Origin: an uncultured Marinicella sp.
Lineage (GTDB): Bacteria > Pseudomonadota > Gammaproteobacteria > Xanthomonadales > Marinicellaceae
Assembly (NCBI GenBank): GCA_947502595.1
Contig: CANNAM010000007.1
Span: forward strand, 1 to 64,000
Length of the DNA stretch: 64,000 nucleotides
Reading direction: 5' to 3'
Under the pieces are notes generated by a model that worked only from the letters and a program-made list of their open reading frames with translations, did not search any database and was not told the origin of the DNA. This document shows positions 1 through 64,000 of this stretch, one piece after another. How positions within the stretch are numbered: position 1 is the first letter of the stretch; each line of letters opens with the position of its first letter. The translations under genes and the position numbers were made by a program.

Positions 1-3000
1 GCGCCCACTTCAACACCCGAACAAGTGGCGGTGACCACAGTGCCGTTGTTGGCAGGATCTGGAGACACGCTACAGGTGCCGGTGGCCGGTGCGGTGTTGT
101 CTAAAGTGAATGGCACATTCGATGTGGCATCATTACCCGCTGCATCATAAGTGGTTGCAGTGGCATCGCCCGATACTTGACCTGGGCCTGAACCTGCAGT
201 GGCTGAACAGATCACTGTACCACCTGATTCAGCAGCACAAGAGTAACCAGGAATGCTTACCGAACCGCCAGTTTCCACGCCAGTACACGTGGCTGTTAAA
301 GTCGTGCCATCATTGGCAGGGTTTGGCGATACCGTACACACAGCTGCAGTGGGTGCGGTGTTGTCTAAAGTGAATGGCACATTCGATGTGGCATCATTAC
401 CTGCTGCATCATAAGTGGTTGCAGTGGCATCACCTGATACTTGACCTGGGCCAGAACCTGCTGTGGCTGAACAGATTACTGTACCACCTGATTCAGCAGC
501 ACAAGTGTAGCCCGGAATGCTTACCGAACCGCCAGTTTCCACGCCAGTACAAGTGGCACTCAAAGCCGTGCCATCATTGGCAGGGTTTGGCGATACCGTA
601 CATACAGCCGCAGTGGGTGCGGTGTTATCTAATGTGAAAAATACATTGGCATTGCTGCTGTTATTCGCCTGGTCGGTGATGGTGGCAATTTCATCACCAT
701 CAACATTATTGACCCCAGCAGTGGCTGTACAAACCACTTCATTGGCAAATTCTACTCCACAAGAATAACCTGGAATACTTAATGTGGCATCTGTTTCTAC
801 CCCAGTACATGTGGCTGTTAATGCAGTTCCATTGTTGGCTGGATCGGGATCAACCGTACACACTGCCACTGCAGGCGCTACAGTATCCACAGTTACTTGT
901 GTCGGCAATGAACTGTTGCCGGTGTCGTCAGTAACAATGACCGTCAAAATGTCACCATGTGATGGTGCAGGAGTGACTGGTGAACAGCTGAAAACGCCTG
1001 CTGCATCAGCTACAGTGGTACATAAGATTACACCGTTTTCATCCAACACTGTGGTTTCACCAAAAGCAATGGTGGTGCCAGTTACAGGGTCGCCATCTGT
1101 AGGATTAACCTGTGGAGCAGGTGGCGCTGTGATGTTGGGGTCATAGACTGTTGTAGAAACAGGTTGACTGACCAATAAGCCTGCTTGAGTGGCAGTCAAC
1201 ATGATGATGTCATCGGTGACTGGAACCGGGGCTGGTGACAAACAAGTCCATTGACCGTTGGCATTGGCCGTTACCGGCGCGTTGCTACAAGTGATGCCAT
1301 CGATGTCAATTGATGAGCCGGCAACAGCGGAACCGCTAATTACATTGGCGCCATTGGCTACTGGATTTACTGTAGGGCTGACTGACTCAGTCGCCGAGTC
1401 ACCAACTGTGGTGCTGGCTGGTTGTGATTGGTTGCCAGCTGCATCAGTTGCAGTGGCGATAATTAAGTCACCAGGGACTAAAGGCAATGAACTGGTGACA
1501 TCACAACTCCAAAAGCCATTGGTATTGGTAATCACAGGGTCATTGTCACAAGTCACGCCAGTCAAATCAATGGTGGTGCCTGGTTCAGCGTTACCAGTGA
1601 TCGGGTCGGTGTTTTCGTTGACCGGGTTGATCACAGGGGCCGCTGGTGCGGTGGTGTCAATTCCACCTGTAACAGTGGTTGGTGGTGATGTGTTACCCGC
1701 TTCATCCTCTTGGGTGGCGGTGATGTCTTCGCCGTCCTCAGGTGAGGGTGACAAACTACATGACCAAGTACCATTGGCTTGAACTGTGGCCGTACAAGTG
1801 GCGCCTGAAGGTGTGGTTACTGTTACTGTGGCACCAGGTTCGCCTGTACCTGTCACAGGATCACCATTGGTTGGTGTGTTTATGCCCGGAGCCGATGGCG
1901 CATCATTGTCTAAAGTAAATGCCGCATTCGATGTGGCATCATTACCTGCTGCATCATAAGTGGTTGCAGTGGCATCACCTGATACTTGACCTGGGCCAGA
2001 ACCTGCCGTGGCGGAACAGATTACTGTACCACCTGATTCAGCGGCACAAGAGTAACCAGGAATGCTTACCGAACCACCAGTTTCCACACCAGTACAAGTG
2101 GCGCTCAAAGCCGTGCCATCATTGGCAGGGTTTGGCGATACCGTACACACAGCTGCAGTGGGTGCGGTGTTGTCTAAAGTGAAGGTGGCAGGTGTGGTGT
2201 CTGAGTTGCCTGCAGGGTCAGTGACTGTGGCTTGTTCATCACCATCAACGCCATTGACACCGACTGTGGCAGTACATGACCAATTGCCAGAACCGTTGTC
2301 GGTACAACTGTAACCTGGGATGGTTAAGGTTGCGCCCACTTCAACACCCGAACAAGTGGCGGTGACCACAGTGCCGTTGTTGGCAGGATCTGGAGACACG
2401 CTACAGGTGCCGGTGGCCGGTGCGGTGTTGTCTAAAGTGAAAGGTACATTCGATGTGGCGCTGTTATTTGCTGCATCATAAGTGGTTGCAGTGGCATCGC
2501 CCGATACTTGACCTGGGCCTGAGCCAGCTGTGGCTGAACAGATTACTGTACCACCTGATTCAGCAGCACAAGAGTAACCAGGAATGCTTACTGAGCCGCC
2601 AGTTTCCACGCCAGTACACGTGGCTGTTAAAGTCGTGCCATTATTTGCAGGGTTTGGAACAACGGTACACGCTGCCGCTGTCGGTGGCGTGTTGTCAGTT
2701 AATGTTATGGTGTTGTTGGTGCTGTATACGAACTCCTCTGTTGGGAGTTGAAATGAGTTGGATCTGATAGTGGCAGTATTGATGATGTCACCTAATGGTG
2801 CATTGTTGTTGATGCTTGCTCTGAACTTAATGCTGGCACTTTGACCAGAATTTAAAGTGCCGCCGTTTGTGCCATTGGCACCAGCGCCAACTCTGAAGAC
2901 CACTCGGTTGTTGCCTCCGTCAAATTCTGCCGCATCATTGCCACTTGTATCACTCATGCTTCCAGTAGGACCTGCATCGGCACTGACTATTTCTAATGAA

Positions 3001-4205
3001 CCAGGGACATAGGTCATATTTGCTGGAATAGGGTCAGTAACTACTGTATTAATCGAGCTGTCGTTGCCTTCATTTTGAAAGGTAATATTGTATTCTATGA
3101 TGTCGTTGCGACCAATCAATCCACCATTGACGTCAATGGCAGTTTTAGTTAAAGAGGCAGCGTAATCTGGCACATGTAATTCAGTTACAAAGGCCAAGAG
3201 CTGTGGGTAATAGTAATCACCTGTGGTACTGAAGTCTATGGTAGCGTCAGTTTCACCATTGCCCCATGCATTCAAGGAACTGATGTCGACAAAGTCCAAG
3301 TCCATGCCCAGTTGGTTGACGTAATCTGGATTTTTATTGTTGCTTCTGATGTTGTTTTTGGTGATGGTGCTGTTCCAAAAATTGGTACCAGGGTTCAGTG
3401 GCGCTTGATCTATAACTACACCTTCAAAGCTGAAGCTGTCGCCAACAATTTCACTGTCGCCTTCCCATACCAGTGCACCAATGAATGTATCAAACGTTCC
3501 TGTTAGTGGTGTTAATAAGTCAGGTACTGTGACAGATTGGGTGGTTGTGCCGGTTACTCGTGCTGCGCCATCATAAAGTGCCAGTCTGCGATATGGTTTG
3601 CTGTTATTTTGGTAGACAACAGAAATGGCCCAGCCACCATAAAAGCCCAAGGAGTCTGTACCGTTATTGGCCGTTAAATTAGCCACATGGTATACACCTG
3701 AGCCTGCTGTTGACACTATTGAAGTGATGTCGGTGGTGGCTTGATAGGGTCGGTTGTTGGAGCTGCCTTGACCGGTGAAAGTGTCTACGTTGGCATTGCT
3801 GGCAGTTACTTGAGTGTAAGTGCTGGCGCCAGGAGGCTTGATTCGAATATTGCGACGGCTGTTGTTAGTAGGGCCACTTCTGCCTGCCCAATACAGACCA
3901 GCATACAACACAGTTGAGTTAGCAGGTAGCGTTAAAGTTGCATTGGATGAATTGCTGTATCCTGCTGAAGGATCTATGTTGACATAGGCCGTTTGCAGGC
4001 TGTTGTTACCGCCAACTGTGCCGTTTTGTACGTTTGGGCAGGTGCCAGTTCCATCACAAGTGATTAACACATTGCCAATCAATTCAATGTCACCATTGGC
4101 ATCGATGCTGTAACGACTGGTGAAGTTTCGGTCAATTTGCGCCATTACTTCTGAGGAAAAAATGACAAGGCACAGTAAAGCCACACTAAAAGTTTTGAAT
4201 TTCAT
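1..4205 (-). CDS. Giant secreted repeat protein (DUF11 plus bacterial Ig-like repeats), 3' end outside window
   Basis: About 1,401 codons are open on the minus strand from an ATG at 4205 to the window edge, so the C-terminus is missing. Residues 1-22 form a signal peptide ending SSEVMA. Residues 23 to about 340 are a beta-rich N-terminal domain (motifs VLYAGLYWAG, GFYGGWAISVVY) of the type found in front of DUF11 repeats. A DUF11-like domain follows (DPIPANMTYVPGSLEIVS). From about position 2700 down to 1 the protein is a chain of roughly 85-90-residue Ig-like modules with the pattern DNTAPTAAVCTVSPNPANDG...GVETGGSVSIPGYSC. It is probably an exported adhesin or matrix protein. A sorting signal such as IPTL-CTERM may lie beyond the window, but that cannot be seen. 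The family assignment is by motif only; no enzymatic domain is visible. Confidence 0.85.
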   Translation of the reverse strand, partial: MKFKTFSVALLCLVIFSSEVMAQIDRNFTSRYSIDANGDIELIGNVLITCDGTGTCPNVQNGTVGGNNSLQTAYVNIDPSAGYSNSSNATLTLPANSTVLYAGLYWAGRSGPTNNSRRNIRIKPPGASTYTQVTASNANVDTFTGQGSSNNRPYQATTDITSIVSTAGSGVYHVANLTANNGTDSLGFYGGWAISVVYQNNSKPYRRLALYDGAARVTGTTTQSVTVPDLLTPLTGTFDTFIGALVWEGDSEIVGDSFSFEGVVIDQAPLNPGTNFWNSTITKNNIRSNNKNPDYVNQLGMDLDFVDISSLNAWGNGETDATIDFSTTGDYYYPQLLAFVTELHVPDYAASLTKTAIDVNGGLIGRNDIIEYNITFQNEGNDSSINTVVTDPIPANMTYVPGSLEIVSADAGPTGSMSDTSGNDAAEFDGGNNRVVFRVGAGANGTNGGTLNSGQSASIKFRASINNNAPLGDIINTATIRSNSFQLPTEEFVYSTNNTITLTDNTPPTAAACTVVPNPANNGTTLTATCTGVETGGSVSIPGYSCAAESGGTVICSATAGSGPGQVSGDATATTYDAANNSATSNVPFTLDNTAPATGTCSVSPDPANNGTVVTATCSGVEVGATLTIPGYSCTDNGSGNWSCTATVGVNGVDGDEQATVTDPAGNSDTTPATFTLDNTAPTAAVCTVSPNPANDGTALSATCTGVETGGSVSIPGYSCAAESGGTVICSATAGSGPGQVSGDATATTYDAAGNDATSNAAFTLDNDAPSAPGINTPTNGDPVTGTGEPGATVTVTTPSGATCTATVQANGTWSCSLSPSPEDGEDITATQEDEAGNTSPPTTVTGGIDTTAPAAPVINPVNENTDPITGNAEPGTTIDLTGVTCDNDPVITNTNGFWSCDVTSSLPLVPGDLIIATATDAAGNQSQPASTTVGDSATESVSPTVNPVANGANVISGSAVAGSSIDIDGITCSNAPVTANANGQWTCLSPAPVPVTDDIIMLTATQAGLLVSQPVSTTVYDPNITAPPAPQVNPTDGDPVTGTTIAFGETTVLDENGVILCTTVADAAGVFSCSPVTPAPSHGDILTVIVTDDTGNSSLPTQVTVDTVAPAVAVCTVDPDPANNGTALTATCTGVETDATLSIPGYSCGVEFANEVVCTATAGVNNVDGDEIATITDQANNSSNANVFFTLDNTAPTAAVCTVSPNPANDGTALSATCTGVETGGSVSIPGYTCAAESGGTVICSATAGSGPGQVSGDATATTYDAAGNDATSNVPFTLDNTAPTAAVCTVSPNPANDGTTLTATCTGVETGGSVSIPGYSCAAESGGTVICSATAGSGPGQVSGDATATTYDAAGNDATSNVPFTLDNTAPATGTCSVSPDPANNGTVVTATCSGVEVG
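97..624 (-). repeat. Two tandem 264-bp (88-aa) Ig-like repeat units
   Basis: The phrase TTGTCTAAAGTGAATGGCAC starts at 97 and again at 361, and a diverged copy starts at 625, giving an exact 264-bp period. The two units are nearly identical at DNA level. They encode modules with the VCTVSPNPANDGT and ESGGTVICSATAGSGPGQV motifs. Positions 1-96 are the end of a different, 258-bp module. Confidence 0.85.
1906..2691 (-). repeat. Second block of 264/258/264-bp repeat modules
   Basis: Module boundaries marked by TTGTCTAAAG occur at 1906, 2170 and 2428, with a diverged boundary at 2692. The spacings are 264, 258 and 264 bp. The stretch at 2332-2440 is essentially identical to positions 1-109, and 1906-2169 closely matches 361-624. 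The repeat array was therefore copied in multi-module blocks. Confidence 0.8.
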
Positions 4206-4434
4206 ATACACACACACTTCATTTTTAATATATGTGACTTATATCACAGAAAATTAAGCAGTAAACCTTGTGAGTGAATAAAAGTTACATTTTTAACAAT
4301 TTGTAACACAGTTCACAAAAATGTTTTGTTGCTTATGGTCTCTTAATATCTTTGGTGTGGATACAGTGACAATTACTGTCACATTTTTATTCTCAGGTAA
4401 TCTGGCAACTCAATAACCCCTGTTTGGCAGCTGA

Positions 4435-4989
4435 TTATTGTTGTGGAACCCGCTTAATTTTGTCTTTGTCATAACCTTGTTCAATGGCAATCTGAACCAA
4501 CTGATTTAATTGCCGTTCTGAAATTTTCGGTTTTCGAGCCATAATCCATAAATAGTCACGTTTGGTTCTGCCAATAATGCTGTATTCATAAGCGGGATCT
4601 ATGTATACAATAATAAATTCTGATTTAAAAGGCCAAAGAAATTGCATCTTCCAAGCTGCGTTGGATGGATCGTCAGTAACAAAGCCGGTGGGATTGTATT
4701 GTTTAACAGGTCCAGTAAAGCTGTCCTTGTTAAATGAAAAGAGGGTGTCAATTACGCCAGGTTTTATCAGCTTATAGCTTTCTACGGCATTGTGTGCGCC
4801 TTTCTCAATAAAGGTAGGGATATTAGCAATTACATACCAATCTCCCATAAATAAATCTAAATTGACTTTTTCAGCCATTTTGATGGGCGGGCCTGTACGA
4901 CATGACTGAAAAGCAAACAGTGAGACTGTAATGAGTGTAATGGCGCCGATAATTTTTATCATATTATTTGATGGGTAAATCAACAGCAT
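4435..4989 (-). CDS. Bacterial lipocalin (Blc-like) outer-membrane lipoprotein
   Basis: A 184-residue lipocalin. The signature G-x-W lies at residues 49-51 (FMGDWYVIANIP), followed by a beta-barrel with GPVKQYNPTGFV and a C-terminal YLWIMARKP...LNQLVQIAIEQGYD segment, as in Blc. A hydrophobic leader ends FAFQSC (Cys30). This is a weak lipobox, so lipoprotein anchoring is likely but not certain. The ATG at 4962 (MIKIIGAIT...) gives a more typical lipoprotein leader than the one at 4989; neither has a clear ribosome-binding site. Blc proteins bind fatty acids or lysophospholipids at the outer membrane. The gene stands alone between two unrelated minus-strand loci. Confidence 0.88.
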   Translation of the reverse strand: MLLIYPSNNMIKIIGAITLITVSLFAFQSCRTGPPIKMAEKVNLDLFMGDWYVIANIPTFIEKGAHNAVESYKLIKPGVIDTLFSFNKDSFTGPVKQYNPTGFVTDDPSNAAWKMQFLWPFKSEFIIVYIDPAYEYSIIGRTKRDYLWIMARKPKISERQLNQLVQIAIEQGYDKDKIKRVPQQ

Positions 4990-4999
4990 AATTTCAGCG

Positions 5000-5549
5000 G
5001 TGTGAAACTTGAGTCAAGCAGCAGTGAAAAAAGGCAATTTCTGCGCCTTTCATATAGTGTTTCCTGCCGCCAGTTATAACCCTCGCTGGTAAAAGGCTCC
5101 ATACCATCCCCAACAACTGCGTCATTGACAGTATTGGCTGTTCCATCGTTGAATTAACTGTTACAGTTCTGCCTTACCCTTTATTAAAAATCAAAACGAA
5201 ATACCACAGTCGATACCGGCTATGTACCCAACAACAATTTCTAGTGGGAGTCGGTAACACCAGTCTACAGATAAAGTGTTTAAATAAGACCAGCTACTAC
5301 AGAGGCTTCTGAATAGTCTTCACTTATGAACTATGATTTACTGTCTGTAACATTCAGTACAGTGGCTCTGGTACCCATACCTAAGCGCCCTTCTTCAAAT
5401 GAGTTATTTGGCCTTTGAAAATTCATGGCAACTATTATTGGACTGGTAATAGCAGTTTGTCTTTCCCCGAAAATGTTTGCAGGTGGTAGACTAAATACCT
5501 CACGGATGGTTTGGGTAAATAGCGATTGACTAAAAACACATAACAACAT
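5000..5549 (-). pseudogene. Decayed gene for a secreted protein (remnant)
   Basis: A 72-codon frame from 5549 starts with a signal-peptide-like stretch (MLLCVFSQSLFTQ) and stops at 5331. Further down, in another frame, the minus strand reads NDGTANTVNDAVVGDGMEPF (about 5050-5160), a composition typical of exported proteins, with several stops between. I read this as the remains of one secreted-protein gene. A short genuine protein at 5331-5549 is the alternative. I recognise no family. The rest of the 4990-5683 gap shows no other gene. Confidence 0.3.
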
Positions 5550-5683
5550 GACAGTGGATAAAGCTCTTTTTTTTATTTCTCGGTTATATAATGTTTTTGC
5601 AGCAATTCAGGATATATATTAATTGTATGAAAGTTTTCATTATTAGGTCATTGTTTACACATAGGTAGCAACTACATAGGGTT

Positions 5684-6205
5684 ATGAAAATAATAAAAAA
5701 ATGGCGACAGAATAAAAACTGTGCCTTACTAATGGATGTCTTATTATTGGTGGCAATCATGCTGCTCATATCTTGGTGGCAAAATCGAGGTACATTAGCT
5801 GCCGATAATCAGCCGGCACCAGACTTTAAGCTGTTGGCCTTAGATGGCAACAGCTATCGGTTAAGTGATTTTAAGGACCAACAAGTGCTGTTGTATTTCT
5901 TTGCTCCTTGGTGCTCAATTTGCAAACTTTCAGCTGACAACCTCAATGACTTGCGCAAGGCTCGGTCAGAAGGTGACTTGATGATCATGATGATGGCGCT
6001 TGCATATGAAGACCAGGCTGCAGTAGAGCGGTTTGTCGAGGACTTGGCGTTGAATGTACCAGTTTTGTTGGGCAGTGAGCAACAAATGCAGGACTATCAA
6101 ATCACTGGATTCCCAACTTATTATGTGATCGATGAAACTGGTAAGTTGGTGTCACGGTCGATGGGCTACAGCACAGAATTGGGGATGCGGTTGCGAACCT
6201 GGTAA
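5684..6205 (+). CDS. Membrane-anchored thioredoxin-like disulfide oxidoreductase (TlpA/ScsD type)
   Basis: This 173-residue protein has an N-terminal membrane anchor at about residues 14-32 (LLMDVLLLVAIMLLISWWQ). A periplasmic AhpC/TSA-thioredoxin fold follows: APDFKLLALDG, then the active site W76-CSIC (Cys77 and Cys80), and the cis-proline loop GFPTYYV. The layout matches TlpA/ScsD-type thiol reductases that keep periplasmic cysteines reduced. No cytochrome c or scs genes lie beside it, so its substrate is unknown. The ATG at 5684 follows a weak Shine-Dalgarno (AGGGTT). It stands alone upstream of leuS. Confidence 0.88.
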   Translation: MKIIKKWRQNKNCALLMDVLLLVAIMLLISWWQNRGTLAADNQPAPDFKLLALDGNSYRLSDFKDQQVLLYFFAPWCSICKLSADNLNDLRKARSEGDLMIMMMALAYEDQAAVERFVEDLALNVPVLLGSEQQMQDYQITGFPTYYVIDETGKLVSRSMGYSTELGMRLRTW

Positions 6206-6254
6206 AAATTCACTTTTAATGGCTGTTTAGACAATGTAACAGCTGAATCACAGC

Positions 6255-6283
6255 TTTACCATCTGCTGTTGAAAACGTATAAT
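6255..6283 (+). promoter_or_regulatory. Candidate sigma-70 promoter for leuS-lptE-holA
   Basis: TTTACC (6255-6260), a 17-bp spacer and a perfect TATAAT (6278-6283) stand 54 bp before the leuS ATG. The -35 is poor and the call rests on the -10 and the spacing. Confidence 0.45.
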
Positions 6284-6336
6284 TTCCGTTTTGCAATACT
6301 GCTTAAACAAATTAGCCAATCTGATTTAAAATAATA

Positions 6337-8778
6337 ATGACCACATACAATCCGCAACAAGTTGAACTACACGCTCAGAAACTTTGGGAAACGCACAAAT
6401 CATTTGAAGTCAAAGCCGATGACAGCCGAGAAAAATATTACTGCCTCAGTATGTTTCCATACCCCAGCGGCAAGTTACATATGGGTCATGTGCGGAACTA
6501 CACCCTGAGCGAAGTCATTGCCCGCTACCAAAAGATGCAAGGCAAAAATGTGTTGCAACCCATTGGTTACGATGCTTTTGGTTTACCGGCTGAAAATGCC
6601 GCCATCAAACACAAAAAAGCACCGGCAGAGTGGACTTATGCCAACATGCAAGAAATGACTGCCCAATTCAAACGCTTGGGATTTGCTTTTGATTGGTCAA
6701 GAGAGTTGGCCACCTGCCAACCTGATTACTACCGCTGGGAACAGTGGATGTTTGTTCAGTTATTTGAACAAGGCCTGGTTTACCGCAAAGATTCAGTGGT
6801 CAACTGGGATCCTGTTGATCAGACGGTATTGGCCAATGAGCAAGTGATCGATGGTAAAGGGTGGCGTTCTGGCGCTGAAGTGATTCGCAAAACCATCCCA
6901 CAATGGTTTTTGAAAATCACTGATTATGCAGAAGAATTATTGGAGTCACTGGATCATATGCCTGGCTGGCCTGACTCAGTCAAGACCATGCAACGCAATT
7001 GGATTGGCAAATCTAAGGGTTTAGAACTGGATTTTCAGGTTGAGAATTTTGGTCAAATCAGCATTTATACCACCCGCCCTGATACTTTGTACGGAGTGTC
7101 TTATATGGCGGTGGCACCAGAGCATCCTTTGGCCTTACAAGCTGCTGAAAATAACCCGGAAATGGCCACATTTTTACAGCAATGTGCCAAAGAGCAAAGC
7201 AATGAAGCTGCCATGGCTACCATGGAAAAGAAAGGCATGTACACAGGCTTGGATGCGACCCATCCATTGACTGGCAAAAAGGTGCCTGTCTGGGTGGCTA
7301 ATTTTGTCTTGATGACTTATGGAACTGGTGCGGTGATGGCAGTTCCAGGGCATGACCAACGTGATTTTGAATTTGCTCAAAAGTATGGCTTGCCAATTAC
7401 GCAAGTGATTGATGCAGAAGGTGATTTGTCAACAGCAGCAATCACTGAGAAGGGGGTGTTAATTAATTCTGAAACCTTCAATGGCATGGATTTCACCCAA
7501 GCCTTCGAGGCCATGGCCAAGCAGTTCAAAGCCGATGGCACAGGTCGGGTACAAATCAATTACCGCTTACGCGATTGGGGCGTTTCAAGGCAAAGGTATT
7601 GGGGTTGTCCGATACCCATTATCTATTGTGATGATTGTGGTGCAGTGGCTGTACCAGCAGAACAGTTGCCAGTGGTGTTGCCAGAAAATGTCGAGTTTGA
7701 TGAGACCGGTGGTTCGCCGATTAAACGGATGCCAGAATTCTATGCAACCAGTTGTCCAAAATGTGCAGCACCAGCCAAGCGAGAAACTGATACTTTTGAT
7801 ACCTTTATGGAATCCTCCTGGTACTATGCCCGCTACACTTGTCCACAATACTCAGGCGGTATGCTCAGTGAAGAAGCCGATCATTGGTTGCCAGTAGACC
7901 AGTACATTGGTGGCATAGAACATGCCATCTTACATTTATTGTATGCCCGCTTTTACCACAAAGTATTGCGTGATCAAGGTTTGGTCAAGTCTGATGAACC
8001 GTTTGTTAATTTGTTGACTCAGGGCATGGTGTTGAAAGACGGTGCCAAGATGTCAAAATCCAAAGGCAATACTGTTGACCCCCAAGATTTGATTGAGCAG
8101 TATGGTGCCGATACAGTGCGGTTATTCTCTATGTTTGCTGCACCGCCTGAACAGTCATTAGAATGGTCTGATGAAGGGGTGGAAGGGGCTGCCAGGTATT
8201 TGAATCGCTTGTGGTTTCAAGTAACTACCTTCAATGAAGCCGCTGCAGGACAGGTATTTTCGCTTACCGGTGAGTTGGATAAAGCCCAGCAGGCCATGCG
8301 TTTGAAGGTGCATCAAACCATTGAGAAAGTGACTCAGGATATTGGTGTGCGTCAAACCTTCAATACAGCGATTGCAGCAATGATGGAATTGACCAATGGC
8401 ATCAGTAAGTTCAATGATGACAGCAACAATGGTATGGCCATCCGTCAAGAGGCTTGGAGCAGCTTGGTTAAAATGATCAGCCCATTTGCGCCACACATGG
8501 CCCAAGCTTTGTGGGCCGCTATGGGTCATTCAACAATACTGTGTGATGAAATGTGGCCGAAGGTAGATCCTGCTGCATTGATACAAGATGAAATTGAAAT
8601 GGTGGTGCAGGTTAATGGCAAACTGCGGGCTAAATTGTCGGTTGCAGCAGACGCTTCCAAAGCCGAGATTGAAGCTTTGGCTTTGGCTGATGAAAATGTG
8701 CAGAAATTTGTGGCTGATAAAACCATCAGAAAGGTCATTGTGGTACCCAATCGATTGATCAATGTGGTGGTTTCATGA
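6337..8778 (+). CDS. leuS: Leucyl-tRNA synthetase
   Basis: Charges tRNA-Leu with leucine in the cytoplasm. Class I signatures are present: HMGH at residues 48-51 and KMSKS at 571-575. The CP1 editing domain is marked by [20 protein letters not shown], and a zinc ribbon has YCDDCG and SCPKC pairs. At 813 residues it is shorter than the roughly 860-residue E. coli enzyme. The stretch [13 protein letters not shown] runs straight into the catalytic loop, so the leucine-specific insertion that precedes KMSKS in E. coli is absent. It is first in a leuS-lptE-holA operon and overlaps lptE by 4 bp (ATGA). Confidence 0.98.
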
Positions 8779-9263
8779 AAAAATTGTGGCTTATGTTGTT
8801 TCTGGTAGCGCTTTCAGCTTGCGGTTACCATTTGAAATCGCCTGTTGTTTTGGATGCTGCTTTCGATAAAACGTACATTCAACACGCCATCAGCGCACCT
8901 TTGTACCGACCCTTAGCAGTTGCATTGAATAACCAAGGTGTTAGCCTGGTTGAAGATGCCAGTGCTGCCACAGCAAAAATAGTGATTGTAAAAGACAGTT
9001 TAGTCAAGCAAATCCAATCAATCGGCACCAACAATCGGGTACAGGAATACCGCTTGGATTATGAGTTGATTTTTGCCGTGCATTTTTTAGATGTCATTTA
9101 TGTACCAGAGCAAACCCTAAACTTGTCTCGTGATTATGCTTTTGACATTGGTCAAATCACCGGTACCCAAGCCGAAGAGCGTATTCTGCGTGATCAAATG
9201 TACAAAGACATGGCGCAAATGATTATTCGCAGCATTTCCGGTCACACAACGGCTGCAGAGTGA
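8775..9263 (+). CDS. lptE: LPS-assembly lipoprotein LptE
   Basis: A 162-residue lipoprotein with leader [16 protein letters not shown] and lipobox cysteine 16, followed by GYHLKSPV, the start characteristic of LptE/RlpB. It plugs the LptD barrel and helps deliver lipopolysaccharide to the outer leaflet of the outer membrane. Its ATG overlaps the leuS stop, implying translational coupling, and holA follows 31 bp later. The leuS-lptE-holA order is conserved in gammaproteobacteria, which supports the call despite the low sequence conservation of this family. Confidence 0.93.
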
Positions 9264-9294
9264 GTTGCCACGGCTTAAATAAACCAAACGCCCT

Positions 9295-10305
9295 ATGAAA
9301 CTTTACAGCAATCAATTGGCAGCGCAACTGAAACAGAAACTACTGCCAGTTTATTTGTTGGTTGGTGATGAACCTTTGCAGTTGCAAGAAGCTGGTGATG
9401 CGATAAAATCCACTGCAGCTGCCCAAGGTTTTTCTGAACGAGAAAATCATTTGGTTGATCCAAAGTTTCAATGGCATGAGCTACAAAACAGTGCCGGCAA
9501 TATGTCTTTGTTCGCTACCCAGCGAATCATTGAGTTGCACCTTCCAACCGGCAAGCCGGGCACCAAAGGATCATCCAGCATTGTGGCTTTTGTTGAAAAT
9601 ATGCCACCTGATGTGATGCTGATTATTCGTTGTGATGAATGGAATGCAGCCAATGAAAAGACCAAATGGGTTAAAACCATCATCGACAAAGGTGCTTTTT
9701 TGCGGGTTTACCAACCCAAAGCGGCAGAGTTGCCACAATGGATCAGAAACCGTTGCCAACAAATTGGCTTACAAGTGGACAATGATGCCATTGGCTTGTT
9801 GAGCTTGCGCTTGGAGGGCAACCTTTTGGCGGCCGCTCAAGAATTAGAAAAGTTGAAGATGCGTTACGCTGACCAACAAGTGACAGGGCAAGATGTGGCT
9901 GGTTTGGTTGCTGACAATGCCCGATTTGATGTGTTCAGGTTAACTGATGCCTTGTTTGAAAAGCAACCCGTCAGGGCCATCCGAATTCTGCGGTCATTAC
10001 AAAAAAACGACTTGTCACCGGTGATCATCCACTGGGCCTTGGAGCGAGAAACCAGAATGCTTTGTGACCTGGCTTTTATTCGTGCGCAAAACCGCAATGT
10101 CAGTGCTGCAGATTACCGTCGCTTTGGTATTTGGCAGAACCGCCAAGCCAGCATCCAGAAAGTCCTCAGCCAACAGCCATTGGCGCATTGGGAAAAGTGC
10201 TTACAAAAGCTCTCAGAGGTTGATCGCATGATCAAAGGGCGCTTAACAGGCAACCCGTGGTCAACCATGGAAAAGTGGATGATTACATTCAGTCAGAGTA
10301 AGTAG
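9295..10305 (+). CDS. holA: DNA polymerase III delta subunit
   Basis: A 336-residue clamp-loader subunit that opens the sliding beta clamp during replication. Recognisable family features are the N-terminal KLLPVYLLVGDEPLQLQEA start, a central AAA+-like fold without a functional Walker motif (VMLIIRCDEWNAANEKTKWV), and the C-terminal helical collar with LSEVDRMIKGRLTGNPW. It is the last gene of the leuS operon. The usual downstream nadD is absent here. A small AT-rich hairpin follows at 10344-10360 with no T-tract, so the operon's terminator is not obvious. Confidence 0.95.
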   Translation: MKLYSNQLAAQLKQKLLPVYLLVGDEPLQLQEAGDAIKSTAAAQGFSERENHLVDPKFQWHELQNSAGNMSLFATQRIIELHLPTGKPGTKGSSSIVAFVENMPPDVMLIIRCDEWNAANEKTKWVKTIIDKGAFLRVYQPKAAELPQWIRNRCQQIGLQVDNDAIGLLSLRLEGNLLAAAQELEKLKMRYADQQVTGQDVAGLVADNARFDVFRLTDALFEKQPVRAIRILRSLQKNDLSPVIIHWALERETRMLCDLAFIRAQNRNVSAADYRRFGIWQNRQASIQKVLSQQPLAHWEKCLQKLSEVDRMIKGRLTGNPWSTMEKWMITFSQSK

Positions 10306-10531
10306 TTCACTGGCACCACCGCTGTTTAAATTTGTTTGTATTGCAGGATTAAAAATCCTGTCAAAATTGGCATTAACCTTTACCCCTCTACTGAAGACAA
10401 ACCGCAATTAAAGGTGACATTTAATATTTTGCTTGTTAGTTGCCTTATTTTCACTTAATTTTGATTGGCAGTTGTTACAGTGGCGGTATTCAATTTAATC
10501 CAGTTTTTGACCCATTTGAGAGGCTAGTAAC

Positions 10532-11941
10532 ATGAATTTGGTTTGGTTTAGAAATGACCTGCGTTTGGCTGATAACCCAGCTTTATACCATGCACTACAA
10601 GATAGCAAAAACACTGTCGCATTATTTGTTCTGTACCCCAAACAACACCAAGTGCACGGTGAGGCTCCAAATAAATATGACTTTATTCAAGCCCATGTAA
10701 ATGATTTGGTTGAACGGCTCAAAAAAATAGGGGTACAGTCTATCATTAAAACAGTTCCCATGTTCTCAAATACCGCAGCATTGGTTAGTGAAATAACTGC
10801 ACAGTATGCAATCAAACAGGTGTTTTTTAATGCCAGTTATTGGCCCAATGAGCAACAGCGTGATCAGCAGGTTGTAGGCTGCTTAAAAAAGCTTAATATT
10901 GATGTGCACAGTTACGACAGCAATTATTTATTGCCCCCAGCTACTGTAAGAAAATCAGATGGCAGCATGTACCATGTGTTTACCCCTTATAAAAATAAAT
11001 TCATTGAAATGCTGATGGCCGATTACGCCTTACCATTGGCAGTGCCTCAAAGTGAAAATGTAGACACTGCAAATTTTGCTGAGGTTGGTGACTCGGAGGT
11101 TGCTGATTCACTCAATCAGTTCCCTGAACATTTACACGCACTTTGGCCAATCGGCGAAGTGGCTGCGACAGCCAGGCTCAAAGCTTTTGTAACTGACAAT
11201 GATTATGCTGATGAGCGTGATTTTCCCGCCATTGATGGCACCAGTTCAATCTCTCCCTATCTGGCCATAGGTGTGCTCAGCGCCAGACAGTGTTTGGCTG
11301 TTGCCCTGAAAACACAAGGTGAAGCAGCATTTTATAGTACCTGGGTTTCGGAATTAATTTGGCGAGACTATTACAATGACTTGATGTATTGCTACCCAAG
11401 ATTAGCTAAACACAGAACATTCAAAGCTGATGCGGTTGATTATTGGCAGCACAATCCTGTTTTGTTTCAGCAATGGCAAGCAGGTAAAACTGGCTTTCCA
11501 CTGGTTGATGCAGGGATGCGTCAATTGTCGCAAGAGGGTTGGATGCATAACCGAGTGAGGATGGTGGTTGCTGGGTTTTTATGTAAACTGTGTTTGCTTG
11601 ATTGGCGTTTGGGTGAAGCCCATTTTATGGCCCATTTATTGGATGGTGATCTGGCTTCAAATAATGGTGGCTGGCAATGGTCTTCTGCCACTGGTTGCGA
11701 TGCCGCACCTTACTTCCGTATTTTCAACCCAACCACACAGTCGAAAAAATTTGACCCTGATGGCACCTACATCAGAAAGTATGTACCTGAGCTGGTGGCG
11801 GTCAGCAGCAAAGCAATACATGATCCCAAAGCTGAGGTTCGAGCTGCATGTGGTTATCCTGAACCGGTGATTGATTACCGTTCAGCCAGGGCGAACGCCT
11901 TGAGTTGGTTCAAGGACAATCCTTTGTCAGAGTCAGGTTGA
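10532..11941 (+). CDS. phrB: Deoxyribodipyrimidine photolyase (class I CPD type)
   Basis: A 469-residue light-driven DNA repair enzyme that splits cyclobutane pyrimidine dimers. The N-terminal alpha/beta antenna domain begins MNLVWFRNDLRLADNPAL. The C-terminal FAD domain shows the typical blocks VSELIWRDYYNDLMY, DAGMRQLSQEGWMHNRVRM and DGDLASNNGGWQWSSATGCD. Length and blocks match E. coli PhrB better than cryptochrome-DASH or the (6-4) class, but sub-class is inferred. The gene is monocistronic, preceded by a 226-bp intergenic region, and runs convergently into tyrS. Confidence 0.95.
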   Translation: MNLVWFRNDLRLADNPALYHALQDSKNTVALFVLYPKQHQVHGEAPNKYDFIQAHVNDLVERLKKIGVQSIIKTVPMFSNTAALVSEITAQYAIKQVFFNASYWPNEQQRDQQVVGCLKKLNIDVHSYDSNYLLPPATVRKSDGSMYHVFTPYKNKFIEMLMADYALPLAVPQSENVDTANFAEVGDSEVADSLNQFPEHLHALWPIGEVAATARLKAFVTDNDYADERDFPAIDGTSSISPYLAIGVLSARQCLAVALKTQGEAAFYSTWVSELIWRDYYNDLMYCYPRLAKHRTFKADAVDYWQHNPVLFQQWQAGKTGFPLVDAGMRQLSQEGWMHNRVRMVVAGFLCKLCLLDWRLGEAHFMAHLLDGDLASNNGGWQWSSATGCDAAPYFRIFNPTTQSKKFDPDGTYIRKYVPELVAVSSKAIHDPKAEVRAACGYPEPVIDYRSARANALSWFKDNPLSESG

Positions 11942-11980
11942 CCAACACATTGCTGATTCATTGCGTTGGTCTTTGCTTGC
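11940..11980. terminator. Possible shared terminator hairpin between phrB and tyrS
   Basis: GACCAAC (11940-11946) pairs with GTTGGTC (11965-11971) across an 18-nt loop, followed by TTTGCTT. It lies between convergent genes and overlaps the phrB stop codon. The stem is short, so support is modest. Confidence 0.3.
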
Positions 11981-11982
11981 TA

Positions 11983-13179
11983 TTAAGTCAGCGTGATTTT
12001 GGCAAATTTACGTTTGCCCACTTGAAACACATCCACTGTGCCAGCTGGGTAAGTGCTTTTTGGGTCGGCAACTTTTTCACCATTGATTTTCACTGCACCT
12101 TGCTTAACCATGCGGATGGCGTCAGATGTGCTGGAACATAAACCGGCGTTTTTAAGGATGTGGGCAATGCCCATCGAGCCATCTTCAGTCGCTAGGGTCA
12201 ACGCTTCAATGTCGTCAGGTATGGCGCCTTTTTGGAATTGTGCTTTGAAGCTATTCAGTGCGTCTTCGGCAGCTTGGGCATCATGAAAACGTTCAATCAA
12301 CTCCATGGCCAAATCAAATTTCACATCACGTGGGTTCTTGCCTTGTGCGACATCGGTTTTATACTGCTCAATGTCTTGATTTGATTTGAAACTCAATAAA
12401 TCAAAATACCGCCACATCAGTTCATCGGAAATGGACATGACTTTACCAAACATGTCTGCTGGCGCGTCCTCAATACCGATGTAATTTCCTAAGGACTTGG
12501 ACATTTTATTGATGCCATCCAGTCCTTCAAGTAAGGGCATGGTGATGACAATCTGTGGGTCTTGGCCTACCTGTGCCTGTAAGTGACGACCCACCAATAA
12601 GTTGAATTTTTGGTCTGTTCCACCCAGCTCAACGTCACACTTTAGGGCCACAGAATCGTAACCTTGAACCAGTGGGTACATGAATTCATGGATGGCGATA
12701 GACTGTCCAGATTTATACCGTTTATTGAAATCATCTCTTTCTAACATGCGCGCCACATTGTATTTTGCTGACAATTGAATCATGTCTGCTGCGCTCATGT
12801 CTTTGAACCAGTTGGAGTTGAATTCAACGGTGGTTTTGTCTTTATCAAGTATTTTGAATATTTGTTCTTGGTAGGTTTTGGCATTGTCCAAAACTTCATC
12901 ACGGGTCAGGGCTTTGCGGGTAACACTCTTGCCTGTTGGGTCGCCAATCATACCGGTGAAGTCACCGATTAAAAATATGACTTCATGCCCCAAGTCCTGA
13001 AACTGTTTCATTTTATTGATCAACACCGTGTGACCGACATGAATGTCTGGTGCAGTGGGGTCAAAACCAGCTTTGATTCGAAGTTTTTTACCGCTTTTTA
13101 ACTTGGTCTCAAGTTCTTCAAGCTTAATGACTTCATCTGTGCCTCGACAGATAGTATCCAGTGCATCTTGTACAGTCAT
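11983..13179 (-). CDS. tyrS: Tyrosyl-tRNA synthetase
   Basis: A 398-residue class I synthetase attaching tyrosine to tRNA-Tyr. It has the HVGH signature at residues 47-50, the KMSKS loop at 225-229 ([12 protein letters not shown]), and a C-terminal S4 RNA-binding domain ([14 protein letters not shown]). HVGH with KMSKS marks the TyrZ-like subclass used by many proteobacteria. It is transcribed divergently from mepM with 145 bp between starts. This tyrS / mepM-anmK neighbourhood is conserved in gammaproteobacteria. Confidence 0.98.
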
Positions 13180-13324
13180 GTTGTTTAATTCGTTAAAAAG
13201 GGGTTAATTCTAACCAAATAAGCCAAAATTTAGAACCTCAATTGAACCAATGAGCCAAAAAATCATCTATAATTTCCCGTAATCAACGAAAGACATTGGA
13301 ATTTGCCTTATCAAAGCTCAAGCT

Positions 13325-14680
13325 GTGCGTAAAAATAATCAGACTCAAAAGTTGTCTAGTCATGTACCGCAAATTAAATCAATATTCACTAGTTTAGCCA
13401 CCAGAAACAAAATGTTGGGGCTGATGGCCATTCTGTTCGTGTTATTTGCTGTCAGTGACATTGTTTCGGTTGATGCAGATGCCCACACCAGGTCACAACT
13501 TCCAGTATTCAACCAAAGTCAACTGTTGGCTATTCCATCAACGCCATTGATGAGTTTCGCTGAAAGTGGCTTGGTTGGTTCTGAGCAGTTTGTATACAAA
13601 ACAGTGACGGTTAAAAAAGGCCAAACTTTATCAGGCATATTTACTGACTTGGGTTTATCACAAAGTCTGCTGTTAAAAATTGCGCATTTCAATGAAGACA
13701 GTAAAAAACTGGTTAAGGTGATGCCAGGTAATGATCTACATTTTACTTTAACGCCTAGTGGTGAGTTGACTCAGTTGCGTTACCAAGCTTCGGCATTTGA
13801 AGAGTTGGTCATCAATAACGACATGGATCAATTGTCTACTGAGCTTGTCACACATGAACAGCAAATAACCCTGGTAACCGCAGAAGGTACCATCAATAAT
13901 TCATTGTTCGGTGCAGGCAAAGCCGCTGGCTTAACTGACAGTATGGTGATGCAATTGGCGAATATATTCAGTTGGGACATCGATTTTGTACTGGAAATCA
14001 GAGCAGGTGATACATTCAGCTTGATCTATGAGAAAGTCTATAAAGACGGTGAGTATTTGACTGATGGTAAAATTTTAGCGGCCAGCTTTACCAACCAAGG
14101 CACTACTTACGAGGCCGTGTATTATGCCACTCCAGAGGGGGATGGCAGTTACTTCGCGCCTGATGGTCGGGCCATGAAAAAAGCTTTTCTTCGAGCGCCT
14201 TTGAATTTTTCCTACATCAGTTCAAACTTTAATCCAAACCGCAAACACCCCATCACTAAACGCGTCAAAGCCCACCGCGGTATAGATTACAGTGCGCCCA
14301 CAGGCACTCCTGTTTACGCAGCGGGTGGTGGACGAGTTACTCAATCTGCTTACAATAAATACAATGGAAACTATGTGTTTATTCAGCACCCCAATGGCAT
14401 CATCACTAAATACTTACACTTTTCAAAACGAGCAGTGAAAAAAGGCCAACGCGTTAAACAGGGGCAAACCATAGGCTATGTAGGCTCAACCGGTTTATCT
14501 ACAGCACCACATTTGCATTATGAATTTATTTATAATGGTGTGCACCGAAATCCCCGAACGGTTTCTTTGCCTAAGTCAAAGCCATTGCCCAGTGCTGAAA
14601 TGGCTGAATTCCAAACGTATGCGAATCCTTTATTAACTCGATTGAGTGACTTAAAAACCCCGTTATTGGCACAAAATTAA
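13325..14680 (+). CDS. mepM: Peptidoglycan DD-endopeptidase, M23 family (MepM-like)
   Basis: A 451-residue cell-wall hydrolase. A membrane anchor lies at residues 30-46 (MLGLMAILFVLFAVSD). A LysM/OapA-like domain follows (VTVKKGQTLSGIFTDLGL). The M23 zinc peptidase domain has ligands H317 and D321 (HRGIDYSAPTGTPV) and H396/H398 (APHLHYEF). The complete zinc set implies it is active, cutting peptide cross-links to allow cell-wall growth. The start is GTG at 13325. Its TAA overlaps the anmK ATG (TAATG), so a wall-degrading and a wall-recycling enzyme are translationally coupled. Confidence 0.93.
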   Translation: MRKNNQTQKLSSHVPQIKSIFTSLATRNKMLGLMAILFVLFAVSDIVSVDADAHTRSQLPVFNQSQLLAIPSTPLMSFAESGLVGSEQFVYKTVTVKKGQTLSGIFTDLGLSQSLLLKIAHFNEDSKKLVKVMPGNDLHFTLTPSGELTQLRYQASAFEELVINNDMDQLSTELVTHEQQITLVTAEGTINNSLFGAGKAAGLTDSMVMQLANIFSWDIDFVLEIRAGDTFSLIYEKVYKDGEYLTDGKILAASFTNQGTTYEAVYYATPEGDGSYFAPDGRAMKKAFLRAPLNFSYISSNFNPNRKHPITKRVKAHRGIDYSAPTGTPVYAAGGGRVTQSAYNKYNGNYVFIQHPNGIITKYLHFSKRAVKKGQRVKQGQTIGYVGSTGLSTAPHLHYEFIYNGVHRNPRTVSLPKSKPLPSAEMAEFQTYANPLLTRLSDLKTPLLAQN

Positions 14681-15789
14681 TGCAGTATGTAGGGGTGATG
14701 TCTGGCACTTCATGCGATGGCATCGATGTGGCTTTGGTTGATTTTGATCAACCAGGTACTGCCAGCATGGTGGTTGTGGCCAGTGAGTTTTTCCCCTATC
14801 CTGAAAGTATCAAAGCTGCATTGGCAGATGTTATGGCAGGCGTGGCCTTACCCATTGCAAGCATTGCTGATTTAGATGCCAAGCTGGGTCATCTGTACAG
14901 TCAGGCGATTAACGATCTTATACGCAAAAATCAACTCGATAAACACCACATACAGGCCATCGGTTTACATGGCCAAACAGTATTTCATCAACCGCCAGAA
15001 AACAAGCTTGCGTTGATGGCCAACACTTTGCAAATTGGTTCTGCAGCTATAGTAGCTGCTGAAACAGGTATCACCACGGTGGCAAATTTTCGGCAAATGG
15101 ATGTTGCCAGTGGCGGCCAAGGTGCACCATTGGCGCCGGTGTTACATCGACGTCTATTTGCGCAACAAGGTGAAGCTGTGGCGGTGTTGAATTTAGGCGG
15201 CATTGCCAATATTACAGTAATTGATGGAAACATTACCATTGGATTTGATACCGGGCCGGCAAATTGTTTAATGGACGAGTGGATTAAGCAACATAAGGGT
15301 CAAGCCTATGATGCCAATGGTCAATGGGCCAGTCAAGGCAATGTTCACAAGGCGTTGCTGAAAAACATGTTGGCCGAACCGTATTTCTCAGCGAAGTACC
15401 CGAAAAGCACCGGTAGAGAGCTGTTTAATGCTGAGTGGTTGGCGAGTCATTTGGCACCATTCAAAATAGCTGCCGTTGATGTGCAAAGGACATTGCTGCA
15501 ATTAACCGTTGAAACTGTGCTGCGGGGCTGCAATCAAGTTGACAGTGATTTAAACCGTTTAATCGTATGTGGTGGGGGCGCAAGCAATGATTTAATGATG
15601 CAACTGTTTTCGCAATCCTTACCGATTCCTGTATCCAGCAGTGCTGAATTTGGCGTCGATCCTGACTATGTTGAAGCGGTATTAATGGCATGGTTGGCCA
15701 AGCAAAACATTGAACACAAGCGCTTGGACTTAGCGGACATCACCAATGCCCAAGAGGATTTAATTTACGGCGTACAGTACGTGGTTTAA
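14680..15789 (+). CDS. anmK: Anhydro-N-acetylmuramic acid kinase
   Basis: A 369-residue sugar kinase that hydrolyses and phosphorylates 1,6-anhydro-MurNAc to MurNAc-6-phosphate during peptidoglycan recycling. The diagnostic N-terminal MSGTSCDGIDVALVDF is present, as are the ASKHA-fold segments VLNLGGIANITVI, GFDTGPANCLMDEW and LIVCGGGASNDLMM. Length is normal. Its ATG overlaps the mepM stop by one base, and the pairing with mepM makes metabolic sense. Confidence 0.97.
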   Translation: MQYVGVMSGTSCDGIDVALVDFDQPGTASMVVVASEFFPYPESIKAALADVMAGVALPIASIADLDAKLGHLYSQAINDLIRKNQLDKHHIQAIGLHGQTVFHQPPENKLALMANTLQIGSAAIVAAETGITTVANFRQMDVASGGQGAPLAPVLHRRLFAQQGEAVAVLNLGGIANITVIDGNITIGFDTGPANCLMDEWIKQHKGQAYDANGQWASQGNVHKALLKNMLAEPYFSAKYPKSTGRELFNAEWLASHLAPFKIAAVDVQRTLLQLTVETVLRGCNQVDSDLNRLIVCGGGASNDLMMQLFSQSLPIPVSSSAEFGVDPDYVEAVLMAWLAKQNIEHKRLDLADITNAQEDLIYGVQYVV

Positions 15790-15807
15790 TCGCGACAGAG
15801 CTAAATA

Positions 15808-16212
15808 ATGACAAGTTTTAAAGCAACCGATATTGTTATTGAATACATCAAGCCTGAAATCAAAATTTTAGGTTCAGTTTTACGTGCTGACGGTGAAGGT
15901 AATTGGTATGAAATGGAGTTAGAGAATGTGTCATCAGCACGTATTTGGGGCATCAAGGCTCAGCTCAGGTTTTATGATAAACACAGTGAATTTATTGGCT
16001 TTGAGGTAGATGATCATGATTCATTTGTGGAGCCAAACAGAAAAATCGCATTGGCTGTTTTTGCTGATGCGCCTGCTGAAACAGCTCAAGTCAGATTAAC
16101 CATAGATGCCACTGTTGAAGAGTCAGACAGTGCTACCAAGGATTCATGGATTGCTGTTGGGGTGTTGGTTTTAATGGTCGCTGGGGTGATTGTTTACAAA
16201 CTGATTACTTAA
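15808..16212 (+). CDS. Uncharacterised tail-anchored protein with a beta-sandwich (FxLYD-like) domain
   Basis: A 134-residue protein that I do not recognise with confidence. Residues 1-105 look like a beta-sandwich: LGSVLRADGEGNWYEMELEN, then IKAQLRFYDKHSEFIGFEVD, resembling FxLYD-type domains. A single transmembrane segment at about 113-132 (WIAVGVLVLMVAGVIVYKLI) ends the protein, so it would be tail-anchored with no signal peptide. It lies 18 bp after anmK on the same strand and is probably co-transcribed. No catalytic residues stand out. Confidence 0.75.
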   Translation: MTSFKATDIVIEYIKPEIKILGSVLRADGEGNWYEMELENVSSARIWGIKAQLRFYDKHSEFIGFEVDDHDSFVEPNRKIALAVFADAPAETAQVRLTIDATVEESDSATKDSWIAVGVLVLMVAGVIVYKLIT

Positions 16213-16236
16213 TTCAATGGGTTGAATAAAACAAGC

Positions 16237-17499
16237 TCAGTGTTTTTTAGGTGGCTCAATCAGTACTTTGCTGATGATGTTGTCATCTGTGGTTTCCAAG
16301 ATGGTCATGCGGTAATCCTCAATCATTACCACCAAGTCTTCAGTTGGCAAGTTTTGCAGGTGTTCAGTAATTAAGCCGTTGATGGTCGTGGCGCCATCTG
16401 TTGGCAAAGTCCATTGCAGGCGACGATTCAATGAACGCACAGCAATACGGCCTTTGACCAGGTATTGGTTGTCGTTTTGTTTGATGATTTTTAAACCACG
16501 ATCACCCGGTTCAGAAGTGAACTTACCAACAATTTCACCCAATATATCATCCAGAGTAACCAAACCCACCAAATCGCCATATTCATCGACCACTAAGCCC
16601 ATGCGCCGTTCTTTGCGTTGGAATTCGCTCAGTTGAGCCGATAAGCTGGCGGTTTCAGGAACGAAGTAAGGTTTGCGTAAAATGCTCTTAAGTTTGGCCT
16701 GATCCAGGGTTTGGTTTTTTAGCATGGTCAAAATGGTGCGGATGTGTAATATACCAATCACATGATCAATGCTGTCTACATAAACCGGTAAACGGGTCAG
16801 GTAAGTATTGATTAACTGCTTTTCAATCAGTTCCCAATCGTCATTGATGTTGATGCCTTGAATTTCATTGCGAGGAACCATGACATCCTCGATGTCAAGG
16901 TGGTCTAAGTTCATGACATTAATCATCATTTTCTGGTGTACATCAGGATTGATCAAGTCGTTTTCTACCACCAGTGTTTTTAGCTCCTCACGTGACAAAG
17001 CCTCTTCGGCAATCTCTTTGGGCACCCCCAGTAACCGCAACAAACCATTGGTCACTAAGTTGGTGGCCCAGACTATGGGGTATAAAAGCTTTAATAAAGG
17101 GGTCAAAACAAAAGCCGCAACGTAGCCTATTTTTTCAGGATTCAGAGCTGCATAGGTTTTGGGCGTGACTTCAGAAAAAATCAGGATGGCAAAGGTCAGT
17201 ATGGCTGTCCCATAGGCAACACCTTTGTTGCCAGCAATTTTTATTGCCACAATGGTGGTTAAGGCGGTGGCAGCAATGTTGATAAAGTTATTGCCAATTA
17301 AGATCAGGCCAATTAAACGGTCTGGTTTTTCTAACAGTTTTTGGGCCAGAAAAGCACCTTTTTTGTGTTTGGCTTCATTCTTTAATTTAATCCGATTCAA
17401 TGCCATCAAAGCTGTTTCGGAACTGGAAAAAAATGCAGACAACACCAAGAGTATGCCAATAATCACCAATAAAGATTGTATGGAAGCGTCTTCTAGCAC
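16237..17499 (-). CDS. corB: CNNM/CorB-family transporter (DUF21, CBS pair, CorC_HlyC)
   Basis: A 420-residue membrane protein. The N-terminal DUF21/CNNM domain (residues 5-190) has several transmembrane helices and the conserved SAFFSSSETALMALN motif. Two CBS domains follow (VMVPRNEIQGINI, GLVVDEYGDLVGLVTLDDIL), then a CorC_HlyC domain. Family members act in magnesium/cobalt efflux or Mg2+ homeostasis. It sits 3 bp downstream of ypjD and both are divergent from ffh, as in E. coli (yfjD-ypjD / ffh), which supports orthology. Confidence 0.93.
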   Translation of the reverse strand: MLEDASIQSLLVIIGILLVLSAFFSSSETALMALNRIKLKNEAKHKKGAFLAQKLLEKPDRLIGLILIGNNFINIAATALTTIVAIKIAGNKGVAYGTAILTFAILIFSEVTPKTYAALNPEKIGYVAAFVLTPLLKLLYPIVWATNLVTNGLLRLLGVPKEIAEEALSREELKTLVVENDLINPDVHQKMMINVMNLDHLDIEDVMVPRNEIQGININDDWELIEKQLINTYLTRLPVYVDSIDHVIGILHIRTILTMLKNQTLDQAKLKSILRKPYFVPETASLSAQLSEFQRKERRMGLVVDEYGDLVGLVTLDDILGEIVGKFTSEPGDRGLKIIKQNDNQYLVKGRIAVRSLNRRLQWTLPTDGATTINGLITEHLQNLPTEDLVVMIEDYRMTILETTDDNIISKVLIEPPKKH

Positions 17500-17502
17500 C
17501 GT

Positions 17503-18255
17503 TTAAACCAGGTAGTCCAATACAATATAACTGCCTAGAAAGCCCAGCATCAGTAGGCTCATAGCGATGAGGTTGAGTTTGATGGCAGTTTTTCCCCGCC
17601 AACCTTTGGTGATTCTGCCAATGATTAAAATTGCAAACAACACCCAAGCCATCAATGAAAAGATGATTTTGTGGCCCATCCCTCCAGCTAAAAAACCATC
17701 AACAAAAATTACGCCAGTGGCCAGTGCACAACTGAGGACCAACCAACCTGCAACAATGAGTTTAAATAATTTTTCTTCATTGGTTAACAGGCTGTTGATG
17801 GTCATATTTTGCGCCACGAAAACATTGTTTTTCATTTGTTTGATTTGCCAGCCAAGGTTGATGGCAACCAAGGACGACACAAACAATAAGGCATAGGCCA
17901 ATAGCGAAAGTAAAATATGTACATCAATTGCCCACACATACGGTTTTGAAGCAGACTCATGTGGCAGATAAAAAATCCAAGGCAGGATAAATACAGCAAT
18001 CAAATGCAATGTAATCCTGACCCATAGCAGGCGAATTTGCGCCAATAACACAATGATGTTGGCCAACCAACTGATCACCAAACAAACGTTTTGTGCATTG
18101 AAAGTCCAGCCCGTTTCGGAAATCAACAGCTGTCCTGTAACAACAGTTTGGAACAAACTGGCCAACACAAAGAAAGTGACTGACACTTTATAGTTCTTTA
18201 TATTGACCACAGCCAATAGGTGCGCCATTGCTGTTGCTGCAAAAAGGTAAGTCAT
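17503..18255 (-). CDS. ypjD: Inner-membrane protein YpjD (CcsA-like cytochrome c assembly domain)
   Basis: A 250-residue protein with about eight hydrophobic helices and the cytochrome c assembly (CcsA/ResC) fold, seen in AIDVHILLSLLAYALLFVSS and GMGHKIIFSLMAWVLFA. The precise function of YpjD is not established, and in this genomic setting it is usually linked to ffh and corB rather than to heme export. It is first in the ypjD-corB operon, divergent from ffh with 101 bp between starts. Histidines in the late helices could bind heme, but that is inference. Confidence 0.9.
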   Translation of the reverse strand: MTYLFAATAMAHLLAVVNIKNYKVSVTFFVLASLFQTVVTGQLLISETGWTFNAQNVCLVISWLANIIVLLAQIRLLWVRITLHLIAVFILPWIFYLPHESASKPYVWAIDVHILLSLLAYALLFVSSLVAINLGWQIKQMKNNVFVAQNMTINSLLTNEEKLFKLIVAGWLVLSCALATGVIFVDGFLAGGMGHKIIFSLMAWVLFAILIIGRITKGWRGKTAIKLNLIAMSLLMLGFLGSYIVLDYLV

Positions 18256-18289
18256 AATTGTAAAGAGGCTATATTTATTGGCCGTCTCA

Positions 18290-18318
18290 TTTATATTTGA
18301 GGATTTACCTATTATAAT
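18290..18318 (+). promoter_or_regulatory. Candidate promoter for ffh
   Basis: TTTATA (18290-18295), a 17-bp spacer and a perfect TATAAT (18313-18318) stand 38 bp before the ffh ATG in the divergent ypjD/ffh region. Confidence 0.45.
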
Positions 18319-18356
18319 AGCAGGTCTTATTTTTTACCAACAGGATATTCACCATC

Positions 18357-19715
18357 ATGTTTGATAATTTAACTGACAGACTGTCTAAAAGCATTCAGAA
18401 GATCCGCGGTCAAGCCAACCTTTCTGAAGACAACATCAAAGACGCATTGCGCGAGGTCAGGGTGGCCCTGCTTGAAGCGGATGTGGCCTTGTCTGTGGTT
18501 AAGTCTTTCATTGATGATGTGCGCGAACGGGCCCTTGGCACGGAAGTAATGACCAGCTTAAAACCAGCTCAAGTTCTGGTTAAAGTGGTACAGGAAGAAT
18601 TGGTCAAAGTACTGGGTGAAGCGACTGAAGGCATTAACTTCAATGCCCAACCGCCAGTGGTCATTCTGATGGCAGGCCTACAAGGTGCGGGTAAAACCAC
18701 CACCACAGGTAAATTGGCCAAGTATTTAAAAGAACGCGAAAACAAAAAAGTCATGGTAGTTTCGGCAGACGTATACCGTCCAGCTGCCATTGAACAGTTG
18801 CAGACTGTGGCTGAACAGGTTGGAGTAGAGTGGTTTCCATCTTCGGTGATTGATGAGCCTGTTACCATTGGTATGACAGCCTTGGAAGCAGCTAAAAAAG
18901 GCTATTATGATGTATTGATAGTGGATACAGCTGGTCGCTTGGCAGTAGATGAAGCAATGATGAAGGAAATCAAGTCATTGCAAAACAGCATCAATCCAAC
19001 TGAAACTTTATTCGTGGTTGATGCCATGACGGGTCAGGATGCAGCCAACACGGCCAAGGCTTTTTCGGATGCCTTAGAACTTACTGGTGTGGTGTTAACC
19101 AAAGTCGATGGTGATGCCAGAGGTGGTGCAGCATTGTCAGTTAAATCCATCACCGGCAAACCCATTAAGTTTCAAGGTGTGGGTGAGAAAATGGAGGCAT
19201 TGGAGCCATTCCATCCAGACCGCATAGCATCAAGTATTTTAGGCATGGGCGATGTACTTTCTTTGGTGGAAGAAGTAGAGCGCAAAGTTGACAAAAAGGA
19301 AGCTGAAAAACTGGCCAAGAAAGTGGCCAAAGGCAATAAGTTTACCCTGGAAGACTTTCAGTCGCAGTTATTACAAATGCAAAACATGGGTGGCATGAGT
19401 TCCATGTTGGATAAATTGCCAGGCATGAGTAATTTGCCAGACATGGTTAAAGACCAGGTCAATGACAAAACCACAGGGCGCATGTTGGCAGTGATTAACT
19501 CAATGACCAATAAAGAAAAGCGTTACCCGCAATTGATCAAGGGTTCAAGAAAACGCCGCATTGCCAATGGTTCTGGCACCACCATCCAAGACGTATCTAA
19601 GTTACTTAAACAGTACAGTCAGATGCAAAAAATGATGCGCAAGTTCAAAGGCAAAGGCATGATGAAAATGATGCAAAAGCTGGGTGGTAAAATGCCTGGT
19701 GGTATGCCATTTTAA
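18357..19715 (+). CDS. ffh: Signal recognition particle protein Ffh
   Basis: A 452-residue SRP54 homologue that binds 4.5S RNA and emerging signal sequences and docks on FtsY. The N domain covers residues 1-90. The G domain has P-loop GLQGAGKTTTTGKL (from residue 107), DTAGR and TKVDGDARGG. The C-terminal M domain is methionine-rich (MQKMMRKFKGKGMMKMMQKL). Length is standard. It is divergent from ypjD-corB, and a DUF4124-like gene follows 22 bp after the stop. Confidence 0.98.
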   Translation: MFDNLTDRLSKSIQKIRGQANLSEDNIKDALREVRVALLEADVALSVVKSFIDDVRERALGTEVMTSLKPAQVLVKVVQEELVKVLGEATEGINFNAQPPVVILMAGLQGAGKTTTTGKLAKYLKERENKKVMVVSADVYRPAAIEQLQTVAEQVGVEWFPSSVIDEPVTIGMTALEAAKKGYYDVLIVDTAGRLAVDEAMMKEIKSLQNSINPTETLFVVDAMTGQDAANTAKAFSDALELTGVVLTKVDGDARGGAALSVKSITGKPIKFQGVGEKMEALEPFHPDRIASSILGMGDVLSLVEEVERKVDKKEAEKLAKKVAKGNKFTLEDFQSQLLQMQNMGGMSSMLDKLPGMSNLPDMVKDQVNDKTTGRMLAVINSMTNKEKRYPQLIKGSRKRRIANGSGTTIQDVSKLLKQYSQMQKMMRKFKGKGMMKMMQKLGGKMPGGMPF

Positions 19716-19737
19716 GTCGAAATAGGTGGCGAAATTT

Positions 19738-20454
19738 ATGCTAAAAATAGGGCTGCTGTTTGGCGGCTTACTATGTGTACAGGCTGTCGTTGCAAAAACG
19801 CCTAAGCTGTTTAGCTGTCAACAAGCCGATGGCTCTGTGGTGATTCAAGACCGCCGTTGTCAGGTAACAGCCATACAGCAACCCAAACCCGTTAAGCCAC
19901 GCCCCCAAAAAGCCTTAAAGCCTGATCCCAAAGCCAGCCAGCGCGCAAGGCCAAAGACGCTGTCGCAAAGCGTTGTTGGTCATGCTCGTCAGAGCCTGAG
20001 TGTGGGCAACCGCAGTCCATATTTCAACTTTGGTTGGGAGCGCTTTATTCCGGCCAATTGGCAGTTGCATAAAATCATCACCAATCAACACGACTTGTTG
20101 TTGCTAAGCCGCAGTCAATTTAATGGCAGTAATGACTTTGAACAAGGTGTGAAGCTGTCGGTTTACAGCGAAACCATGAAGAAATCCCGACTCAATGCAT
20201 TTGCGCAAGCCTTGCAGTTGTACCACCAAATCAGGGACAACCAAAACCATGAGTTGCTAGACAGTCAATTCAAAAGTCATCCAAGCTATAAAGTTTTCAA
20301 TATCAAATACCTAAACAGCCAACAGCAACTGCTGCTGACTGAATTTTACATTGATGAAAAAAACAATGACCTATTTGTCGTCACCATTCAATCCTACCAG
20401 GCCAACTGGCAGATGAACTCACAGTTGGCTGAACAAATCATCAGTCAGTTGTAA
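19738..20454 (+). CDS. Secreted protein with N-terminal DUF4124-like domain
   Basis: From the ATG at 19738 this is a 238-residue exported protein. The signal peptide is MLKIGLLFGGLLCVQAVVA. A short DUF4124-like motif follows (LFSCQQADGSVVIQDRRC, with its Cys pair), then a basic, proline-rich linker and a C-terminal domain of about 150 residues that I do not recognise. The ATG is preceded by AGGTGG at good spacing; an in-frame GTG at 19726 lies inside that ribosome-binding site and is unlikely. It probably shares the ffh transcript. Function unknown. Confidence 0.8.
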   Translation: MLKIGLLFGGLLCVQAVVAKTPKLFSCQQADGSVVIQDRRCQVTAIQQPKPVKPRPQKALKPDPKASQRARPKTLSQSVVGHARQSLSVGNRSPYFNFGWERFIPANWQLHKIITNQHDLLLLSRSQFNGSNDFEQGVKLSVYSETMKKSRLNAFAQALQLYHQIRDNQNHELLDSQFKSHPSYKVFNIKYLNSQQQLLLTEFYIDEKNNDLFVVTIQSYQANWQMNSQLAEQIISQL

Positions 20455-20561
20455 GTTTGTTTCAATACAGTACTGAACTGCTGATGTTTATCCGTTTAGG
20501 GGCTTGAGCAAACAACATAATTGTTGCTTGGTTTATTTCACTAAGGGGCTAAAATACTCGG

Positions 20562-22055
20562 ATGGAATTTAAACAGTCTATCAACTTCAAAACCAAACTC
20601 AATGTCACTCGTCCTTATGACCAAAGTCAGAAGGTGGTTGATGACCCCAAGCGCATTGAATATGCTTTAGAAAGTGACAGGGGGCGCATCATCAACTCCG
20701 CTTCGGTCAGGCGCTTACAGCAAAAGACCCAAGTTTTCCCTTTAGAACGCAATGCTGCTGTACGTTCACGCTTGACTCATTCTATGGAAGTGCAGCAAAA
20801 CGGCCGTTACATTGTGAAAACCATCTTCAATAAATTAGGTTCGGAAGCGGAGGCTTTGGGTTTCAGTGGCTTACAGTCAGCAGTTGAGTCGCTGGTGGAA
20901 ATGGCTTGTTTGATGCATGACATAGGGAATCCGCCGTTTGGACATTTTGGTGAAGTGGCTATTTCTGAATGGTTCACAGCGCATTTGGCTGAATTTGAGG
21001 CATTTAAACAATGTGCTGATCTCCCATTGGCACAACAGATGTTACGTGATTTGGCACAGTTTGAAGGCAATGCACAAGCCATTCGATTGACTTTTTCATT
21101 GCAACAAATGAATTTGACCTATGCACAATCAGCCAGTATTTTGAAATACACCCGGGCTGCTTATGAGCCAAAGCCAGCTGCTACTGATGCATTAAGTTAT
21201 TTACAAAAGAAGCCTGGTTTCTATTTATCTGAACAACGCTTTGTTGAAGACATGTTACGGCAACTGGAGATGCAAAGTGGGCACCGCCACCCTTTCAGTT
21301 ATGTGATGGAAGCCGCTGATGACATCGCTTATTGTTTGGCCGATTTGGAAGACGCTGTTGAAAAAGGCATATTAAGGCTGGATGAACTGACTCGGTTATT
21401 GCAGCAAACTTTCGTAGCACATTCAGGAGATTTACAGGCGGCAAATATCCTGTCTTTCCGCAGAAAAAACAACAGTTTTGCAGACATTTTATCTATGGCC
21501 AGTGAGGCCGCCAGTCAACAGCATACTATTAATCACAACCATGCTTATTTTGTAAAACTAAGGGTGAATTTGATTCATCATTTGATTGACCATGCCAGCC
21601 AAAAATTTATTGATCATATGCCGGCAATCTACCATGGCAGCTTAAACCAAGCGTTATTGGAAGATGGCAGTGTGGCCAATAAGATTGTGCAAACCTTTAA
21701 ACAAGTTGGCTATCGGTATGTGTTCAACCACCAAGAAGTACAAAATTTAGAGCTACAAGGACACCGCATCATCAGCGGCTTATTGGATATTTACCTGCGT
21801 TTATTACAACTGCCACAACAGCAGTTTACTGAACTAACTCATGGCAAGAACCATGGCATGAGCTATGCTGCTTTGCTATTGAACCGTGTTGATAACAAAA
21901 TCATCAAAGCCTATCAGCAGAGTGTTGCACAACATAAGTCGGACAGTGCGTTATGGGAGTTCTATTACCGTTGTCGCTTGATTCAAGACCATGTCAGTGC
22001 CATGACAGACCACAGTGCTTTGGATGAGTACAAGTTGTTGATGGTTGCTGATTGA
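20562..22055 (+). CDS. dgt: Deoxyguanosinetriphosphate triphosphohydrolase (dGTPase)
   Basis: A 497-residue HD-domain hydrolase that releases tripolyphosphate from dNTPs and lowers the dGTP pool. The N-terminal DRGRIINSASVRRLQQKTQV signature is present, as are the metal-binding HD motif at H119-D120 (LMHDIGNPPFGHFGE) and the later EAADDIAYCLADLEDAV helix. Length matches the E. coli-type enzyme (about 500 residues). It is monocistronic, with a strong bidirectional terminator after two REP-like hairpins downstream. Confidence 0.94.
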   Translation: MEFKQSINFKTKLNVTRPYDQSQKVVDDPKRIEYALESDRGRIINSASVRRLQQKTQVFPLERNAAVRSRLTHSMEVQQNGRYIVKTIFNKLGSEAEALGFSGLQSAVESLVEMACLMHDIGNPPFGHFGEVAISEWFTAHLAEFEAFKQCADLPLAQQMLRDLAQFEGNAQAIRLTFSLQQMNLTYAQSASILKYTRAAYEPKPAATDALSYLQKKPGFYLSEQRFVEDMLRQLEMQSGHRHPFSYVMEAADDIAYCLADLEDAVEKGILRLDELTRLLQQTFVAHSGDLQAANILSFRRKNNSFADILSMASEAASQQHTINHNHAYFVKLRVNLIHHLIDHASQKFIDHMPAIYHGSLNQALLEDGSVANKIVQTFKQVGYRYVFNHQEVQNLELQGHRIISGLLDIYLRLLQLPQQQFTELTHGKNHGMSYAALLLNRVDNKIIKAYQQSVAQHKSDSALWEFYYRCRLIQDHVSAMTDHSALDEYKLLMVAD

Positions 22056-22079
22056 TGCAGTTTTAATTAAAGCAAAAAT

Positions 22080-22196
22080 ACACGCCAGCGAAAAGCCAGC
22101 ATACCCCAAAGCAGTCTTAGGGATGATGACTTCAGTCAACCTGTGATAAAACCTGTGGTTTTATGGGTCGGCTGAAGCCGACAACCCCAGGCAGCT
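22080..22196. repeat. REP-like hairpin pair downstream of dgt
   Basis: Perfect stems occur at 22146-22164 (ATAAAACC-TGT-GGTTTTAT) and 22167-22182 (GTCGGCT-GA-AGCCGAC). On the minus strand the second reads GGGGTTGTCGGCTTCAGCCG, and a related sequence at 22082-22105 reads GGTATGCTGGCTTTTCGCTG. Both resemble REP elements of other gammaproteobacteria. No coding potential is evident. Confidence 0.4.
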
Positions 22197-22268
22197 GTTG
22201 TTTGTTTGAGCAAAAAGTCGGCAGCAAAAAGTTGGGACAAGCACTTCAATTACAGCAGTATAAACAAT

Positions 22269-22299
22269 AAAAAAGGCCAGTCACTGACTGGCCTTTTTA
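22269..22299. terminator. Bidirectional terminator between dgt and the endonuclease gene
   Basis: AAAAAGGCCAGTCA, a one-base centre, then TGACTGGCCTTTTT: a perfect palindrome with an A-run before and a T-run after. It is suited to stop transcription from both convergent genes. Confidence 0.8.
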
Positions 22300-22316
22300 T
22301 ACTTTTTGCTCAAACT

Positions 22317-24491
22317 TTATGGCTGTTGTTCAAAACCATCAGCAAAAATCAAATCAATGTAACTGGTACCACAAGTTCCACCAGACACAAATATACATTC
22401 AACCCATTCAGGATGGTCAATGAATGGATTTCTGTTTTGTTGTTTGGTGAAAATAAAATTATTGCGGTTCCTTTCGATGTCATCTACAGGATCAGCTGCA
22501 TGCCATTGAAGTAAGGTGGACAGCAGTCCCATATACCTGTCGCCAGTTTGAATCAAGCCGGCATTGTCGGTCAGTTCCAAGTCAACTTCCCCAGCCACAT
22601 CACCAGAATAGCGCACATCCATATAAAACATGGCACGTGCAATATCGCCTTTGCGGAAGTTCCAAACTTCAAACGAGTTTGAATCGAACCAGTTTGAGTT
22701 GCCTGGATAAACACCAGAACCACCGCCAATGACGTCATTTACCGGGGTGTTTGGATTTTCATGGGCATCAGTTGGTCTTTCAGTACATGAAGCTGAGCAA
22801 TTATCAAAATACAGGTTGCCTCGATCACTGTTGTAGCCAACATCAGACATCATCAAATGGTGCGCATCAGTCCTGGCGGCATTGTTATCACCTAACGCGC
22901 CACTGCTGAAGCCATAAGATTGTGGCCACGTGTGTTCACGGTTGTACGCTTGTTGGCCACCACCTTGGTAGGTGTAGTTATTATTTTTATAAATCATCCA
23001 TACTTGACCTGGCTCATTGGGGTCTTCATCAGCAATGGATAACACGTCCCAAGTGTCTTCAGCTCCCGATGAATAGGGGAACATCACATGGTCATCAATG
23101 ATTTCATGCAAACTGTCTCGCAAGGTTTGCGCTGAGCTGTCATCGGCTGTGGCATAATAGTCTTCAAAGGTCACACAATTGATGTTTTCAGCGCCAGGGG
23201 ATGGTAAAAAAGCCTTGAATGAATGGCTGTTTAACTGCCCACCTGAACCATTGGTACAACGAATCAGAGATTCAGTCATGGCAGCGCCATTGGCATTTTC
23301 ATTGAGTTGCGCTTGGCCAGGGTTCAATAAAGTTAATAATTCAGCATCATCGGCTTGTCCTGTACCATAGACCACAGCATCCATAATGTCGGTTGTGGTG
23401 ATCGCATCACCAACTAAATAATTCATTGAATCCGCTGCATACAAGGCCACTGCATCAACACCATCTTCTAAGCTGTTGTTGAGCAATAAAAAGCCATTGG
23501 CGTCTGTGGTCATGCCGTCTAATCCGATAACTGCGGTAGCAAGATCGGTGTCACCATCGTACAGCACGATGGTGTATCCATCGAGTGAAGTGTTGGCATT
23601 ACCAAACAGCTCAATAAAGTCAGCATTGTTGCTGATGGCGTCGATTTCGTTGATCACAAACTGTGCCACAGGGGGCGCAATGTTGGCAGCTGCATTGGGT
23701 GTAGGTGTTGATTCAGCAAAAGTAAAATCAGTGTTTTCTGAAGTTTCGTCGCTGCCAGCAAAACCATTGCCGCCGGATTGAACTTCAGCGCCTTCGCTCA
23801 TGTCGATGCGTTGCCAACTGTTGCCTGAAGCATGGGCACTGGTAGCAACAGCAATTTGCGCACTGATGGCCGTGTCATTTTGGTACATGGTGGTGATTGA
23901 GTCAGCATCAGGTCCATCAATGTCGATGCCAGTTTTATCAATTGCTTCAACTTTATCGCCCCAGACCACGTAATCTAGGTCTTGAACCAAGTCAGAGGTG
24001 CCGTCCCAATGCAATAAGACCACCACTTCGCCACTGTTATTAGTCAAACTCCCTTGGCCATTGATTGATAAAGTAATTGCTTCACGCATGTCAGGAATAG
24101 CATCTGCTGTTGCGCCATCCTCATACAATTCATAGGTGGGCTGAACGCCATACGCAGTGAAAAAATTATCCGAGCCATCAAGGGCCACTGTTTGGTATTC
24201 ACCGGCAGCAATGGTCGCGCCAGCGGGGAAGCGGGCAAAGAAATCTTCAAAATTACCACCGCCACCGCCACCGGTGACCAGTTGGTAATAATAAGTTCCG
24301 CCATTGGAAAAAGTGGCGTCAGTTAAATACACGTCAGAAAGGTCAATAGGATCCAAACCCTTGTTGTGTATTTCAATGAACTCATCACTGTTTGGTACGA
24401 TCTTGATTTCTGTGATAAGTAAGTCCTCAAGTCCTGCTTGAGCGATAAAAGCCATGCCAGTACACAGCCATAGGGAGGTGATTATCTTCAT
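22317..24491 (-). CDS. Secreted endonuclease I with two lamin-tail domains and a DGFE C-terminal tail
   Basis: A 724-residue exported nuclease. Residues 1-19 are a signal peptide (MKIITSLWLCTGMAFIAQA). Two lamin-tail domains follow (LLITEIKIVPNSDEFIEIHN near residue 25 and FVINEIDAISNNADFIELFG near 285). The catalytic endonuclease I domain occupies about 430-710, with the signature NREHTWPQSYG at 517-527 and DAHHLMMSDVGYNSDRGNL. The protein ends IFADGFEQQP, a tail frequent in secreted proteins of Xanthomonadales-like bacteria. It probably degrades extracellular DNA for nutrients or biofilm turnover. The gene is monocistronic. Confidence 0.92.
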   Translation of the reverse strand: MKIITSLWLCTGMAFIAQAGLEDLLITEIKIVPNSDEFIEIHNKGLDPIDLSDVYLTDATFSNGGTYYYQLVTGGGGGGNFEDFFARFPAGATIAAGEYQTVALDGSDNFFTAYGVQPTYELYEDGATADAIPDMREAITLSINGQGSLTNNSGEVVVLLHWDGTSDLVQDLDYVVWGDKVEAIDKTGIDIDGPDADSITTMYQNDTAISAQIAVATSAHASGNSWQRIDMSEGAEVQSGGNGFAGSDETSENTDFTFAESTPTPNAAANIAPPVAQFVINEIDAISNNADFIELFGNANTSLDGYTIVLYDGDTDLATAVIGLDGMTTDANGFLLLNNSLEDGVDAVALYAADSMNYLVGDAITTTDIMDAVVYGTGQADDAELLTLLNPGQAQLNENANGAAMTESLIRCTNGSGGQLNSHSFKAFLPSPGAENINCVTFEDYYATADDSSAQTLRDSLHEIIDDHVMFPYSSGAEDTWDVLSIADEDPNEPGQVWMIYKNNNYTYQGGGQQAYNREHTWPQSYGFSSGALGDNNAARTDAHHLMMSDVGYNSDRGNLYFDNCSASCTERPTDAHENPNTPVNDVIGGGSGVYPGNSNWFDSNSFEVWNFRKGDIARAMFYMDVRYSGDVAGEVDLELTDNAGLIQTGDRYMGLLSTLLQWHAADPVDDIERNRNNFIFTKQQNRNPFIDHPEWVECIFVSGGTCGTSYIDLIFADGFEQQP

Positions 24492-24613
24492 TTATATGTT
24501 TTCCTGCTAATTTCGATGCAGATATTCTAACTGCAATTTATGACAATTTGTGTGACTCAATAGCCAATCTAATTAACTTGTATAAAGATGGATAAAAACA
24601 CTTAAAAAAAACT

Positions 24614-24641
24614 AAAAAAGGCCGCCTATTGGCAGCCTTTT
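24614..24641 (-). terminator. Rho-independent terminator of the hvf operon
   Basis: On the minus strand AAAAGGCTGCC-AATA-GGCGGCC folds into a GC-rich stem followed by TTTTTTAG. It lies just beyond the hvfX stop codon. Confidence 0.78.
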
Positions 24642-24665
24642 CATCGCTTTAAGCGTTGCCTTGTG

Positions 24666-25331
24666 TTAACCGTTTGGGGTTATAAAACGATCGGCCACCA
24701 TCAACAACAGCCCACCAACCAGTAGGGCAACTCCAATAGTTTGCATCACAAAAAATAATGGTAAACCAATAACAACCAGGCCCAGTCCTTTAGCAATGAA
24801 GTCTGAAGTGATTGGGTGCTTGGCATCGCCACCAAAGAAGTGGGTTAATAAATGGTCTAGACTGAATTTCCCGGCACCAGAGAACACCAATGGTAACAGC
24901 AGCAACATAAACAGCAATGGCAGTTTGAAGTTGCCCGCGCCTTTGTTTGAAATGGCGTAGCCTTCCCACAGTTGCCCCAGTGAGGAGTAGCTCTCTGGCC
25001 AGTGCACAGCTGCTGTGGCCACCGCTGTGATGACCAGTAATGACACGGCTGCAAATCGGGTAAACAAGCCTAATAACAACATTATGGCAAAAATATATTC
25101 ACCCCAAGCCGCCATAAACCACGAGATATCAGCAGGTATGTAGTTGAATGGAAAAGGAAAGTTGCTTTGGATGCCGGCAAACCAGTTATCCCCTTTTATT
25201 TTACCAACACCGGCTTCATAAAACTCCCAAAACAGGATCAAACGAATGAATAGGGCAGGTAACCATTGACCCACTGAATTGAGTCTGCTGGTGAGTTGAA
25301 CCCAATGATTTTGTAAAGAGTGAAATGACAT
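24666..25331 (-). CDS. hvfX: DoxX-family membrane protein of the RiPP operon (HvfX-like)
   Basis: A 221-residue DoxX-type integral membrane protein with about five or six hydrophobic helices, marked by LFIRLILFWEFYEAGVGKIK, AAWGEYIFAIMLLLGLFTRF and LFMLLLLPLVFSGAGKFSLD. Family members next to DUF692/DUF2063 genes are named HvfX and are thought to help maturation, redox supply or handling of the copper-binding peptide; the exact role is not settled. It is the last gene of the operon, 18 bp after hvfC, and is followed by a strong terminator. Confidence 0.88.
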   Translation of the reverse strand: MSFHSLQNHWVQLTSRLNSVGQWLPALFIRLILFWEFYEAGVGKIKGDNWFAGIQSNFPFPFNYIPADISWFMAAWGEYIFAIMLLLGLFTRFAAVSLLVITAVATAAVHWPESYSSLGQLWEGYAISNKGAGNFKLPLLFMLLLLPLVFSGAGKFSLDHLLTHFFGGDAKHPITSDFIAKGLGLVVIGLPLFFVMQTIGVALLVGGLLLMVADRFITPNG

Positions 25332-25349
25332 GTTGTGCTCCTGTGTTGC

Positions 25350-26111
25350 TTACTTTGTAGTTGTTAAGATGATGTCTTGAGCATACCATTGTTCGAGGGT
25401 TTGTAGTCCAAATTGGATGAATTGTTGCGTGTCTGGGTGTTGGTGGTCGACAGCCAATTGCTCAAGTGCTTGCTGTCCTGAGTGTGTAGATTGATTGATC
25501 AGCGTTTCCAGCAACATGGCTGAAAAAGGGTTCATACTGCTGAAGTGAACTTGGTAGTTTGTATCACGCCACACCACCATAAAAAGGGGTTGATCCAGTG
25601 GTTTTTGCGGTTGAAAACTGGGTTTGATTTGATGCACTGGAAATTGATAGCTGTGTATACGAACCAAGGGTGATACCACTGGCACCTCATTCAACAATGA
25701 ACTGCCATCAACTGCGGTTTTTTCTACCTCAATACAATGCTTATCTAAATGCAGCTCCAACCATTCATAATGAGCCAACTCATACAAAAAAGGTTTGTCT
25801 GGGTCAATTTGTTGGTGGTCTTTTAAAAACGCCACAAACTCTCTGGGTATTTCTGGAAAGTGCGGAGTTTTGTTGTGTTCTTGCTTGAAATAAGACCGGA
25901 TCAGTTGCTGCCAATCGACGTCATTATACAGTGACCTCAGTACTGGGAAGGAGTCAGCCAATAGGCCTGCAATGCTGTTAATGAACAAGTCTCGATAAAT
26001 GGCCATGCGGCGTTCTTCAATGGCATCTGGCTTGGGATGTAATTCAGGGTTTCTGATGTGCGCAGCAAACGCCAATTGAGCTTGCTTAAAGGATGGCTTG
26101 TTGTGACTCAT
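25350..26111 (-). CDS. hvfC: RiPP maturation partner protein, DUF2063 (HvfC/BufC)
   Basis: A 253-residue protein from the ATG at 26111 (MSHNKPSFKQAQLAFAAHIR). It has the DUF2063 N-terminal domain (IEERRMAIYRDLFINSIAGL, a family hallmark) and a C-terminal domain typical of HvfC/BufC. In characterised systems this protein binds the precursor leader and delivers it to the DUF692 enzyme. An upstream in-frame codon would add 37 residues lying inside hvfB and unlike the family, so I reject it. The start lies 26 bp inside the hvfB coding region, so the two partners are translationally coupled. Confidence 0.92.
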   Translation of the reverse strand: MSHNKPSFKQAQLAFAAHIRNPELHPKPDAIEERRMAIYRDLFINSIAGLLADSFPVLRSLYNDVDWQQLIRSYFKQEHNKTPHFPEIPREFVAFLKDHQQIDPDKPFLYELAHYEWLELHLDKHCIEVEKTAVDGSSLLNEVPVVSPLVRIHSYQFPVHQIKPSFQPQKPLDQPLFMVVWRDTNYQVHFSSMNPFSAMLLETLINQSTHSGQQALEQLAVDHQHPDTQQFIQFGLQTLEQWYAQDIILTTTK

Positions 26112-26943
26112 GATGGTGGGTGTATTTGGCTTGTAAAGCATCGATTCTGCTGACTTCTGCCAACAGCTCTGACACCGGTGGATAGTTGAAGTCGCGTTCC
26201 AGCAGAGTGGGGTAGACACCATGGTTTTTATAGGTGTGCTCTAAAATATTCCAGACTTTTTCGATCACAGCAGCGCCATGGGTATCAACCAGTAAGTCAT
26301 CAGCTTCATTGTAGTGACCTGCCACATGCATATAGGCGATGCGTTCGGTTGGTAACTGGTCAACAAATTGCAGTGCATCGTAACGGTGGTTAACACTGTT
26401 GACGTGGACGTTGTTGACATCCAGGTGCAGCAGACAATCCGCTTTATCAAGCACATGATTGATGAACTCAAGTTCGGTCATTTCGGGGTTGGGTTGGGTT
26501 AAATAATAGGACACATTTTCTAAGGCCATGCGTTCACCTAAAATGTCCTGTACACGCATCACCCGGTCTGCTACGTAGTTGGCTGCGTCTTCGGTAAAAG
26601 GAATGGGCATCAAGTCGTACAGTTGGCCACCATCACTGCAATAGGATAAATGTTCTGAGTAGATGGGTGCTTTGATTTCTGCTTTGAATTTTTTCAAGGC
26701 TTTTACAAAGGCCACATTCAGTTCATCTGGGCCGCCTATAGATAAAGATAAACCATGTAAAACCATGGGGTATTGTTCAGCAAAAGCCCGAAAGTTTTTA
26801 CCTGCTTTACCTCCCACTGTCATCCAGTTTTCTGGTGCTACTTCCATAAATTGTACAGGATTAAGTTTACCATGAGTGAGAAACGGGGACATCAGTCCCC
26901 GCCTCAAACCGATACCGGCACCTGAAAGATTTAAAGATTTCAT
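26086..26943 (-). CDS. hvfB: MNIO (DUF692) iron enzyme modifying the EGKCG peptide (HvfB/BufB)
   Basis: A 285-residue TIM-barrel DUF692 protein of the multinuclear non-heme iron oxidase family. Visible blocks are GAGIGLRRGLMSPFL, FMEVAPENWM, VLHGLSLSIGG, IYSEHLSYCSDGG, ALENVSYYL, LLHLDVNNVHVNS and YMHVAGHY. Together they supply the His/Glu/Asp residues that bind two or three irons in this family. Relatives oxidise cysteines of the precursor into oxazolone-thioamide or thiooxazole groups that chelate copper. The start is 26 bp after hvfA, with a small CCGA-AGC-TCGG hairpin between that could damp expression relative to the precursor. Confidence 0.94.
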   Translation of the reverse strand: MKSLNLSGAGIGLRRGLMSPFLTHGKLNPVQFMEVAPENWMTVGGKAGKNFRAFAEQYPMVLHGLSLSIGGPDELNVAFVKALKKFKAEIKAPIYSEHLSYCSDGGQLYDLMPIPFTEDAANYVADRVMRVQDILGERMALENVSYYLTQPNPEMTELEFINHVLDKADCLLHLDVNNVHVNSVNHRYDALQFVDQLPTERIAYMHVAGHYNEADDLLVDTHGAAVIEKVWNILEHTYKNHGVYPTLLERDFNYPPVSELLAEVSRIDALQAKYTHHHESQQAIL

Positions 26944-26969
26944 TTCAGTTCATCCGAGCTTCGGCCGCC

Positions 26970-27545
26970 TTATTTACCGGCGCCGCACTTGCCTTCAGCG
27001 TCTTTGTCGGTTTTGTCAGCTTGGTCTTCATGGCCTTCACCACATTTGCCTTCACCGCATTTACCTTCGCCACATTTACCTTCGGCGTCTTTGTCATGGC
27101 TTTCACCACATTTACCTTCACCGCATTTGCCTTCGCCACACTTGCCTTCGGCATCTTTGTCATGGCCTTCACCACATTTGCCTTCACCGCATTTACCTTC
27201 GCCGCATTTACCTTCGGCGTCTTTGTCATGGCCTTCACCACATTTACCTTCGCCGCATTTACCTTCGGCGTCTTTGTCATGGCCTTCACCACATTTACCT
27301 TCGCCGCATTTGCCTTCGGCATTGTTGGCTTTGGCTTTGTCGTCACCACCACATTTGCCTTCACCACACTTGCCTTCTCCAGACCCGTCGGCTTTAGCAA
27401 TGCGTCCGTCGGCATTTTGATAACCGTCACTTAAGTCGTTTTGACCAAATGGGTTGTCAGTACCGTTCATCAATGCACCCGCTCCAATAACAGTTACAGC
27501 GGCTGCAATGGCAGCATTTACAGGTTTCAATTTAAAGTTTTTCAT
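26970..27545 (-). CDS. hvfA: RiPP precursor with sixteen EGKCG motifs (HvfA/bufferin-type metallophore)
   Basis: A 191-residue precursor. The leader has an exported hydrophobic stretch (AAIAAAVTVIGAGALM) followed by TDNPFGQNDLSDGYQNADG, matching the NPF...L..GY..AD block of HvfA-family precursors. From residue 57 to 188 the protein consists of EGKCG units in clusters of two or three, separated by EGHDKDA linkers. There are sixteen motifs and sixteen cysteines, with no cysteine elsewhere. By family knowledge each motif is a modification site giving copper-binding groups, with the product acting in the periplasm or outside. The ribosome-binding site GGAGGAG is strong. Copper chelation here is inference. 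Confidence 0.94.
   Translation of the reverse strand: MKNFKLKPVNAAIAAAVTVIGAGALMNGTDNPFGQNDLSDGYQNADGRIAKADGSGEGKCGEGKCGGDDKAKANNAEGKCGEGKCGEGHDKDAEGKCGEGKCGEGHDKDAEGKCGEGKCGEGKCGEGHDKDAEGKCGEGKCGEGKCGESHDKDAEGKCGEGKCGEGKCGEGHEDQADKTDKDAEGKCGAGK
26982..27377 (-). repeat. Coding tandem repeats of 51 and 66 bp in hvfA
   Basis: Units read AEGKCGEGKCGEGHDKD (17 aa, 51 bp) or the same with a third EGKCG (22 aa, 66 bp). Motif numbers per cluster from N- to C-terminus are 2, 2, 2, 3, 3, 3, 1. The DNA is also repetitive, suggesting growth by slippage or recombination. Confidence 0.9.
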
Positions 27546-27644
27546 CTATGTCTCCTCCGAGGGAATGAATAATTAAGTTCGTTTTCTGTTGTTTCGAATC
27601 GTTCATCAATTATGGATTGGCATGTGGCCAAATACTGAAGAATA

Positions 27645-27690
27645 ATTTCGGTGTTTATTATAAGCACATAGAGTTGACCACAAACAATAA
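27645..27690 (-). promoter_or_regulatory. Candidate promoter of the hvf operon
   Basis: A perfect TATAAT on the minus strand (27657-27662) follows TTTGTGG-like DNA that gives only a poor -35. The predicted start is about 105 nt upstream of the hvfA ATG, leaving a long leader. No ECF-type GTAAC/CGTC promoter was evident by eye. Confidence 0.4.
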
Positions 27691-27700
27691 AAATAATCAC

Positions 27701-27735
27701 AAAAAAAAACGCTCAATAGTTGCTATTGAGCGTTT
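27701..27735 (-). terminator. Terminator of the 2-oxoacid dehydrogenase operon
   Basis: AAACGCTCAATAG, loop of 3, CTATTGAGCGTTT: a 13-bp perfect stem with a nine-base T-run on the minus strand. It separates the E2 gene from hvfA. Confidence 0.88.
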
Positions 27736-27767
27736 AATGGACTGCGTTAATGAAAAATTAACGTATT

Positions 27768-29105
27768 TTAACGGGCTTTATTCAAATCCTTGATCATGGC
27801 AGCTAAGAATCGTGCTGCTTCACCGCCAGTAACTGCACGGTGATCAAAAGTTAATGACAGCGGAATAATTCTGTGGGCTTCCATCCCGCCTAACACAGGC
27901 ACCACGTCATGTCTGAGTTTGCCAGCTGCCACAATTGACACACACGGTGGCGTAATCACTGGGGTGGCATAGCGACCTGCATAAACACCAAAGTTAGATA
28001 ACATGATGGTGTAATCTTTCATGTCCTCTGGAGGGATGCTGCGTGATTTGACTTGGGTTTTGATGGTGTTCATTGCCGCACGGACTTGCTCAGCTGACAT
28101 CGAGTCACAATTGCGCATAGTAGGTACAAATAACCCATCTTCAGTATCAACCGCAATACCCACATCAACATGGCTGATCAGCCTTCTGGATAACTTGTCG
28201 CCATCAAACCAGGCATTTAAAGTAGGCTCAGCTTGCGCTGCAACGACCAATGAGCGAATCAGACGCACAGTGATGTCTTCACCTGCTTGCCAATTATTGA
28301 TATCGGCATCATCCATGATGGTGGTAGGTACCACATTGGCATGTGCATTTTGCATTACCCGTGCCATGGTTCGACGAGAACCTTTGACCTGTTGCCATTG
28401 GTCATCTGCAGTTGGCTTGGTTGCTTTGGGTGCTGTCGGTTGAGGTGTTGTTGCCTGTTTAGGTGCCTGGGTTGCAGCCGGAGTGGCTTGCACTTTAGCA
28501 GGTACAGCTTTGGCGCTTGGGTTGGCAGCAGCTGCTTTGACATCAGAAGGTCTGATGACTCCTCCTGTACCGGTGGCTTCAACCGTACTGAGGTCAACCC
28601 CCAGTTTTTTCGCTAAAGCACGCACTGCTGGAGCAGCTTTTTTGCCGCCAAAGTCAGTCATGCTGTCAACTACGGCATCAGATGATTCCATTTGGCCAAC
28701 CACTGTACCAATGGCTTCTTTGGCTGCAGGTTGTTCATCTGCTGTAGATTGGTTGTCGTGCAAGTCTTTCAGCACCTGTTCGGCTTCAGCACGCAATTTT
28801 GCGGCTGAATCGTTACCTGGTTCAGGTAAGTTGGTTTGCGTGGCTTCGCTGCTTTTTGCTGCGCTGCCATCGCCAGTATCAAATTCAATCAAAGGTGCAT
28901 CGGTGTCAATAACATCACCAGGCTCACCGTACAAACGTGTGACTGTTCCATTCACAGGTACTGGCACATCGACCACTGCCTTGGCGGTTTCCATAGAAAC
29001 CATCGGTTGGTCAACCTCAACTTTGTCACCCACCTTTACATGCCATTCAACAATCTCTGCATCAGGTAAACCTTCGCCCAAATCGGGCAATTTGAAAATA
29101 CTCAT
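27768..29105 (-). CDS. 2-oxoacid dehydrogenase E2 (dihydrolipoamide acyltransferase)
   Basis: A 445-residue acyltransferase core of a pyruvate- or branched-chain 2-oxoacid dehydrogenase complex. The lipoyl domain (residues 1-77) carries the lipoylation lysine K42 (SMETAKAVVDVP). A long Ala/Thr-rich linker flanks a peripheral subunit-binding domain (APAVRALAKKLGVDLSTVEA). The C-terminal catalytic domain ends SLTFDHRAVTGGEAARFL. The catalytic His is kept, but the usual following Asp-Gly (HRxxDG) reads Thr-Gly. Its ATG overlaps the E1-beta stop by 4 bp. The substrate (pyruvate or branched-chain 2-oxoacids) cannot be fixed from sequence alone. Confidence 0.93.
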   Translation of the reverse strand: MSIFKLPDLGEGLPDAEIVEWHVKVGDKVEVDQPMVSMETAKAVVDVPVPVNGTVTRLYGEPGDVIDTDAPLIEFDTGDGSAAKSSEATQTNLPEPGNDSAAKLRAEAEQVLKDLHDNQSTADEQPAAKEAIGTVVGQMESSDAVVDSMTDFGGKKAAPAVRALAKKLGVDLSTVEATGTGGVIRPSDVKAAAANPSAKAVPAKVQATPAATQAPKQATTPQPTAPKATKPTADDQWQQVKGSRRTMARVMQNAHANVVPTTIMDDADINNWQAGEDITVRLIRSLVVAAQAEPTLNAWFDGDKLSRRLISHVDVGIAVDTEDGLFVPTMRNCDSMSAEQVRAAMNTIKTQVKSRSIPPEDMKDYTIMLSNFGVYAGRYATPVITPPCVSIVAAGKLRHDVVPVLGGMEAHRIIPLSLTFDHRAVTGGEAARFLAAMIKDLNKAR

Positions 29106-30082
29106 GAAACCTCCATCACTTGATTCACTTTATCTAAAATTCTGTCCACTGTCGGCATGTATTTTTTCTCTAGCTTGAACAGTGGCATGATTGTGTCATA
29201 GCCGGTAACTCTTTTAACTGGCGCATTGAGGTTATACAAACCTTGGTCAGCTAAGTTGGCAGCTATTTCTGAGGACACAGAACAGTGTCTGGCTGCTTCT
29301 TGAATGATCACACAGCGACCGGTCTTGGCCACTGACTCATGGATGGTCTCCATGTCTAAAGGACTGATGGTGGCCACGTCAATGATTTCTGCAGAAATGC
29401 CACGTTTGGCAAGAATGTTAGCAGCTTCAATGGTTTCTTTCATCATCGCGCCCCAAGTGACTAAAGTCACATCATCACCTTCGCGATCAACATAACACAT
29501 GTCCAATGGGTATTCTTCACCATCATTTTCAACTTCTTCTTTGTTTAAATGATATACACGTTTAGGCTCTAAGAAAATGACCGGATCAGGGTTTCTGATG
29601 GCAGCCAGTAACAAACCATAAGCTCGGCTTGGTGAAGAGGGTACAACCACTCTGATACCAGGCATGTGAGCAAACATGGCTTCGGTGCTTTCTGAATGGT
29701 GTTCAGGGGCATGGATGCCACCGCCATAAGGCGCACGAATTACCAATGGACAGGTCAATCTTCCACGAGTTCGGTTGCGCATGCGGGCAGCGTGACAAAT
29801 GATGTGTTCAACCATGGGGTAAATAAAACCCATGAACTGGGCTTCCGCAATTGGTTTCATGCCTTGGGTGGCCATACCAACTGTCATACCAGCAATCATG
29901 GCTTCAGCCAAAGGCGTGTCGATGACGCGGTCTTCACCATACTTTTGGGCTAAACCGTTGGTGGCTCTGAAAACACCGCCGTTGATGCCTACATCTTCAC
30001 CTAAAATAACCACGTCTTTGTCATGTTCTAACTCATGCGCCAGTGCCATGGTGACTGCTTCTACCATTGTAATTTTAGCCAT
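29102..30082 (-). CDS. 2-oxoacid dehydrogenase E1 component, beta subunit
   Basis: A 326-residue E1-beta subunit (transketolase pyrimidine-binding and C-terminal domains) of the heterotetrameric E1 type. Characteristic blocks are VVILGEDVGINGGVFRAT, RVIDTPLAEAMIAGMTVGMA, MEETI-equivalent MKETIEAANIL, and CVIIQEAARHCSVSSEIAA. With the alpha subunit it binds thiamine diphosphate and decarboxylates a 2-oxoacid before transfer to E2. It overlaps both neighbours (8 bp with E1-alpha, 4 bp with E2), giving a tightly coupled three-gene operon. Confidence 0.95.
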   Translation of the reverse strand: MAKITMVEAVTMALAHELEHDKDVVILGEDVGINGGVFRATNGLAQKYGEDRVIDTPLAEAMIAGMTVGMATQGMKPIAEAQFMGFIYPMVEHIICHAARMRNRTRGRLTCPLVIRAPYGGGIHAPEHHSESTEAMFAHMPGIRVVVPSSPSRAYGLLLAAIRNPDPVIFLEPKRVYHLNKEEVENDGEEYPLDMCYVDREGDDVTLVTWGAMMKETIEAANILAKRGISAEIIDVATISPLDMETIHESVAKTGRCVIIQEAARHCSVSSEIAANLADQGLYNLNAPVKRVTGYDTIMPLFKLEKKYMPTVDRILDKVNQVMEVS

Positions 30083-31172
30083 TAGACTTCTCCTGCATAG
30101 CCATTTTTTCTATTTTTTCAGCATAGGCTTTTTGGGCTGCCAAATCATGCGGTAATTCTTCGAACATATAGTCAAACATATCAGCCACAGATAAATCTGA
30201 TGCACTTTGGTATTCTTCAACTGCTGCATCCACTTCTACTTTACAAGTACTCAGTAGTTGGTTTTCCAATTGCTCATTCCATTGACCTTGGCTGGTCAAA
30301 TATTTGCGCATGCGTTTAATCGGCTCGAATTGTTTGGCATTTTCAACTTCATCACTCGGACGGTACCTAGATGCATCGTCAGCAGTGGTATGGTCACTCA
30401 AGCGATAAGTAATCGCTTCAATTACTGAGGCGCCTTTGCCTTCATAAGCTCTTTTCAGTGCTGATTTTACAGCGGTATAAACAGCAATGTAGTCATTACC
30501 GTCAACTTGAATTGAAGGCAAACCGCTGGAAATGCCTTTTTGTGCCAAAGTGCGTCCTTGACTTTGTTTTTTACGCGGGACTGAGATGGCCCATTGGTTG
30601 TTGACTATCATCAGCACCATAGGTAATTGGAAGGCACTGGCTGCATTAATCGCTTCTAAAAAGTCGCCTTTTGAGCTGCCACCGTCACCGACCACGGAAA
30701 CTGCCGCACGTTTTTCGCCACGCAATTTAAAGGCCAAGGCTGCGCCAGCTGCATGGGTACATTGGGTGGCAATTGGCACACACCAAGGAAAGTCATGTTG
30801 TGGGCCTGAAAAATTACTGCCTCGCTCATCACCACCCCAGTACAACAGCACCTCAGACAATTTCACACCGCGGAAAAATTGAGCGCCGTACTCACGGTAC
30901 ATAGGAGCAAATACATCAGACTCTGCCATGGCTGCACCGATGCCTATATGAACGGCTTCATGCCCTAAACAGGACGCATAAGTACCAAGTTTGCCGGTGC
31001 GTTGTAAAGCCACGGCTTTGGCGTCAAATGTTCTGGTCAATACCATCAACTCATATATAGATTTTAAGTGTTCAAAATCAGTGGCAACGGTGGGTTTTTT
31101 ATCACCAACCAATTCCCCGTTTGGCGTGAGGTACTGCAAATAATCAATGTTAAATGATGCGACTGTGGTCAA
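30075..31172 (-). CDS. 2-oxoacid dehydrogenase E1 component, alpha subunit
   Basis: A 365-residue E1-alpha subunit. The thiamine diphosphate motif is VVGDGGSSKGDFLEAINAAS...IVNNQWAIS, and the phosphorylation-loop region reads YRLSDHTTADDASRYR. The start is chosen at a TTG (31172) that has GGAG seven bases upstream and gives the usual family length. A GTG at 31178 is possible, while the longer frame to 31271 adds an unrelated 33-residue extension. It is first in the E1-alpha/E1-beta/E2 operon. No E3 gene is in the window, so the complex must use a dihydrolipoamide dehydrogenase encoded elsewhere. Confidence 0.92.
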   Translation of the reverse strand: MTTVASFNIDYLQYLTPNGELVGDKKPTVATDFEHLKSIYELMVLTRTFDAKAVALQRTGKLGTYASCLGHEAVHIGIGAAMAESDVFAPMYREYGAQFFRGVKLSEVLLYWGGDERGSNFSGPQHDFPWCVPIATQCTHAAGAALAFKLRGEKRAAVSVVGDGGSSKGDFLEAINAASAFQLPMVLMIVNNQWAISVPRKKQSQGRTLAQKGISSGLPSIQVDGNDYIAVYTAVKSALKRAYEGKGASVIEAITYRLSDHTTADDASRYRPSDEVENAKQFEPIKRMRKYLTSQGQWNEQLENQLLSTCKVEVDAAVEEYQSASDLSVADMFDYMFEELPHDLAAQKAYAEKIEKMAMQEKSNG

Positions 31173-31541
31173 TTTCACTCTCCGAAAAATTTGATGTACT
31201 GGTGTGAAACATCGAATAAAGTATTGCTTGCTGAACAGTTGGTAAACCAGGCAATCAAAATAAATGTTCACACATGGGATGTCAGGACTTTGAGTGTGTA
31301 TTCAATAAAATAGCTTGAATAACTATTCATTGTCTTGTCATCTTAATTATAATGCTTCAATACATGAGGTCTTAGACAACTTCAGATGGTTGGGTCAGAC
31401 TGCTGGGCATATTTACACCAGCGAAGCGCACAGTATTATATAGGAATCTGTATTTTTATTAAATGCCAGTGGTTACTTATATTCAGATATTTTGTTGCAG
31501 TCCCAATTCAGTCCAACATATAACAATATACAAGCTAAAAC
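31173..31541. other. Divergent intergenic region between E1-alpha and kynA
   Basis: 369 bp with no convincing gene. A TATAAT at 31348-31353 faces kynA but lacks a good -35. A TTACACCAGCGA motif at about 31410-31421 recurs in other intergenic regions of this window. Confidence 0.4.
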
Positions 31542-32390
31542 ATGAAAGATAAAAAAAACCTCCGTGCACTTGAAAAAGGCATCAAATTAGACCTTTCAGA
31601 ACGCAGTAATTATGGTGGATACTTGTGTTTAGATACGCTATTTGCTGCGCAAAAACCCCTCAGCGATCCGCAACACCATGATGAAATGTTATTCATTATT
31701 CAGCACCAAACTTCAGAGTTGTGGTTGAAGCTTATTATTCATGAATTGAATGAAGCCATCCGCTGTGTACAGATCAAACGCTTGGGCCGAGCGTCTAAAA
31801 TTTTGGCAAGGGTTAAACAAATTCAAAAACAGCTGTTCGAACAATGGGCAGTTCTAGAAACCTTAACACCCAGCGAATACACTCAATTCAGGCATGTTTT
31901 AGGCAACGCATCTGGATTTCAATCAGTGCATTACCGCCAAGTGGAATTTTTACTGGGTAATAAAAATAAAAACATGATCAAAGTTTTTCCAGAAGGCTCT
32001 GAATCCAGGACGGTGTTGGAAGAGGTGTTGTTATCGCCGAGTATTTATGATGTTTTTATCAAGCACTTGTATGACGAAGGTTACAGTGTGCCAGAAGATT
32101 TAGTTAACCGCGATTTGCGCAAGCCTCATGTGTTCAATCAACAGCTGATGGAAGTGCTGGTGGTGATTTACCAACGGCCCGATCAGCATTGGGCGATGTA
32201 CGCTTTGTGTGAACAATTAGTTGATGTTGAACAGTCTTTTCAATTGTGGCGTTTCAGGCACATGAAAACCGTTGAGCGCATCATTGGCTTTAAACAAGGC
32301 ACCGGTGGTTCATCGGGTGTGGGCTTTCTTCAAAAAGCCTTGGAGTTGACTTTCTTCCCAGAATTGTTGCGCTTGCGAACCGAATTGTAA
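31542..32390 (+). CDS. kynA: Tryptophan 2,3-dioxygenase
   Basis: A 282-residue heme dioxygenase that opens the indole ring of L-tryptophan to N-formylkynurenine, the first step of the kynurenine pathway. Family blocks are YGGYLCLDTLFAAQ, HHDEMLFIIQHQTSELWLKL (substrate pocket), and LWRFRHMKTVERIIGFKQGT, which holds the proximal heme histidine, followed by GTGGSSGVGFLQ. Length fits bacterial enzymes. No kynureninase or formamidase gene lies near it, so the rest of the pathway is elsewhere. The ATG at 31542 lacks a clear ribosome-binding site. Confidence 0.96.
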   Translation: MKDKKNLRALEKGIKLDLSERSNYGGYLCLDTLFAAQKPLSDPQHHDEMLFIIQHQTSELWLKLIIHELNEAIRCVQIKRLGRASKILARVKQIQKQLFEQWAVLETLTPSEYTQFRHVLGNASGFQSVHYRQVEFLLGNKNKNMIKVFPEGSESRTVLEEVLLSPSIYDVFIKHLYDEGYSVPEDLVNRDLRKPHVFNQQLMEVLVVIYQRPDQHWAMYALCEQLVDVEQSFQLWRFRHMKTVERIIGFKQGTGGSSGVGFLQKALELTFFPELLRLRTEL

Positions 32391-32576
32391 CCATTGAAGT
32401 ATCATTTGCAAAAAATAAACAGTACATAGCAAGACTTTTTAAGTCGGTTTCTACAGCCTGATGGCTTGATAAAAAACCGTGAATGGCGTATAACAAATAT
32501 TTGTGCCGATGTGATTCAACGGTGCGCAATTTTTATGATATTTGGCTAATTAAATAACCAATCAGAGGAGTTAAAA

Positions 32577-35375
32577 ATGACTGAGCATGACCCATATCAA
32601 ATTAAAAAGAGTTTAAGCTTGCAAGGTGAGAACTATGAATATTTCAGTTTAAAGGCTTTACAAGAACAAGGGCATGCCATCGAGAAGCTGCCGTTTTCAA
32701 TACGCATTCTACTGGAAAATGCCTTGCGTAATTTTGATGGGTTCGGCATAACCAAAGCACACATTGAAACTTTATTAAACTGGCAGCCTAAAGGCGGTAC
32801 CGATGATATACCGTTTAAGCCGGCCAGGGTGCTGATGCAAGACTTTACCGGTGTTCCAGCGGTGGTTGATTTGGCAGCCATCCGATCGGAAGTGGCACGC
32901 AAAGGCAAACAAGTTGATTTAATTAATCCAATGGTGCCAGTTGATTTGGTGATTGATCATTCTGTACAAATTGATTACTTTGGTTCGGAAGACTCCTATC
33001 TGCGAAACATTGAAAAGGAATATTCACGCAACCAAGAGCGTTACCAACTGTTGAAATGGGCGCAAAATTCATTCACTAATTTCAGGGTGGTTCCACCTGG
33101 TATGGGCATTTGTCATCAAGTGAACCTGGAGTACTTCTCAGAAGGTGTGATTGCGCGAGATGGACAACTGTTTCCAGACACCTTGGTGGGTACCGACAGC
33201 CACACGCCAATGGTTAATGGTATTGGTGTTGTTGGTTGGGGTGTTGGCGGTATTGAAGCTGAGGCAGCCATTTTGGGACAGCCGATTTATTTTGTTATGC
33301 CTGAAGTGGTGGGCCTAAAGCTAACTGGTGAGTTGCCACTGGGTTCCACTGCCACCGATTTGGTGCTGACAGTGGCTGAGCTGTTGCGTGGCCATGGGGT
33401 GGTTGGCAAGTTTGTAGAAGTATTCGGCGAAGGCTTGGATAACTTGTCGGTGCCAGACCGAGCGACCTTGGGTAATATGTCTCCCGAATTTGGCTGTACC
33501 ATTACTTATTTTCCGATTGATGCCAAAACCTTAGACTATATGCGAAACAGCAACCGCACCGATGAACAGGTGGAGCGGGTTGAGTATTATTGCAAAGAAA
33601 ATATGTTGTGGCGTGAAAACGAGCAAGCCATTAATTATTCCACTGTTCTGGAGCTTGATGTAAGTGGTATTCAGCCCACCATAGCAGGGCCTAAATTACC
33701 ACAACAAAAAATACTGTTGAAAAACAGCAAAACTAAATTTGGGGAATTGTTGAAAGGTGGTTTTGATCGCACCTACATTGAACAACAAGACCGTCAAACC
33801 ATTGACGAAATGGAAAAGCGCTTTATCGAGGAGGGTGGTGATCAAGTTGAAAAAGACCTTTGTGAAGTGAGCGCTCAACAGCAAATACACCCGGGTAAAA
33901 CCATCGATGGCTTAAAAAGTGTATGGGTTGATGAGACCAGGTTTAAATACAAGTTGGCTGATGGATCAATAGCCATTGCGGCAATCACTTCATGTACCAA
34001 CACTTCAAACCCTTTTGTAATGATAGGCGCGGGTTTGGTGGCGCGCAATGCAATTAAAAAAGGCATTGATGTTAAACCATGGGTCAAAACTTCATTGGCC
34101 CCCGGTTCTAAAGTGGTAACAGACTATTTAACCAAAGCTGGTTTAATGGGTGATTTTGAAGCCTTGCAATTCCATTTGGTGGGTTACGGCTGTACTTCAT
34201 GTATCGGTAACTCAGGTCCCTTGTTGCCAGCAGTTGAAAAAGCGGTGAAAAAATATGACCTGGTGTTGACCTCAGTGTTGTCAGGTAACCGCAACTTTGA
34301 AGCACGTATTCATCCATTGGTTAAAATGAACTTTTTGATGTCACCCATGTTGGTGGTGGCGTTTGCTTTAGCGGGTCGAGTTGATATTGATATGGTCAAT
34401 GAGCCTTTGTCGCACACACCCAATGGTGATCCTGTGTTCTTAAAAGATATTTGGCCAAGTGATGACGAGATCAATGCCATCATGGCTGAAGTGTTGACAC
34501 CCAAAGATTTTGCCAAAAATTACGGTGAAATTTTTGCTGGTAATCAAATTTGGCAAGATTTACCCGTCGCCAAAGGCAATTTATACCAGTGGGAGTCTGA
34601 TTCAACATATATTCAAGAAATTCCATTTTTTAGGGATTTGCCAGAGCAACCAGCGGCGCCTCAAGACATCGTTGGTGCCCGTGCTTTGTTGAAGTTGGGT
34701 GACAGCACCTCTACTGACCACATTTCTCCTGCCGGTTCATTTGGTGTAGATTCTGCTGCTGGGAAGTACTTGATCAGTAAAGGGGTGGATCCAGCTGATT
34801 TCAACTCATATGGGTCAAGGCGTGGTAATGATGAAGTCATGGTGCGCGGTACATTTGCTAATGTCAGAATTAAAAATCAATTGGCCAAAAATGAAGGTGG
34901 AGTTACTTTGTACTTGCCTACTGGTGAAGAAATGTCGGTGTATGATGCCGCACAAAAATACCAACAAAGCAACATTCCACTGGTGGTTCTGGGTGGTAAA
35001 GAGTACGGCAGTGGTTCTTCGCGAGATTGGGCAGCAAAAGGCACTTCATTGCTAGGGGTTAAAGCGGTGTTGGTGGACAGTTATGAGCGTATTCATCGCA
35101 GTAACTTGGTGGGTATGGGGGTCTTGCCTTTACAGTATTTGGCTGGGCAAAACGCCGAGAGTTTGGGCTTAGATGGTACCGAGTCTTTCGATATCACGGG
35201 TATTGCTGATGACCTTAAACCACACAAGAAAGTTGCGGTTAAAGCGGTCAAAGCCAACGGTGATGTGGTGGCATTTGAAGCCGAAGCTCGACTGGACTCA
35301 GAGATAGAGGTTGCATATTACCAACACGGTGGTATTTTGCAGTATGTGTTGCGAGATTTTCTGCAGCAAGCATAG
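32577..35375 (+). CDS. acnA: Aconitate hydratase A
   Basis: A 932-residue [4Fe-4S] enzyme of the AcnA/IRP1 type converting citrate to isocitrate in the TCA cycle. Cluster cysteines are in ITSCTNTSNP and GYGCTSCIGNSGP. Substrate-binding blocks include VGTDSHTPMVNGIGVVGWGV and the C-terminal swivel GKEYGSGSSRDWAAKG. Length is normal for AcnA. The ATG follows a good AGGAG. Eukaryotic relatives bind iron-responsive RNA, but nothing here shows that role. The gene appears monocistronic. Confidence 0.98.
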   Translation: MTEHDPYQIKKSLSLQGENYEYFSLKALQEQGHAIEKLPFSIRILLENALRNFDGFGITKAHIETLLNWQPKGGTDDIPFKPARVLMQDFTGVPAVVDLAAIRSEVARKGKQVDLINPMVPVDLVIDHSVQIDYFGSEDSYLRNIEKEYSRNQERYQLLKWAQNSFTNFRVVPPGMGICHQVNLEYFSEGVIARDGQLFPDTLVGTDSHTPMVNGIGVVGWGVGGIEAEAAILGQPIYFVMPEVVGLKLTGELPLGSTATDLVLTVAELLRGHGVVGKFVEVFGEGLDNLSVPDRATLGNMSPEFGCTITYFPIDAKTLDYMRNSNRTDEQVERVEYYCKENMLWRENEQAINYSTVLELDVSGIQPTIAGPKLPQQKILLKNSKTKFGELLKGGFDRTYIEQQDRQTIDEMEKRFIEEGGDQVEKDLCEVSAQQQIHPGKTIDGLKSVWVDETRFKYKLADGSIAIAAITSCTNTSNPFVMIGAGLVARNAIKKGIDVKPWVKTSLAPGSKVVTDYLTKAGLMGDFEALQFHLVGYGCTSCIGNSGPLLPAVEKAVKKYDLVLTSVLSGNRNFEARIHPLVKMNFLMSPMLVVAFALAGRVDIDMVNEPLSHTPNGDPVFLKDIWPSDDEINAIMAEVLTPKDFAKNYGEIFAGNQIWQDLPVAKGNLYQWESDSTYIQEIPFFRDLPEQPAAPQDIVGARALLKLGDSTSTDHISPAGSFGVDSAAGKYLISKGVDPADFNSYGSRRGNDEVMVRGTFANVRIKNQLAKNEGGVTLYLPTGEEMSVYDAAQKYQQSNIPLVVLGGKEYGSGSSRDWAAKGTSLLGVKAVLVDSYERIHRSNLVGMGVLPLQYLAGQNAESLGLDGTESFDITGIADDLKPHKKVAVKAVKANGDVVAFEAEARLDSEIEVAYYQHGGILQYVLRDFLQQA

Positions 35376-35422
35376 CGGTCTGAATTGTCTGGCTGCTGTT
35401 CAGATGCAGTAAAAACAGTGTA

Positions 35423-35454
35423 AGCAGGGCGTGCTGTAATCAGCAAGTCCTGCT
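35423..35454. terminator. Hairpin between convergent acnA and the DUF6502 gene
   Basis: AGCAGG and TGCTG pair with CAGCA and CCTGCT around a TAAT loop, with a 3x3 internal loop. It lies between converging genes but has no T-tract, so termination is only likely. Confidence 0.4.
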
Positions 35455-35456
35455 GT

Positions 35457-36212
35457 TCATTCGGTTGAATCAAACTGAAATTGTGAAAAACCCACGTTGG
35501 CATAAGTGCCTTCAGGGACGTTGGTTTCGTGTAGTGCAATCAATGCCGCCATCTCCTGCTGAAATTGGCGCAGTTTTTTGTCGATGATTTGGTTCACTTG
35601 ATTGTGTTTGCTGTGTGGGATTTTGCTGGAAAAAATAGAGGCTTGGTTGAGGTCTTGTTTTTGATCGGTGGCAAACATTTTCTTATAAAAGGTTTGGAAT
35701 AAGCGCTTGGTGGTGATGTCCACTTCTTCAGCCAAGGCTGCTTGTTGTTCCAGTTGTTGGCTTAAAGAGCCTGCAATCAGGTAGTAATTGGCTTCTTTAA
35801 ATAGCATTTCACTGCTTAATAGCTCCGTTATCACTGCTTTGGCACGGATGTGATTACCATATATGTTGTCGATTAATGTGGTTAAGCTGGCATGCGACAG
35901 CTGTTTGCTTTTGGTTTTGGCTTTTTGTAGGTCAATAATAACCAAGTCCATTTTGTTCAAGGCATCTTGTTTATCAGTTGTTTGATTTTTGAACTCCGCT
36001 ATGGTCCTTCGGTCAATACCAGTTTTAACTGCAATGGCTTGGTTGGTGGGTTTAATGTCTGCTTCTAACAACAGTTCTTCTGCGGCTTTGATGTAAGCTT
36101 TTTGACTGTTGTTCCTGAATTCGTTGTATTGCAGTCCAAATTTAATCACCATTTTACTGACTGGGATCAAGGCTTTTTGTAACTGTACTAGGTGTCTTTT
36201 GTCTGTATTCAT
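35457..36212 (-). CDS. DUF6502-like protein with N-terminal HTH
   Basis: A 251-residue protein resembling DUF6502. Its start, LQKALIPVSKMVIKFGLQYN followed by EFRNNSQKAYIKAAEE, then PTNQAIAVKTGIDRRTIAEF, looks like a helix-turn-helix domain reading 'T-x-S-x-IAV-x-TGIxRRT'. The C-terminal half is helical with basic and glutamine-rich stretches. It may be a DNA-binding regulator, but no function is established for the family. Four TGTAC motifs cluster upstream of its start (36232-36292), possibly its operator. Confidence 0.7.
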   Translation of the reverse strand: MNTDKRHLVQLQKALIPVSKMVIKFGLQYNEFRNNSQKAYIKAAEELLLEADIKPTNQAIAVKTGIDRRTIAEFKNQTTDKQDALNKMDLVIIDLQKAKTKSKQLSHASLTTLIDNIYGNHIRAKAVITELLSSEMLFKEANYYLIAGSLSQQLEQQAALAEEVDITTKRLFQTFYKKMFATDQKQDLNQASIFSSKIPHSKHNQVNQIIDKKLRQFQQEMAALIALHETNVPEGTYANVGFSQFQFDSTE

Positions 36213-36548
36213 GTTATTTTGCGCGCATATTTGTACGCAATATTATCATGCGCTGCATATGGTGTACAATCCTTTTCAACCTGTACGTGTACACATCAGT
36301 TTTATCTCATTTCGCAATTATGTGAAACGAACAGGGGGAGGTCAAATTTATCTCCAAATCGTAGGCGATTCATTTAGCTTACACCAGCGAGGCAATACAA
36401 AGTTTTGTGGGTTGACGTTTTCTCTTTGTATTGTCCTCGCTAACTTCCTTTCTGCCTTTTGCTCTTAACTGGTCATTGATTCCTTTATTTAGCTCATTCA
36501 TTTTGCCCTTACATCATGTAAAATTGAATTTTTGTATTGGTGCAATTC
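36213..36548. other. Intergenic region with TGTAC cluster and a 17-bp inverted repeat
   Basis: TGTAC occurs at 36232, 36263, 36282 and 36288. A long inverted repeat has arms at 36386-36402 (AGCGAGGCAATACAAAG) and 36424-36441 with one bulged base and a 21-nt loop. No open frame of note is present. Confidence 0.6.
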
Positions 36549-37289
36549 ATGACGGCCCTCAGCGTTAATTTAAATAAAATAGCTTTGCTCAGAAATTCTC
36601 GTGGTAGAAACTACCCGCATGTTATTAACTATGCAAAAAACTTAATCGTTTTAGGGGTGCAAGGGTTGACTGTACATCCGCGACAAGACGAAAGGCATGC
36701 CACCAAACAAGACACCCGCGAGTTGGCCGCTTTGTGTAAGTCAGTTGATGCAGTGGAATTCAATGTTGAAGGATACCCTTCTGCTGATTTCATGCAACTG
36801 ATTGCTGAAACGCGACCTGATCAGTGTACTTTGGTGCCAGATGCACCTGATCAACTGACCTCTGATCATGGTTGGGATTTGCACCAGCATTTTGATTGGG
36901 TGGTTGAATTGGCTGCACAGCTTAAACAATTGGGCGTTCGCAGCTCACTGTTTATTGACCCTGACCTGGAACAAATCAAACTGGCCAGTCAGACTGGTGT
37001 AGATCGCATTGAACTGTATACTGAAGCTTATGCCAGCGCTTATGCCAACAGGGTCAATGAACCAGTTGAATTGAATGCGGTGTTAGGTCAATATGCTCAA
37101 GCGGCAGCATTGGCTCAATCGTTGGGCTTGGGGGTCAATGCAGGTCATGATTTAGACCTGAACAACCTGTCGGAATTTCTCACCATTGAAGGGGTTTTAG
37201 AAGTATCAATTGGTCACGCGCTGACAGTAGAGTCCTTAGAGTTTGGGGTGACAAAAGTTGTACACAAATACTTGGAAATTTGTCGCTGA
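36549..37289 (+). CDS. pdxJ: Pyridoxine 5'-phosphate synthase (Bacteroidetes-like variant)
   Basis: A 246-residue TIM-barrel enzyme condensing 1-deoxyxylulose 5-phosphate with 3-amino-1-hydroxyacetone phosphate to form pyridoxine 5'-phosphate. The start is put at the ATG (36549), since the upstream TTG/GTG codons add residues unlike the family. VNLNKIALLRNSRG replaces the usual proteobacterial VNIDHVATLRxARG, so the classical Asp-His pair is Asn-Lys. VHPRQDERH, VEFNVEGYPS and LGVNAGHDLDLNNL are kept. This variant is the one I associate with Bacteroidetes. The gene is outside the usual era-recO-pdxJ operon. Confidence 0.93.
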   Translation: MTALSVNLNKIALLRNSRGRNYPHVINYAKNLIVLGVQGLTVHPRQDERHATKQDTRELAALCKSVDAVEFNVEGYPSADFMQLIAETRPDQCTLVPDAPDQLTSDHGWDLHQHFDWVVELAAQLKQLGVRSSLFIDPDLEQIKLASQTGVDRIELYTEAYASAYANRVNEPVELNAVLGQYAQAAALAQSLGLGVNAGHDLDLNNLSEFLTIEGVLEVSIGHALTVESLEFGVTKVVHKYLEICR

Positions 37290-37443
37290 AAGGTATAATC
37301 CACAACCGAAAATTGTCATAATGAAGTTGTATCACTAAGCGTCACAACGCAGCTTAAATAGGCAAAAAAGTTAACCCACATTAATGGCTCACTGAAAGGC
37401 CTGCTTTAGTCCATAAACGTATAAAATACACGCACTGTTAACC

Positions 37444-38403
37444 ATGAAAAAAATACTTTTTACTGTCTTTTGCGCCTGTGGCTTTGTATCTACAAATTTA
37501 AATGCCCAGCAATCAACTTTGCAACAAGTGGCCGGCACCTCGGTTTTTCTCGAGCCGCCTACGGGCTTTGTGAAATCCAGTAGGTTCTTAGGTTTTGAAC
37601 AAGTTGAAACCCAATCTTCTTTAATGGTTATTCCGATGAAAGTTACTTCGGCTTCAGCGCTGAAAAAAATGCTTTTTTCTGAGGAAAAACTGCAGGAAAG
37701 GAATATGGAGCTGAAGGGCAAACACACCGTAACTTTGAATGGTGAAGTAACTGAGTTGTATTATGTAGAGCAACAAACGCCCTTAGGTCTGGCAAAAAAA
37801 ATCATCCGGATTTTAACCGATAAAGAGCAATTGATTTTGTTGAATGGTATTTACCTTGAGAGTCACGAGGATTCAGTGTTTGATGCTTTGTACGATGCCA
37901 TATTCAGTGCTGAAATACAGGCGGTTCCTGAGCCGCAAGCATTTGATCATGTGAATTATGAGTTTGCGGTTTCTCCAGATTGGGAAGTGCGCAACCCTGA
38001 CAATATGCCCACTGTGATTACCCTCAAGCAGCATGCAGCACCAGAACACAGCACCCCAATGGATTGGCCTTTGGTCATAGTCACTCAATCCTATGATGAA
38101 CGTGCGCTTGGGTCATTGCGATCGGCTAATATTGAGATGTTAAAAGATTTAAGGGATTTTAAGTTGTCATCAATCCAATCTGAACAATCACGAGATGTGG
38201 CCGGTTTAAAAGCCTATTTGATTAAAAGTGAGGGCAGTGATGTTGCAACTGGGCAGCCGTTGTTCTGTTGGCAATTGCTGATTCGAGACCTCGATAATAA
38301 GGGTTATTACCGAATGGTTGCTTTAGGCAGTGATTTAGAAACTGATGCCAAAATGTTGGTTGATGGCATCATGAACACTTTTACTCTAAAGACTGTTGAA
38401 TAA
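37444..38403 (+). CDS. Exported protein of unknown function
   Basis: A 319-residue protein with a signal peptide (MKKILFTVFCACGFVSTNLNAQ, cleavage after NAQ or nearby). The mature part looks like two related alpha/beta segments: VFLEPPTGFVKSSRFLGFEQ early and NYEFAVSPDWEVRNPDNMPT in the middle, each followed by a strand-rich stretch and an amphipathic helix. That pattern suggests a duplicated domain. I recognise no family and see no metal or catalytic motif. It stands alone between pdxJ and thrS. Confidence 0.75.
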   Translation: MKKILFTVFCACGFVSTNLNAQQSTLQQVAGTSVFLEPPTGFVKSSRFLGFEQVETQSSLMVIPMKVTSASALKKMLFSEEKLQERNMELKGKHTVTLNGEVTELYYVEQQTPLGLAKKIIRILTDKEQLILLNGIYLESHEDSVFDALYDAIFSAEIQAVPEPQAFDHVNYEFAVSPDWEVRNPDNMPTVITLKQHAAPEHSTPMDWPLVIVTQSYDERALGSLRSANIEMLKDLRDFKLSSIQSEQSRDVAGLKAYLIKSEGSDVATGQPLFCWQLLIRDLDNKGYYRMVALGSDLETDAKMLVDGIMNTFTLKTVE

Positions 38404-38496
38404 ACTGTCCAATTCAAGAGAATTTTGTAATATCAATGAATCAATGTAATATTGACTGATTGCTGGTGAACAAATGTGTCCTAAAGTCAATAGACA

Positions 38497-38505
38497 TGGT
38501 ATAAT
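38497..38505 (+). promoter_or_regulatory. Extended -10 promoter for thrS
   Basis: TG-G-TATAAT (TATAAT at 38500-38505) gives an extended -10 element. The -35 is poor, which fits this promoter class. It lies 65 bp upstream of the thrS ATG. Confidence 0.55.
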
Positions 38506-38570
38506 TTTCGCCCTTTTTCATACCTCTAAGGTTATTTTGGATTGAGCTGGTCTCAAACTTGGAAAACAAC

Positions 38571-40478
38571 ATGATTACTGTAACTTTGGCTGATGGAACT
38601 CAGCGTAAATTTGATCAAGCATTAACTGTTCAAGCAGTGGCTGAAGACATTGGACCTGGATTGGCCAATGCCGCATTGGCTGCGCGCGTGGATGGAGAAA
38701 TGGTTGACTTGTCACACCTCATTGAAAAAGATGTGGAGTTAACCATTGTGACCGGTAATACAGATGATGGCTTGGAAGTCATCAGGCACTCTGCGGCACA
38801 TCTGATGGCCCAAGCGGTTCAACGCCTGTTTCCTAAGGTTGAAGTGACCATTGGACCAGTGATTGACAATGGTTTTTACTATGATTTCGCATCTAAAGAC
38901 CCTTTTCATGAAGATGACTTAGCAAAAATAACTGCTGAGATGAAAAAAATAGTCAAAGAAAAACTACCTGTTGAGCGGTTTGAGATGTCGCGTGATGAAG
39001 CCATAACTTTTTTCGAACAAAAAGGCGAAAAGTATAAAGCTGAAATCATTCGTGATATTCCTGAAGACCAAGTGCTTTCCATGTACCGACAAGGTGAGTT
39101 TGTTGATTTATGTCGTGGTCCTCATGTGCCTAATACGGGCAAAATCAAAGTCTTTAAACTGATGAGCATTGCTGGTGCTTATTGGCGTGGTGACAGCAAC
39201 AACGAAATGTTGCAGCGGGTTTATGGTACAGCCTGGAACGATAAAAAGGATTTAAAAGAATACTTGCATTTGCTTGAAGAAGCTGAAAAACGTGACCACC
39301 GTAAACTGGGCAAAAAAATGGACTTATTTCATTTTCAAGAAGAAGCCCCGGGTATGGTGTTTTGGCATGAACGTGGCTGGTCTATTTATCAGTCCATTCA
39401 ACAGTACATGCGCAAAAAGCTTAATGCCCGTGACTACCAAGAAATCAATACGCCTTCAGTGGTTGAGTACAGTTTGTGGGAAAAGTCAGGCCATGCCGAT
39501 AAATTTGGCGATGACATGTTCAGTGTTGAGTCTGAAAACCGACAGTTTGCAGTAAAGCCAATGAATTGTCCTTGTCATGTTCAAGTCTACAATCAAGGCT
39601 TAAAGTCTTACCGTGATTTACCCATACGTTTGGCTGAGTTTGGCTCTTGTCACCGCAATGAACCTTCAGGTGCATTACATGGCTTGATGCGGGTCAGGGG
39701 TTTTGTTCAAGACGATGCACATATTTTCTGTCAAGAAGATCAAATAAGTGGTGAAGTGTCTCAATTTATTGATTTCTTGCATGAGGTTTATGCTGACTTT
39801 GGTTTCAATGAAATCATCTACCGCATTTCAACCCGCCCAGAAAAAAGAGTGGGCAGTGATGAAGTGTGGGACAAGTCTGAAAAAGCCTTGGCTGATGCGT
39901 TGGATGCCAAGGGCATTGCATGGGAAGAGCTGCCTGGAGAAGGTGCTTTTTACGGTCCTAAAATTGAGTTTTCACTGAAAGATTGTTTGGGTCGGGTTTG
40001 GCAGTGCGGTACCATACAAGTCGATTTTTCAATGCCCAACCGTTTAGAAGCGACTTACATTGATGAACATGGTGATCGCGTCACACCGGTGATGTTGCAC
40101 CGAGCCATTTTAGGTTCATTCGAACGTTTTATCGGTATTTTGCTGGAACATCATGCTGGAAATATGCCGCTTTGGCTGGCACCAACTCAGGTTGCAGTTC
40201 TGAATATTACGGGCCAACAGTCCGAATATGCCGAAAAAATAGGCAAAAAATTGAAAAATCATGCCTTCAGAGCAATTTATGACTTGAGAAACGAAAAGAT
40301 CGGCTATAAAATTCGCCAGCACACTTTAAACAAGACAAACTACTTGGTTATTGTGGGTAACAATGAATTAGAAAGTGAAACCATTACTGTGAGATCACAT
40401 GATGGTCAGGACTTAGGTTCTATGAGAGTTGATGATTTAATTCAATTAATGAATTTACAAATCAACGAGAAAAAATAA
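38571..40478 (+). CDS. thrS: Threonyl-tRNA synthetase
   Basis: A 635-residue class II synthetase. The N-terminal TGS domain begins [20 protein letters not shown]. The editing domain has [16 protein letters not shown]. The catalytic domain holds the zinc ligands in [12 protein letters not shown] and the motif-3 region [20 protein letters not shown]. The start is the ATG at 38571; an in-frame TTG at 38559 lies in the ribosome-binding region. It is first in the classic thrS-infC-rpmI-rplT-pheS-pheT-ihfA cluster. Confidence 0.98.
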
Positions 40479-40496
40479 TTATTAGGAGATTGACTG

Positions 40497-41021
40497 ATCG
40501 CTAGAAATGATAAAGTACGCAGGAACAACCAAATCAGGGTTCCTGAAGTAAGGCTAATTGACCAACATGGAGAACAGGTTGGGGTTGTAACAACTGCAGA
40601 GGCACAAGACCGGGCCAAAGGTGCCGGACTTGACTTGGTGGAAATATCACCAAAATCAGCACCGCCAGTGTGTAAAATCATGGATTATGGCAAGTTCAAG
40701 TTTGAACAAGCCAAAAAGAATCAACAGGCCAAAAAGAAACAAAAGAAAGTTCAGTTAAAAGAGGTCAAATTCAGGCCAAATACTGAAGAAGCGGATTATC
40801 AAGTCAAGATCAGAAATTTACGTAAATTTATTGAGCAGGGCAATAAAGTTAAGGTAACAATCATGTTCAGAGGACGTGAGTTGGCCCACCGTGACATTGG
40901 TTCAAATATGCTGGATAGATTGGTAAAAGATTTAGAGGATGAAGTGGTTGTTGAACAACGACCGGCGAAAATGGAAGGTCGATTTATGATTATGTTGTTG
41001 GCACCAAAAACCAACAAATAA
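40497..41021 (+). CDS. infC: Translation initiation factor IF-3 with non-canonical start codon
   Basis: A 174-residue IF-3 that keeps ribosomal subunits apart and proof-reads initiator tRNA. The frame starts IARNDKVRRNNQIRVPEVRL, as in other IF-3s, but has no ATG/GTG/TTG in the right place. AGGAG lies eight bases before an ATC at 40497, with a CTG at 40494 as the alternative and an in-frame TGA just before. Rare start codons in infC allow IF-3 to repress its own translation. Both IF-3 domains are complete (VCKIMDYGKFKFEQAKK; VKVTIMFRGRELAH). Confidence 0.95.
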   Translation: MARNDKVRRNNQIRVPEVRLIDQHGEQVGVVTTAEAQDRAKGAGLDLVEISPKSAPPVCKIMDYGKFKFEQAKKNQQAKKKQKKVQLKEVKFRPNTEEADYQVKIRNLRKFIEQGNKVKVTIMFRGRELAHRDIGSNMLDRLVKDLEDEVVVEQRPAKMEGRFMIMLLAPKTNK

Positions 41022-41349
41022 GCATAACTAAAAAAGTGCAACAATAAATACAGTTGATAGATACAGGCTGGGCAACTAAAAATAAACGGTTTAACGAATA
41101 GTTAAACAGCTTTGATTAAATGCCGCAAGTCGTGCGTCAACTGCGTTTTTTATTGCCAGTTAAAACAGCAGTAGATGCTATTACATGCGCATGCTGTTGA
41201 CCTACATTCGTGTAGGTCAAGTGTCACGAAGACACAAAACAAAGGTTTAAACACCTGATAAGAAAAAAGCTGACCAGTGAGTCAAGTACGATTAAAGCCA
41301 TTGTTGTGGCTACTTGCTGGAGTATATAAATAAAATACAGGAGGGCATT
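41022..41349 (+). ncRNA. Structured leader between infC and rpmI (candidate L20 autoregulatory region)
   Basis: 328 nt without a gene, in the position where E. coli has the L20-binding leader. It holds a 10-bp stem capped by TTCG (41197-41220), a second hairpin GTGTC-ACGAA-GACAC (41221-41235) and AGCCA-TTGTTG-TGGCT near 41296-41311. CGCA...TGCG followed by six T at 41146 could be an attenuator. Its role is inferred from position and structure. Confidence 0.5.
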
Positions 41350-41544
41350 ATGCCTAAAATGAAAACCAAAAAGGGCGCTGCCAAGCGCTTCAGAAAGACC
41401 GCATCTGGCTTCAAAAGAAAGCATGCTTTCAGAAGTCACATCTTGACTAAGATGAGCACCAAACGTAAACGTAATTTACGTGGTACCAGCCTGGTACACG
41501 AAGCTGACGAAAAGACAGTTCAAAGACTATTACCTTACGCATAA
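41350..41544 (+). CDS. rpmI: 50S ribosomal protein L35
   Basis: A 64-residue basic protein of the large ribosomal subunit, [20 protein letters not shown], with the family-typical C-terminus. The ATG at 41350 follows a strong AGGAGG; a longer frame from 41314 is not supported. rplT follows 16 bp later, so the pair forms the expected L35-L20 unit, probably under control of the structured leader upstream. Confidence 0.98.
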
Positions 41545-41560
41545 CTAAAGGAGCAAAATC

Positions 41561-41917
41561 ATGGCAAGAGTTAAAAGAGGCGTTCAAGCACGCAAAAGAC
41601 ATAAAAAGATCCTTAAGTTAGCCAAGGGTTATTACAACGCACGCCGTAAAATTTACCGCGTAGCTAAACAAGCTGTCATTAAAGCAGGTCAATATGCTTA
41701 CCGTGACCGCAGAACCAGAAAAAGAACTTTCCGCGCATTGTGGATCACTCGCATCAACGCAGGTGCTCGCAACAACGGCATAAGCTATTCACGATTTATC
41801 AACGGTTTGAAAAAAGCTGATATCTCTTTGGATCGTAAAGTTCTTGCAGACATGGCTGTACACGACAAAGCAGGTTTTGCTGCTGTTGTAGAACAAGCCA
41901 AAGCTGCATTGTCATAG
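41561..41917 (+). CDS. rplT: 50S ribosomal protein L20
   Basis: A 118-residue protein, [20 protein letters not shown], with a long basic N-terminal extension and globular C-terminal domain ([19 protein letters not shown]). It binds 23S rRNA early in 50S assembly and, in other bacteria, represses rpmI-rplT translation by binding the leader. AAAGGAG precedes the ATG. A strong terminator lies downstream. Confidence 0.98.
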
Positions 41918-41966
41918 GTTTATGACAATGGCCCATTAAGGGCAATTGAGCAGCAATGATAAAAGA

Positions 41967-41997
41967 GGAATCAGTGAAATAACTGATTCCTTTTTTT
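41967..41997 (+). terminator. Terminator after rplT
   Basis: GGAATCAGT, loop of 6, ACTGATTCC, then seven T. It separates rplT from pheS. I found no Phe-rich leader peptide before it, so pheM-type attenuation is not supported. Confidence 0.85.
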
Positions 41998-42047
41998 ATG
42001 CGCAAAAGACACACCTTCAGTATTAACAACAATTACAGAGAATAACA

Positions 42048-43046
42048 GTGAGTGATTTGCAACAAATCTTAGCCGATGGCTTGAATCAAATTGAACAGGC
42101 TGAATCGGTACAAGCATTGGATGATGTACGGGTTCATTTTTTGGGTCAAAAAGGCAGCGTAACCCTGCAATTAAAACAGTTAGGCCAGTTAGCAGCTGAA
42201 GACCGCAAGGCAGCTGGGGCGCAAATCAATCAAATTAAACAGCAGTTGTTCACTGCCATTCAAGCCAAAAAAACCACTTTAATGGCTGCGGAACTGAATC
42301 AAAAATTGATGGCAGAAGCGGTTGATGTGACTTTGCCCGGCCGTAAACAAGCCCAAGGAGGCGTCCACCCAGTCAGCAAAACCATGCAACGCATCATTGA
42401 CTTGTTTTCACAAGTTGGTTTTGATGTGGTTACTGGACCTGAAATAGAAGATGATTACCATAATTTTGAAGCATTGAATTTTCCTGCTCATCACCCAGCA
42501 CGGGCCATGCATGACACTTTTTATTTCCCTGATGGCCATTTGCTCAGAACCCATACTTCGCCGGTACAAATTCGGGCCATGAAAACCATGCAACCACCTA
42601 TTAAAATCATTGCGCCAGGCAAGGTTTACCGCAGTGACTCTGACCAAACACACACCCCCATGTTCCACCAAGTAGAAGGTTTGGTGATTGGTGAAAATGT
42701 AACATTCGCCTCTTTAAAAGGTGTTTTGAATCAATTTGTTAATGCTTTTTTTGAAGACGATTTGAAGATCAGGTTAAGGCCTTCCTATTTTCCATTCACA
42801 GAGCCATCAGCAGAAGTTGATGTGGAATGGAAAAAAGACGATGGTAGCATTGATTGGCTGGAAGTCTTGGGTTGTGGCATGGTCCACCCAAATGTGTTGC
42901 GCTCTGGCGGAATTGACCCTGAAAAATACACCGGCTTTGCTTTTGGCTTAGGTGTCGAGCGTTTTGCTATGTTGCGTTATGGCGTACAGGATTTAAGAAC
43001 ATTTTTTGAAAATGACATGGCTTTTTTAAGCCAGTTTCAATCATAA
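42048..43046 (+). CDS. pheS: Phenylalanyl-tRNA synthetase alpha chain
   Basis: A 332-residue class II catalytic subunit. An N-terminal coiled-coil tRNA-binding arm (residues 1-90) precedes the catalytic core, with [40 protein letters not shown] (motif 2) and [20 protein letters not shown] (motif 3). It begins with GTG at 42048 with no clear Shine-Dalgarno. With pheT it forms the alpha2-beta2 enzyme. pheT starts 11 bp after its stop. Confidence 0.98.
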
Positions 43047-43057
43047 GGAGACCATCA

Positions 43058-45433
43058 ATGAAATTCAGTGAAAATTGGTTAAAAGAATGGGTCAAATATG
43101 ATTTGACAACTGCGGAATTGATGGAGCAATTAACCATGTTGGGGTTAGAGGTGGATGGTGTTGAGCCAGCTGCTGGAAACTTCACCGGTGTAGTGGTTGC
43201 TGAAATTGTGGCCTGTGAGAAGCACCCTGATGCCGATAAACTCAAAGTATGTGAGGTCAATGCAGGTGGAGAAAGCTTACAAATTGTCTGCGGTGCACCC
43301 AATGCCAGAACAGGCTTAAAAACTGCCTTGGCACGAATTGGTGCGGTGTTACCTGGTGATTTTAAAATCAAAAAGTCCAAATTGCGTGGTGTCGAATCAA
43401 ATGGCATGCTGTGTTCTGAAGTCGAACTGGGCCTCAGCCAAGATTCTGCAGGCATAATAGAGTTTGATTCAGCCGCACCTGTGGGCATGGATGTGCGTGA
43501 GTATTTATGTGTTGATGATCAAGTCATAGATATTGATTTAACCCCAAATCGTGCAGATTGTTTTTGTATTCGTGGTATTGCCCGCGAAGTTGCCACTTTG
43601 AACCATCTGGCCATCAATGCTCCTGATGTTCCAGTTATTACTGCCTCTATTGAAAACATTGTTGAGGTTGAGCTTGAAGCAGCTGAACAATGTCCAACTT
43701 ATGTCAGTCGCGTCATTAAAGGCATAGATAACAGCCAAACCACACCCTTGTGGATTAAAGAAAAATTACGTCGCAGTGGTATCAAGTCTATTCACCCTGT
43801 GGTCGATGTAACTAACTACGTAATGTTGGAATTGGGCCAGCCGATGCACGCTTTTGATGCAGCCAATATTGATGGTGGTATTGTGGTCAGAATGGCCAAT
43901 GAGGGTGAAGAGATAACTTTGCTTGACCAATCAGCAGCCAAACTCACGCCAGAGTTTTTAGTGATTGCAGACCAAAGTAAACCGTTGGCAGTGGCTGGCG
44001 TGATAGGTGGTATGGACAGTGGTGTCAGCGACGAAACTCGGAACATTGTGCTAGAGTCGGCTTATTTCGACCCTGCCACCATCATGGGTAAATCAAGAAA
44101 ATTAGGCGTGCATACCGAATCGGCCCTGCGTTTTGAGCGGGGTGTAGATTGGGATTTACAACTTAAAGCCATGGAGCGTGCCACTGATTTAATCACAGAA
44201 ATATGTGGCGGACAAGTTGGTCCGGCTCATATTCAACAGGCTACTGAACACCTTCCAAAACAGCAGAATATCCAGCTTTCAGTGGCTAGATTAAACCAGG
44301 TATTGGGCTTCACAGTACCAACTGAACAAGTGACACAAATTTTCCAAGACTTGGGTCTTGCTTGCAATTTTGCTGCAGAAGTGTGGTCAATTACATCGCC
44401 TTCGTGGCGTTTTGATTTGGCCATCGCTGAGGATTTGATTGAAGAAGTGGTGCGGGTGGTTGGTTACGACCAAATGCCGGCCCATAGGTTGCATTCAACA
44501 GATGCCATTGCAGTGATTCCAGAAGCCGTTAAACAATTGCGTTTATTGAAACAGCAGTTGGCTGACTTATCCTACCAAGAAGTCATCAATTATTCTTTTG
44601 TAGGTGAAAAGCAATTATCAGAATTAGGCTTAGATGATGATATGTTTGCTTTGGCCAACCCACTGAACAAAGAAATGGCAGTGATGCGCACTCATTTATT
44701 ACCAGGTGTTTTGTCCAACATTAAAACCAATTTGGCCCGACAAGCCCAAGACTTGGCGTTGTTTGAAATAGGCAAAGTATTCAGCAAGGGCCAAACCATC
44801 GTCCAAGAAGACGTATTGTTGATGGCTAAAACCGGACAACAAGCGCCTGAGCAATGGTCAGTTAACAGTCAAAAAGTTGATTTTTTTAGCATCAAAGGCG
44901 ATGTGGAAAACCTCCTGTCTGGCATTGGCCAAGAACTTGAATTCACCCATTCAGCCATTAATCATTTGCACCCAGGTCGTCAGGCTGAAATTAAATTAAA
45001 CCAAGTAACAGTTGGCTATTTGGGTCAGGTACATCCGTCAATTTGTCAGCAAATGAAAATTAAACAGGAAGTGTATGTAGCTGAGTTGGCAGTCGAGCCG
45101 ATTCAGAAAATACAACTCCCAGCATGGCACAGTGTTTCAAAATACCCGCAAATTAGGCGCGACTTGTCTATTGTTATTGCAAATTCAGTGGCTTGGTCCA
45201 CAGTAGAGGCCGCAGTACATGACAGCTTGGGCGCGAGTAGGCGTTTGTTGGACAAATTGTGCTTATTTGATGTTTACAAAGGTGACAATATTGAAAAAGG
45301 ATACAAAAGTCTAGCCATGGCTATGATTTTTCAGGAAAATAATAGGACTTTAGAAGATAAAGAGGTAGACAAACTGGTATCAAAAGCGGTATCCTTTTTA
45401 GCAGAACAATTGAACGCAGAAATTAGATCATGA
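43058..45433 (+). CDS. pheT: Phenylalanyl-tRNA synthetase beta chain
   Basis: A 791-residue beta subunit. Domains in order are a tRNA-binding OB fold ([20 protein letters not shown]), the B3/B4 editing domain ([40 protein letters not shown]), B5, a degenerate catalytic-like module and the C-terminal anticodon-binding ferredoxin fold ([20 protein letters not shown]). It carries the editing activity that clears Tyr-tRNA-Phe. The length is standard. It overlaps ihfA by 4 bp (ATGA). Confidence 0.98.
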
Positions 45434-45738
45434 CAGAGACTGTTACTAAAACTGACTTAGCTGAAATATTATATATGGAAGTTGGCTTAAATAAGCGTGA
45501 AGCCAGTGAATTTGTTAGCGTGTTCTTTGAAACCATCAAAGCACAGTTGCTTGAGGGTCATGGGGTCAAATTATCTGGGTTTGGTAATTTTGAATTAAGA
45601 GACAAAAAGTCTAGACCAGGTAGAAATCCCAAAACGTTGGAAGAGATACCTATTTCAGCCAGAAGGGTTGTGGCATTTAAGCCAGGTCAAAAATTGAGGA
45701 ATACGATAGAAACATATGCTGGATCAAGGCCACAATAA
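45430..45738 (+). CDS. ihfA: Integration host factor alpha subunit
   Basis: A 102-residue DNA-bending protein. It has the HU/IHF fold, including [21 protein letters not shown] followed by [20 protein letters not shown], the beta-arm that intercalates into DNA. The heterodimer partner ihfB is not in the window. It overlaps pheT by 4 bp and the merR-type gene by 23 bp, the usual gammaproteobacterial arrangement. Confidence 0.97.
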
Positions 45739-46069
45739 ATCCCTACCTCCCATCCCTGCAAAAAGATATTTCACCATTGGTGAAGTTTCGACTTTATGCG
45801 ATGTAAAACAACATGTATTGCGTTACTGGGAAAATGAATTTGACAACTTGAATCCAGTTAAGCGCAGGGGCAACCGGCGTTATTACCAACGCAATGATGT
45901 CATGATGATCAGACAAATACGCAGTTTGTTGTATGATCACGGCTACACCATTTCAGGCGCCCGTCAAAAACTCAACGGTAAAGTGTCAGAAAAAGAAGCC
46001 AGTAAATCCTACCAAGTGATTCAGCAAACCAGGTCAGAATTAGAAGAAATTCTTGAGTTGTTGAAGTAG
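45716..46069 (+). CDS. MerR-family transcriptional regulator
   Basis: A 117-residue regulator with an N-terminal MerR winged helix ([20 protein letters not shown], then [20 protein letters not shown]) and a short coiled-coil C-terminus. There are no effector-binding cysteines, so it is not a metal sensor of the MerR/CueR kind. A gene of this type after ihfA is common in gammaproteobacteria, but its targets are not known. It starts inside the end of ihfA, suggesting translational coupling. Confidence 0.92.
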
Positions 46070-46143
46070 TCATATCACACCAATAAAGCTGATTTTTTCG
46101 GCTCATTTTTAGTTTTCTTTGTGTTAGAATACGCGGGTTATTT

Positions 46144-46220
46144 CGGAACGTGGCGCAGCCTGGTAGCGCACTACAATGGGGTTGTAGGGGTCGGAGGTTC
46201 GAATCCTCTCGTTCCGACCA
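46144..46220 (+). tRNA. tRNA-Pro (GGG)
   Basis: A 77-nt cloverleaf: acceptor CGGAACG / CGTTCCG, anticodon arm CTACA-ATGGGGT-TGTAG with anticodon GGG, T loop GTTCGAATC, and an encoded 3' CCA (46218-46220). A TAGAAT -10 with a GC-rich discriminator (TTAGAATACGCGG) lies just upstream, typical of stringently controlled stable-RNA promoters. Confidence 0.97.
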
Positions 46221-46591
46221 ATAACATTTTTTAAAAAAACCACACTTACCATCTTTCACAACCAATAAATTTGTCAAAACCATCCTTTGATTTGTTCGTG
46301 CAATTAATCAGTTTTCTCATTTTCCAGTCCATAGCTAGTTCCTGCTTCTAGCAAAAGACTCCAAAGTAAAATTTGTACCAATTTAATTGATTGCATTGTG
46401 CGCTTGAACTTAAACAGGTGTTAAATAAATAGTAAGCCACCCTGAAGCACCCTAAAAACATCCCTAATTAGCCCAGCCAATATTGCATGATCCATTCATT
46501 ACTGTCGTAAATTAGTTAAGTCGAATATCGACTTAACTTTGGTGTAAGTGTTGATAACTTACCTATGAATTTAAACTTAATTGGAGTATAT
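46221..46591 (+). promoter_or_regulatory. Intergenic region with a perfect 11-bp inverted repeat upstream of the DUF3011 gene
   Basis: 371 bp without a gene. AGTTAAGTCGA-ATA-TCGACTTAACT at 46514-46538 is a perfect inverted repeat with a 3-bp centre, about 54 bp before the ATG. It has no T-tract and looks more like an operator than a terminator. Confidence 0.45.
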
Positions 46592-47338
46592 ATGATCAAT
46601 CAATATAAAGCAGGTTTAGTGGCGGTGTTGTTTCAAGTAGGGGCGGCTCATGCAGGTGATTCATTGGATGCTTGTGATACCTTATTGAGAGAGGCCAATG
46701 AAATTGAGTATTTACTGCTTAACAGTGCAATGTCCTATGGCGATGTGCCACGACCTATTTTGGAGGCTCTAGAATACATAGATCCTGAAACTACTGGCCC
46801 CAAGTTGGCGGAAAATCAGGTCGATGAATTACAGACAGAGTTAGGAGCTTTAGCAGAAAAAATGGCGATTTCAATGTGTGATTACAGTGGTGGCTCAGGT
46901 GGTGGTTCAGGCTCTGGTAGCAGCACACCAAGCTCAACTCGTACGGTGAGGGTAACTTGTGAAAGTTGGGATTATGATGCGGAAACCTGTAAACTGCCTC
47001 GAAATATCTATAACGTAACACTGGTACAGCGACTGTCTAATACCTCATGTGCCGGACGCTATTATGCCAGCGGTGACACCCTTCATGTAACCAATGGTTG
47101 TCGTGGTGTATTCAGTGCATTTTTAAGTTCGCCTGTAACCGTCAATAATTTTACTTGTGAAAGTTGGGGATATTCCTATGCATCTTGCGGTTTTCCAGTA
47201 GCAGGACCACAAACAGTGTGGTTGCATCAGCGCAACTCTAACAGTCGTTGTGAGCAAGGCACTACATGGGGATTGAGTGGTGTACCTCCTATGTGGGTTA
47301 ACCATGGTTGCAGAGGCGTATTTTCTTCAGCTCAATAA
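46592..47338 (+). CDS. Secreted protein with two DUF3011 repeats
   Basis: A 248-residue exported protein. The signal peptide is MINQYKAGLVAVLFQVGAAHA. A helical region (residues 25-100) and a Gly/Ser linker lead to two DUF3011 repeats. Each has the pattern TCESW-x-Y...C...V-x-L-x-Q-R-x-S-N-x-x-C...W/HV-x-x-GCRGVF, with four or so conserved cysteines likely forming disulfides. The ATG at 46592 has TTGGAG at good spacing, so the ATG at 46565 is rejected. DUF3011 has no established function but is found in secreted proteins of Xanthomonadales-like bacteria. Confidence 0.85.
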   Translation: MINQYKAGLVAVLFQVGAAHAGDSLDACDTLLREANEIEYLLLNSAMSYGDVPRPILEALEYIDPETTGPKLAENQVDELQTELGALAEKMAISMCDYSGGSGGGSGSGSSTPSSTRTVRVTCESWDYDAETCKLPRNIYNVTLVQRLSNTSCAGRYYASGDTLHVTNGCRGVFSAFLSSPVTVNNFTCESWGYSYASCGFPVAGPQTVWLHQRNSNSRCEQGTTWGLSGVPPMWVNHGCRGVFSSAQ

Positions 47339-47357
47339 CCCATCTTGAAACCAACAT

Positions 47358-47390
47358 ACAGCAATCATCTAATTTTGATGGTTGCTGTTT
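47358..47390 (+). terminator. Terminator after the DUF3011 gene
   Basis: ACAGCAATCATC pairs with GATGGTTGCTGT (one mismatch) around TAATTTT, followed by TTGTT. The rest of the 47339-47651 gap holds a TATAAT at 47567-47572 that is the likely mdh -10. Confidence 0.65.
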
Positions 47391-47651
47391 GTTCCTCCAC
47401 ATTATAAATTCAATGTTGTTGTCTAATTGAATGTTGTCAAAATACCCGCTGTGAATACCCACACACCAGGCTGTAAAACTAGTCCAGTATTTGTCAGCTG
47501 ATAAGCAGATGACAACGTTGGTGTATCTTTGGTCTGATTAATATTTAATTATTACTGCATGGTTGTTATAATCGCGCATGCTTCTGTCCTTATTGCTCAA
47601 CTAAGAGTAATGAATGAAAGGATTTACCTATACCATCAATTGGAGACATCA

Positions 47652-48626
47652 ATGAAATCACCAGTCAGAGTCGTTGTAACGGGCGCCGCCGGCCAAATTG
47701 GCTATCAACTGCTATTCAGAATTGCTGCAGGCAACATGTTAGGTCCAGACCAGCCAGTCATTTTGCACTTACTTGAAATCCCACCAGCCATGAACGCAGT
47801 TCAAGGTGTGGTTATGGAATTAGAAGATTGTGCGTTCCCATTGTTACATGGGGTGGTGGCCACTGATGATGCCAATGTGGCTTTCAAAGACGCCAATTAT
47901 GCTTTGTTAGTTGGTGCGATGCCACGTGGTCCTGGTATGGAGCGCAGTGATTTGTTACAAGCCAATGCCAAAATTTTCTCAGTTCAAGGCAAAGCCATGA
48001 ACGACCATGCTGCCAAAGACATTAAAGTCTTGGTGGTGGGTAATCCAGCCAACACCAATGCTTTGATCGCACAGCAAAATGCACCGGGCATCAACCCTGC
48101 GCAATTCACTGCGATGACTCGATTGGACCATAACCGTGCTTTGGCGCAGTTGTCAGGTAAGTTCGATGCACAGACCAGTGACATCAAGCGCATGACCATC
48201 TGGGGTAACCATTCCTCAACCCAATACCCGGATATTTCTCAGGTACAAATTAATGGTGCTGCCTTAACAGACGTTGATCAAGACTGGTATGAGAATGATT
48301 TCATCCCAACGGTACAACAACGTGGTGCCGCAATCATTAAAGCACGTGGTGCTTCATCTGCAGCCTCAGCAGCCTCATCAGCGATTGATCATATACGCAA
48401 CTGGGCTTTGGGTACTGATGCAGGTGATTGGGTTTCTATGGCGATTCCAAGCGATGGTAGTTATGGTGTTAAGCCAGGTGTGATTTTTTCATACCCTGTG
48501 ACTTGTGCTAACGGTCAGTACAGCATCGTACAAGACCTACCAATCAGCGAATTTTCCCAAAGTCGCATTGATGCCACCGAAGCAGAGTTACGTGAAGAGC
48601 GTGCTGCTGTTGAACATTTGTTCTGA
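47652..48626 (+). CDS. mdh: Malate dehydrogenase (NAD-dependent)
   Basis: A 324-residue TCA-cycle enzyme oxidising malate to oxaloacetate. The Rossmann glycine motif is [17 protein letters not shown], the adenine-ribose loop has [12 protein letters not shown], and the substrate loop and catalytic histidine lie in [12 protein letters not shown] and [13 protein letters not shown]. The start is the ATG at 47652 after TGGAGA; the in-frame extension to 47559 crosses the probable promoter -10. The GAAGQIGY type is that of proteobacteria such as Xanthomonas and Pseudomonas relatives rather than E. coli Mdh. Confidence 0.97.
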
Positions 48627-48645
48627 TTAAACTGTTCGTACAGAC

Positions 48646-48677
48646 AAAAAAGCCGGTTTTTATGCCGGCTTTTTTTT
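48646..48677. terminator. Bidirectional terminator between mdh and the porin gene
   Basis: AAAAAAGCCGG, loop TTTTTAT, GCCGGCTTTTTTTT: a GC stem bordered by A- and T-runs between convergent genes. Confidence 0.88.
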
Positions 48678-48713
48678 GCCCTGAGTAGCAGTACAAACTC
48701 ATGAACAGGTGGT

Positions 48714-49928
48714 TTATTTAAATTTGAATGAAATATCTGCTTGTAAACGGTCATAAGCAGTTTGGTGGTTGGCACTTTGGTTTTTTTCTGAATCTATATA
48801 AGTCATAGCAAATGACATGTTTTTACCTAAGCCGTAACCAAATTTAAATACATGACCTGTCGCGTCGGTGTTGCCACCAGCAAAATCAGAGTCATTGAAT
48901 AAAGCATACACCGCATCTGCCTCAATATCCATGTATGCATAGCCCACACGCCAAGAACCCGCTGCTTTAACTTTGCCGTAATCAATACCAAAAGCAATGG
49001 CGCTGTCCAAGTCGTCGGCTTCGGTGTTTTGGTGGTAGCTACCAAATACTGATAGTGGCCGACCAGCCAATTCAGTTTGGTATTCCAGTAAACCTTCAAT
49101 AATATTAAAATCATTGGCGATGTTGCCAGCCTGATCTAAGGAGTTGCCACGGGCTTTGCCATCAAACAATGGTGCACTGCCTTTTAGTCCAGAGTAATCG
49201 TAATACCCAACCCCTGCTATGAAAGCAGCGCCATTGTTAATAGCGAATGACTGTCTGATTTGACCACCATACAATAAAATATCGTCTGCTGCTTTTCGTT
49301 CTTCTACCGAGAATCCGACCAAATCAGCACTGAACCCATTGCGGTTGAATTTCAATGCAAAACCTTCAGGGTTCAAGTCACCGTCCCATAACACTGGGTT
49401 TTTTTGAGGTTGATAAAAAGGGTTTTTCATTTTGCCGCCAGTAAGTGTTAATACATCATTGAGGCGCCAATCAAAATAGGCCAAGTTTAAACGCACATCT
49501 TTGGTGGAAAAAGCGTCACCCATGGTTTGATTGGTCGATACTGGGTCATCTGCACCTGAAGCGAGTTGCAAGCCAACGTTTAATTTGTCATTAACTTTGG
49601 CATTTGCACCAACCCGCAATCGTACGCGGTTTCTGGTGCGGGCCGATTTGCCTTTTTCATCTATATACTCAAAACGATCGCGCAAGTCACCACTGAAAGC
49701 CATTCTAGACGCCCAAGAAGCTTTTTGGGTATCAGCAGTCGATTGCTCAGCCACTTTTGCTGCTTTTTCATGTTCTTGTTTATTTGTCTGCGCCTGTAAT
49801 TGCTCGATTCTTTTAGCAAGCACTTTAACTTGTTGCTTTAATACAGCCATTTCATCAGCAGCAGTTTCGGCATACACTTGAGTGCCTAAAGCCAATAAAA
49901 CAGATGAGGTCAATATTTTAATTTTCAT
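48714..49928 (-). CDS. Putative phosphate-starvation porin
   Basis: A 404-residue outer-membrane beta-barrel. The signal peptide is MKIKILTSSVLLALGTQVYA. A coiled-coil (about residues 24-60, AVLKQQVKVLAKRIEQLQAQ) probably trimerises or contacts the wall. The barrel begins SGDLRDRFEYIDEKGKSART and ends with a C-terminal aromatic residue (DISFKFK), as porins do. The start at 49928 is preferred over 49979, which adds residues before the signal peptide. A Pho box lies about 45 bp upstream, and the divergent neighbours are phoR-phoB, so I infer an anion or phosphate porin role. Confidence 0.88.
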   Translation of the reverse strand: MKIKILTSSVLLALGTQVYAETAADEMAVLKQQVKVLAKRIEQLQAQTNKQEHEKAAKVAEQSTADTQKASWASRMAFSGDLRDRFEYIDEKGKSARTRNRVRLRVGANAKVNDKLNVGLQLASGADDPVSTNQTMGDAFSTKDVRLNLAYFDWRLNDVLTLTGGKMKNPFYQPQKNPVLWDGDLNPEGFALKFNRNGFSADLVGFSVEERKAADDILLYGGQIRQSFAINNGAAFIAGVGYYDYSGLKGSAPLFDGKARGNSLDQAGNIANDFNIIEGLLEYQTELAGRPLSVFGSYHQNTEADDLDSAIAFGIDYGKVKAAGSWRVGYAYMDIEADAVYALFNDSDFAGGNTDATGHVFKFGYGLGKNMSFAMTYIDSEKNQSANHQTAYDRLQADISFKFK

Positions 49929-49972
49929 GATTAAGTTGTGGTTTAAAAGAGCTGTAAATTTACATGAGTAAC

Positions 49973-49990
49973 ATGACATTTTTATGACAG
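49973..49990 (-). promoter_or_regulatory. Pho box upstream of the porin gene
   Basis: On the minus strand CTGTCAT-AAAA-ATGTCAT: two 7-bp repeats in 11-bp register, one mismatch from the E. coli consensus repeat. A TAAATT-type -10 lies about 10 bp downstream. Confidence 0.8.
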
Positions 49991-50104
49991 TGAAGTATAC
50001 GATAATGGGTTACTAGAAAAAGCTGGGTATAACTTTAAAATTTCACCAAAGAAACTAAAATCTATGCGATAAGTCAAATTGATTGGGTTAGAATACGCGG
50101 CATC

Positions 50105-51406
50105 ATGCAAAATACTCCCAGAAAAAAACAGCAAATTGGCATCGCACTGTTTGTCTTTTTGGCAGTGGTATCAGCTTTAATCAGCGGGTATTGGGCCTGG
50201 AGTTTATTGCTTTGGTTGTTTGTTTATATGCTGTGGCAGTGGTGGGAGTTTCTACAGTTCTACCAATGGTATATGAATGGTGCATCTGCAAAAGATGTGC
50301 CCCTCTGTCATGGTGTTTTCGAAGCCTTGGCCGTTCGTGTTTTACACAATAAAAAGCAAGCTAAGCAAGTCGAAAAGAAAAACAAATACCTGCTGAAGCA
50401 ATTCAATGCCACGGCCCAAGCGTTGCCTTATGCAACCATCATCCTGAATGAAAAACATGAAATTCAATGGCTGAATATAAGTGCTGAAACAATACTTGGG
50501 GTGTTGGGTAATGACTTGGGCAAAAAAGTTGATACCATTTTACGTGATCCACAGTTAACCAGTATGCTTAACAGCACCAGAAAAGACCAACATGTAAAGC
50601 TGCCACACCCTACTGAACCGGATAAAATAATTTTATTGAGGCTGATCAGATTACATGCTTACCGTTATCTTTTGGTCGGTAGGGATGTCAGTGAACAGGA
50701 GTCTTTACAAAAATCTCGCAAAGCATTTGTGGCCAATGCATCTCATGAATTAAGAACTCCATTGACAGTTATATCAGGCTACTTAGAAATGTTGCAAAAC
50801 TCAGGTCAGTTACATCAGCATTGGACTGGCCCAATCGCTCAAGCACTCGAGCAGGCACAAAGAATGAGCCTTATTATTGATGGGATGTTAAAGCTTTCAA
50901 GCATTGAGCACGACAGGCATTTGGAGTCAGTTGATCAGACCATTCGCATGCCTGAGTTATTGAACAGTATTTATAATGATGTGAGAAACAGCAGCGGTGC
51001 AAAAGAGCAGGATTTTGAAGCTGCAATAGATTCCAGTTTAAGGCTCATTGGTAATGAGTCAGAAATCACCAGCTTATGCCTCAATTTATTACGCAATGCA
51101 GTGATTCATAACAAACCAGGAACTCAAATTCGTTTGCGTTGGTTTGTTGCTGATAACCAACCCAATTTTTGGGTCATTGATAACGGTGCAGGAATTGACC
51201 CAAGCCACATGCCGCATTTAACCGAAAGGTTTTATAAGGTGACAAATGTGCAACACTTAAACCACCAAAGTACAGGTCTTGGTCTGGCAATAGCCAAGCA
51301 CATCTGTATCAAGCACGGTGCCAAATTAGACATCGAAAGCGAGGTAGGTCAAGGCAGTTGTTTTAAAGTAATTTTTCCCAGCAGCAGATTGCAAATCAGC
51401 AATTAA
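50105..51406 (+). CDS. phoR: Phosphate regulon sensor histidine kinase
   Basis: A 433-residue membrane kinase. Two N-terminal hydrophobic helices (residues 8-48) anchor it without a large periplasmic loop, as in PhoR. A PAS domain follows (ATIILNEKHEIQWLNISAET). The HisKA box has the phospho-acceptor H214 (FVANASHELRTPLTVISGYL). The ATPase domain has NLLRNAVIHNKPG, DNGAGID and TGLGLAIAKH. It phosphorylates PhoB when phosphate is scarce and is restrained by Pst/PhoU. It lies upstream of phoB, the reverse of the usual order. No clear Pho box precedes it. Confidence 0.95.
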   Translation: MQNTPRKKQQIGIALFVFLAVVSALISGYWAWSLLLWLFVYMLWQWWEFLQFYQWYMNGASAKDVPLCHGVFEALAVRVLHNKKQAKQVEKKNKYLLKQFNATAQALPYATIILNEKHEIQWLNISAETILGVLGNDLGKKVDTILRDPQLTSMLNSTRKDQHVKLPHPTEPDKIILLRLIRLHAYRYLLVGRDVSEQESLQKSRKAFVANASHELRTPLTVISGYLEMLQNSGQLHQHWTGPIAQALEQAQRMSLIIDGMLKLSSIEHDRHLESVDQTIRMPELLNSIYNDVRNSSGAKEQDFEAAIDSSLRLIGNESEITSLCLNLLRNAVIHNKPGTQIRLRWFVADNQPNFWVIDNGAGIDPSHMPHLTERFYKVTNVQHLNHQSTGLGLAIAKHICIKHGAKLDIESEVGQGSCFKVIFPSSRLQISN

Positions 51407-51411
51407 TCATT

Positions 51412-51445
51412 TTGTCACATAGTTGTCATAAAGAATGAATAGAAT
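51412..51445 (+). promoter_or_regulatory. Pho-box promoter between phoR and phoB
   Basis: TTGTCAC-ATAG-TTGTCAT (51412-51429), then exactly 10 bp, then TAGAAT (51440-51445). This is the standard layout in which PhoB replaces the -35, and it gives phoB its own autoregulated promoter. Confidence 0.85.
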
Positions 51446-51468
51446 GGCTTAATTTTCAGGCGATAAAA

Positions 51469-52161
51469 ATGGTGAAACAGACAACAATACTGGTTGTAGA
51501 AGATGACATGGCAATCAGAGAAATGATGGCATTCTCTTTGCAACAAGAAGGTTATTCGCCAGTAAAAGCCGCTTCTGCCCACGCTGCTTTGGAGTGGCTG
51601 AACCAAGGCCGTCCAGATTTGGTGATAATCGATTGGGGCCTGCCTGATATGACAGGCATTGAGTTGATTGAAGTCATCCGTCGAGATCAGCTGATTAAAG
51701 CGGTGCCAATTATCATGCTGACTGCCAGAGGAGAAGAAGCGGATAAAGTCAAAGGATTGGAGACAGGTGCTGATGACTATTTAACCAAGCCTGCATCAGT
51801 GGCTGAACTACTGGCCAGAATCAAAGCCCACTTAAGGCGCTCCAAGGGATTTGATGACAGTGAAATATTGGCTTTTGAAGCTCTAACATTAGACAGCCAA
51901 GCCCACCAGGTTAAGGTCCTTAACAACCCGATTAATTTAAGTTTAACAGAGTTTAAACTGCTTAAATTATTCCTAATGAACCCCAATAAGCTGCTAGCCA
52001 GAGAGCAGATTCTAAATCACGTATGGGGGCGTAATGTATATATTGACGACCGCACCGTAGATGTACACATACTGCGCCTACGTAAAGCATTGAAACCACA
52101 TAATTGTGAAAAAATGATTCAAACAGTCCGTGGTGCGGGATACAAATTAGTCGCGCCTTAA
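51469..52161 (+). CDS. phoB: Phosphate regulon response regulator
   Basis: A 230-residue OmpR/PhoB-type regulator. The receiver domain holds the phosphorylated Asp55 (VIIDWGLPDMTGIE), the acidic pair near the start (VVEDDMA), and Lys in DDYLTKPAS. The C-terminal winged helix reads LTEFKLLKLFLMNPNKLLAR and DRTVDVHILRLRKALKP. It binds Pho boxes and recruits RNA polymerase through sigma-70. Boxes of this type precede phoB itself, pstS and the porin gene in this window. Confidence 0.97.
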   Translation: MVKQTTILVVEDDMAIREMMAFSLQQEGYSPVKAASAHAALEWLNQGRPDLVIIDWGLPDMTGIELIEVIRRDQLIKAVPIIMLTARGEEADKVKGLETGADDYLTKPASVAELLARIKAHLRRSKGFDDSEILAFEALTLDSQAHQVKVLNNPINLSLTEFKLLKLFLMNPNKLLAREQILNHVWGRNVYIDDRTVDVHILRLRKALKPHNCEKMIQTVRGAGYKLVAP

Positions 52162-52231
52162 AACAACAGCGGGTTGTTCAGCTGAGCTGTCTTTCAGTTT
52201 AATTTATGAGGCTTGTACTGAATGTTATTGA

Positions 52232-52265
52232 ATGTCATATAAATGTAACATTGAATTCTTAAAAT
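52232..52265 (+). promoter_or_regulatory. Pho-box promoter of pstS
   Basis: ATGTCAT-ATAA-ATGTAAC (52232-52249), 10 bp, then TAAAAT (52260-52265), 30 bp before the pstS ATG. Confidence 0.8.
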
Positions 52266-52295
52266 GCAGCCACTTCTTAAATTTTTGATACTGAT

Positions 52296-53333
52296 ATGAA
52301 TACACACAAAGCATTGTTTATGGCAACGGCATTACTGACAGCCTCACAAGTTTCTGCAGAAAGTCGTGACTATATATCTGTGGTTGGCTCATCAACTGTT
52401 TATCCATTTTCTACTGTTGTTGCAGAACGGTTTGGTAAGTCTACAAACTTCAAAACGCCCAAAATAGAATCAACTGGTACAGGTGGTGGTATGAAACTGT
52501 TTTGTCAAGGCACCGGCGTTAACACACCAGATATCAGCAACGCATCCAGGCGCATCAAAGAGAGTGAATATCAAATGTGTCGTGACAATGGTGTTGACGG
52601 TGTAGTAGAAGTGTTGATTGGTTACGATGGCATTGTCGTGGCCAATGAGATCAACGCCGTTGATTTTTCATTGACCAGGGAAGATTTGTTTTTGGCCTTA
52701 GCCAAAGAAGTGCCTGGAGCAAAAGAAGGCGAGTTGATCGCCAACCCGAACCTTACATGGAAACAAGTCAACTCAGCATTACCTGATATAAAGATTGAGG
52801 TGTTGGGCCCTCCGCCAACCTCAGGTACACGTGATGCGTTTGTTGAATTGGCTATGGAAGGTGGTTGTAAGTCGCACCAATGGATCAAAGCACTTAAAGC
52901 TACTGACAAAGACCAATACAAATCGATTTGTCACAGCATTCGTGAAGATGGCGCCTATGTTGAAGCTGGGGAGAATGATAACCTGATCATCCAAAAACTG
53001 AGGAAAAATCCAAATGCATTGGGTATATTTGGCTTTTCATTCCTCGATCAAAACGCTGATTTGGTCAAAGGTTCGTTGATTGATGGCGCCAAACCTGAGT
53101 TTGAAACCATCGCAACTGGAGAGTACCCAGTGTCTAGACCATTGTACTTTTATGTGAAGAAAGCCCATGTTGGAAAAATCCCTGGTATCAGTGAGTTTTT
53201 GGCTGAGTTCACCAGTAAAAAAGCCATGGGTGATGAAGGGTATTTGACTGATAAAGGCTTGATACCTTTGGGTCAGGAGAAGTACCAAGCCGTTTACTCA
53301 AGGGTAAAGTCGCTTAAAAATATTGAATTATAA
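52296..53333 (+). CDS. pstS: Phosphate ABC transporter substrate-binding protein
   Basis: A 345-residue periplasmic protein. The signal peptide ends SQVSAES. Phosphate-binding segments are visible: VVGSSTVYPFSTVVAERFG, ESTGTGGGMKLFCQGTG, DISNASRRIKESE and GPPTSGTRDAFVELAMEGG. It delivers phosphate to PstCAB. The length and the GSSTVYPF start are those of the longer PstS subfamily common in marine gammaproteobacteria. It has a Pho-box promoter upstream and a terminator downstream, before pstC. Confidence 0.95.
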   Translation: MNTHKALFMATALLTASQVSAESRDYISVVGSSTVYPFSTVVAERFGKSTNFKTPKIESTGTGGGMKLFCQGTGVNTPDISNASRRIKESEYQMCRDNGVDGVVEVLIGYDGIVVANEINAVDFSLTREDLFLALAKEVPGAKEGELIANPNLTWKQVNSALPDIKIEVLGPPPTSGTRDAFVELAMEGGCKSHQWIKALKATDKDQYKSICHSIREDGAYVEAGENDNLIIQKLRKNPNALGIFGFSFLDQNADLVKGSLIDGAKPEFETIATGEYPVSRPLYFYVKKAHVGKIPGISEFLAEFTSKKAMGDEGYLTDKGLIPLGQEKYQAVYSRVKSLKNIEL

Positions 53334-53354
53334 GTAGTTGATTACGTTTGATTT

Positions 53355-53386
53355 AACCCACTCTTTATGGGTGGGTTGCTTTTTTT
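53355..53386 (+). terminator. Terminator between pstS and pstC
   Basis: AACCCAC, 9-nt loop, GTGGGTT, then GC and seven T. It would let most transcripts stop after pstS and make more binding protein than permease. Confidence 0.78.
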
Positions 53387-53433
53387 AGCAAGCTTAAAAC
53401 AACACATTAAATTGGATAACAACAGAGGCGATA

Positions 53434-54819
53434 GTGAGTTTAATAACACTGATATTTTTACTCTTGGTATTGGCAATGTTTACTTATTTTATTGGTAAGC
53501 AAAAAATATATGCACAGTATCAGGCGCAACCAAAGTCACCAGGCAGGCGCATACTTACCTTACCTAAGTACTTTGGTTATGTGGCAGCAATGTGGTCATT
53601 GTTTCCAGCACTTTTGGTGTGGATGCTGATTGAGTTGATTGAGGCGCCATTGATCAACCACCAAATAACAAATTACCTGGCTTCGCAGCAGATTGAGGTG
53701 GGTGAAAACTTGTCTTTGTATTTAAATGAAATAAAAAATATTGAGGCCAGTCATTTGGCTGATATTGAACCGATAAAACAAGCCATTTATCACCGTTATA
53801 CACAGTTAAACACATTGGCAAACAACAGCAAAAATGTGATTGTTATGGCGATTGCTTTGCTGATGTCCATTTATATACTTAAACGTATCAAGGTTGATAC
53901 CGCTGCCAGAAAAATTTTTGAAAAAATCATAGAGCTGATTTTATTGATGGCAGCGTCTATAGCGATTATGACCACCATCGGTATTGTGTTATCGGTGCTG
54001 TTTGAGTCGGTGCGATTTTTTGGCGAAGTTCCAGTAATGCAATTTATGTTTGGTCTGGAGTGGTCTCCGCAAACCGCAATCCGGGCAGACCAAGTGGGTT
54101 CATCAGCAGCATTTGGCGCCGTACCTTTGTTTTTGGGTACCTTATTGATATCATTCATTGCTTTGCTGGTGGCTGTGCCATTGGGCTTATTCAGTGCCAT
54201 ATATTTATCTGAATATGCTTCGGTAAAATTCAGGACTGTAGCCAAACCCATACTGGAAATTTTGGCCGGTATACCCACGGTGGTTTACGGTTTTTTTGCT
54301 GCCCTGACGGTTGCTCCTTTTATTCGCAACTTAGGTGAGTCCATAGGGTTGTCAGTGGCCTCGGAAAGTGCTTTAGCGGCAGGTTTGGTGATGGGCATTA
54401 TGATCATCCCATTTGTTTCGTCGCTGGCTGATGATGTGCTTTCTGCAGTGCCCAAAACCATGCGAGAAGGCTCTCTTGGTCTGGGAGCAACCCAGTCAGA
54501 AACAATCACAAAGGTTTTGTTGCCAGCGGCCTTACCTGGCATCGTCGGTGGCGTGTTATTGGCGGCTTCAAGGGCCATTGGCGAAACCATGATTGTGGTT
54601 ATGGCAGCTGGTTTGGCAGCCAATTTAACCGTAAACCCGTTGGCTGCAGTCACCACAGTCACCGTGCAAATTGTCACTTTATTAACCGGTGATCAAGAGT
54701 TTGATAGTGCCAAAACATTGGCTGCCTTTGCACTGGGCCTGATGCTTTTTTTAACCACTTTGGTGTTGAACATGATTGCCCTGTACGTGGTGCGTAAATA
54801 CCGAGAACAATATGAATAA
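53434..54819 (+). CDS. pstC: Phosphate ABC transporter permease PstC
   Basis: A 461-residue permease, longer than E. coli PstC (about 320) because of an N-terminal extension with two extra hydrophobic helices and an intervening soluble segment (residues 1-160). The core permease has FGAVPLFLGTLLISFIALLV, LSEYASVKFRT, LEILAGIPTVVYGFFAALTV and the EAA loop ATQSETITKVLLPAALPGIV. The start is GTG at 53434 after GAGGCG. The stop overlaps the pstA ATG by 8 bp. Extended PstC proteins are common in marine gammaproteobacteria. Confidence 0.95.
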   Translation: MSLITLIFLLLVLAMFTYFIGKQKIYAQYQAQPKSPGRRILTLPKYFGYVAAMWSLFPALLVWMLIELIEAPLINHQITNYLASQQIEVGENLSLYLNEIKNIEASHLADIEPIKQAIYHRYTQLNTLANNSKNVIVMAIALLMSIYILKRIKVDTAARKIFEKIIELILLMAASIAIMTTIGIVLSVLFESVRFFGEVPVMQFMFGLEWSPQTAIRADQVGSSAAFGAVPLFLGTLLISFIALLVAVPLGLFSAIYLSEYASVKFRTVAKPILEILAGIPTVVYGFFAALTVAPFIRNLGESIGLSVASESALAAGLVMGIMIIPFVSSLADDVLSAVPKTMREGSLGLGATQSETITKVLLPAALPGIVGGVLLAASRAIGETMIVVMAAGLAANLTVNPLAAVTTVTVQIVTLLTGDQEFDSAKTLAAFALGLMLFLTTLVLNMIALYVVRKYREQYE

Positions 54820-56086
54820 CTCTACTTTGATTAAACAAGGACTGAAGCGAAGGTACCGAAAAGAGCAGGCTTTTCGTGTACTTGGTTTGACTTCGGTTTG
54901 TATTGCATTGTTGTTTTTGGTTATCTTATTGCTTGATATAAGCAGTAAAGCATTGCCAGCATTCATACAAACTCAAATAGAGTTGACGGTTGATTTAAGC
55001 AGTGAACAGCTAGGTTTGAATAAAGACAGCTCAAATGATGAAATCAGACAAGCCGATTTTCGTGCGGTGATCAGAGCCGCCTTGTTAAAGCGATTCCCAG
55101 CAGTGACCAACAGGCAGGATAAACGATCATTGTACTCACTAGTTAGTACCGGAGCAGAATATCAACTGCTGGATTTGGTGTTGGCTGACAAAAGTTTGCT
55201 CAACCAAACATCGACTTTCATGTTGGTGGCAGATGATGATGTAGATGCTTTGATAAAAGGTGCAATTGACCGACGCTTACCTGAAAGTGACAGGCGGGTT
55301 AAAAACCAAAAACTGAACTGGATTGAAGCACTTGAAAGTGATGGTGCAGTACACAGTACTTTTAATTGGCAGTTTTTAACCAGTGGAGACTCACGAGAAC
55401 CTGAGCTGGCAGGTATAAAGGGTGCATTAATGGGGTCATTTTATACTTTGTTCATGACTTTATTGATGTCATTTCCTGTGGCCGTAGCTTCGGCCATATA
55501 TTTAGAAGAGTTTGCGCCTAAAAATCGCCTCATAGATTTGATAGAAATCAATATCAATAATTTAGCTGCGGTGCCGTCGATTGTATATGGTTTGTTGGGC
55601 TTGGCTGTGTTTATAAACCTTTTTGGTATGCCCCGATCGGCTCCCGTAGTTGGGGCTGTGGTCCTGTCATTGATGACCTTGCCCACCATTATCATTGCCT
55701 CTCGTTCTGCCATTAAGGCGGTGCCTCCCTCATTGCGAGAAGCAGCGCTGGGGGTTGGTGCATCAAAAATGCAAACCGTGTTTCATCATGTGTTGCCAGC
55801 GGCTTTACCGGGTATGCTAACCGGAACCATTATCGGCATGGCGCAAGCGCTGGGTGAAACAGCGCCGTTATTGATGATAGGTATGGTGGCCTTTATTGTA
55901 GATATTCCACAATCAATAATAGATCCAGCCACGGTATTGCCAATCCAAGTGTATTTATGGGCAGACTCTCCTGAGCGGGGCTTTTTGGAAAAAACTTCTG
56001 CTGCAATATTGGTGTTGTTGGTGTTTTTGATTGTGATGAATGCACTTGCAATCTACTTACGTAAAAAATTTGAAAAGAAGTGGTGA
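54812..56086 (+). CDS. pstA: Phosphate ABC transporter permease PstA
   Basis: A 424-residue permease, also longer than E. coli PstA, with a soluble insert after the first helix (residues about 50-190; e.g. DFRAVIRAALLKRFPAVTNR). The conserved core shows LEEFAPKNRLIDLIEININN, LAAVPSIVYGLLGLAVFINL and the EAA loop ASKMQTVFHHVLPAALPGML. The start is the ATG at 54812 overlapping the pstC end (ATGAATAA); an upstream TTG frame is rejected. It pairs with PstC to form the phosphate channel. Confidence 0.95.
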   Translation: MNNSTLIKQGLKRRYRKEQAFRVLGLTSVCIALLFLVILLLDISSKALPAFIQTQIELTVDLSSEQLGLNKDSSNDEIRQADFRAVIRAALLKRFPAVTNRQDKRSLYSLVSTGAEYQLLDLVLADKSLLNQTSTFMLVADDDVDALIKGAIDRRLPESDRRVKNQKLNWIEALESDGAVHSTFNWQFLTSGDSREPELAGIKGALMGSFYTLFMTLLMSFPVAVASAIYLEEFAPKNRLIDLIEININNLAAVPSIVYGLLGLAVFINLFGMPRSAPVVGAVVLSLMTLPTIIIASRSAIKAVPPSLREAALGVGASKMQTVFHHVLPAALPGMLTGTIIGMAQALGETAPLLMIGMVAFIVDIPQSIIDPATVLPIQVYLWADSPERGFLEKTSAAILVLLVFLIVMNALAIYLRKKFEKKW

Positions 56087-56092
56087 TATGAA

Positions 56093-56968
56093 ATGAATGA
56101 ATTGATGATGGCAAGTCCAATGGCTAGAGCCAAGTCAGAGTTAACTGGCAATCAAGTCAACGTCAGTCTGGCAGCGACGTTTGAACATACGGTGGGCACC
56201 CCATGCTGTGATAACCCCAAAATACAGACGAAGAATGTGGATGTATTTTATGCTGAGAACCATGCCATTCAGGACGTGTCCTTGGACATGGGTGCCAATG
56301 AGGTGACGGCTTTAATTGGGCCTTCAGGTTGTGGTAAATCGACGTATTTGCGTTGTTTGAACCGCATGAATGACAGCATTGATATATGCAAGGTGAGCGG
56401 TGATTTTATCCTTGATGGCGAGGATATTTATGCCAAGTCTCAAGACCCTGTCTTATTGCGCGCACGAGTAGGGATGGTGTTTCAAAAACCCAACCCATTC
56501 CCAAAATCAATCTATGACAATGTGGCCTATGGTTTAAGAATTCATGGCTTAACCCAAAACAAAGCTGAGTTAGATGACATGGTAGAGGATTCTTTGCGTA
56601 AAGCAGGTTTGTTTGAGGAAGTCAAAGACCGGCTTAATGCCGCAGGCACAAGCTTATCAGGTGGCCAACAACAAAGGCTTTGTATTGCCAGAACAATAGC
56701 CATTCAACCAGAAGTCATCCTGATGGATGAGCCTGCTTCAGCTTTAGATCCTATTGCCACAGCAAAGACAGAGGAGTTGATTGCTGAGTTGAAAGAAAAC
56801 TTCACCATAGTCATCGTGACACATTCAATGCAGCAGGCAGCCAGGGTGTCACAAAGAACTGCTTATTTCCATATGGGCAGATTAATTGAGGTGGGTGAAA
56901 CTGACCAAATTTTCACCAACCCTCAGCATGAATTAACAGAAAAATATATAACCGGCAGGTTCGGTTGA
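56093..56968 (+). CDS. pstB: Phosphate ABC transporter ATP-binding protein
   Basis: A 291-residue ATPase with Walker [10 protein letters not shown] (from residue 76), the PstB-specific [20 protein letters not shown], the ABC signature [16 protein letters not shown], Walker [14 protein letters not shown] and the H-loop [16 protein letters not shown] 45-residue N-terminal extension with TPCCDNPKI precedes the normal start of the fold. It powers PstCA. It follows pstA by 6 bp. Confidence 0.97.
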
Positions 56969-56981
56969 TAAAGAGTAATGT

Positions 56982-57695
56982 ATGGAAAATTTAGAGTTTG
57001 ATCAACACACTTCGCAAGAATACAACATCGAGTTAGCAGCTGTGAAAAACCAATTGTTGATAATGGGGGGCATGGTAGAAAAACAGTTGGTTAATGCGAT
57101 GCATGCTTTGTTAAATGGTGACAAGTTATTGGCAGAGCAGGTGATAAATACTGAATCTGCAATCAATGCAATGGAAGTTAAAATTGATGAAGAGTGCACC
57201 CGCATCATAGCCAGGCGACAACCAGCCGCCAGTGACTTGCGTTTAATTATTGCGGTTATTAAGTGCATTACAGATTTAGAAAGGGTGGGTGATGAGGCTG
57301 AAAAAATTGCAAAAACTGCCCGCCGCCTGGTGCTAAAAAAATACCATGGAAAATTTTATTCTGAACTCCAGGAGTTGGCAGAGTTGGTGTCTATGAATTT
57401 ATCACAAACCTTAACAGCCATGGCGAGACTGGATGCAGACAGTGCCCTAAAAGCTGCAGAATTCGATGCCAAAATCAACGATAAATTTGACCAACTGAAT
57501 GGCAAACTGATTAAATATATGGTCAATCATCAAGATGATTTAAAATTGGTGTTAAGGCTCAGTTGGTGCGCAAGAGCGCTTGAAAGGGTAGGTGATCATG
57601 CAAAAAATATTTGTGAATACATCATTTATTTGATCAAGGGTAAGGATGTAAGGCATAAGAATTTAGACAAAATACGAAGTAAGTATTTTGAATGA
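56982..57695 (+). CDS. phoU: Phosphate signalling protein PhoU
   Basis: A 237-residue all-helical protein with the two PhoU repeats; metal-binding motifs of the family are visible (ITDLERVGDEAEKIAKTARR and RALERVGDHAKNICEYIIYL). It links Pst transport to PhoR so the regulon is off in high phosphate. It starts 13 bp after pstB and is the last gene of pstCAB-phoU, converging on the kinase gene. Confidence 0.97.
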   Translation: MENLEFDQHTSQEYNIELAAVKNQLLIMGGMVEKQLVNAMHALLNGDKLLAEQVINTESAINAMEVKIDEECTRIIARRQPAASDLRLIIAVIKCITDLERVGDEAEKIAKTARRLVLKKYHGKFYSELQELAELVSMNLSQTLTAMARLDADSALKAAEFDAKINDKFDQLNGKLIKYMVNHQDDLKLVLRLSWCARALERVGDHAKNICEYIIYLIKGKDVRHKNLDKIRSKYFE

Positions 57696-57770
57696 TACCA
57701 GGCTTTCTTGAATTAAAACTACAGCTTTACATTAACCCAAGGTTGGCGTGGATGTCAGTTTGGTGCAGAC

Positions 57771-58952
57771 TCAGTCACAAGAAGCAATGATTTGTTCTAG
57801 CTTTTCTGGGTTGATGGTTTTTAACCGCCCTCTGGCATCTTCTTCCTTGCAGTCATAATTGGTCAGAATATCTATGTAATGCTGCTCAGCAACATCAAAG
57901 TTTTCTACGTTAAAAAAGCTGTTAGCAGCTGACAGTTTTTTATTTAACTCAACCTTTTGGGTTGGGGTTAGTTGGGCCAAGTTGACATCAACTTTATTGT
58001 TTTGTTGGTTGATAAACCAGTACCCCAGTAACACCACCATACCCACCACGATTCCAGTGATGATATAGGACATAGGACGGTGCGATTTCTTTGTGGCACG
58101 TAATTCAGGCAAAGGATCAAGTGATTGTGTGTCGTTCATGGGTTTTAAACGACGCAGGTATTTTTTCAGTTGCGCAATCAACTGAGTGGTGTTTTGAAAT
58201 CGGTCATCGGGATTTTTAGCCAACAATTTATTCAGCAATGATTGGTAGCGGGCTTTTTCTGCCGGTAGGTCTGGAATGGGTTCATGTACATGGGCATAAC
58301 TGATGGCGAAAGTATCAGTGCCTTCAAATACTTTTTTCCCTATCAGCATTTCGTACAGCACCACGCCCAAAGCATAGATGTCAGAGCGCTCATCAATTTC
58401 TTTGCCCAATGCACGTTCAGGACTCATGTAATGTGGGGTGCCAACCACCGCGCCAACCTTGGTGAATTCACTGACCGAATTTTGAGCTTTGGCGATGCCA
58501 AAATCAACCAACACTGCTTGTCCATCTTCATGAAATAAAATATTTTCTGGTTTGATGTCACGGTGTAAAGTGCCACGCTTATGTGCATGTTCCAAGGCTT
58601 TGGCCATATCGAGCATGATGTTGAACGCTTCCAGTTCAGTGATCCCAGCCTTGATTTTTTGCTTAAGGTCGCCGCCGCCTAAAATCTCCATGGCCAAATA
58701 ATAATTGTGTTCAATCACGCCACAGGCAAATACAGTGACAATATTGGGGTGTGAAAACTGGGCTACCGTATCGCCTTCTTTTTGTAAATCTTCGAGGATT
58801 TTCGGGTCATTGCCTTGTGGCATGACAATTTTGATGGCTACTTTTCGTTTTGGCTCCAATTGTTCACCTAAGAAAACCCTTGCCATACCACCACGGCCAA
58901 TTTCTTTGCCTAAAGTAAAATTTGGAATTTCAATTTCGAAGGATTCTTCCAT
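57771..58952 (-). CDS. Transmembrane Ser/Thr protein kinase (PknB/Hanks type)
   Basis: A 393-residue kinase. The kinase domain (residues 12-270) has the glycine loop GKEIGRGGMARVFLG, the ATP lysine in VAIKIV, catalytic HRDIKPENI (H130), DFGIAK and the APE-equivalent SPERALG, so it should be active. A transmembrane helix at about 290-312 (YIITGIVVGMVVLLGYWF) puts a short C-terminal domain (about 80 residues, ending with a Cys-containing tail) outside the membrane as a possible sensor. No phosphatase or FHA partner is adjacent. It is divergent from the wax-ester synthase gene. Confidence 0.93.
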   Translation of the reverse strand: MEESFEIEIPNFTLGKEIGRGGMARVFLGEQLEPKRKVAIKIVMPQGNDPKILEDLQKEGDTVAQFSHPNIVTVFACGVIEHNYYLAMEILGGGDLKQKIKAGITELEAFNIMLDMAKALEHAHKRGTLHRDIKPENILFHEDGQAVLVDFGIAKAQNSVSEFTKVGAVVGTPHYMSPERALGKEIDERSDIYALGVVLYEMLIGKKVFEGTDTFAISYAHVHEPIPDLPAEKARYQSLLNKLLAKNPDDRFQNTTQLIAQLKKYLRRLKPMNDTQSLDPLPELRATKKSHRPMSYIITGIVVGMVVLLGYWFINQQNNKVDVNLAQLTPTQKVELNKKLSAANSFFNVENFDVAEQHYIDILTNYDCKEEDARGRLKTINPEKLEQIIASCD

Positions 58953-59041
58953 TAACTGCTGCGGACGGTATATTTTCTATATTTAATCATGCTTTCTATT
59001 ATAATGAAGGAAGGATAAATTAAAACGAATAAATTTTCTCT

Positions 59042-60496
59042 ATGTTCCAATACATTGATAACAAGAAAGAACCGATGCGCAAAGTCGACACGGCTTGGTT
59101 GCGAATGGAATCTCCGCATAATTTAATGATGATAACGGGTTTGTTATTTTTAGATAAAATGCCTGATCATGATCAATTTATTGCGGCATTAGAGAAAAAG
59201 TTTCTAAAGTACCGCCGTTTTCGACAGTTAGCACACCAATCTGCCAGTGGTTCATATTGGCAAGATGATAAGTATTTTGATATGGCAGCGCATGTCAGAA
59301 GGGTGGCTTTGCCGGGACGTGGTGATTACCAGGAACTGCAAGATTATGTCAGCAACTTGGCCTCCACGCCGTTGGATAAAAACAAACCCCTGTGGTCTTT
59401 TCATATCGTGGAAAATTACAACCAAGGCCCAGTAGTGGTGGCGCGCATCCACCATTGTTACGCCGATGGCATTGCATTGATTCAGGTGCTGTTATCAATG
59501 ACCAGTACCAGTCGAGCCAAAAGTTTAGATTTTGATGTTGATGAAACCACAAAAGAAAAACACCAAAAACTGGGTTTGTTAAAGCAGGTAGTCAATCCAG
59601 CTAAAAAACAATGGGACCATTCTTTGAAAATGTTGAATGATGTAACAGACTTGGGTAAAAAGCTGCTACAAGACCCTTCGTTGATTGACAAAGGCTTTGG
59701 CGATACGGTTGATATTGCCGAAGAGTTATTCAATGCATTGACCTTAAGCGACGACCCTGAAACTGTCTATAAGTCGGAGCTGTGTACCCGCAAACGTGTC
59801 GCCTGGTCCCAGTCCCTGCCGTTAGATGAGGTTAAAGCCATTGCCAAAGCCACCGGCACCACTGTTAATGACGTGCTGATTTCAAATTTAGCTGGGGCAT
59901 TACGCGAGTACATGTTGGAACGCGGTGATGACCCAAACAGTAAAGTAATCAGGGCCACTGTGCCGGTCAATCTAAGGCCTTTGAAACATGCCAAAGAACT
60001 GGGTAATCACTTTGGGTTGGTGTTTTTGAATTTGCCTATTTTTGAAGCCAATCCGTTGCGCCGTTTGGCTTATGTACATGATGAGATGAACGCCTTGAAA
60101 AAGTCGAAACAAGCCTTGGTCTCACTGGGGCTGTTGAGTATGGTTGGTTTAGCACCGCTGGCAGTACAAAACCTGCTGTTGAATTTGTTTTCTAAGAAAG
60201 CCACCGCTGTTTTGACCAATGTGCCTGGCCCATCTGTACCTCTGTACATTGCAGGCTGTAAAGTGGAAAAAACCATGTTCTGGGTGCCTCAAAATGGCAC
60301 CATTGGGATGGGCATCAGTATTTTATCTTACAATGGCAATGTTGAGTTTGGTTTGATAGTAGATAAGAAATCAGTGCCTCAACCCCACCAGGTGATTGTG
60401 CGTTTTCCTGAACAGTTTGCCCAATTAAAAGAGTTGATGATGCTCCATCCTTGGGACGGTGAAGTGCATGCTGATCTTCTGGATGAGTACATTTAA
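59042..60496 (+). CDS. Wax-ester synthase / diacylglycerol acyltransferase (WS/DGAT)
   Basis: A 484-residue acyltransferase using acyl-CoA to make wax esters or triacylglycerol storage lipid. The catalytic motif HHxxxDG is H137-H138-CYA-D142-G143 (ARIHHCYADGIALIQVLLS). Other blocks are the N-terminal DTAWLRMESPHNLMMITGLL, TVNDVLISNLAGALREYML and the C-terminal NVPGPSVPLYIAGCKV. Whether waxes or TAG are made cannot be told from sequence. It stands alone, divergent from the kinase. Confidence 0.94.
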   Translation: MFQYIDNKKEPMRKVDTAWLRMESPHNLMMITGLLFLDKMPDHDQFIAALEKKFLKYRRFRQLAHQSASGSYWQDDKYFDMAAHVRRVALPGRGDYQELQDYVSNLASTPLDKNKPLWSFHIVENYNQGPVVVARIHHCYADGIALIQVLLSMTSTSRAKSLDFDVDETTKEKHQKLGLLKQVVNPAKKQWDHSLKMLNDVTDLGKKLLQDPSLIDKGFGDTVDIAEELFNALTLSDDPETVYKSELCTRKRVAWSQSLPLDEVKAIAKATGTTVNDVLISNLAGALREYMLERGDDPNSKVIRATVPVNLRPLKHAKELGNHFGLVFLNLPIFEANPLRRLAYVHDEMNALKKSKQALVSLGLLSMVGLAPLAVQNLLLNLFSKKATAVLTNVPGPSVPLYIAGCKVEKTMFWVPQNGTIGMGISILSYNGNVEFGLIVDKKSVPQPHQVIVRFPEQFAQLKELMMLHPWDGEVHADLLDEYI

Positions 60497-60590
60497 CAGG
60501 TCTTTAAACTTTTACCTGTCACTTTTGGCACTTCAATATCTGCTTGGTTTCGCGCTATAATCATTGCTTAATTATTTATTGGAGCTGTTT

Positions 60591-61169
60591 ATGCGCGGAA
60601 TGAGTTTGTTGTTGTTTATTGTTTTGATAGTCGGTGCTGTGGTAATTTGGGGCATCTCGATATACAACCGTTTGGTAAAAAAGCGCAACCATGTGGAAGA
60701 TGGTTGGAGCGGTATTGATGTGCAACTAAAAAGGCGTTATGACCTGATTCCAAACATTGTTAATGTGGTAAAAAAATATGCCGAGCATGAACAGTCAACT
60801 TTGGAAAAAGTGATTAACTTGCGTAATGCAGCGCAAAGGTCGCAATCACCAGGCAGCCAAACCCCAGGCCAGCAAAGCCAAGATGAGCAAAAGCTTTCGC
60901 AAGCCTTGTCTGGTTTGATGATTCAGGTTGAAGCTTACCCAGATTTGAAAGCCAACAGCAATTTCATCGACCTACAACAACAGCTACAAAAAATTGAAGA
61001 TGACATCCAATATGCACGCCGTTATTACAATGGTGCTGTTCGAGAATACAACACTGCGGTGCAGTCATTTCCGAGCAACTTCATTGCCAACAAATACGAT
61101 TTTAGAGCAGCTGAGTTTTTTGAGTTAGAAAATCCTAAACATGCTGAAAACCCTGAAGTGAAACTGTAA
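60591..61169 (+). CDS. LemA family protein
   Basis: A 193-residue protein with an N-terminal hydrophobic helix (LLLFIVLIVGAVVIWGISIY) and a long helical bundle: NHVEDGWSGIDVQLKRRYDL followed by IPNIVNVVKKYAEHEQST, the LemA signature. A Gln/Ser-rich loop is at residues 80-105. The start is the ATG at 60591 with GGAG seven bases upstream; the frame from 60564 is less likely. LemA proteins have no settled function; next to a DUF2207 gene they are often found in a membrane complex, which is inference here. Confidence 0.92.
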   Translation: MRGMSLLLFIVLIVGAVVIWGISIYNRLVKKRNHVEDGWSGIDVQLKRRYDLIPNIVNVVKKYAEHEQSTLEKVINLRNAAQRSQSPGSQTPGQQSQDEQKLSQALSGLMIQVEAYPDLKANSNFIDLQQQLQKIEDDIQYARRYYNGAVREYNTAVQSFPSNFIANKYDFRAAEFFELENPKHAENPEVKL

Positions 61170-61173
61170 CTCC

Positions 61174-63066
61174 ATGCGCTTAAAATTACACTTTACCCTG
61201 TTGCTGTTACTGCTGGTTGGGCCGGTTTTTGCTGTTGAGCACATCAAGCACTTCCACAGTGACATACAGGTTCATGCAGATGGCAACATACTGGTCACCG
61301 AAACCATCACCGTACAGGTAGAGCATAACAACATCAAACGCGGAATTTTTCGAGATTTTCCAACCTTGTATAAAACGGCCTTGTTGACTAAATCGACAGT
61401 AGATTTTGAGGTGATCTCGGTGCTGCGCAATGGCCAAGCCGAAAATCACTCCACGGAACAACTCAGCAATGGCATCAGACTCTATATCGGTAGCCCATCC
61501 CGCAGGGTTGAAAAGGGGGAGCAAGTTTATTCAATAACGTATCGCACCAACCGCCAAATTGCTTTTATGGAGGACCATGACCGGTTTGCGTGGAATGTGA
61601 CCGGTAATGATTGGCGTTTCCGTATGAACCGAGTTACGGCCGAGGTACGGTTACCAGCAGGTGTTTCAATGACCATGGTCAAGCAGGGTGTATGGACTGG
61701 TTTTGCAGGTGAAGCTGGTGCTGATTACAGCAGTAAGGTCAACGACAATGTCATATTTATCGAGAGCACATCACCACTTGAGCCTTACCAAGGCATGACA
61801 TTCAGTCTAGAGATACCCAAAGGCCTCATCATCAACCATTCCAACGAGTGGTTAAATTTTCTCAATGATAATTTGTTATGGGTGTTGATGTTGGTTACTT
61901 TGTTGTCATTGCTGACCTTCTATTTATTGGCTTGGCATCAGGTGGGCCGTGATCCAGAACCGGGTGTTATCATGCCCTTGTTCTATCCGCCCAAAGACAT
62001 TTCTCCTGCAGCCATGCGCTATATTTTAGAGGAAAAAGCCAACCACAAGAATTTCACTGCCGCTTTGATTAGTTTGGCCGTCAAAGGTTACGTGAAGCTT
62101 AAAAAAACCAGCAGTGGTTATCAGGTCATCAAAACAGACGTCAGTGGTAAGCAGCTGGAGCCACAATCATCAGGTGAAGCCATTATTATGAAACGCCTAC
62201 TCAATGGCGGCCGAAAAAAAATCACCATTGATAAAACTTACGACGCAAAAGTTAAAACTGCCATCAGTCAAGTCAGTAAAAAGCTGAAAAGTGAGTACCA
62301 AGAAAAATGCTTCAAAGACAATAAAGCACTGGGCTATTTGGGCATCGGTATCAGTTTATTGGTGTTGGTGTTTTTTATGTTGCATTTGAATGTTTTCAGA
62401 ATCAATAGCCTCGCAGCTGTGGTGGCGCCCTTTGGTGTCACGGTTTTCGTGTTGTTTATGTTGTTCAAATCCAGCCGTGGTTTGTGGAATGTATTAGGCT
62501 CATTGTTCCATGTGGTCTTTATGGTCATTGTTTTCAGCGCATCTTCCGGTAATTTTTCAGCTGGTGGTTTTCCTAAGGAAGTCTTGTTTATGGCTGTGTT
62601 TTTGGTGGTGGTTAATGCCATTTTCATATACTTGCTAAAGTCTCCGACTCCATTCGGTCGCCAACTGATGGATAAAATTGAAGGATTTAAGCTGTACCTA
62701 TCAACAGCAGAGCAGCATCGTTTAGACATCATGCACCCACCTGAAATGACACCTGAATTATTTGAGAAATACCTGCCTTATGCCATCGCTTTGAATGTGG
62801 AAAACCAATGGTCTGAAAGGTTTGCTAACCACCTTAAAGCGGCAGGCACAGACCCTGGTGATTATGATTACCGACCTGATTGGTATTCTGGGGGGCGGTT
62901 CAATGTTGCAAACTCAGCTGGTGGCATCGGTGAAATGAGTCGCACCATGGCTTCCAGTGTGGCGGCTGCAGCTGTACCTCCATCATCTTCATCAGGTGGT
63001 GGTTTTTCATCAGGCGGCGGCTTTTCAGGCGGCGGCGGTGGCGGTGGTGGTGGTGGCGGCTGGTGA
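61174..63066 (+). CDS. DUF2207 membrane protein with poly-glycine tail
   Basis: A 630-residue protein. The signal peptide is MRLKLHFTLLLLLLVGPVFA. The DUF2207 extracytoplasmic domain follows (IKHFHSDIQVHADGNILVTE; ETITVQVEHNNIKRGIFRDF). Transmembrane helices lie at about 228-250 and three or four more at about 385-490. A cytoplasmic-type segment with MDKIEGFKLYLSTAEQHRLD is conserved in the family. The last 30 residues are a Gly/Ser tail ending in a run of eleven glycines and Trp. It follows lemA by 4 bp. Function unknown. Confidence 0.9.
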   Translation: MRLKLHFTLLLLLLVGPVFAVEHIKHFHSDIQVHADGNILVTETITVQVEHNNIKRGIFRDFPTLYKTALLTKSTVDFEVISVLRNGQAENHSTEQLSNGIRLYIGSPSRRVEKGEQVYSITYRTNRQIAFMEDHDRFAWNVTGNDWRFRMNRVTAEVRLPAGVSMTMVKQGVWTGFAGEAGADYSSKVNDNVIFIESTSPLEPYQGMTFSLEIPKGLIINHSNEWLNFLNDNLLWVLMLVTLLSLLTFYLLAWHQVGRDPEPGVIMPLFYPPKDISPAAMRYILEEKANHKNFTAALISLAVKGYVKLKKTSSGYQVIKTDVSGKQLEPQSSGEAIIMKRLLNGGRKKITIDKTYDAKVKTAISQVSKKLKSEYQEKCFKDNKALGYLGIGISLLVLVFFMLHLNVFRINSLAAVVAPFGVTVFVLFMLFKSSRGLWNVLGSLFHVVFMVIVFSASSGNFSAGGFPKEVLFMAVFLVVVNAIFIYLLKSPTPFGRQLMDKIEGFKLYLSTAEQHRLDIMHPPEMTPELFEKYLPYAIALNVENQWSERFANHLKAAGTDPGDYDYRPDWYSGGRFNVANSAGGIGEMSRTMASSVAAAAVPPSSSSGGGFSSGGGFSGGGGGGGGGGGW

Positions 63067-63110
63067 TGCCACGAATAATAATTAAATTAATATGTACAGG
63101 AGTTTAACTT

Positions 63111-63434
63111 ATGTTTGATGAACTATTTGGTGCAATCATTGAAGGCTTGGTGGCTCTTTTTGCAGCCATTTGGGAAGGCCTGTCCAGTTTGTTTGAACTG
63201 CTGGCAGAAGGCTTCACGGCTTTGGTGCAAGGCATAGCGGGTTTGTTTATGGAAGATGCCGCTGGGGTGGGTATAGCAGCTATCTTCGCGGTATTCTTGT
63301 TGTTTTTCATCGAATTGATTGCTTGGGTGTTTTACTTTTTATTCGAGCTGGTGATGATGTTGGTGGAGCGCCGCAAACCCAAGAAAGTCAAAAAGCCAGT
63401 CATATGGCGACCTAAAGCCACAGGCAAAAACTGA
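63111..63434 (+). CDS. Small membrane protein of unknown function
   Basis: A 107-residue protein with an N-terminal run of amphipathic, hydrophobic segments (FDELFGAIIEGLVALFAAIW), a clear transmembrane stretch (AAIFAVFLLFFIELIAWVFY) and a basic C-terminus (ERRKPKKVKKPVIWRPKATG), implying a cytoplasmic tail. No family recognised. It lies 44 bp after the DUF2207 gene, so a lemA-DUF2207-this operon is likely. Confidence 0.75.
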   Translation: MFDELFGAIIEGLVALFAAIWEGLSSLFELLAEGFTALVQGIAGLFMEDAAGVGIAAIFAVFLLFFIELIAWVFYFLFELVMMLVERRKPKKVKKPVIWRPKATGKN

Positions 63435-63688
63435 AATTGTATTTAAGCACTTGCTTATAAGCACATAATTCCAATTGTTCATTGATTAGCTGCTATGCAT
63501 ACTGCAGGTAAGAGCTATAGCTGTAGTTGCTTTGGTTTAACCATTTGACAACATTGCCAATCATTGTGTCAGCATGCCTTTACAAAATTCTTAATGTTTG
63601 CATAAAAGCCGTAACAAAAATATGCAAATAGCTATAAACTATAAATGGTGAGTATTTATAACATTAATATAAGTAACGAAGACTGATC

Positions 63689-64000
63689 ATGTTTGAGTTT
63701 GGCCCATATCAGCTCGATCCTGCAACCGTGCGATTGTCCAAGAATGGTGTTTCGATTGAAATAGAGCCACAAGTATTCAACACCTTATTGTTGTTGATTG
63801 AAAACCGTGAGCGTGTGGTCAGTAAGGACGAGCTACTGACTAAAATCTGGCATGGACGCGTGGTGTCTGATCATGTCATTACACGAATCATTTATGAATT
63901 GCGTAAAGCTTTAGATGATAAAAGTTCACTACACTCACACATCAGAACTGTAAGGGGTAAAGGCTACCAGTTTATTGCTATTGTCAATGAAAGCCATGGG
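63689..64000 (+). CDS. CadC-like winged-helix transcriptional regulator (3' end outside window)
   Basis: The first 104 codons of a regulator from the ATG at 63689. The translated start is MFEFGPYQLDPATVRLSKNG, then IEPQVFNTLLLLIENRERVV, SKDELLTKIWHGRVVSDHVI and RTVRGKGYQFIAI: a complete OmpR/PhoB-type winged helix with no receiver domain in front. That is the layout of CadC/ToxR-like proteins, where a membrane or TPR sensor region follows; the rest is beyond the window. A 254-bp gap precedes it with no other gene. Confidence 0.9.
   Translation, partial: MFEFGPYQLDPATVRLSKNGVSIEIEPQVFNTLLLLIENRERVVSKDELLTKIWHGRVVSDHVITRIIYELRKALDDKSSLHSHIRTVRGKGYQFIAIVNESHG

Follow-up and report, generated by a model that had tools for sequence, protein, structure and literature searches.

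A well-preserved hvfABCX operon with a 16-motif EGKCG array in Marinicella, and related arrays without maturase genes in a sister genus

What is made by a short bacterial gene in whose product every cysteine sits in one repeated five-residue motif, is a run of 16 such motifs out of the ordinary, and can arrays of this kind exist without the enzymes that modify them? The locus that raises these questions lies in a stretch of 64,000 nucleotides (the window) from an uncultured Marinicella sp. (GCA_947502595.1, contig CANNAM010000007.1). The window carries a typical member of a known RiPP family, with a long array and in a good state of preservation. PMC13419390, PMC12668002, PMC12538549 and PMC12452194, to which it is compared, are cited throughout from excerpts of their text.

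The hvfABCX operon of the window

The hvfA precursor gene (26970-27545, minus strand) encodes 191 residues and begins with an ATG, 5′ of which lies a purine-rich ribosome-binding site that is kept in close Marinicella loci. Residues 1–56 (27378-27545, minus strand) comprise the putative signal peptide and the leader, which contains NPFGQNDLSDGY, and are followed by a core (26973-27377, minus strand) that ends in a final EGKCG-AGK-stop. The initial annotation had described 16 EGKCG motifs in clusters of 2-2-2-3-3-3-1, together holding all 16 cysteines, and our motif count confirmed this. The cysteines occupy residues 60, 65, 80, 85, 97, 102, 114, 119, and 124 in the first four clusters and 136, 141, 146, 158, 163, 168, and 187 in the remaining ones; all 16 fall inside exact EGKCG copies and none lies elsewhere. 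The linkers had been given as EGHDKDA, with His and Asp. Three have exactly this sequence and five of the six contain His, but the other three differ: ESHDKDA and EGHEDQADKTDKDA occur once each, and the first linker, GDDKAKANNA, is without His.

The EGKCG array is not due to chance; when the core was shuffled 20,000 times the maximum was two EGKCG copies and the mean 0.04. Pairwise comparison of the 16 copies gave 226 synonymous and no nonsynonymous base differences, the zero being partly a matter of construction as the copies were selected by peptide, which leaves the confinement of all cysteines to exact copies unaffected. TRF analysis of hvfA resolved tandem units of 51 bp (17 residues with two motifs) and 66 bp (22 residues with three motifs). 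The copy number is that of the given assembly; the same array breaks the assemblies of several relatives. Genome-wide, all nine matches to an adjacent EGKCG pair fall within the window hvfA. Two long open frames, 26876-27434 (plus strand) and 26945-27430 (minus strand), overlap hvfA and are probably by-products of the repeat.

The HvfA N-terminus carries positive charge followed by a hydrophobic stretch. In all 12 aligned Marinicella HvfA sequences the leader residues N31, P32, F33, Q35, D37, L38, G41, Y42, and N44 (NPFxQxDLxxGYxN) are invariant. An AlphaFold2 model made with these 12 sequences places one low-confidence helix at residues 8–21 and leaves the core without a fold (mean pLDDT 38.6, pTM 0.15); such a model bears neither way on the published beta-helix idea.

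Three further genes follow on the same strand: hvfB (26086-26943, minus strand), encoding an MNIO (PF05114) maturase, hvfC (25350-26111, minus strand), encoding a DUF2063/RRE partner, and hvfX (24666-25331, minus strand), encoding a DoxX-type membrane protein. The HvfC start was placed, by choice, at the Met preceding the family match. All four products passed NCBIfam equivalog cut-offs: HvfA with 118.6 bits for NF050188 (cut-off 95) and 149.3 bits for NF050137 (cut-off 19.5), HvfB with 411.2 bits for NF003818 (cut-off 360), HvfC with 289.5 bits for NF050145 (cut-off 142), and HvfX with 132.9 bits for NF050144 (cut-off 80). Against the Pfam model PF05114, HvfB scored 341.4 bits. These scores bear out the proposal that hvfA encodes an HvfA-type precursor accompanied by hvfB and hvfC, to which the adjoining hvfX can be added. 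The 12 aligned Marinicella HvfA proteins all match NF050188 and NF050137 at E values up to 0.001; in six-frame scans the NF050188 cut-off was passed by the window only (one of 81 and one of 274 genomes), its relatives scoring below it. The locus thus combines a repeated EGKCG holding the cysteines with an adjoining MNIO gene and a DUF2063/RRE partner gene, as in the HvfA family. It does not belong with Buf1 (DUF2282), as the precursor matches no Pfam family at E values up to 0.01 and HvfB stays below the BufB cut-off (263.8 versus 310).

The solved chain nearest to HvfB is 3BWW (E 4.1e-73), HvfC matches 3DEE (E 3.5e-7), and HvfX has no solved structure at E values up to 0.1. Twelve HvfB residues from conserved MNIO motifs (H63, H98, E142, D175, N177, N178, H206, H210, D220, H222, E249, and D251) are the same in all 81 sequences compared (the window HvfB and 80 named relatives). 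By motif, the DTH pair and the DVNN Asn appear to match D242, H244, and N175, which are essential in Haemophilus influenzae HvfB (PMC13419390). The named HvfB loci most similar to that of the window belong to Marinicella. The genome holds this one MNIO gene. A second MNIO gene with an adjoining DUF2063 gene was seen in three Marinicella genomes (G007:C111, G009:C89, G016:C52).

Upstream of hvf lie 2-oxoacid dehydrogenase genes (27768-31271), with a terminator-like hairpin at their 3′ side (27707-27735, minus strand) and a similar hairpin in the upstream alignment. A putative promoter-like element, GGTCA ... GTGCTTATAATAAACACC (27650-27679, minus strand), is located 5′ of hvfA. Among 16 aligned loci, its TTATAAT is kept in those near the window and absent in more distant ones; a sigma-70 scan of 27500-27800 gave no site on the hvfA strand, so it is conservation that suggests this element. 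Rfam returned nothing at the gathering threshold for 24000-28500. The E2 gene is found upstream of hvfA at all 15 other Marinicella loci in which the hvfA start is present, and in one genome of a sister genus, g4 (L246). Among the 80 named loci, many of them cut upstream, eight have an E2 match, seven in Marinicella or close kin and the eighth at L112, where it covers 79 residues at 38%. A functional tie between hvf and E2 was rejected; we treat the arrangement as inherited gene order. On the other side, a large protein (22317-24491, minus strand), which we take to be endonuclease-I-like, adjoins hvfX, an adjacency kept in several relatives. Far from the operon, at 88-638, lie 2.1 copies of a 264-bp unit (93% identity), which may belong to a repetitive surface protein.

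By analogy with the characterised systems, the operon very probably is of oxazolin/captophorin type and directs the synthesis of a Sec-exported, copper-binding 5-thiooxazole RiPP. HvfC would recognise the HvfA leader, HvfB would oxidise the EGKCG cysteines to 5-thiooxazole with loss of four hydrogens per cysteine, and the peptide would leave via Sec and bind copper, for which it would probably act in the envelope as a buffer or sink. The 5-thiooxazole is the modification of fontiphorin, oxazolin, and gonophorin (PMC12668002), and HvfBC converts cysteine to it with loss of four hydrogens (PMC12668002, PMC13419390). The oxazolone/thioamide assignment formerly made for oxazolin has been revised to 5-thiooxazole (PMC12668002, PMC13419390); of the two chemistries suggested for the window peptide, oxazolone-thioamide had been named first and thiooxazole second. 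HvfA without its signal is modified far less well than the full-length protein (PMC13419390). In vitro, a two-repeat FonA peptide was modified and a one-repeat peptide was not (PMC12668002), and thus the lone last HvfA motif may stay unmodified. Gonophorin has been observed with one or two Cu, and stochastic copper binding is suspected for EGKCG products (PMC12668002). Among the papers listed for Marinicella and copper, none appeared relevant. With the window, a copper-binding RiPP family whose cellular role is under study gains a further member, well formed and with a long array.

Motif number within and beyond Marinicella

The initial annotation stressed that known HvfA-type precursors have fewer motifs and proposed a comparison of counts across homologues. 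With the window included, the 12 complete Marinicella hvfA genes have 18, 17, 16, 16, 14, 12, 12, 11, 10, 9, 8, and 8 KCG/EGKCG motifs; at least 16 occur in three of the 11 other genes, so that 16 is ordinary for a genus that spans 8 to 18. Three more Marinicella arrays are split across two contigs (10 + 8, 9 + 8, and 8 + 9 motifs), another is split 6 + 6, and one contig end holds five motifs.

The wider sample consisted of 93 distinct complete precursor ORFs with two or more KCG, in which 80 named HvfB-chosen loci are mixed with HMM-chosen ones. It omits 23 contig-cut ORFs, three fusion genes, duplicates, and further copies of the locus in the window, and contains a few short or frame-broken ORFs. 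The median is seven motifs and six ORFs reach at least 16. The 80 HvfB-chosen loci comprise 55 with a complete array (median seven, at least 16 in two of the 55), 14 that are cut, and 11 without an ORF of at least two KCG. Another 28 loci from across the class (30 ORFs) reach 14 motifs at most. In print, Buf_EGKCG members span 31 to 506 residues with up to 58 cysteines (PMC12452194). Thus, the motif number exceeds the five to eight of the characterised members, as the annotation had it, and the median of the wider sample, but it is not unusual within the genus or against the published maximum.

These counts bear on the idea that the window array is an exceptional high-capacity sponge to which linker His and Asp add further ligands. 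Such a reading can point to a number well above the median of the 93 ORFs, only six of which reach 16, and above the class-wide maximum, and to His in five of its six linkers; but with three of 11 congeneric genes at 16 or more, 58 cysteines on record (PMC12452194), and five of 12 Marinicella cores devoid of any His, we regard it as highly improbable. Linker His and Asp as extra ligands are not a conserved property. The linkers drift between acidic and Lys-rich forms while EGKCG persists. Triplet clusters were also considered as a feature specific to the genus and rejected, as triplets are found in other genomes.

Could the repeat number instead be an artefact of assembly, collapsed or expanded? 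Contig ends fall inside hvfA in five of 17 Marinicella relatives, where rounded contig numbers predict about 0.6 (Monte Carlo P ~0.00014), and motif counts from draft genomes may therefore be lower bounds. The copies in the window differ synonymously, however, and the longest tandem unit, 66 bp, should be resolvable by ordinary reads, which makes an artefact improbable for the window count. We propose that array length is under loose constraint and changes through duplication of the 17- and 22-residue units. As it ranges from 8 to 18 motifs across the species of one genus, array length can be used as a variable.

Arrays and hvfX without hvfB and hvfC in a sister genus

The family survey covered 33 genomes, among them 18 of Marinicella, 11 of a sister genus, g3, and three of g4. 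In Marinicella, PF05114 and NF050137 arrays are each present in 17 of 18 genomes, both being absent only in G015 (81% complete). In g3, arrays exceed the NF050137 cut-off in eight of 11 genomes, whereas PF05114 and PF09836 (DUF2063) are each found in one; in the six g3 genomes of good quality, arrays occur in five and PF05114 in none. The sole g3 MNIO gene (G030) belongs to a separate cluster with a short Cys precursor, a DUF2063 protein, and a sigma-factor-like gene, which on reading looks like a Buf1/bufferin-like cluster.

HvfX is above its cut-off in six of the 11 g3 genomes. In G019, G023, and G030 the array is followed directly by hvfX, without hvfB or hvfC (L233 4838-6854, L232 1246-2615, L230 1-941; the G030 array is cut by a contig end). 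In G023 and G030, the gene after hvfX is the nuclease gene that also adjoins hvfX in the window, indicating that the corresponding locus lacks hvfB and hvfC. The array of G027 is followed by the nuclease gene without hvfX. Lipobox-like KCG-array genes with up to 20 KCG were also seen in g3 (L233 5551-6039, L235 3298-3789, L234 2640-3278, L240 4774-5208). At L240 (G021:C25, ~4290-4707), the first array gene appears frame-broken after two motifs, with more motifs in another frame.

PF05114 is present in two of the three g4 genomes and an HvfC match at all 80 named HvfB loci, and in the HvfX tree (23 rows) the sequences of g1, of g3, and of g4 each group as a single clade, without clear order among the three; the tree omits four g1 and two g3 loci in which no ORF passed the filter. 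Taken together, these data make loss of hvfB and hvfC in g3 the simplest history. We found no report in the excerpted family literature of genus-wide hvfB-hvfC loss with hvfA and hvfX retained, although one may exist elsewhere. The g3 arrays indicate that an array can be kept without a strict need for its modification. PMC12452194 counts 2583 genomes that have Buf_EGKCG precursors, 67 of them without MNIO genes, and the excerpted text leaves undecided whether such peptides function unmodified or have stopped functioning.

An alternative is that the arrays resemble metallothioneins and bind mainly through thiols, with no or partial modification, MNIO action being an optional refinement. The excess of arrays over PF05114 and PF09836 in g3 would fit this, as would three g3 arrays in which Lys precedes every Cys-Gly, with mixed TGT and TGC codons (the residue three before Cys varies), and two of 72 array genomes in the class sample in which MNIO is missing (70 have it). 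Against it, PF05114 and the arrays go together in Marinicella down to their joint absence from G015, and the leaders differ between Marinicella and g3, so that the g3 arrays may have a new role. We consider this alternative unlikely.

The leader difference concerns an LxxG[YF] motif before the first EGKCG. The initial pattern, [DEN][LMIVF]xxGY, was present in 34 of the 55 named leaders and, for other families of the order, in 20 of 25. When loosened after the fact to [LMVIF]x2-3G[YF], it matched 55 of 55 named, 16 of 16 Marinicella, and two of 10 g3 leaders, versus 5–10% of shuffled ones. Both g3 matches sit in the signal peptide, and after SPF none of six g3 leaders (two identical) has the pattern. 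A stricter pattern recovered 53 of the 55 named leaders and all but one of the 16 from Marinicella (L021, which carries DLDNGY, was missed through the cutting rule). In a recount of leaders beside HvfB (30-residue cut), the motif was found in all 18 class leaders, in 44 of the 45 named ones, and in 30 of the 36 from the order or family, or 92 of 99 distinct ones. Four of the seven misses have GY just where the leader was cut and one (L017) is out of view; the other two, L132 and L133, are true exceptions near HvfB.

Where HvfB is missing the picture is mixed. L156, a class leader with no HvfB in reach, is without LxxG[YF]; in G216, one of the two MNIO-less array genomes and a member of another family, both arrays lack it with NPFGM kept; and the other, G270, keeps IQNGF. 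The G216 arrays (L237 4004-4447 and L238 3917-4207) have 12 and six KCG, without PF05114. Judged from sequence, LxxG[YF] thus appears to accompany HvfB-linked precursors as a strong tendency and not as a rule.

KCG motifs also occur in g3 outside short precursors. In G021, G027, G031, and G032, a lipoprotein of ~380 residues carries four or five KCG between its lipobox and a metallo-beta-lactamase-fold domain, while orthologues in G019, G023, G029, and G030 are the same enzyme without KCG motifs and a fifth (G026) is cut (fusion and orthologue loci L148 1173-2309, minus strand; L149 582-1811; L178-L181). The best likeness of this domain is to SoxH-related quinoprotein-relay hydrolases, with a score under the model cut-off (183.7 versus 280). 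EF-hand fusions are the only ones named for Buf_EGKCG in the excerpts of PMC12452194, and a search for literature on DUF692 with a lipoprotein and metallo-beta-lactamase returned, judged by title, nothing on the subject.

Our tentative reading of g3, slightly less likely than not, is that KCG arrays and HvfX can work without thiooxazole, and that g3 lost hvfB and hvfC from the hvf locus but kept an array beside hvfX, with LxxG[YF] decaying and arrays spreading to lipoproteins and the fusion. If this is true, the role of HvfX, termed uncharacterised in PMC13419390, would concern the array (redox or metal handling, for example) and not the maturation of the array, and HvfBC would recognise its substrate in part through LxxG[YF]. 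With an array and a DoxX protein but no modifying enzymes, the g3 lineage offers a natural test of the need for modification and of the role of HvfX.

Comparison with characterised systems

A close likeness is to HvfA/oxazolin of nontypeable H. influenzae, which has the same hvfA-B-C-X content, a signal (putative in the window) and leader, EGKCG pairs, an MNIO, and a DUF2063/RRE partner. Its precursor has six cysteines in three AEGKCGEGKCG motifs (PMC13419390), whereas the window HvfA has 16 in pairs and triplets. The captophorins fontiphorin (FonABC) and gonophorin (NgoABC) share EGKCG repeats, an MNIO with a PME1 partner, and, as a likeness to the product proposed here, 5-thiooxazole; FonA has seven modification sites (PMC12668002) compared to 16 motifs in the window. 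Repeated EGKCG, an MNIO, and DUF2063 are likewise common to the window and MmrA of Microbulbifer, in which five to eight cysteines lie in EGKCG units (PMC12538549). Finally, the window resembles Buf_EGKCG type 1, in which EGKCGEGKCG and a seven-residue linker make up the published family repeat of 17 residues with two EGKCG (PMC12452194). It differs from this type in that three of its six linked units carry three motifs, with lengths of 22, 22, and 29 residues.
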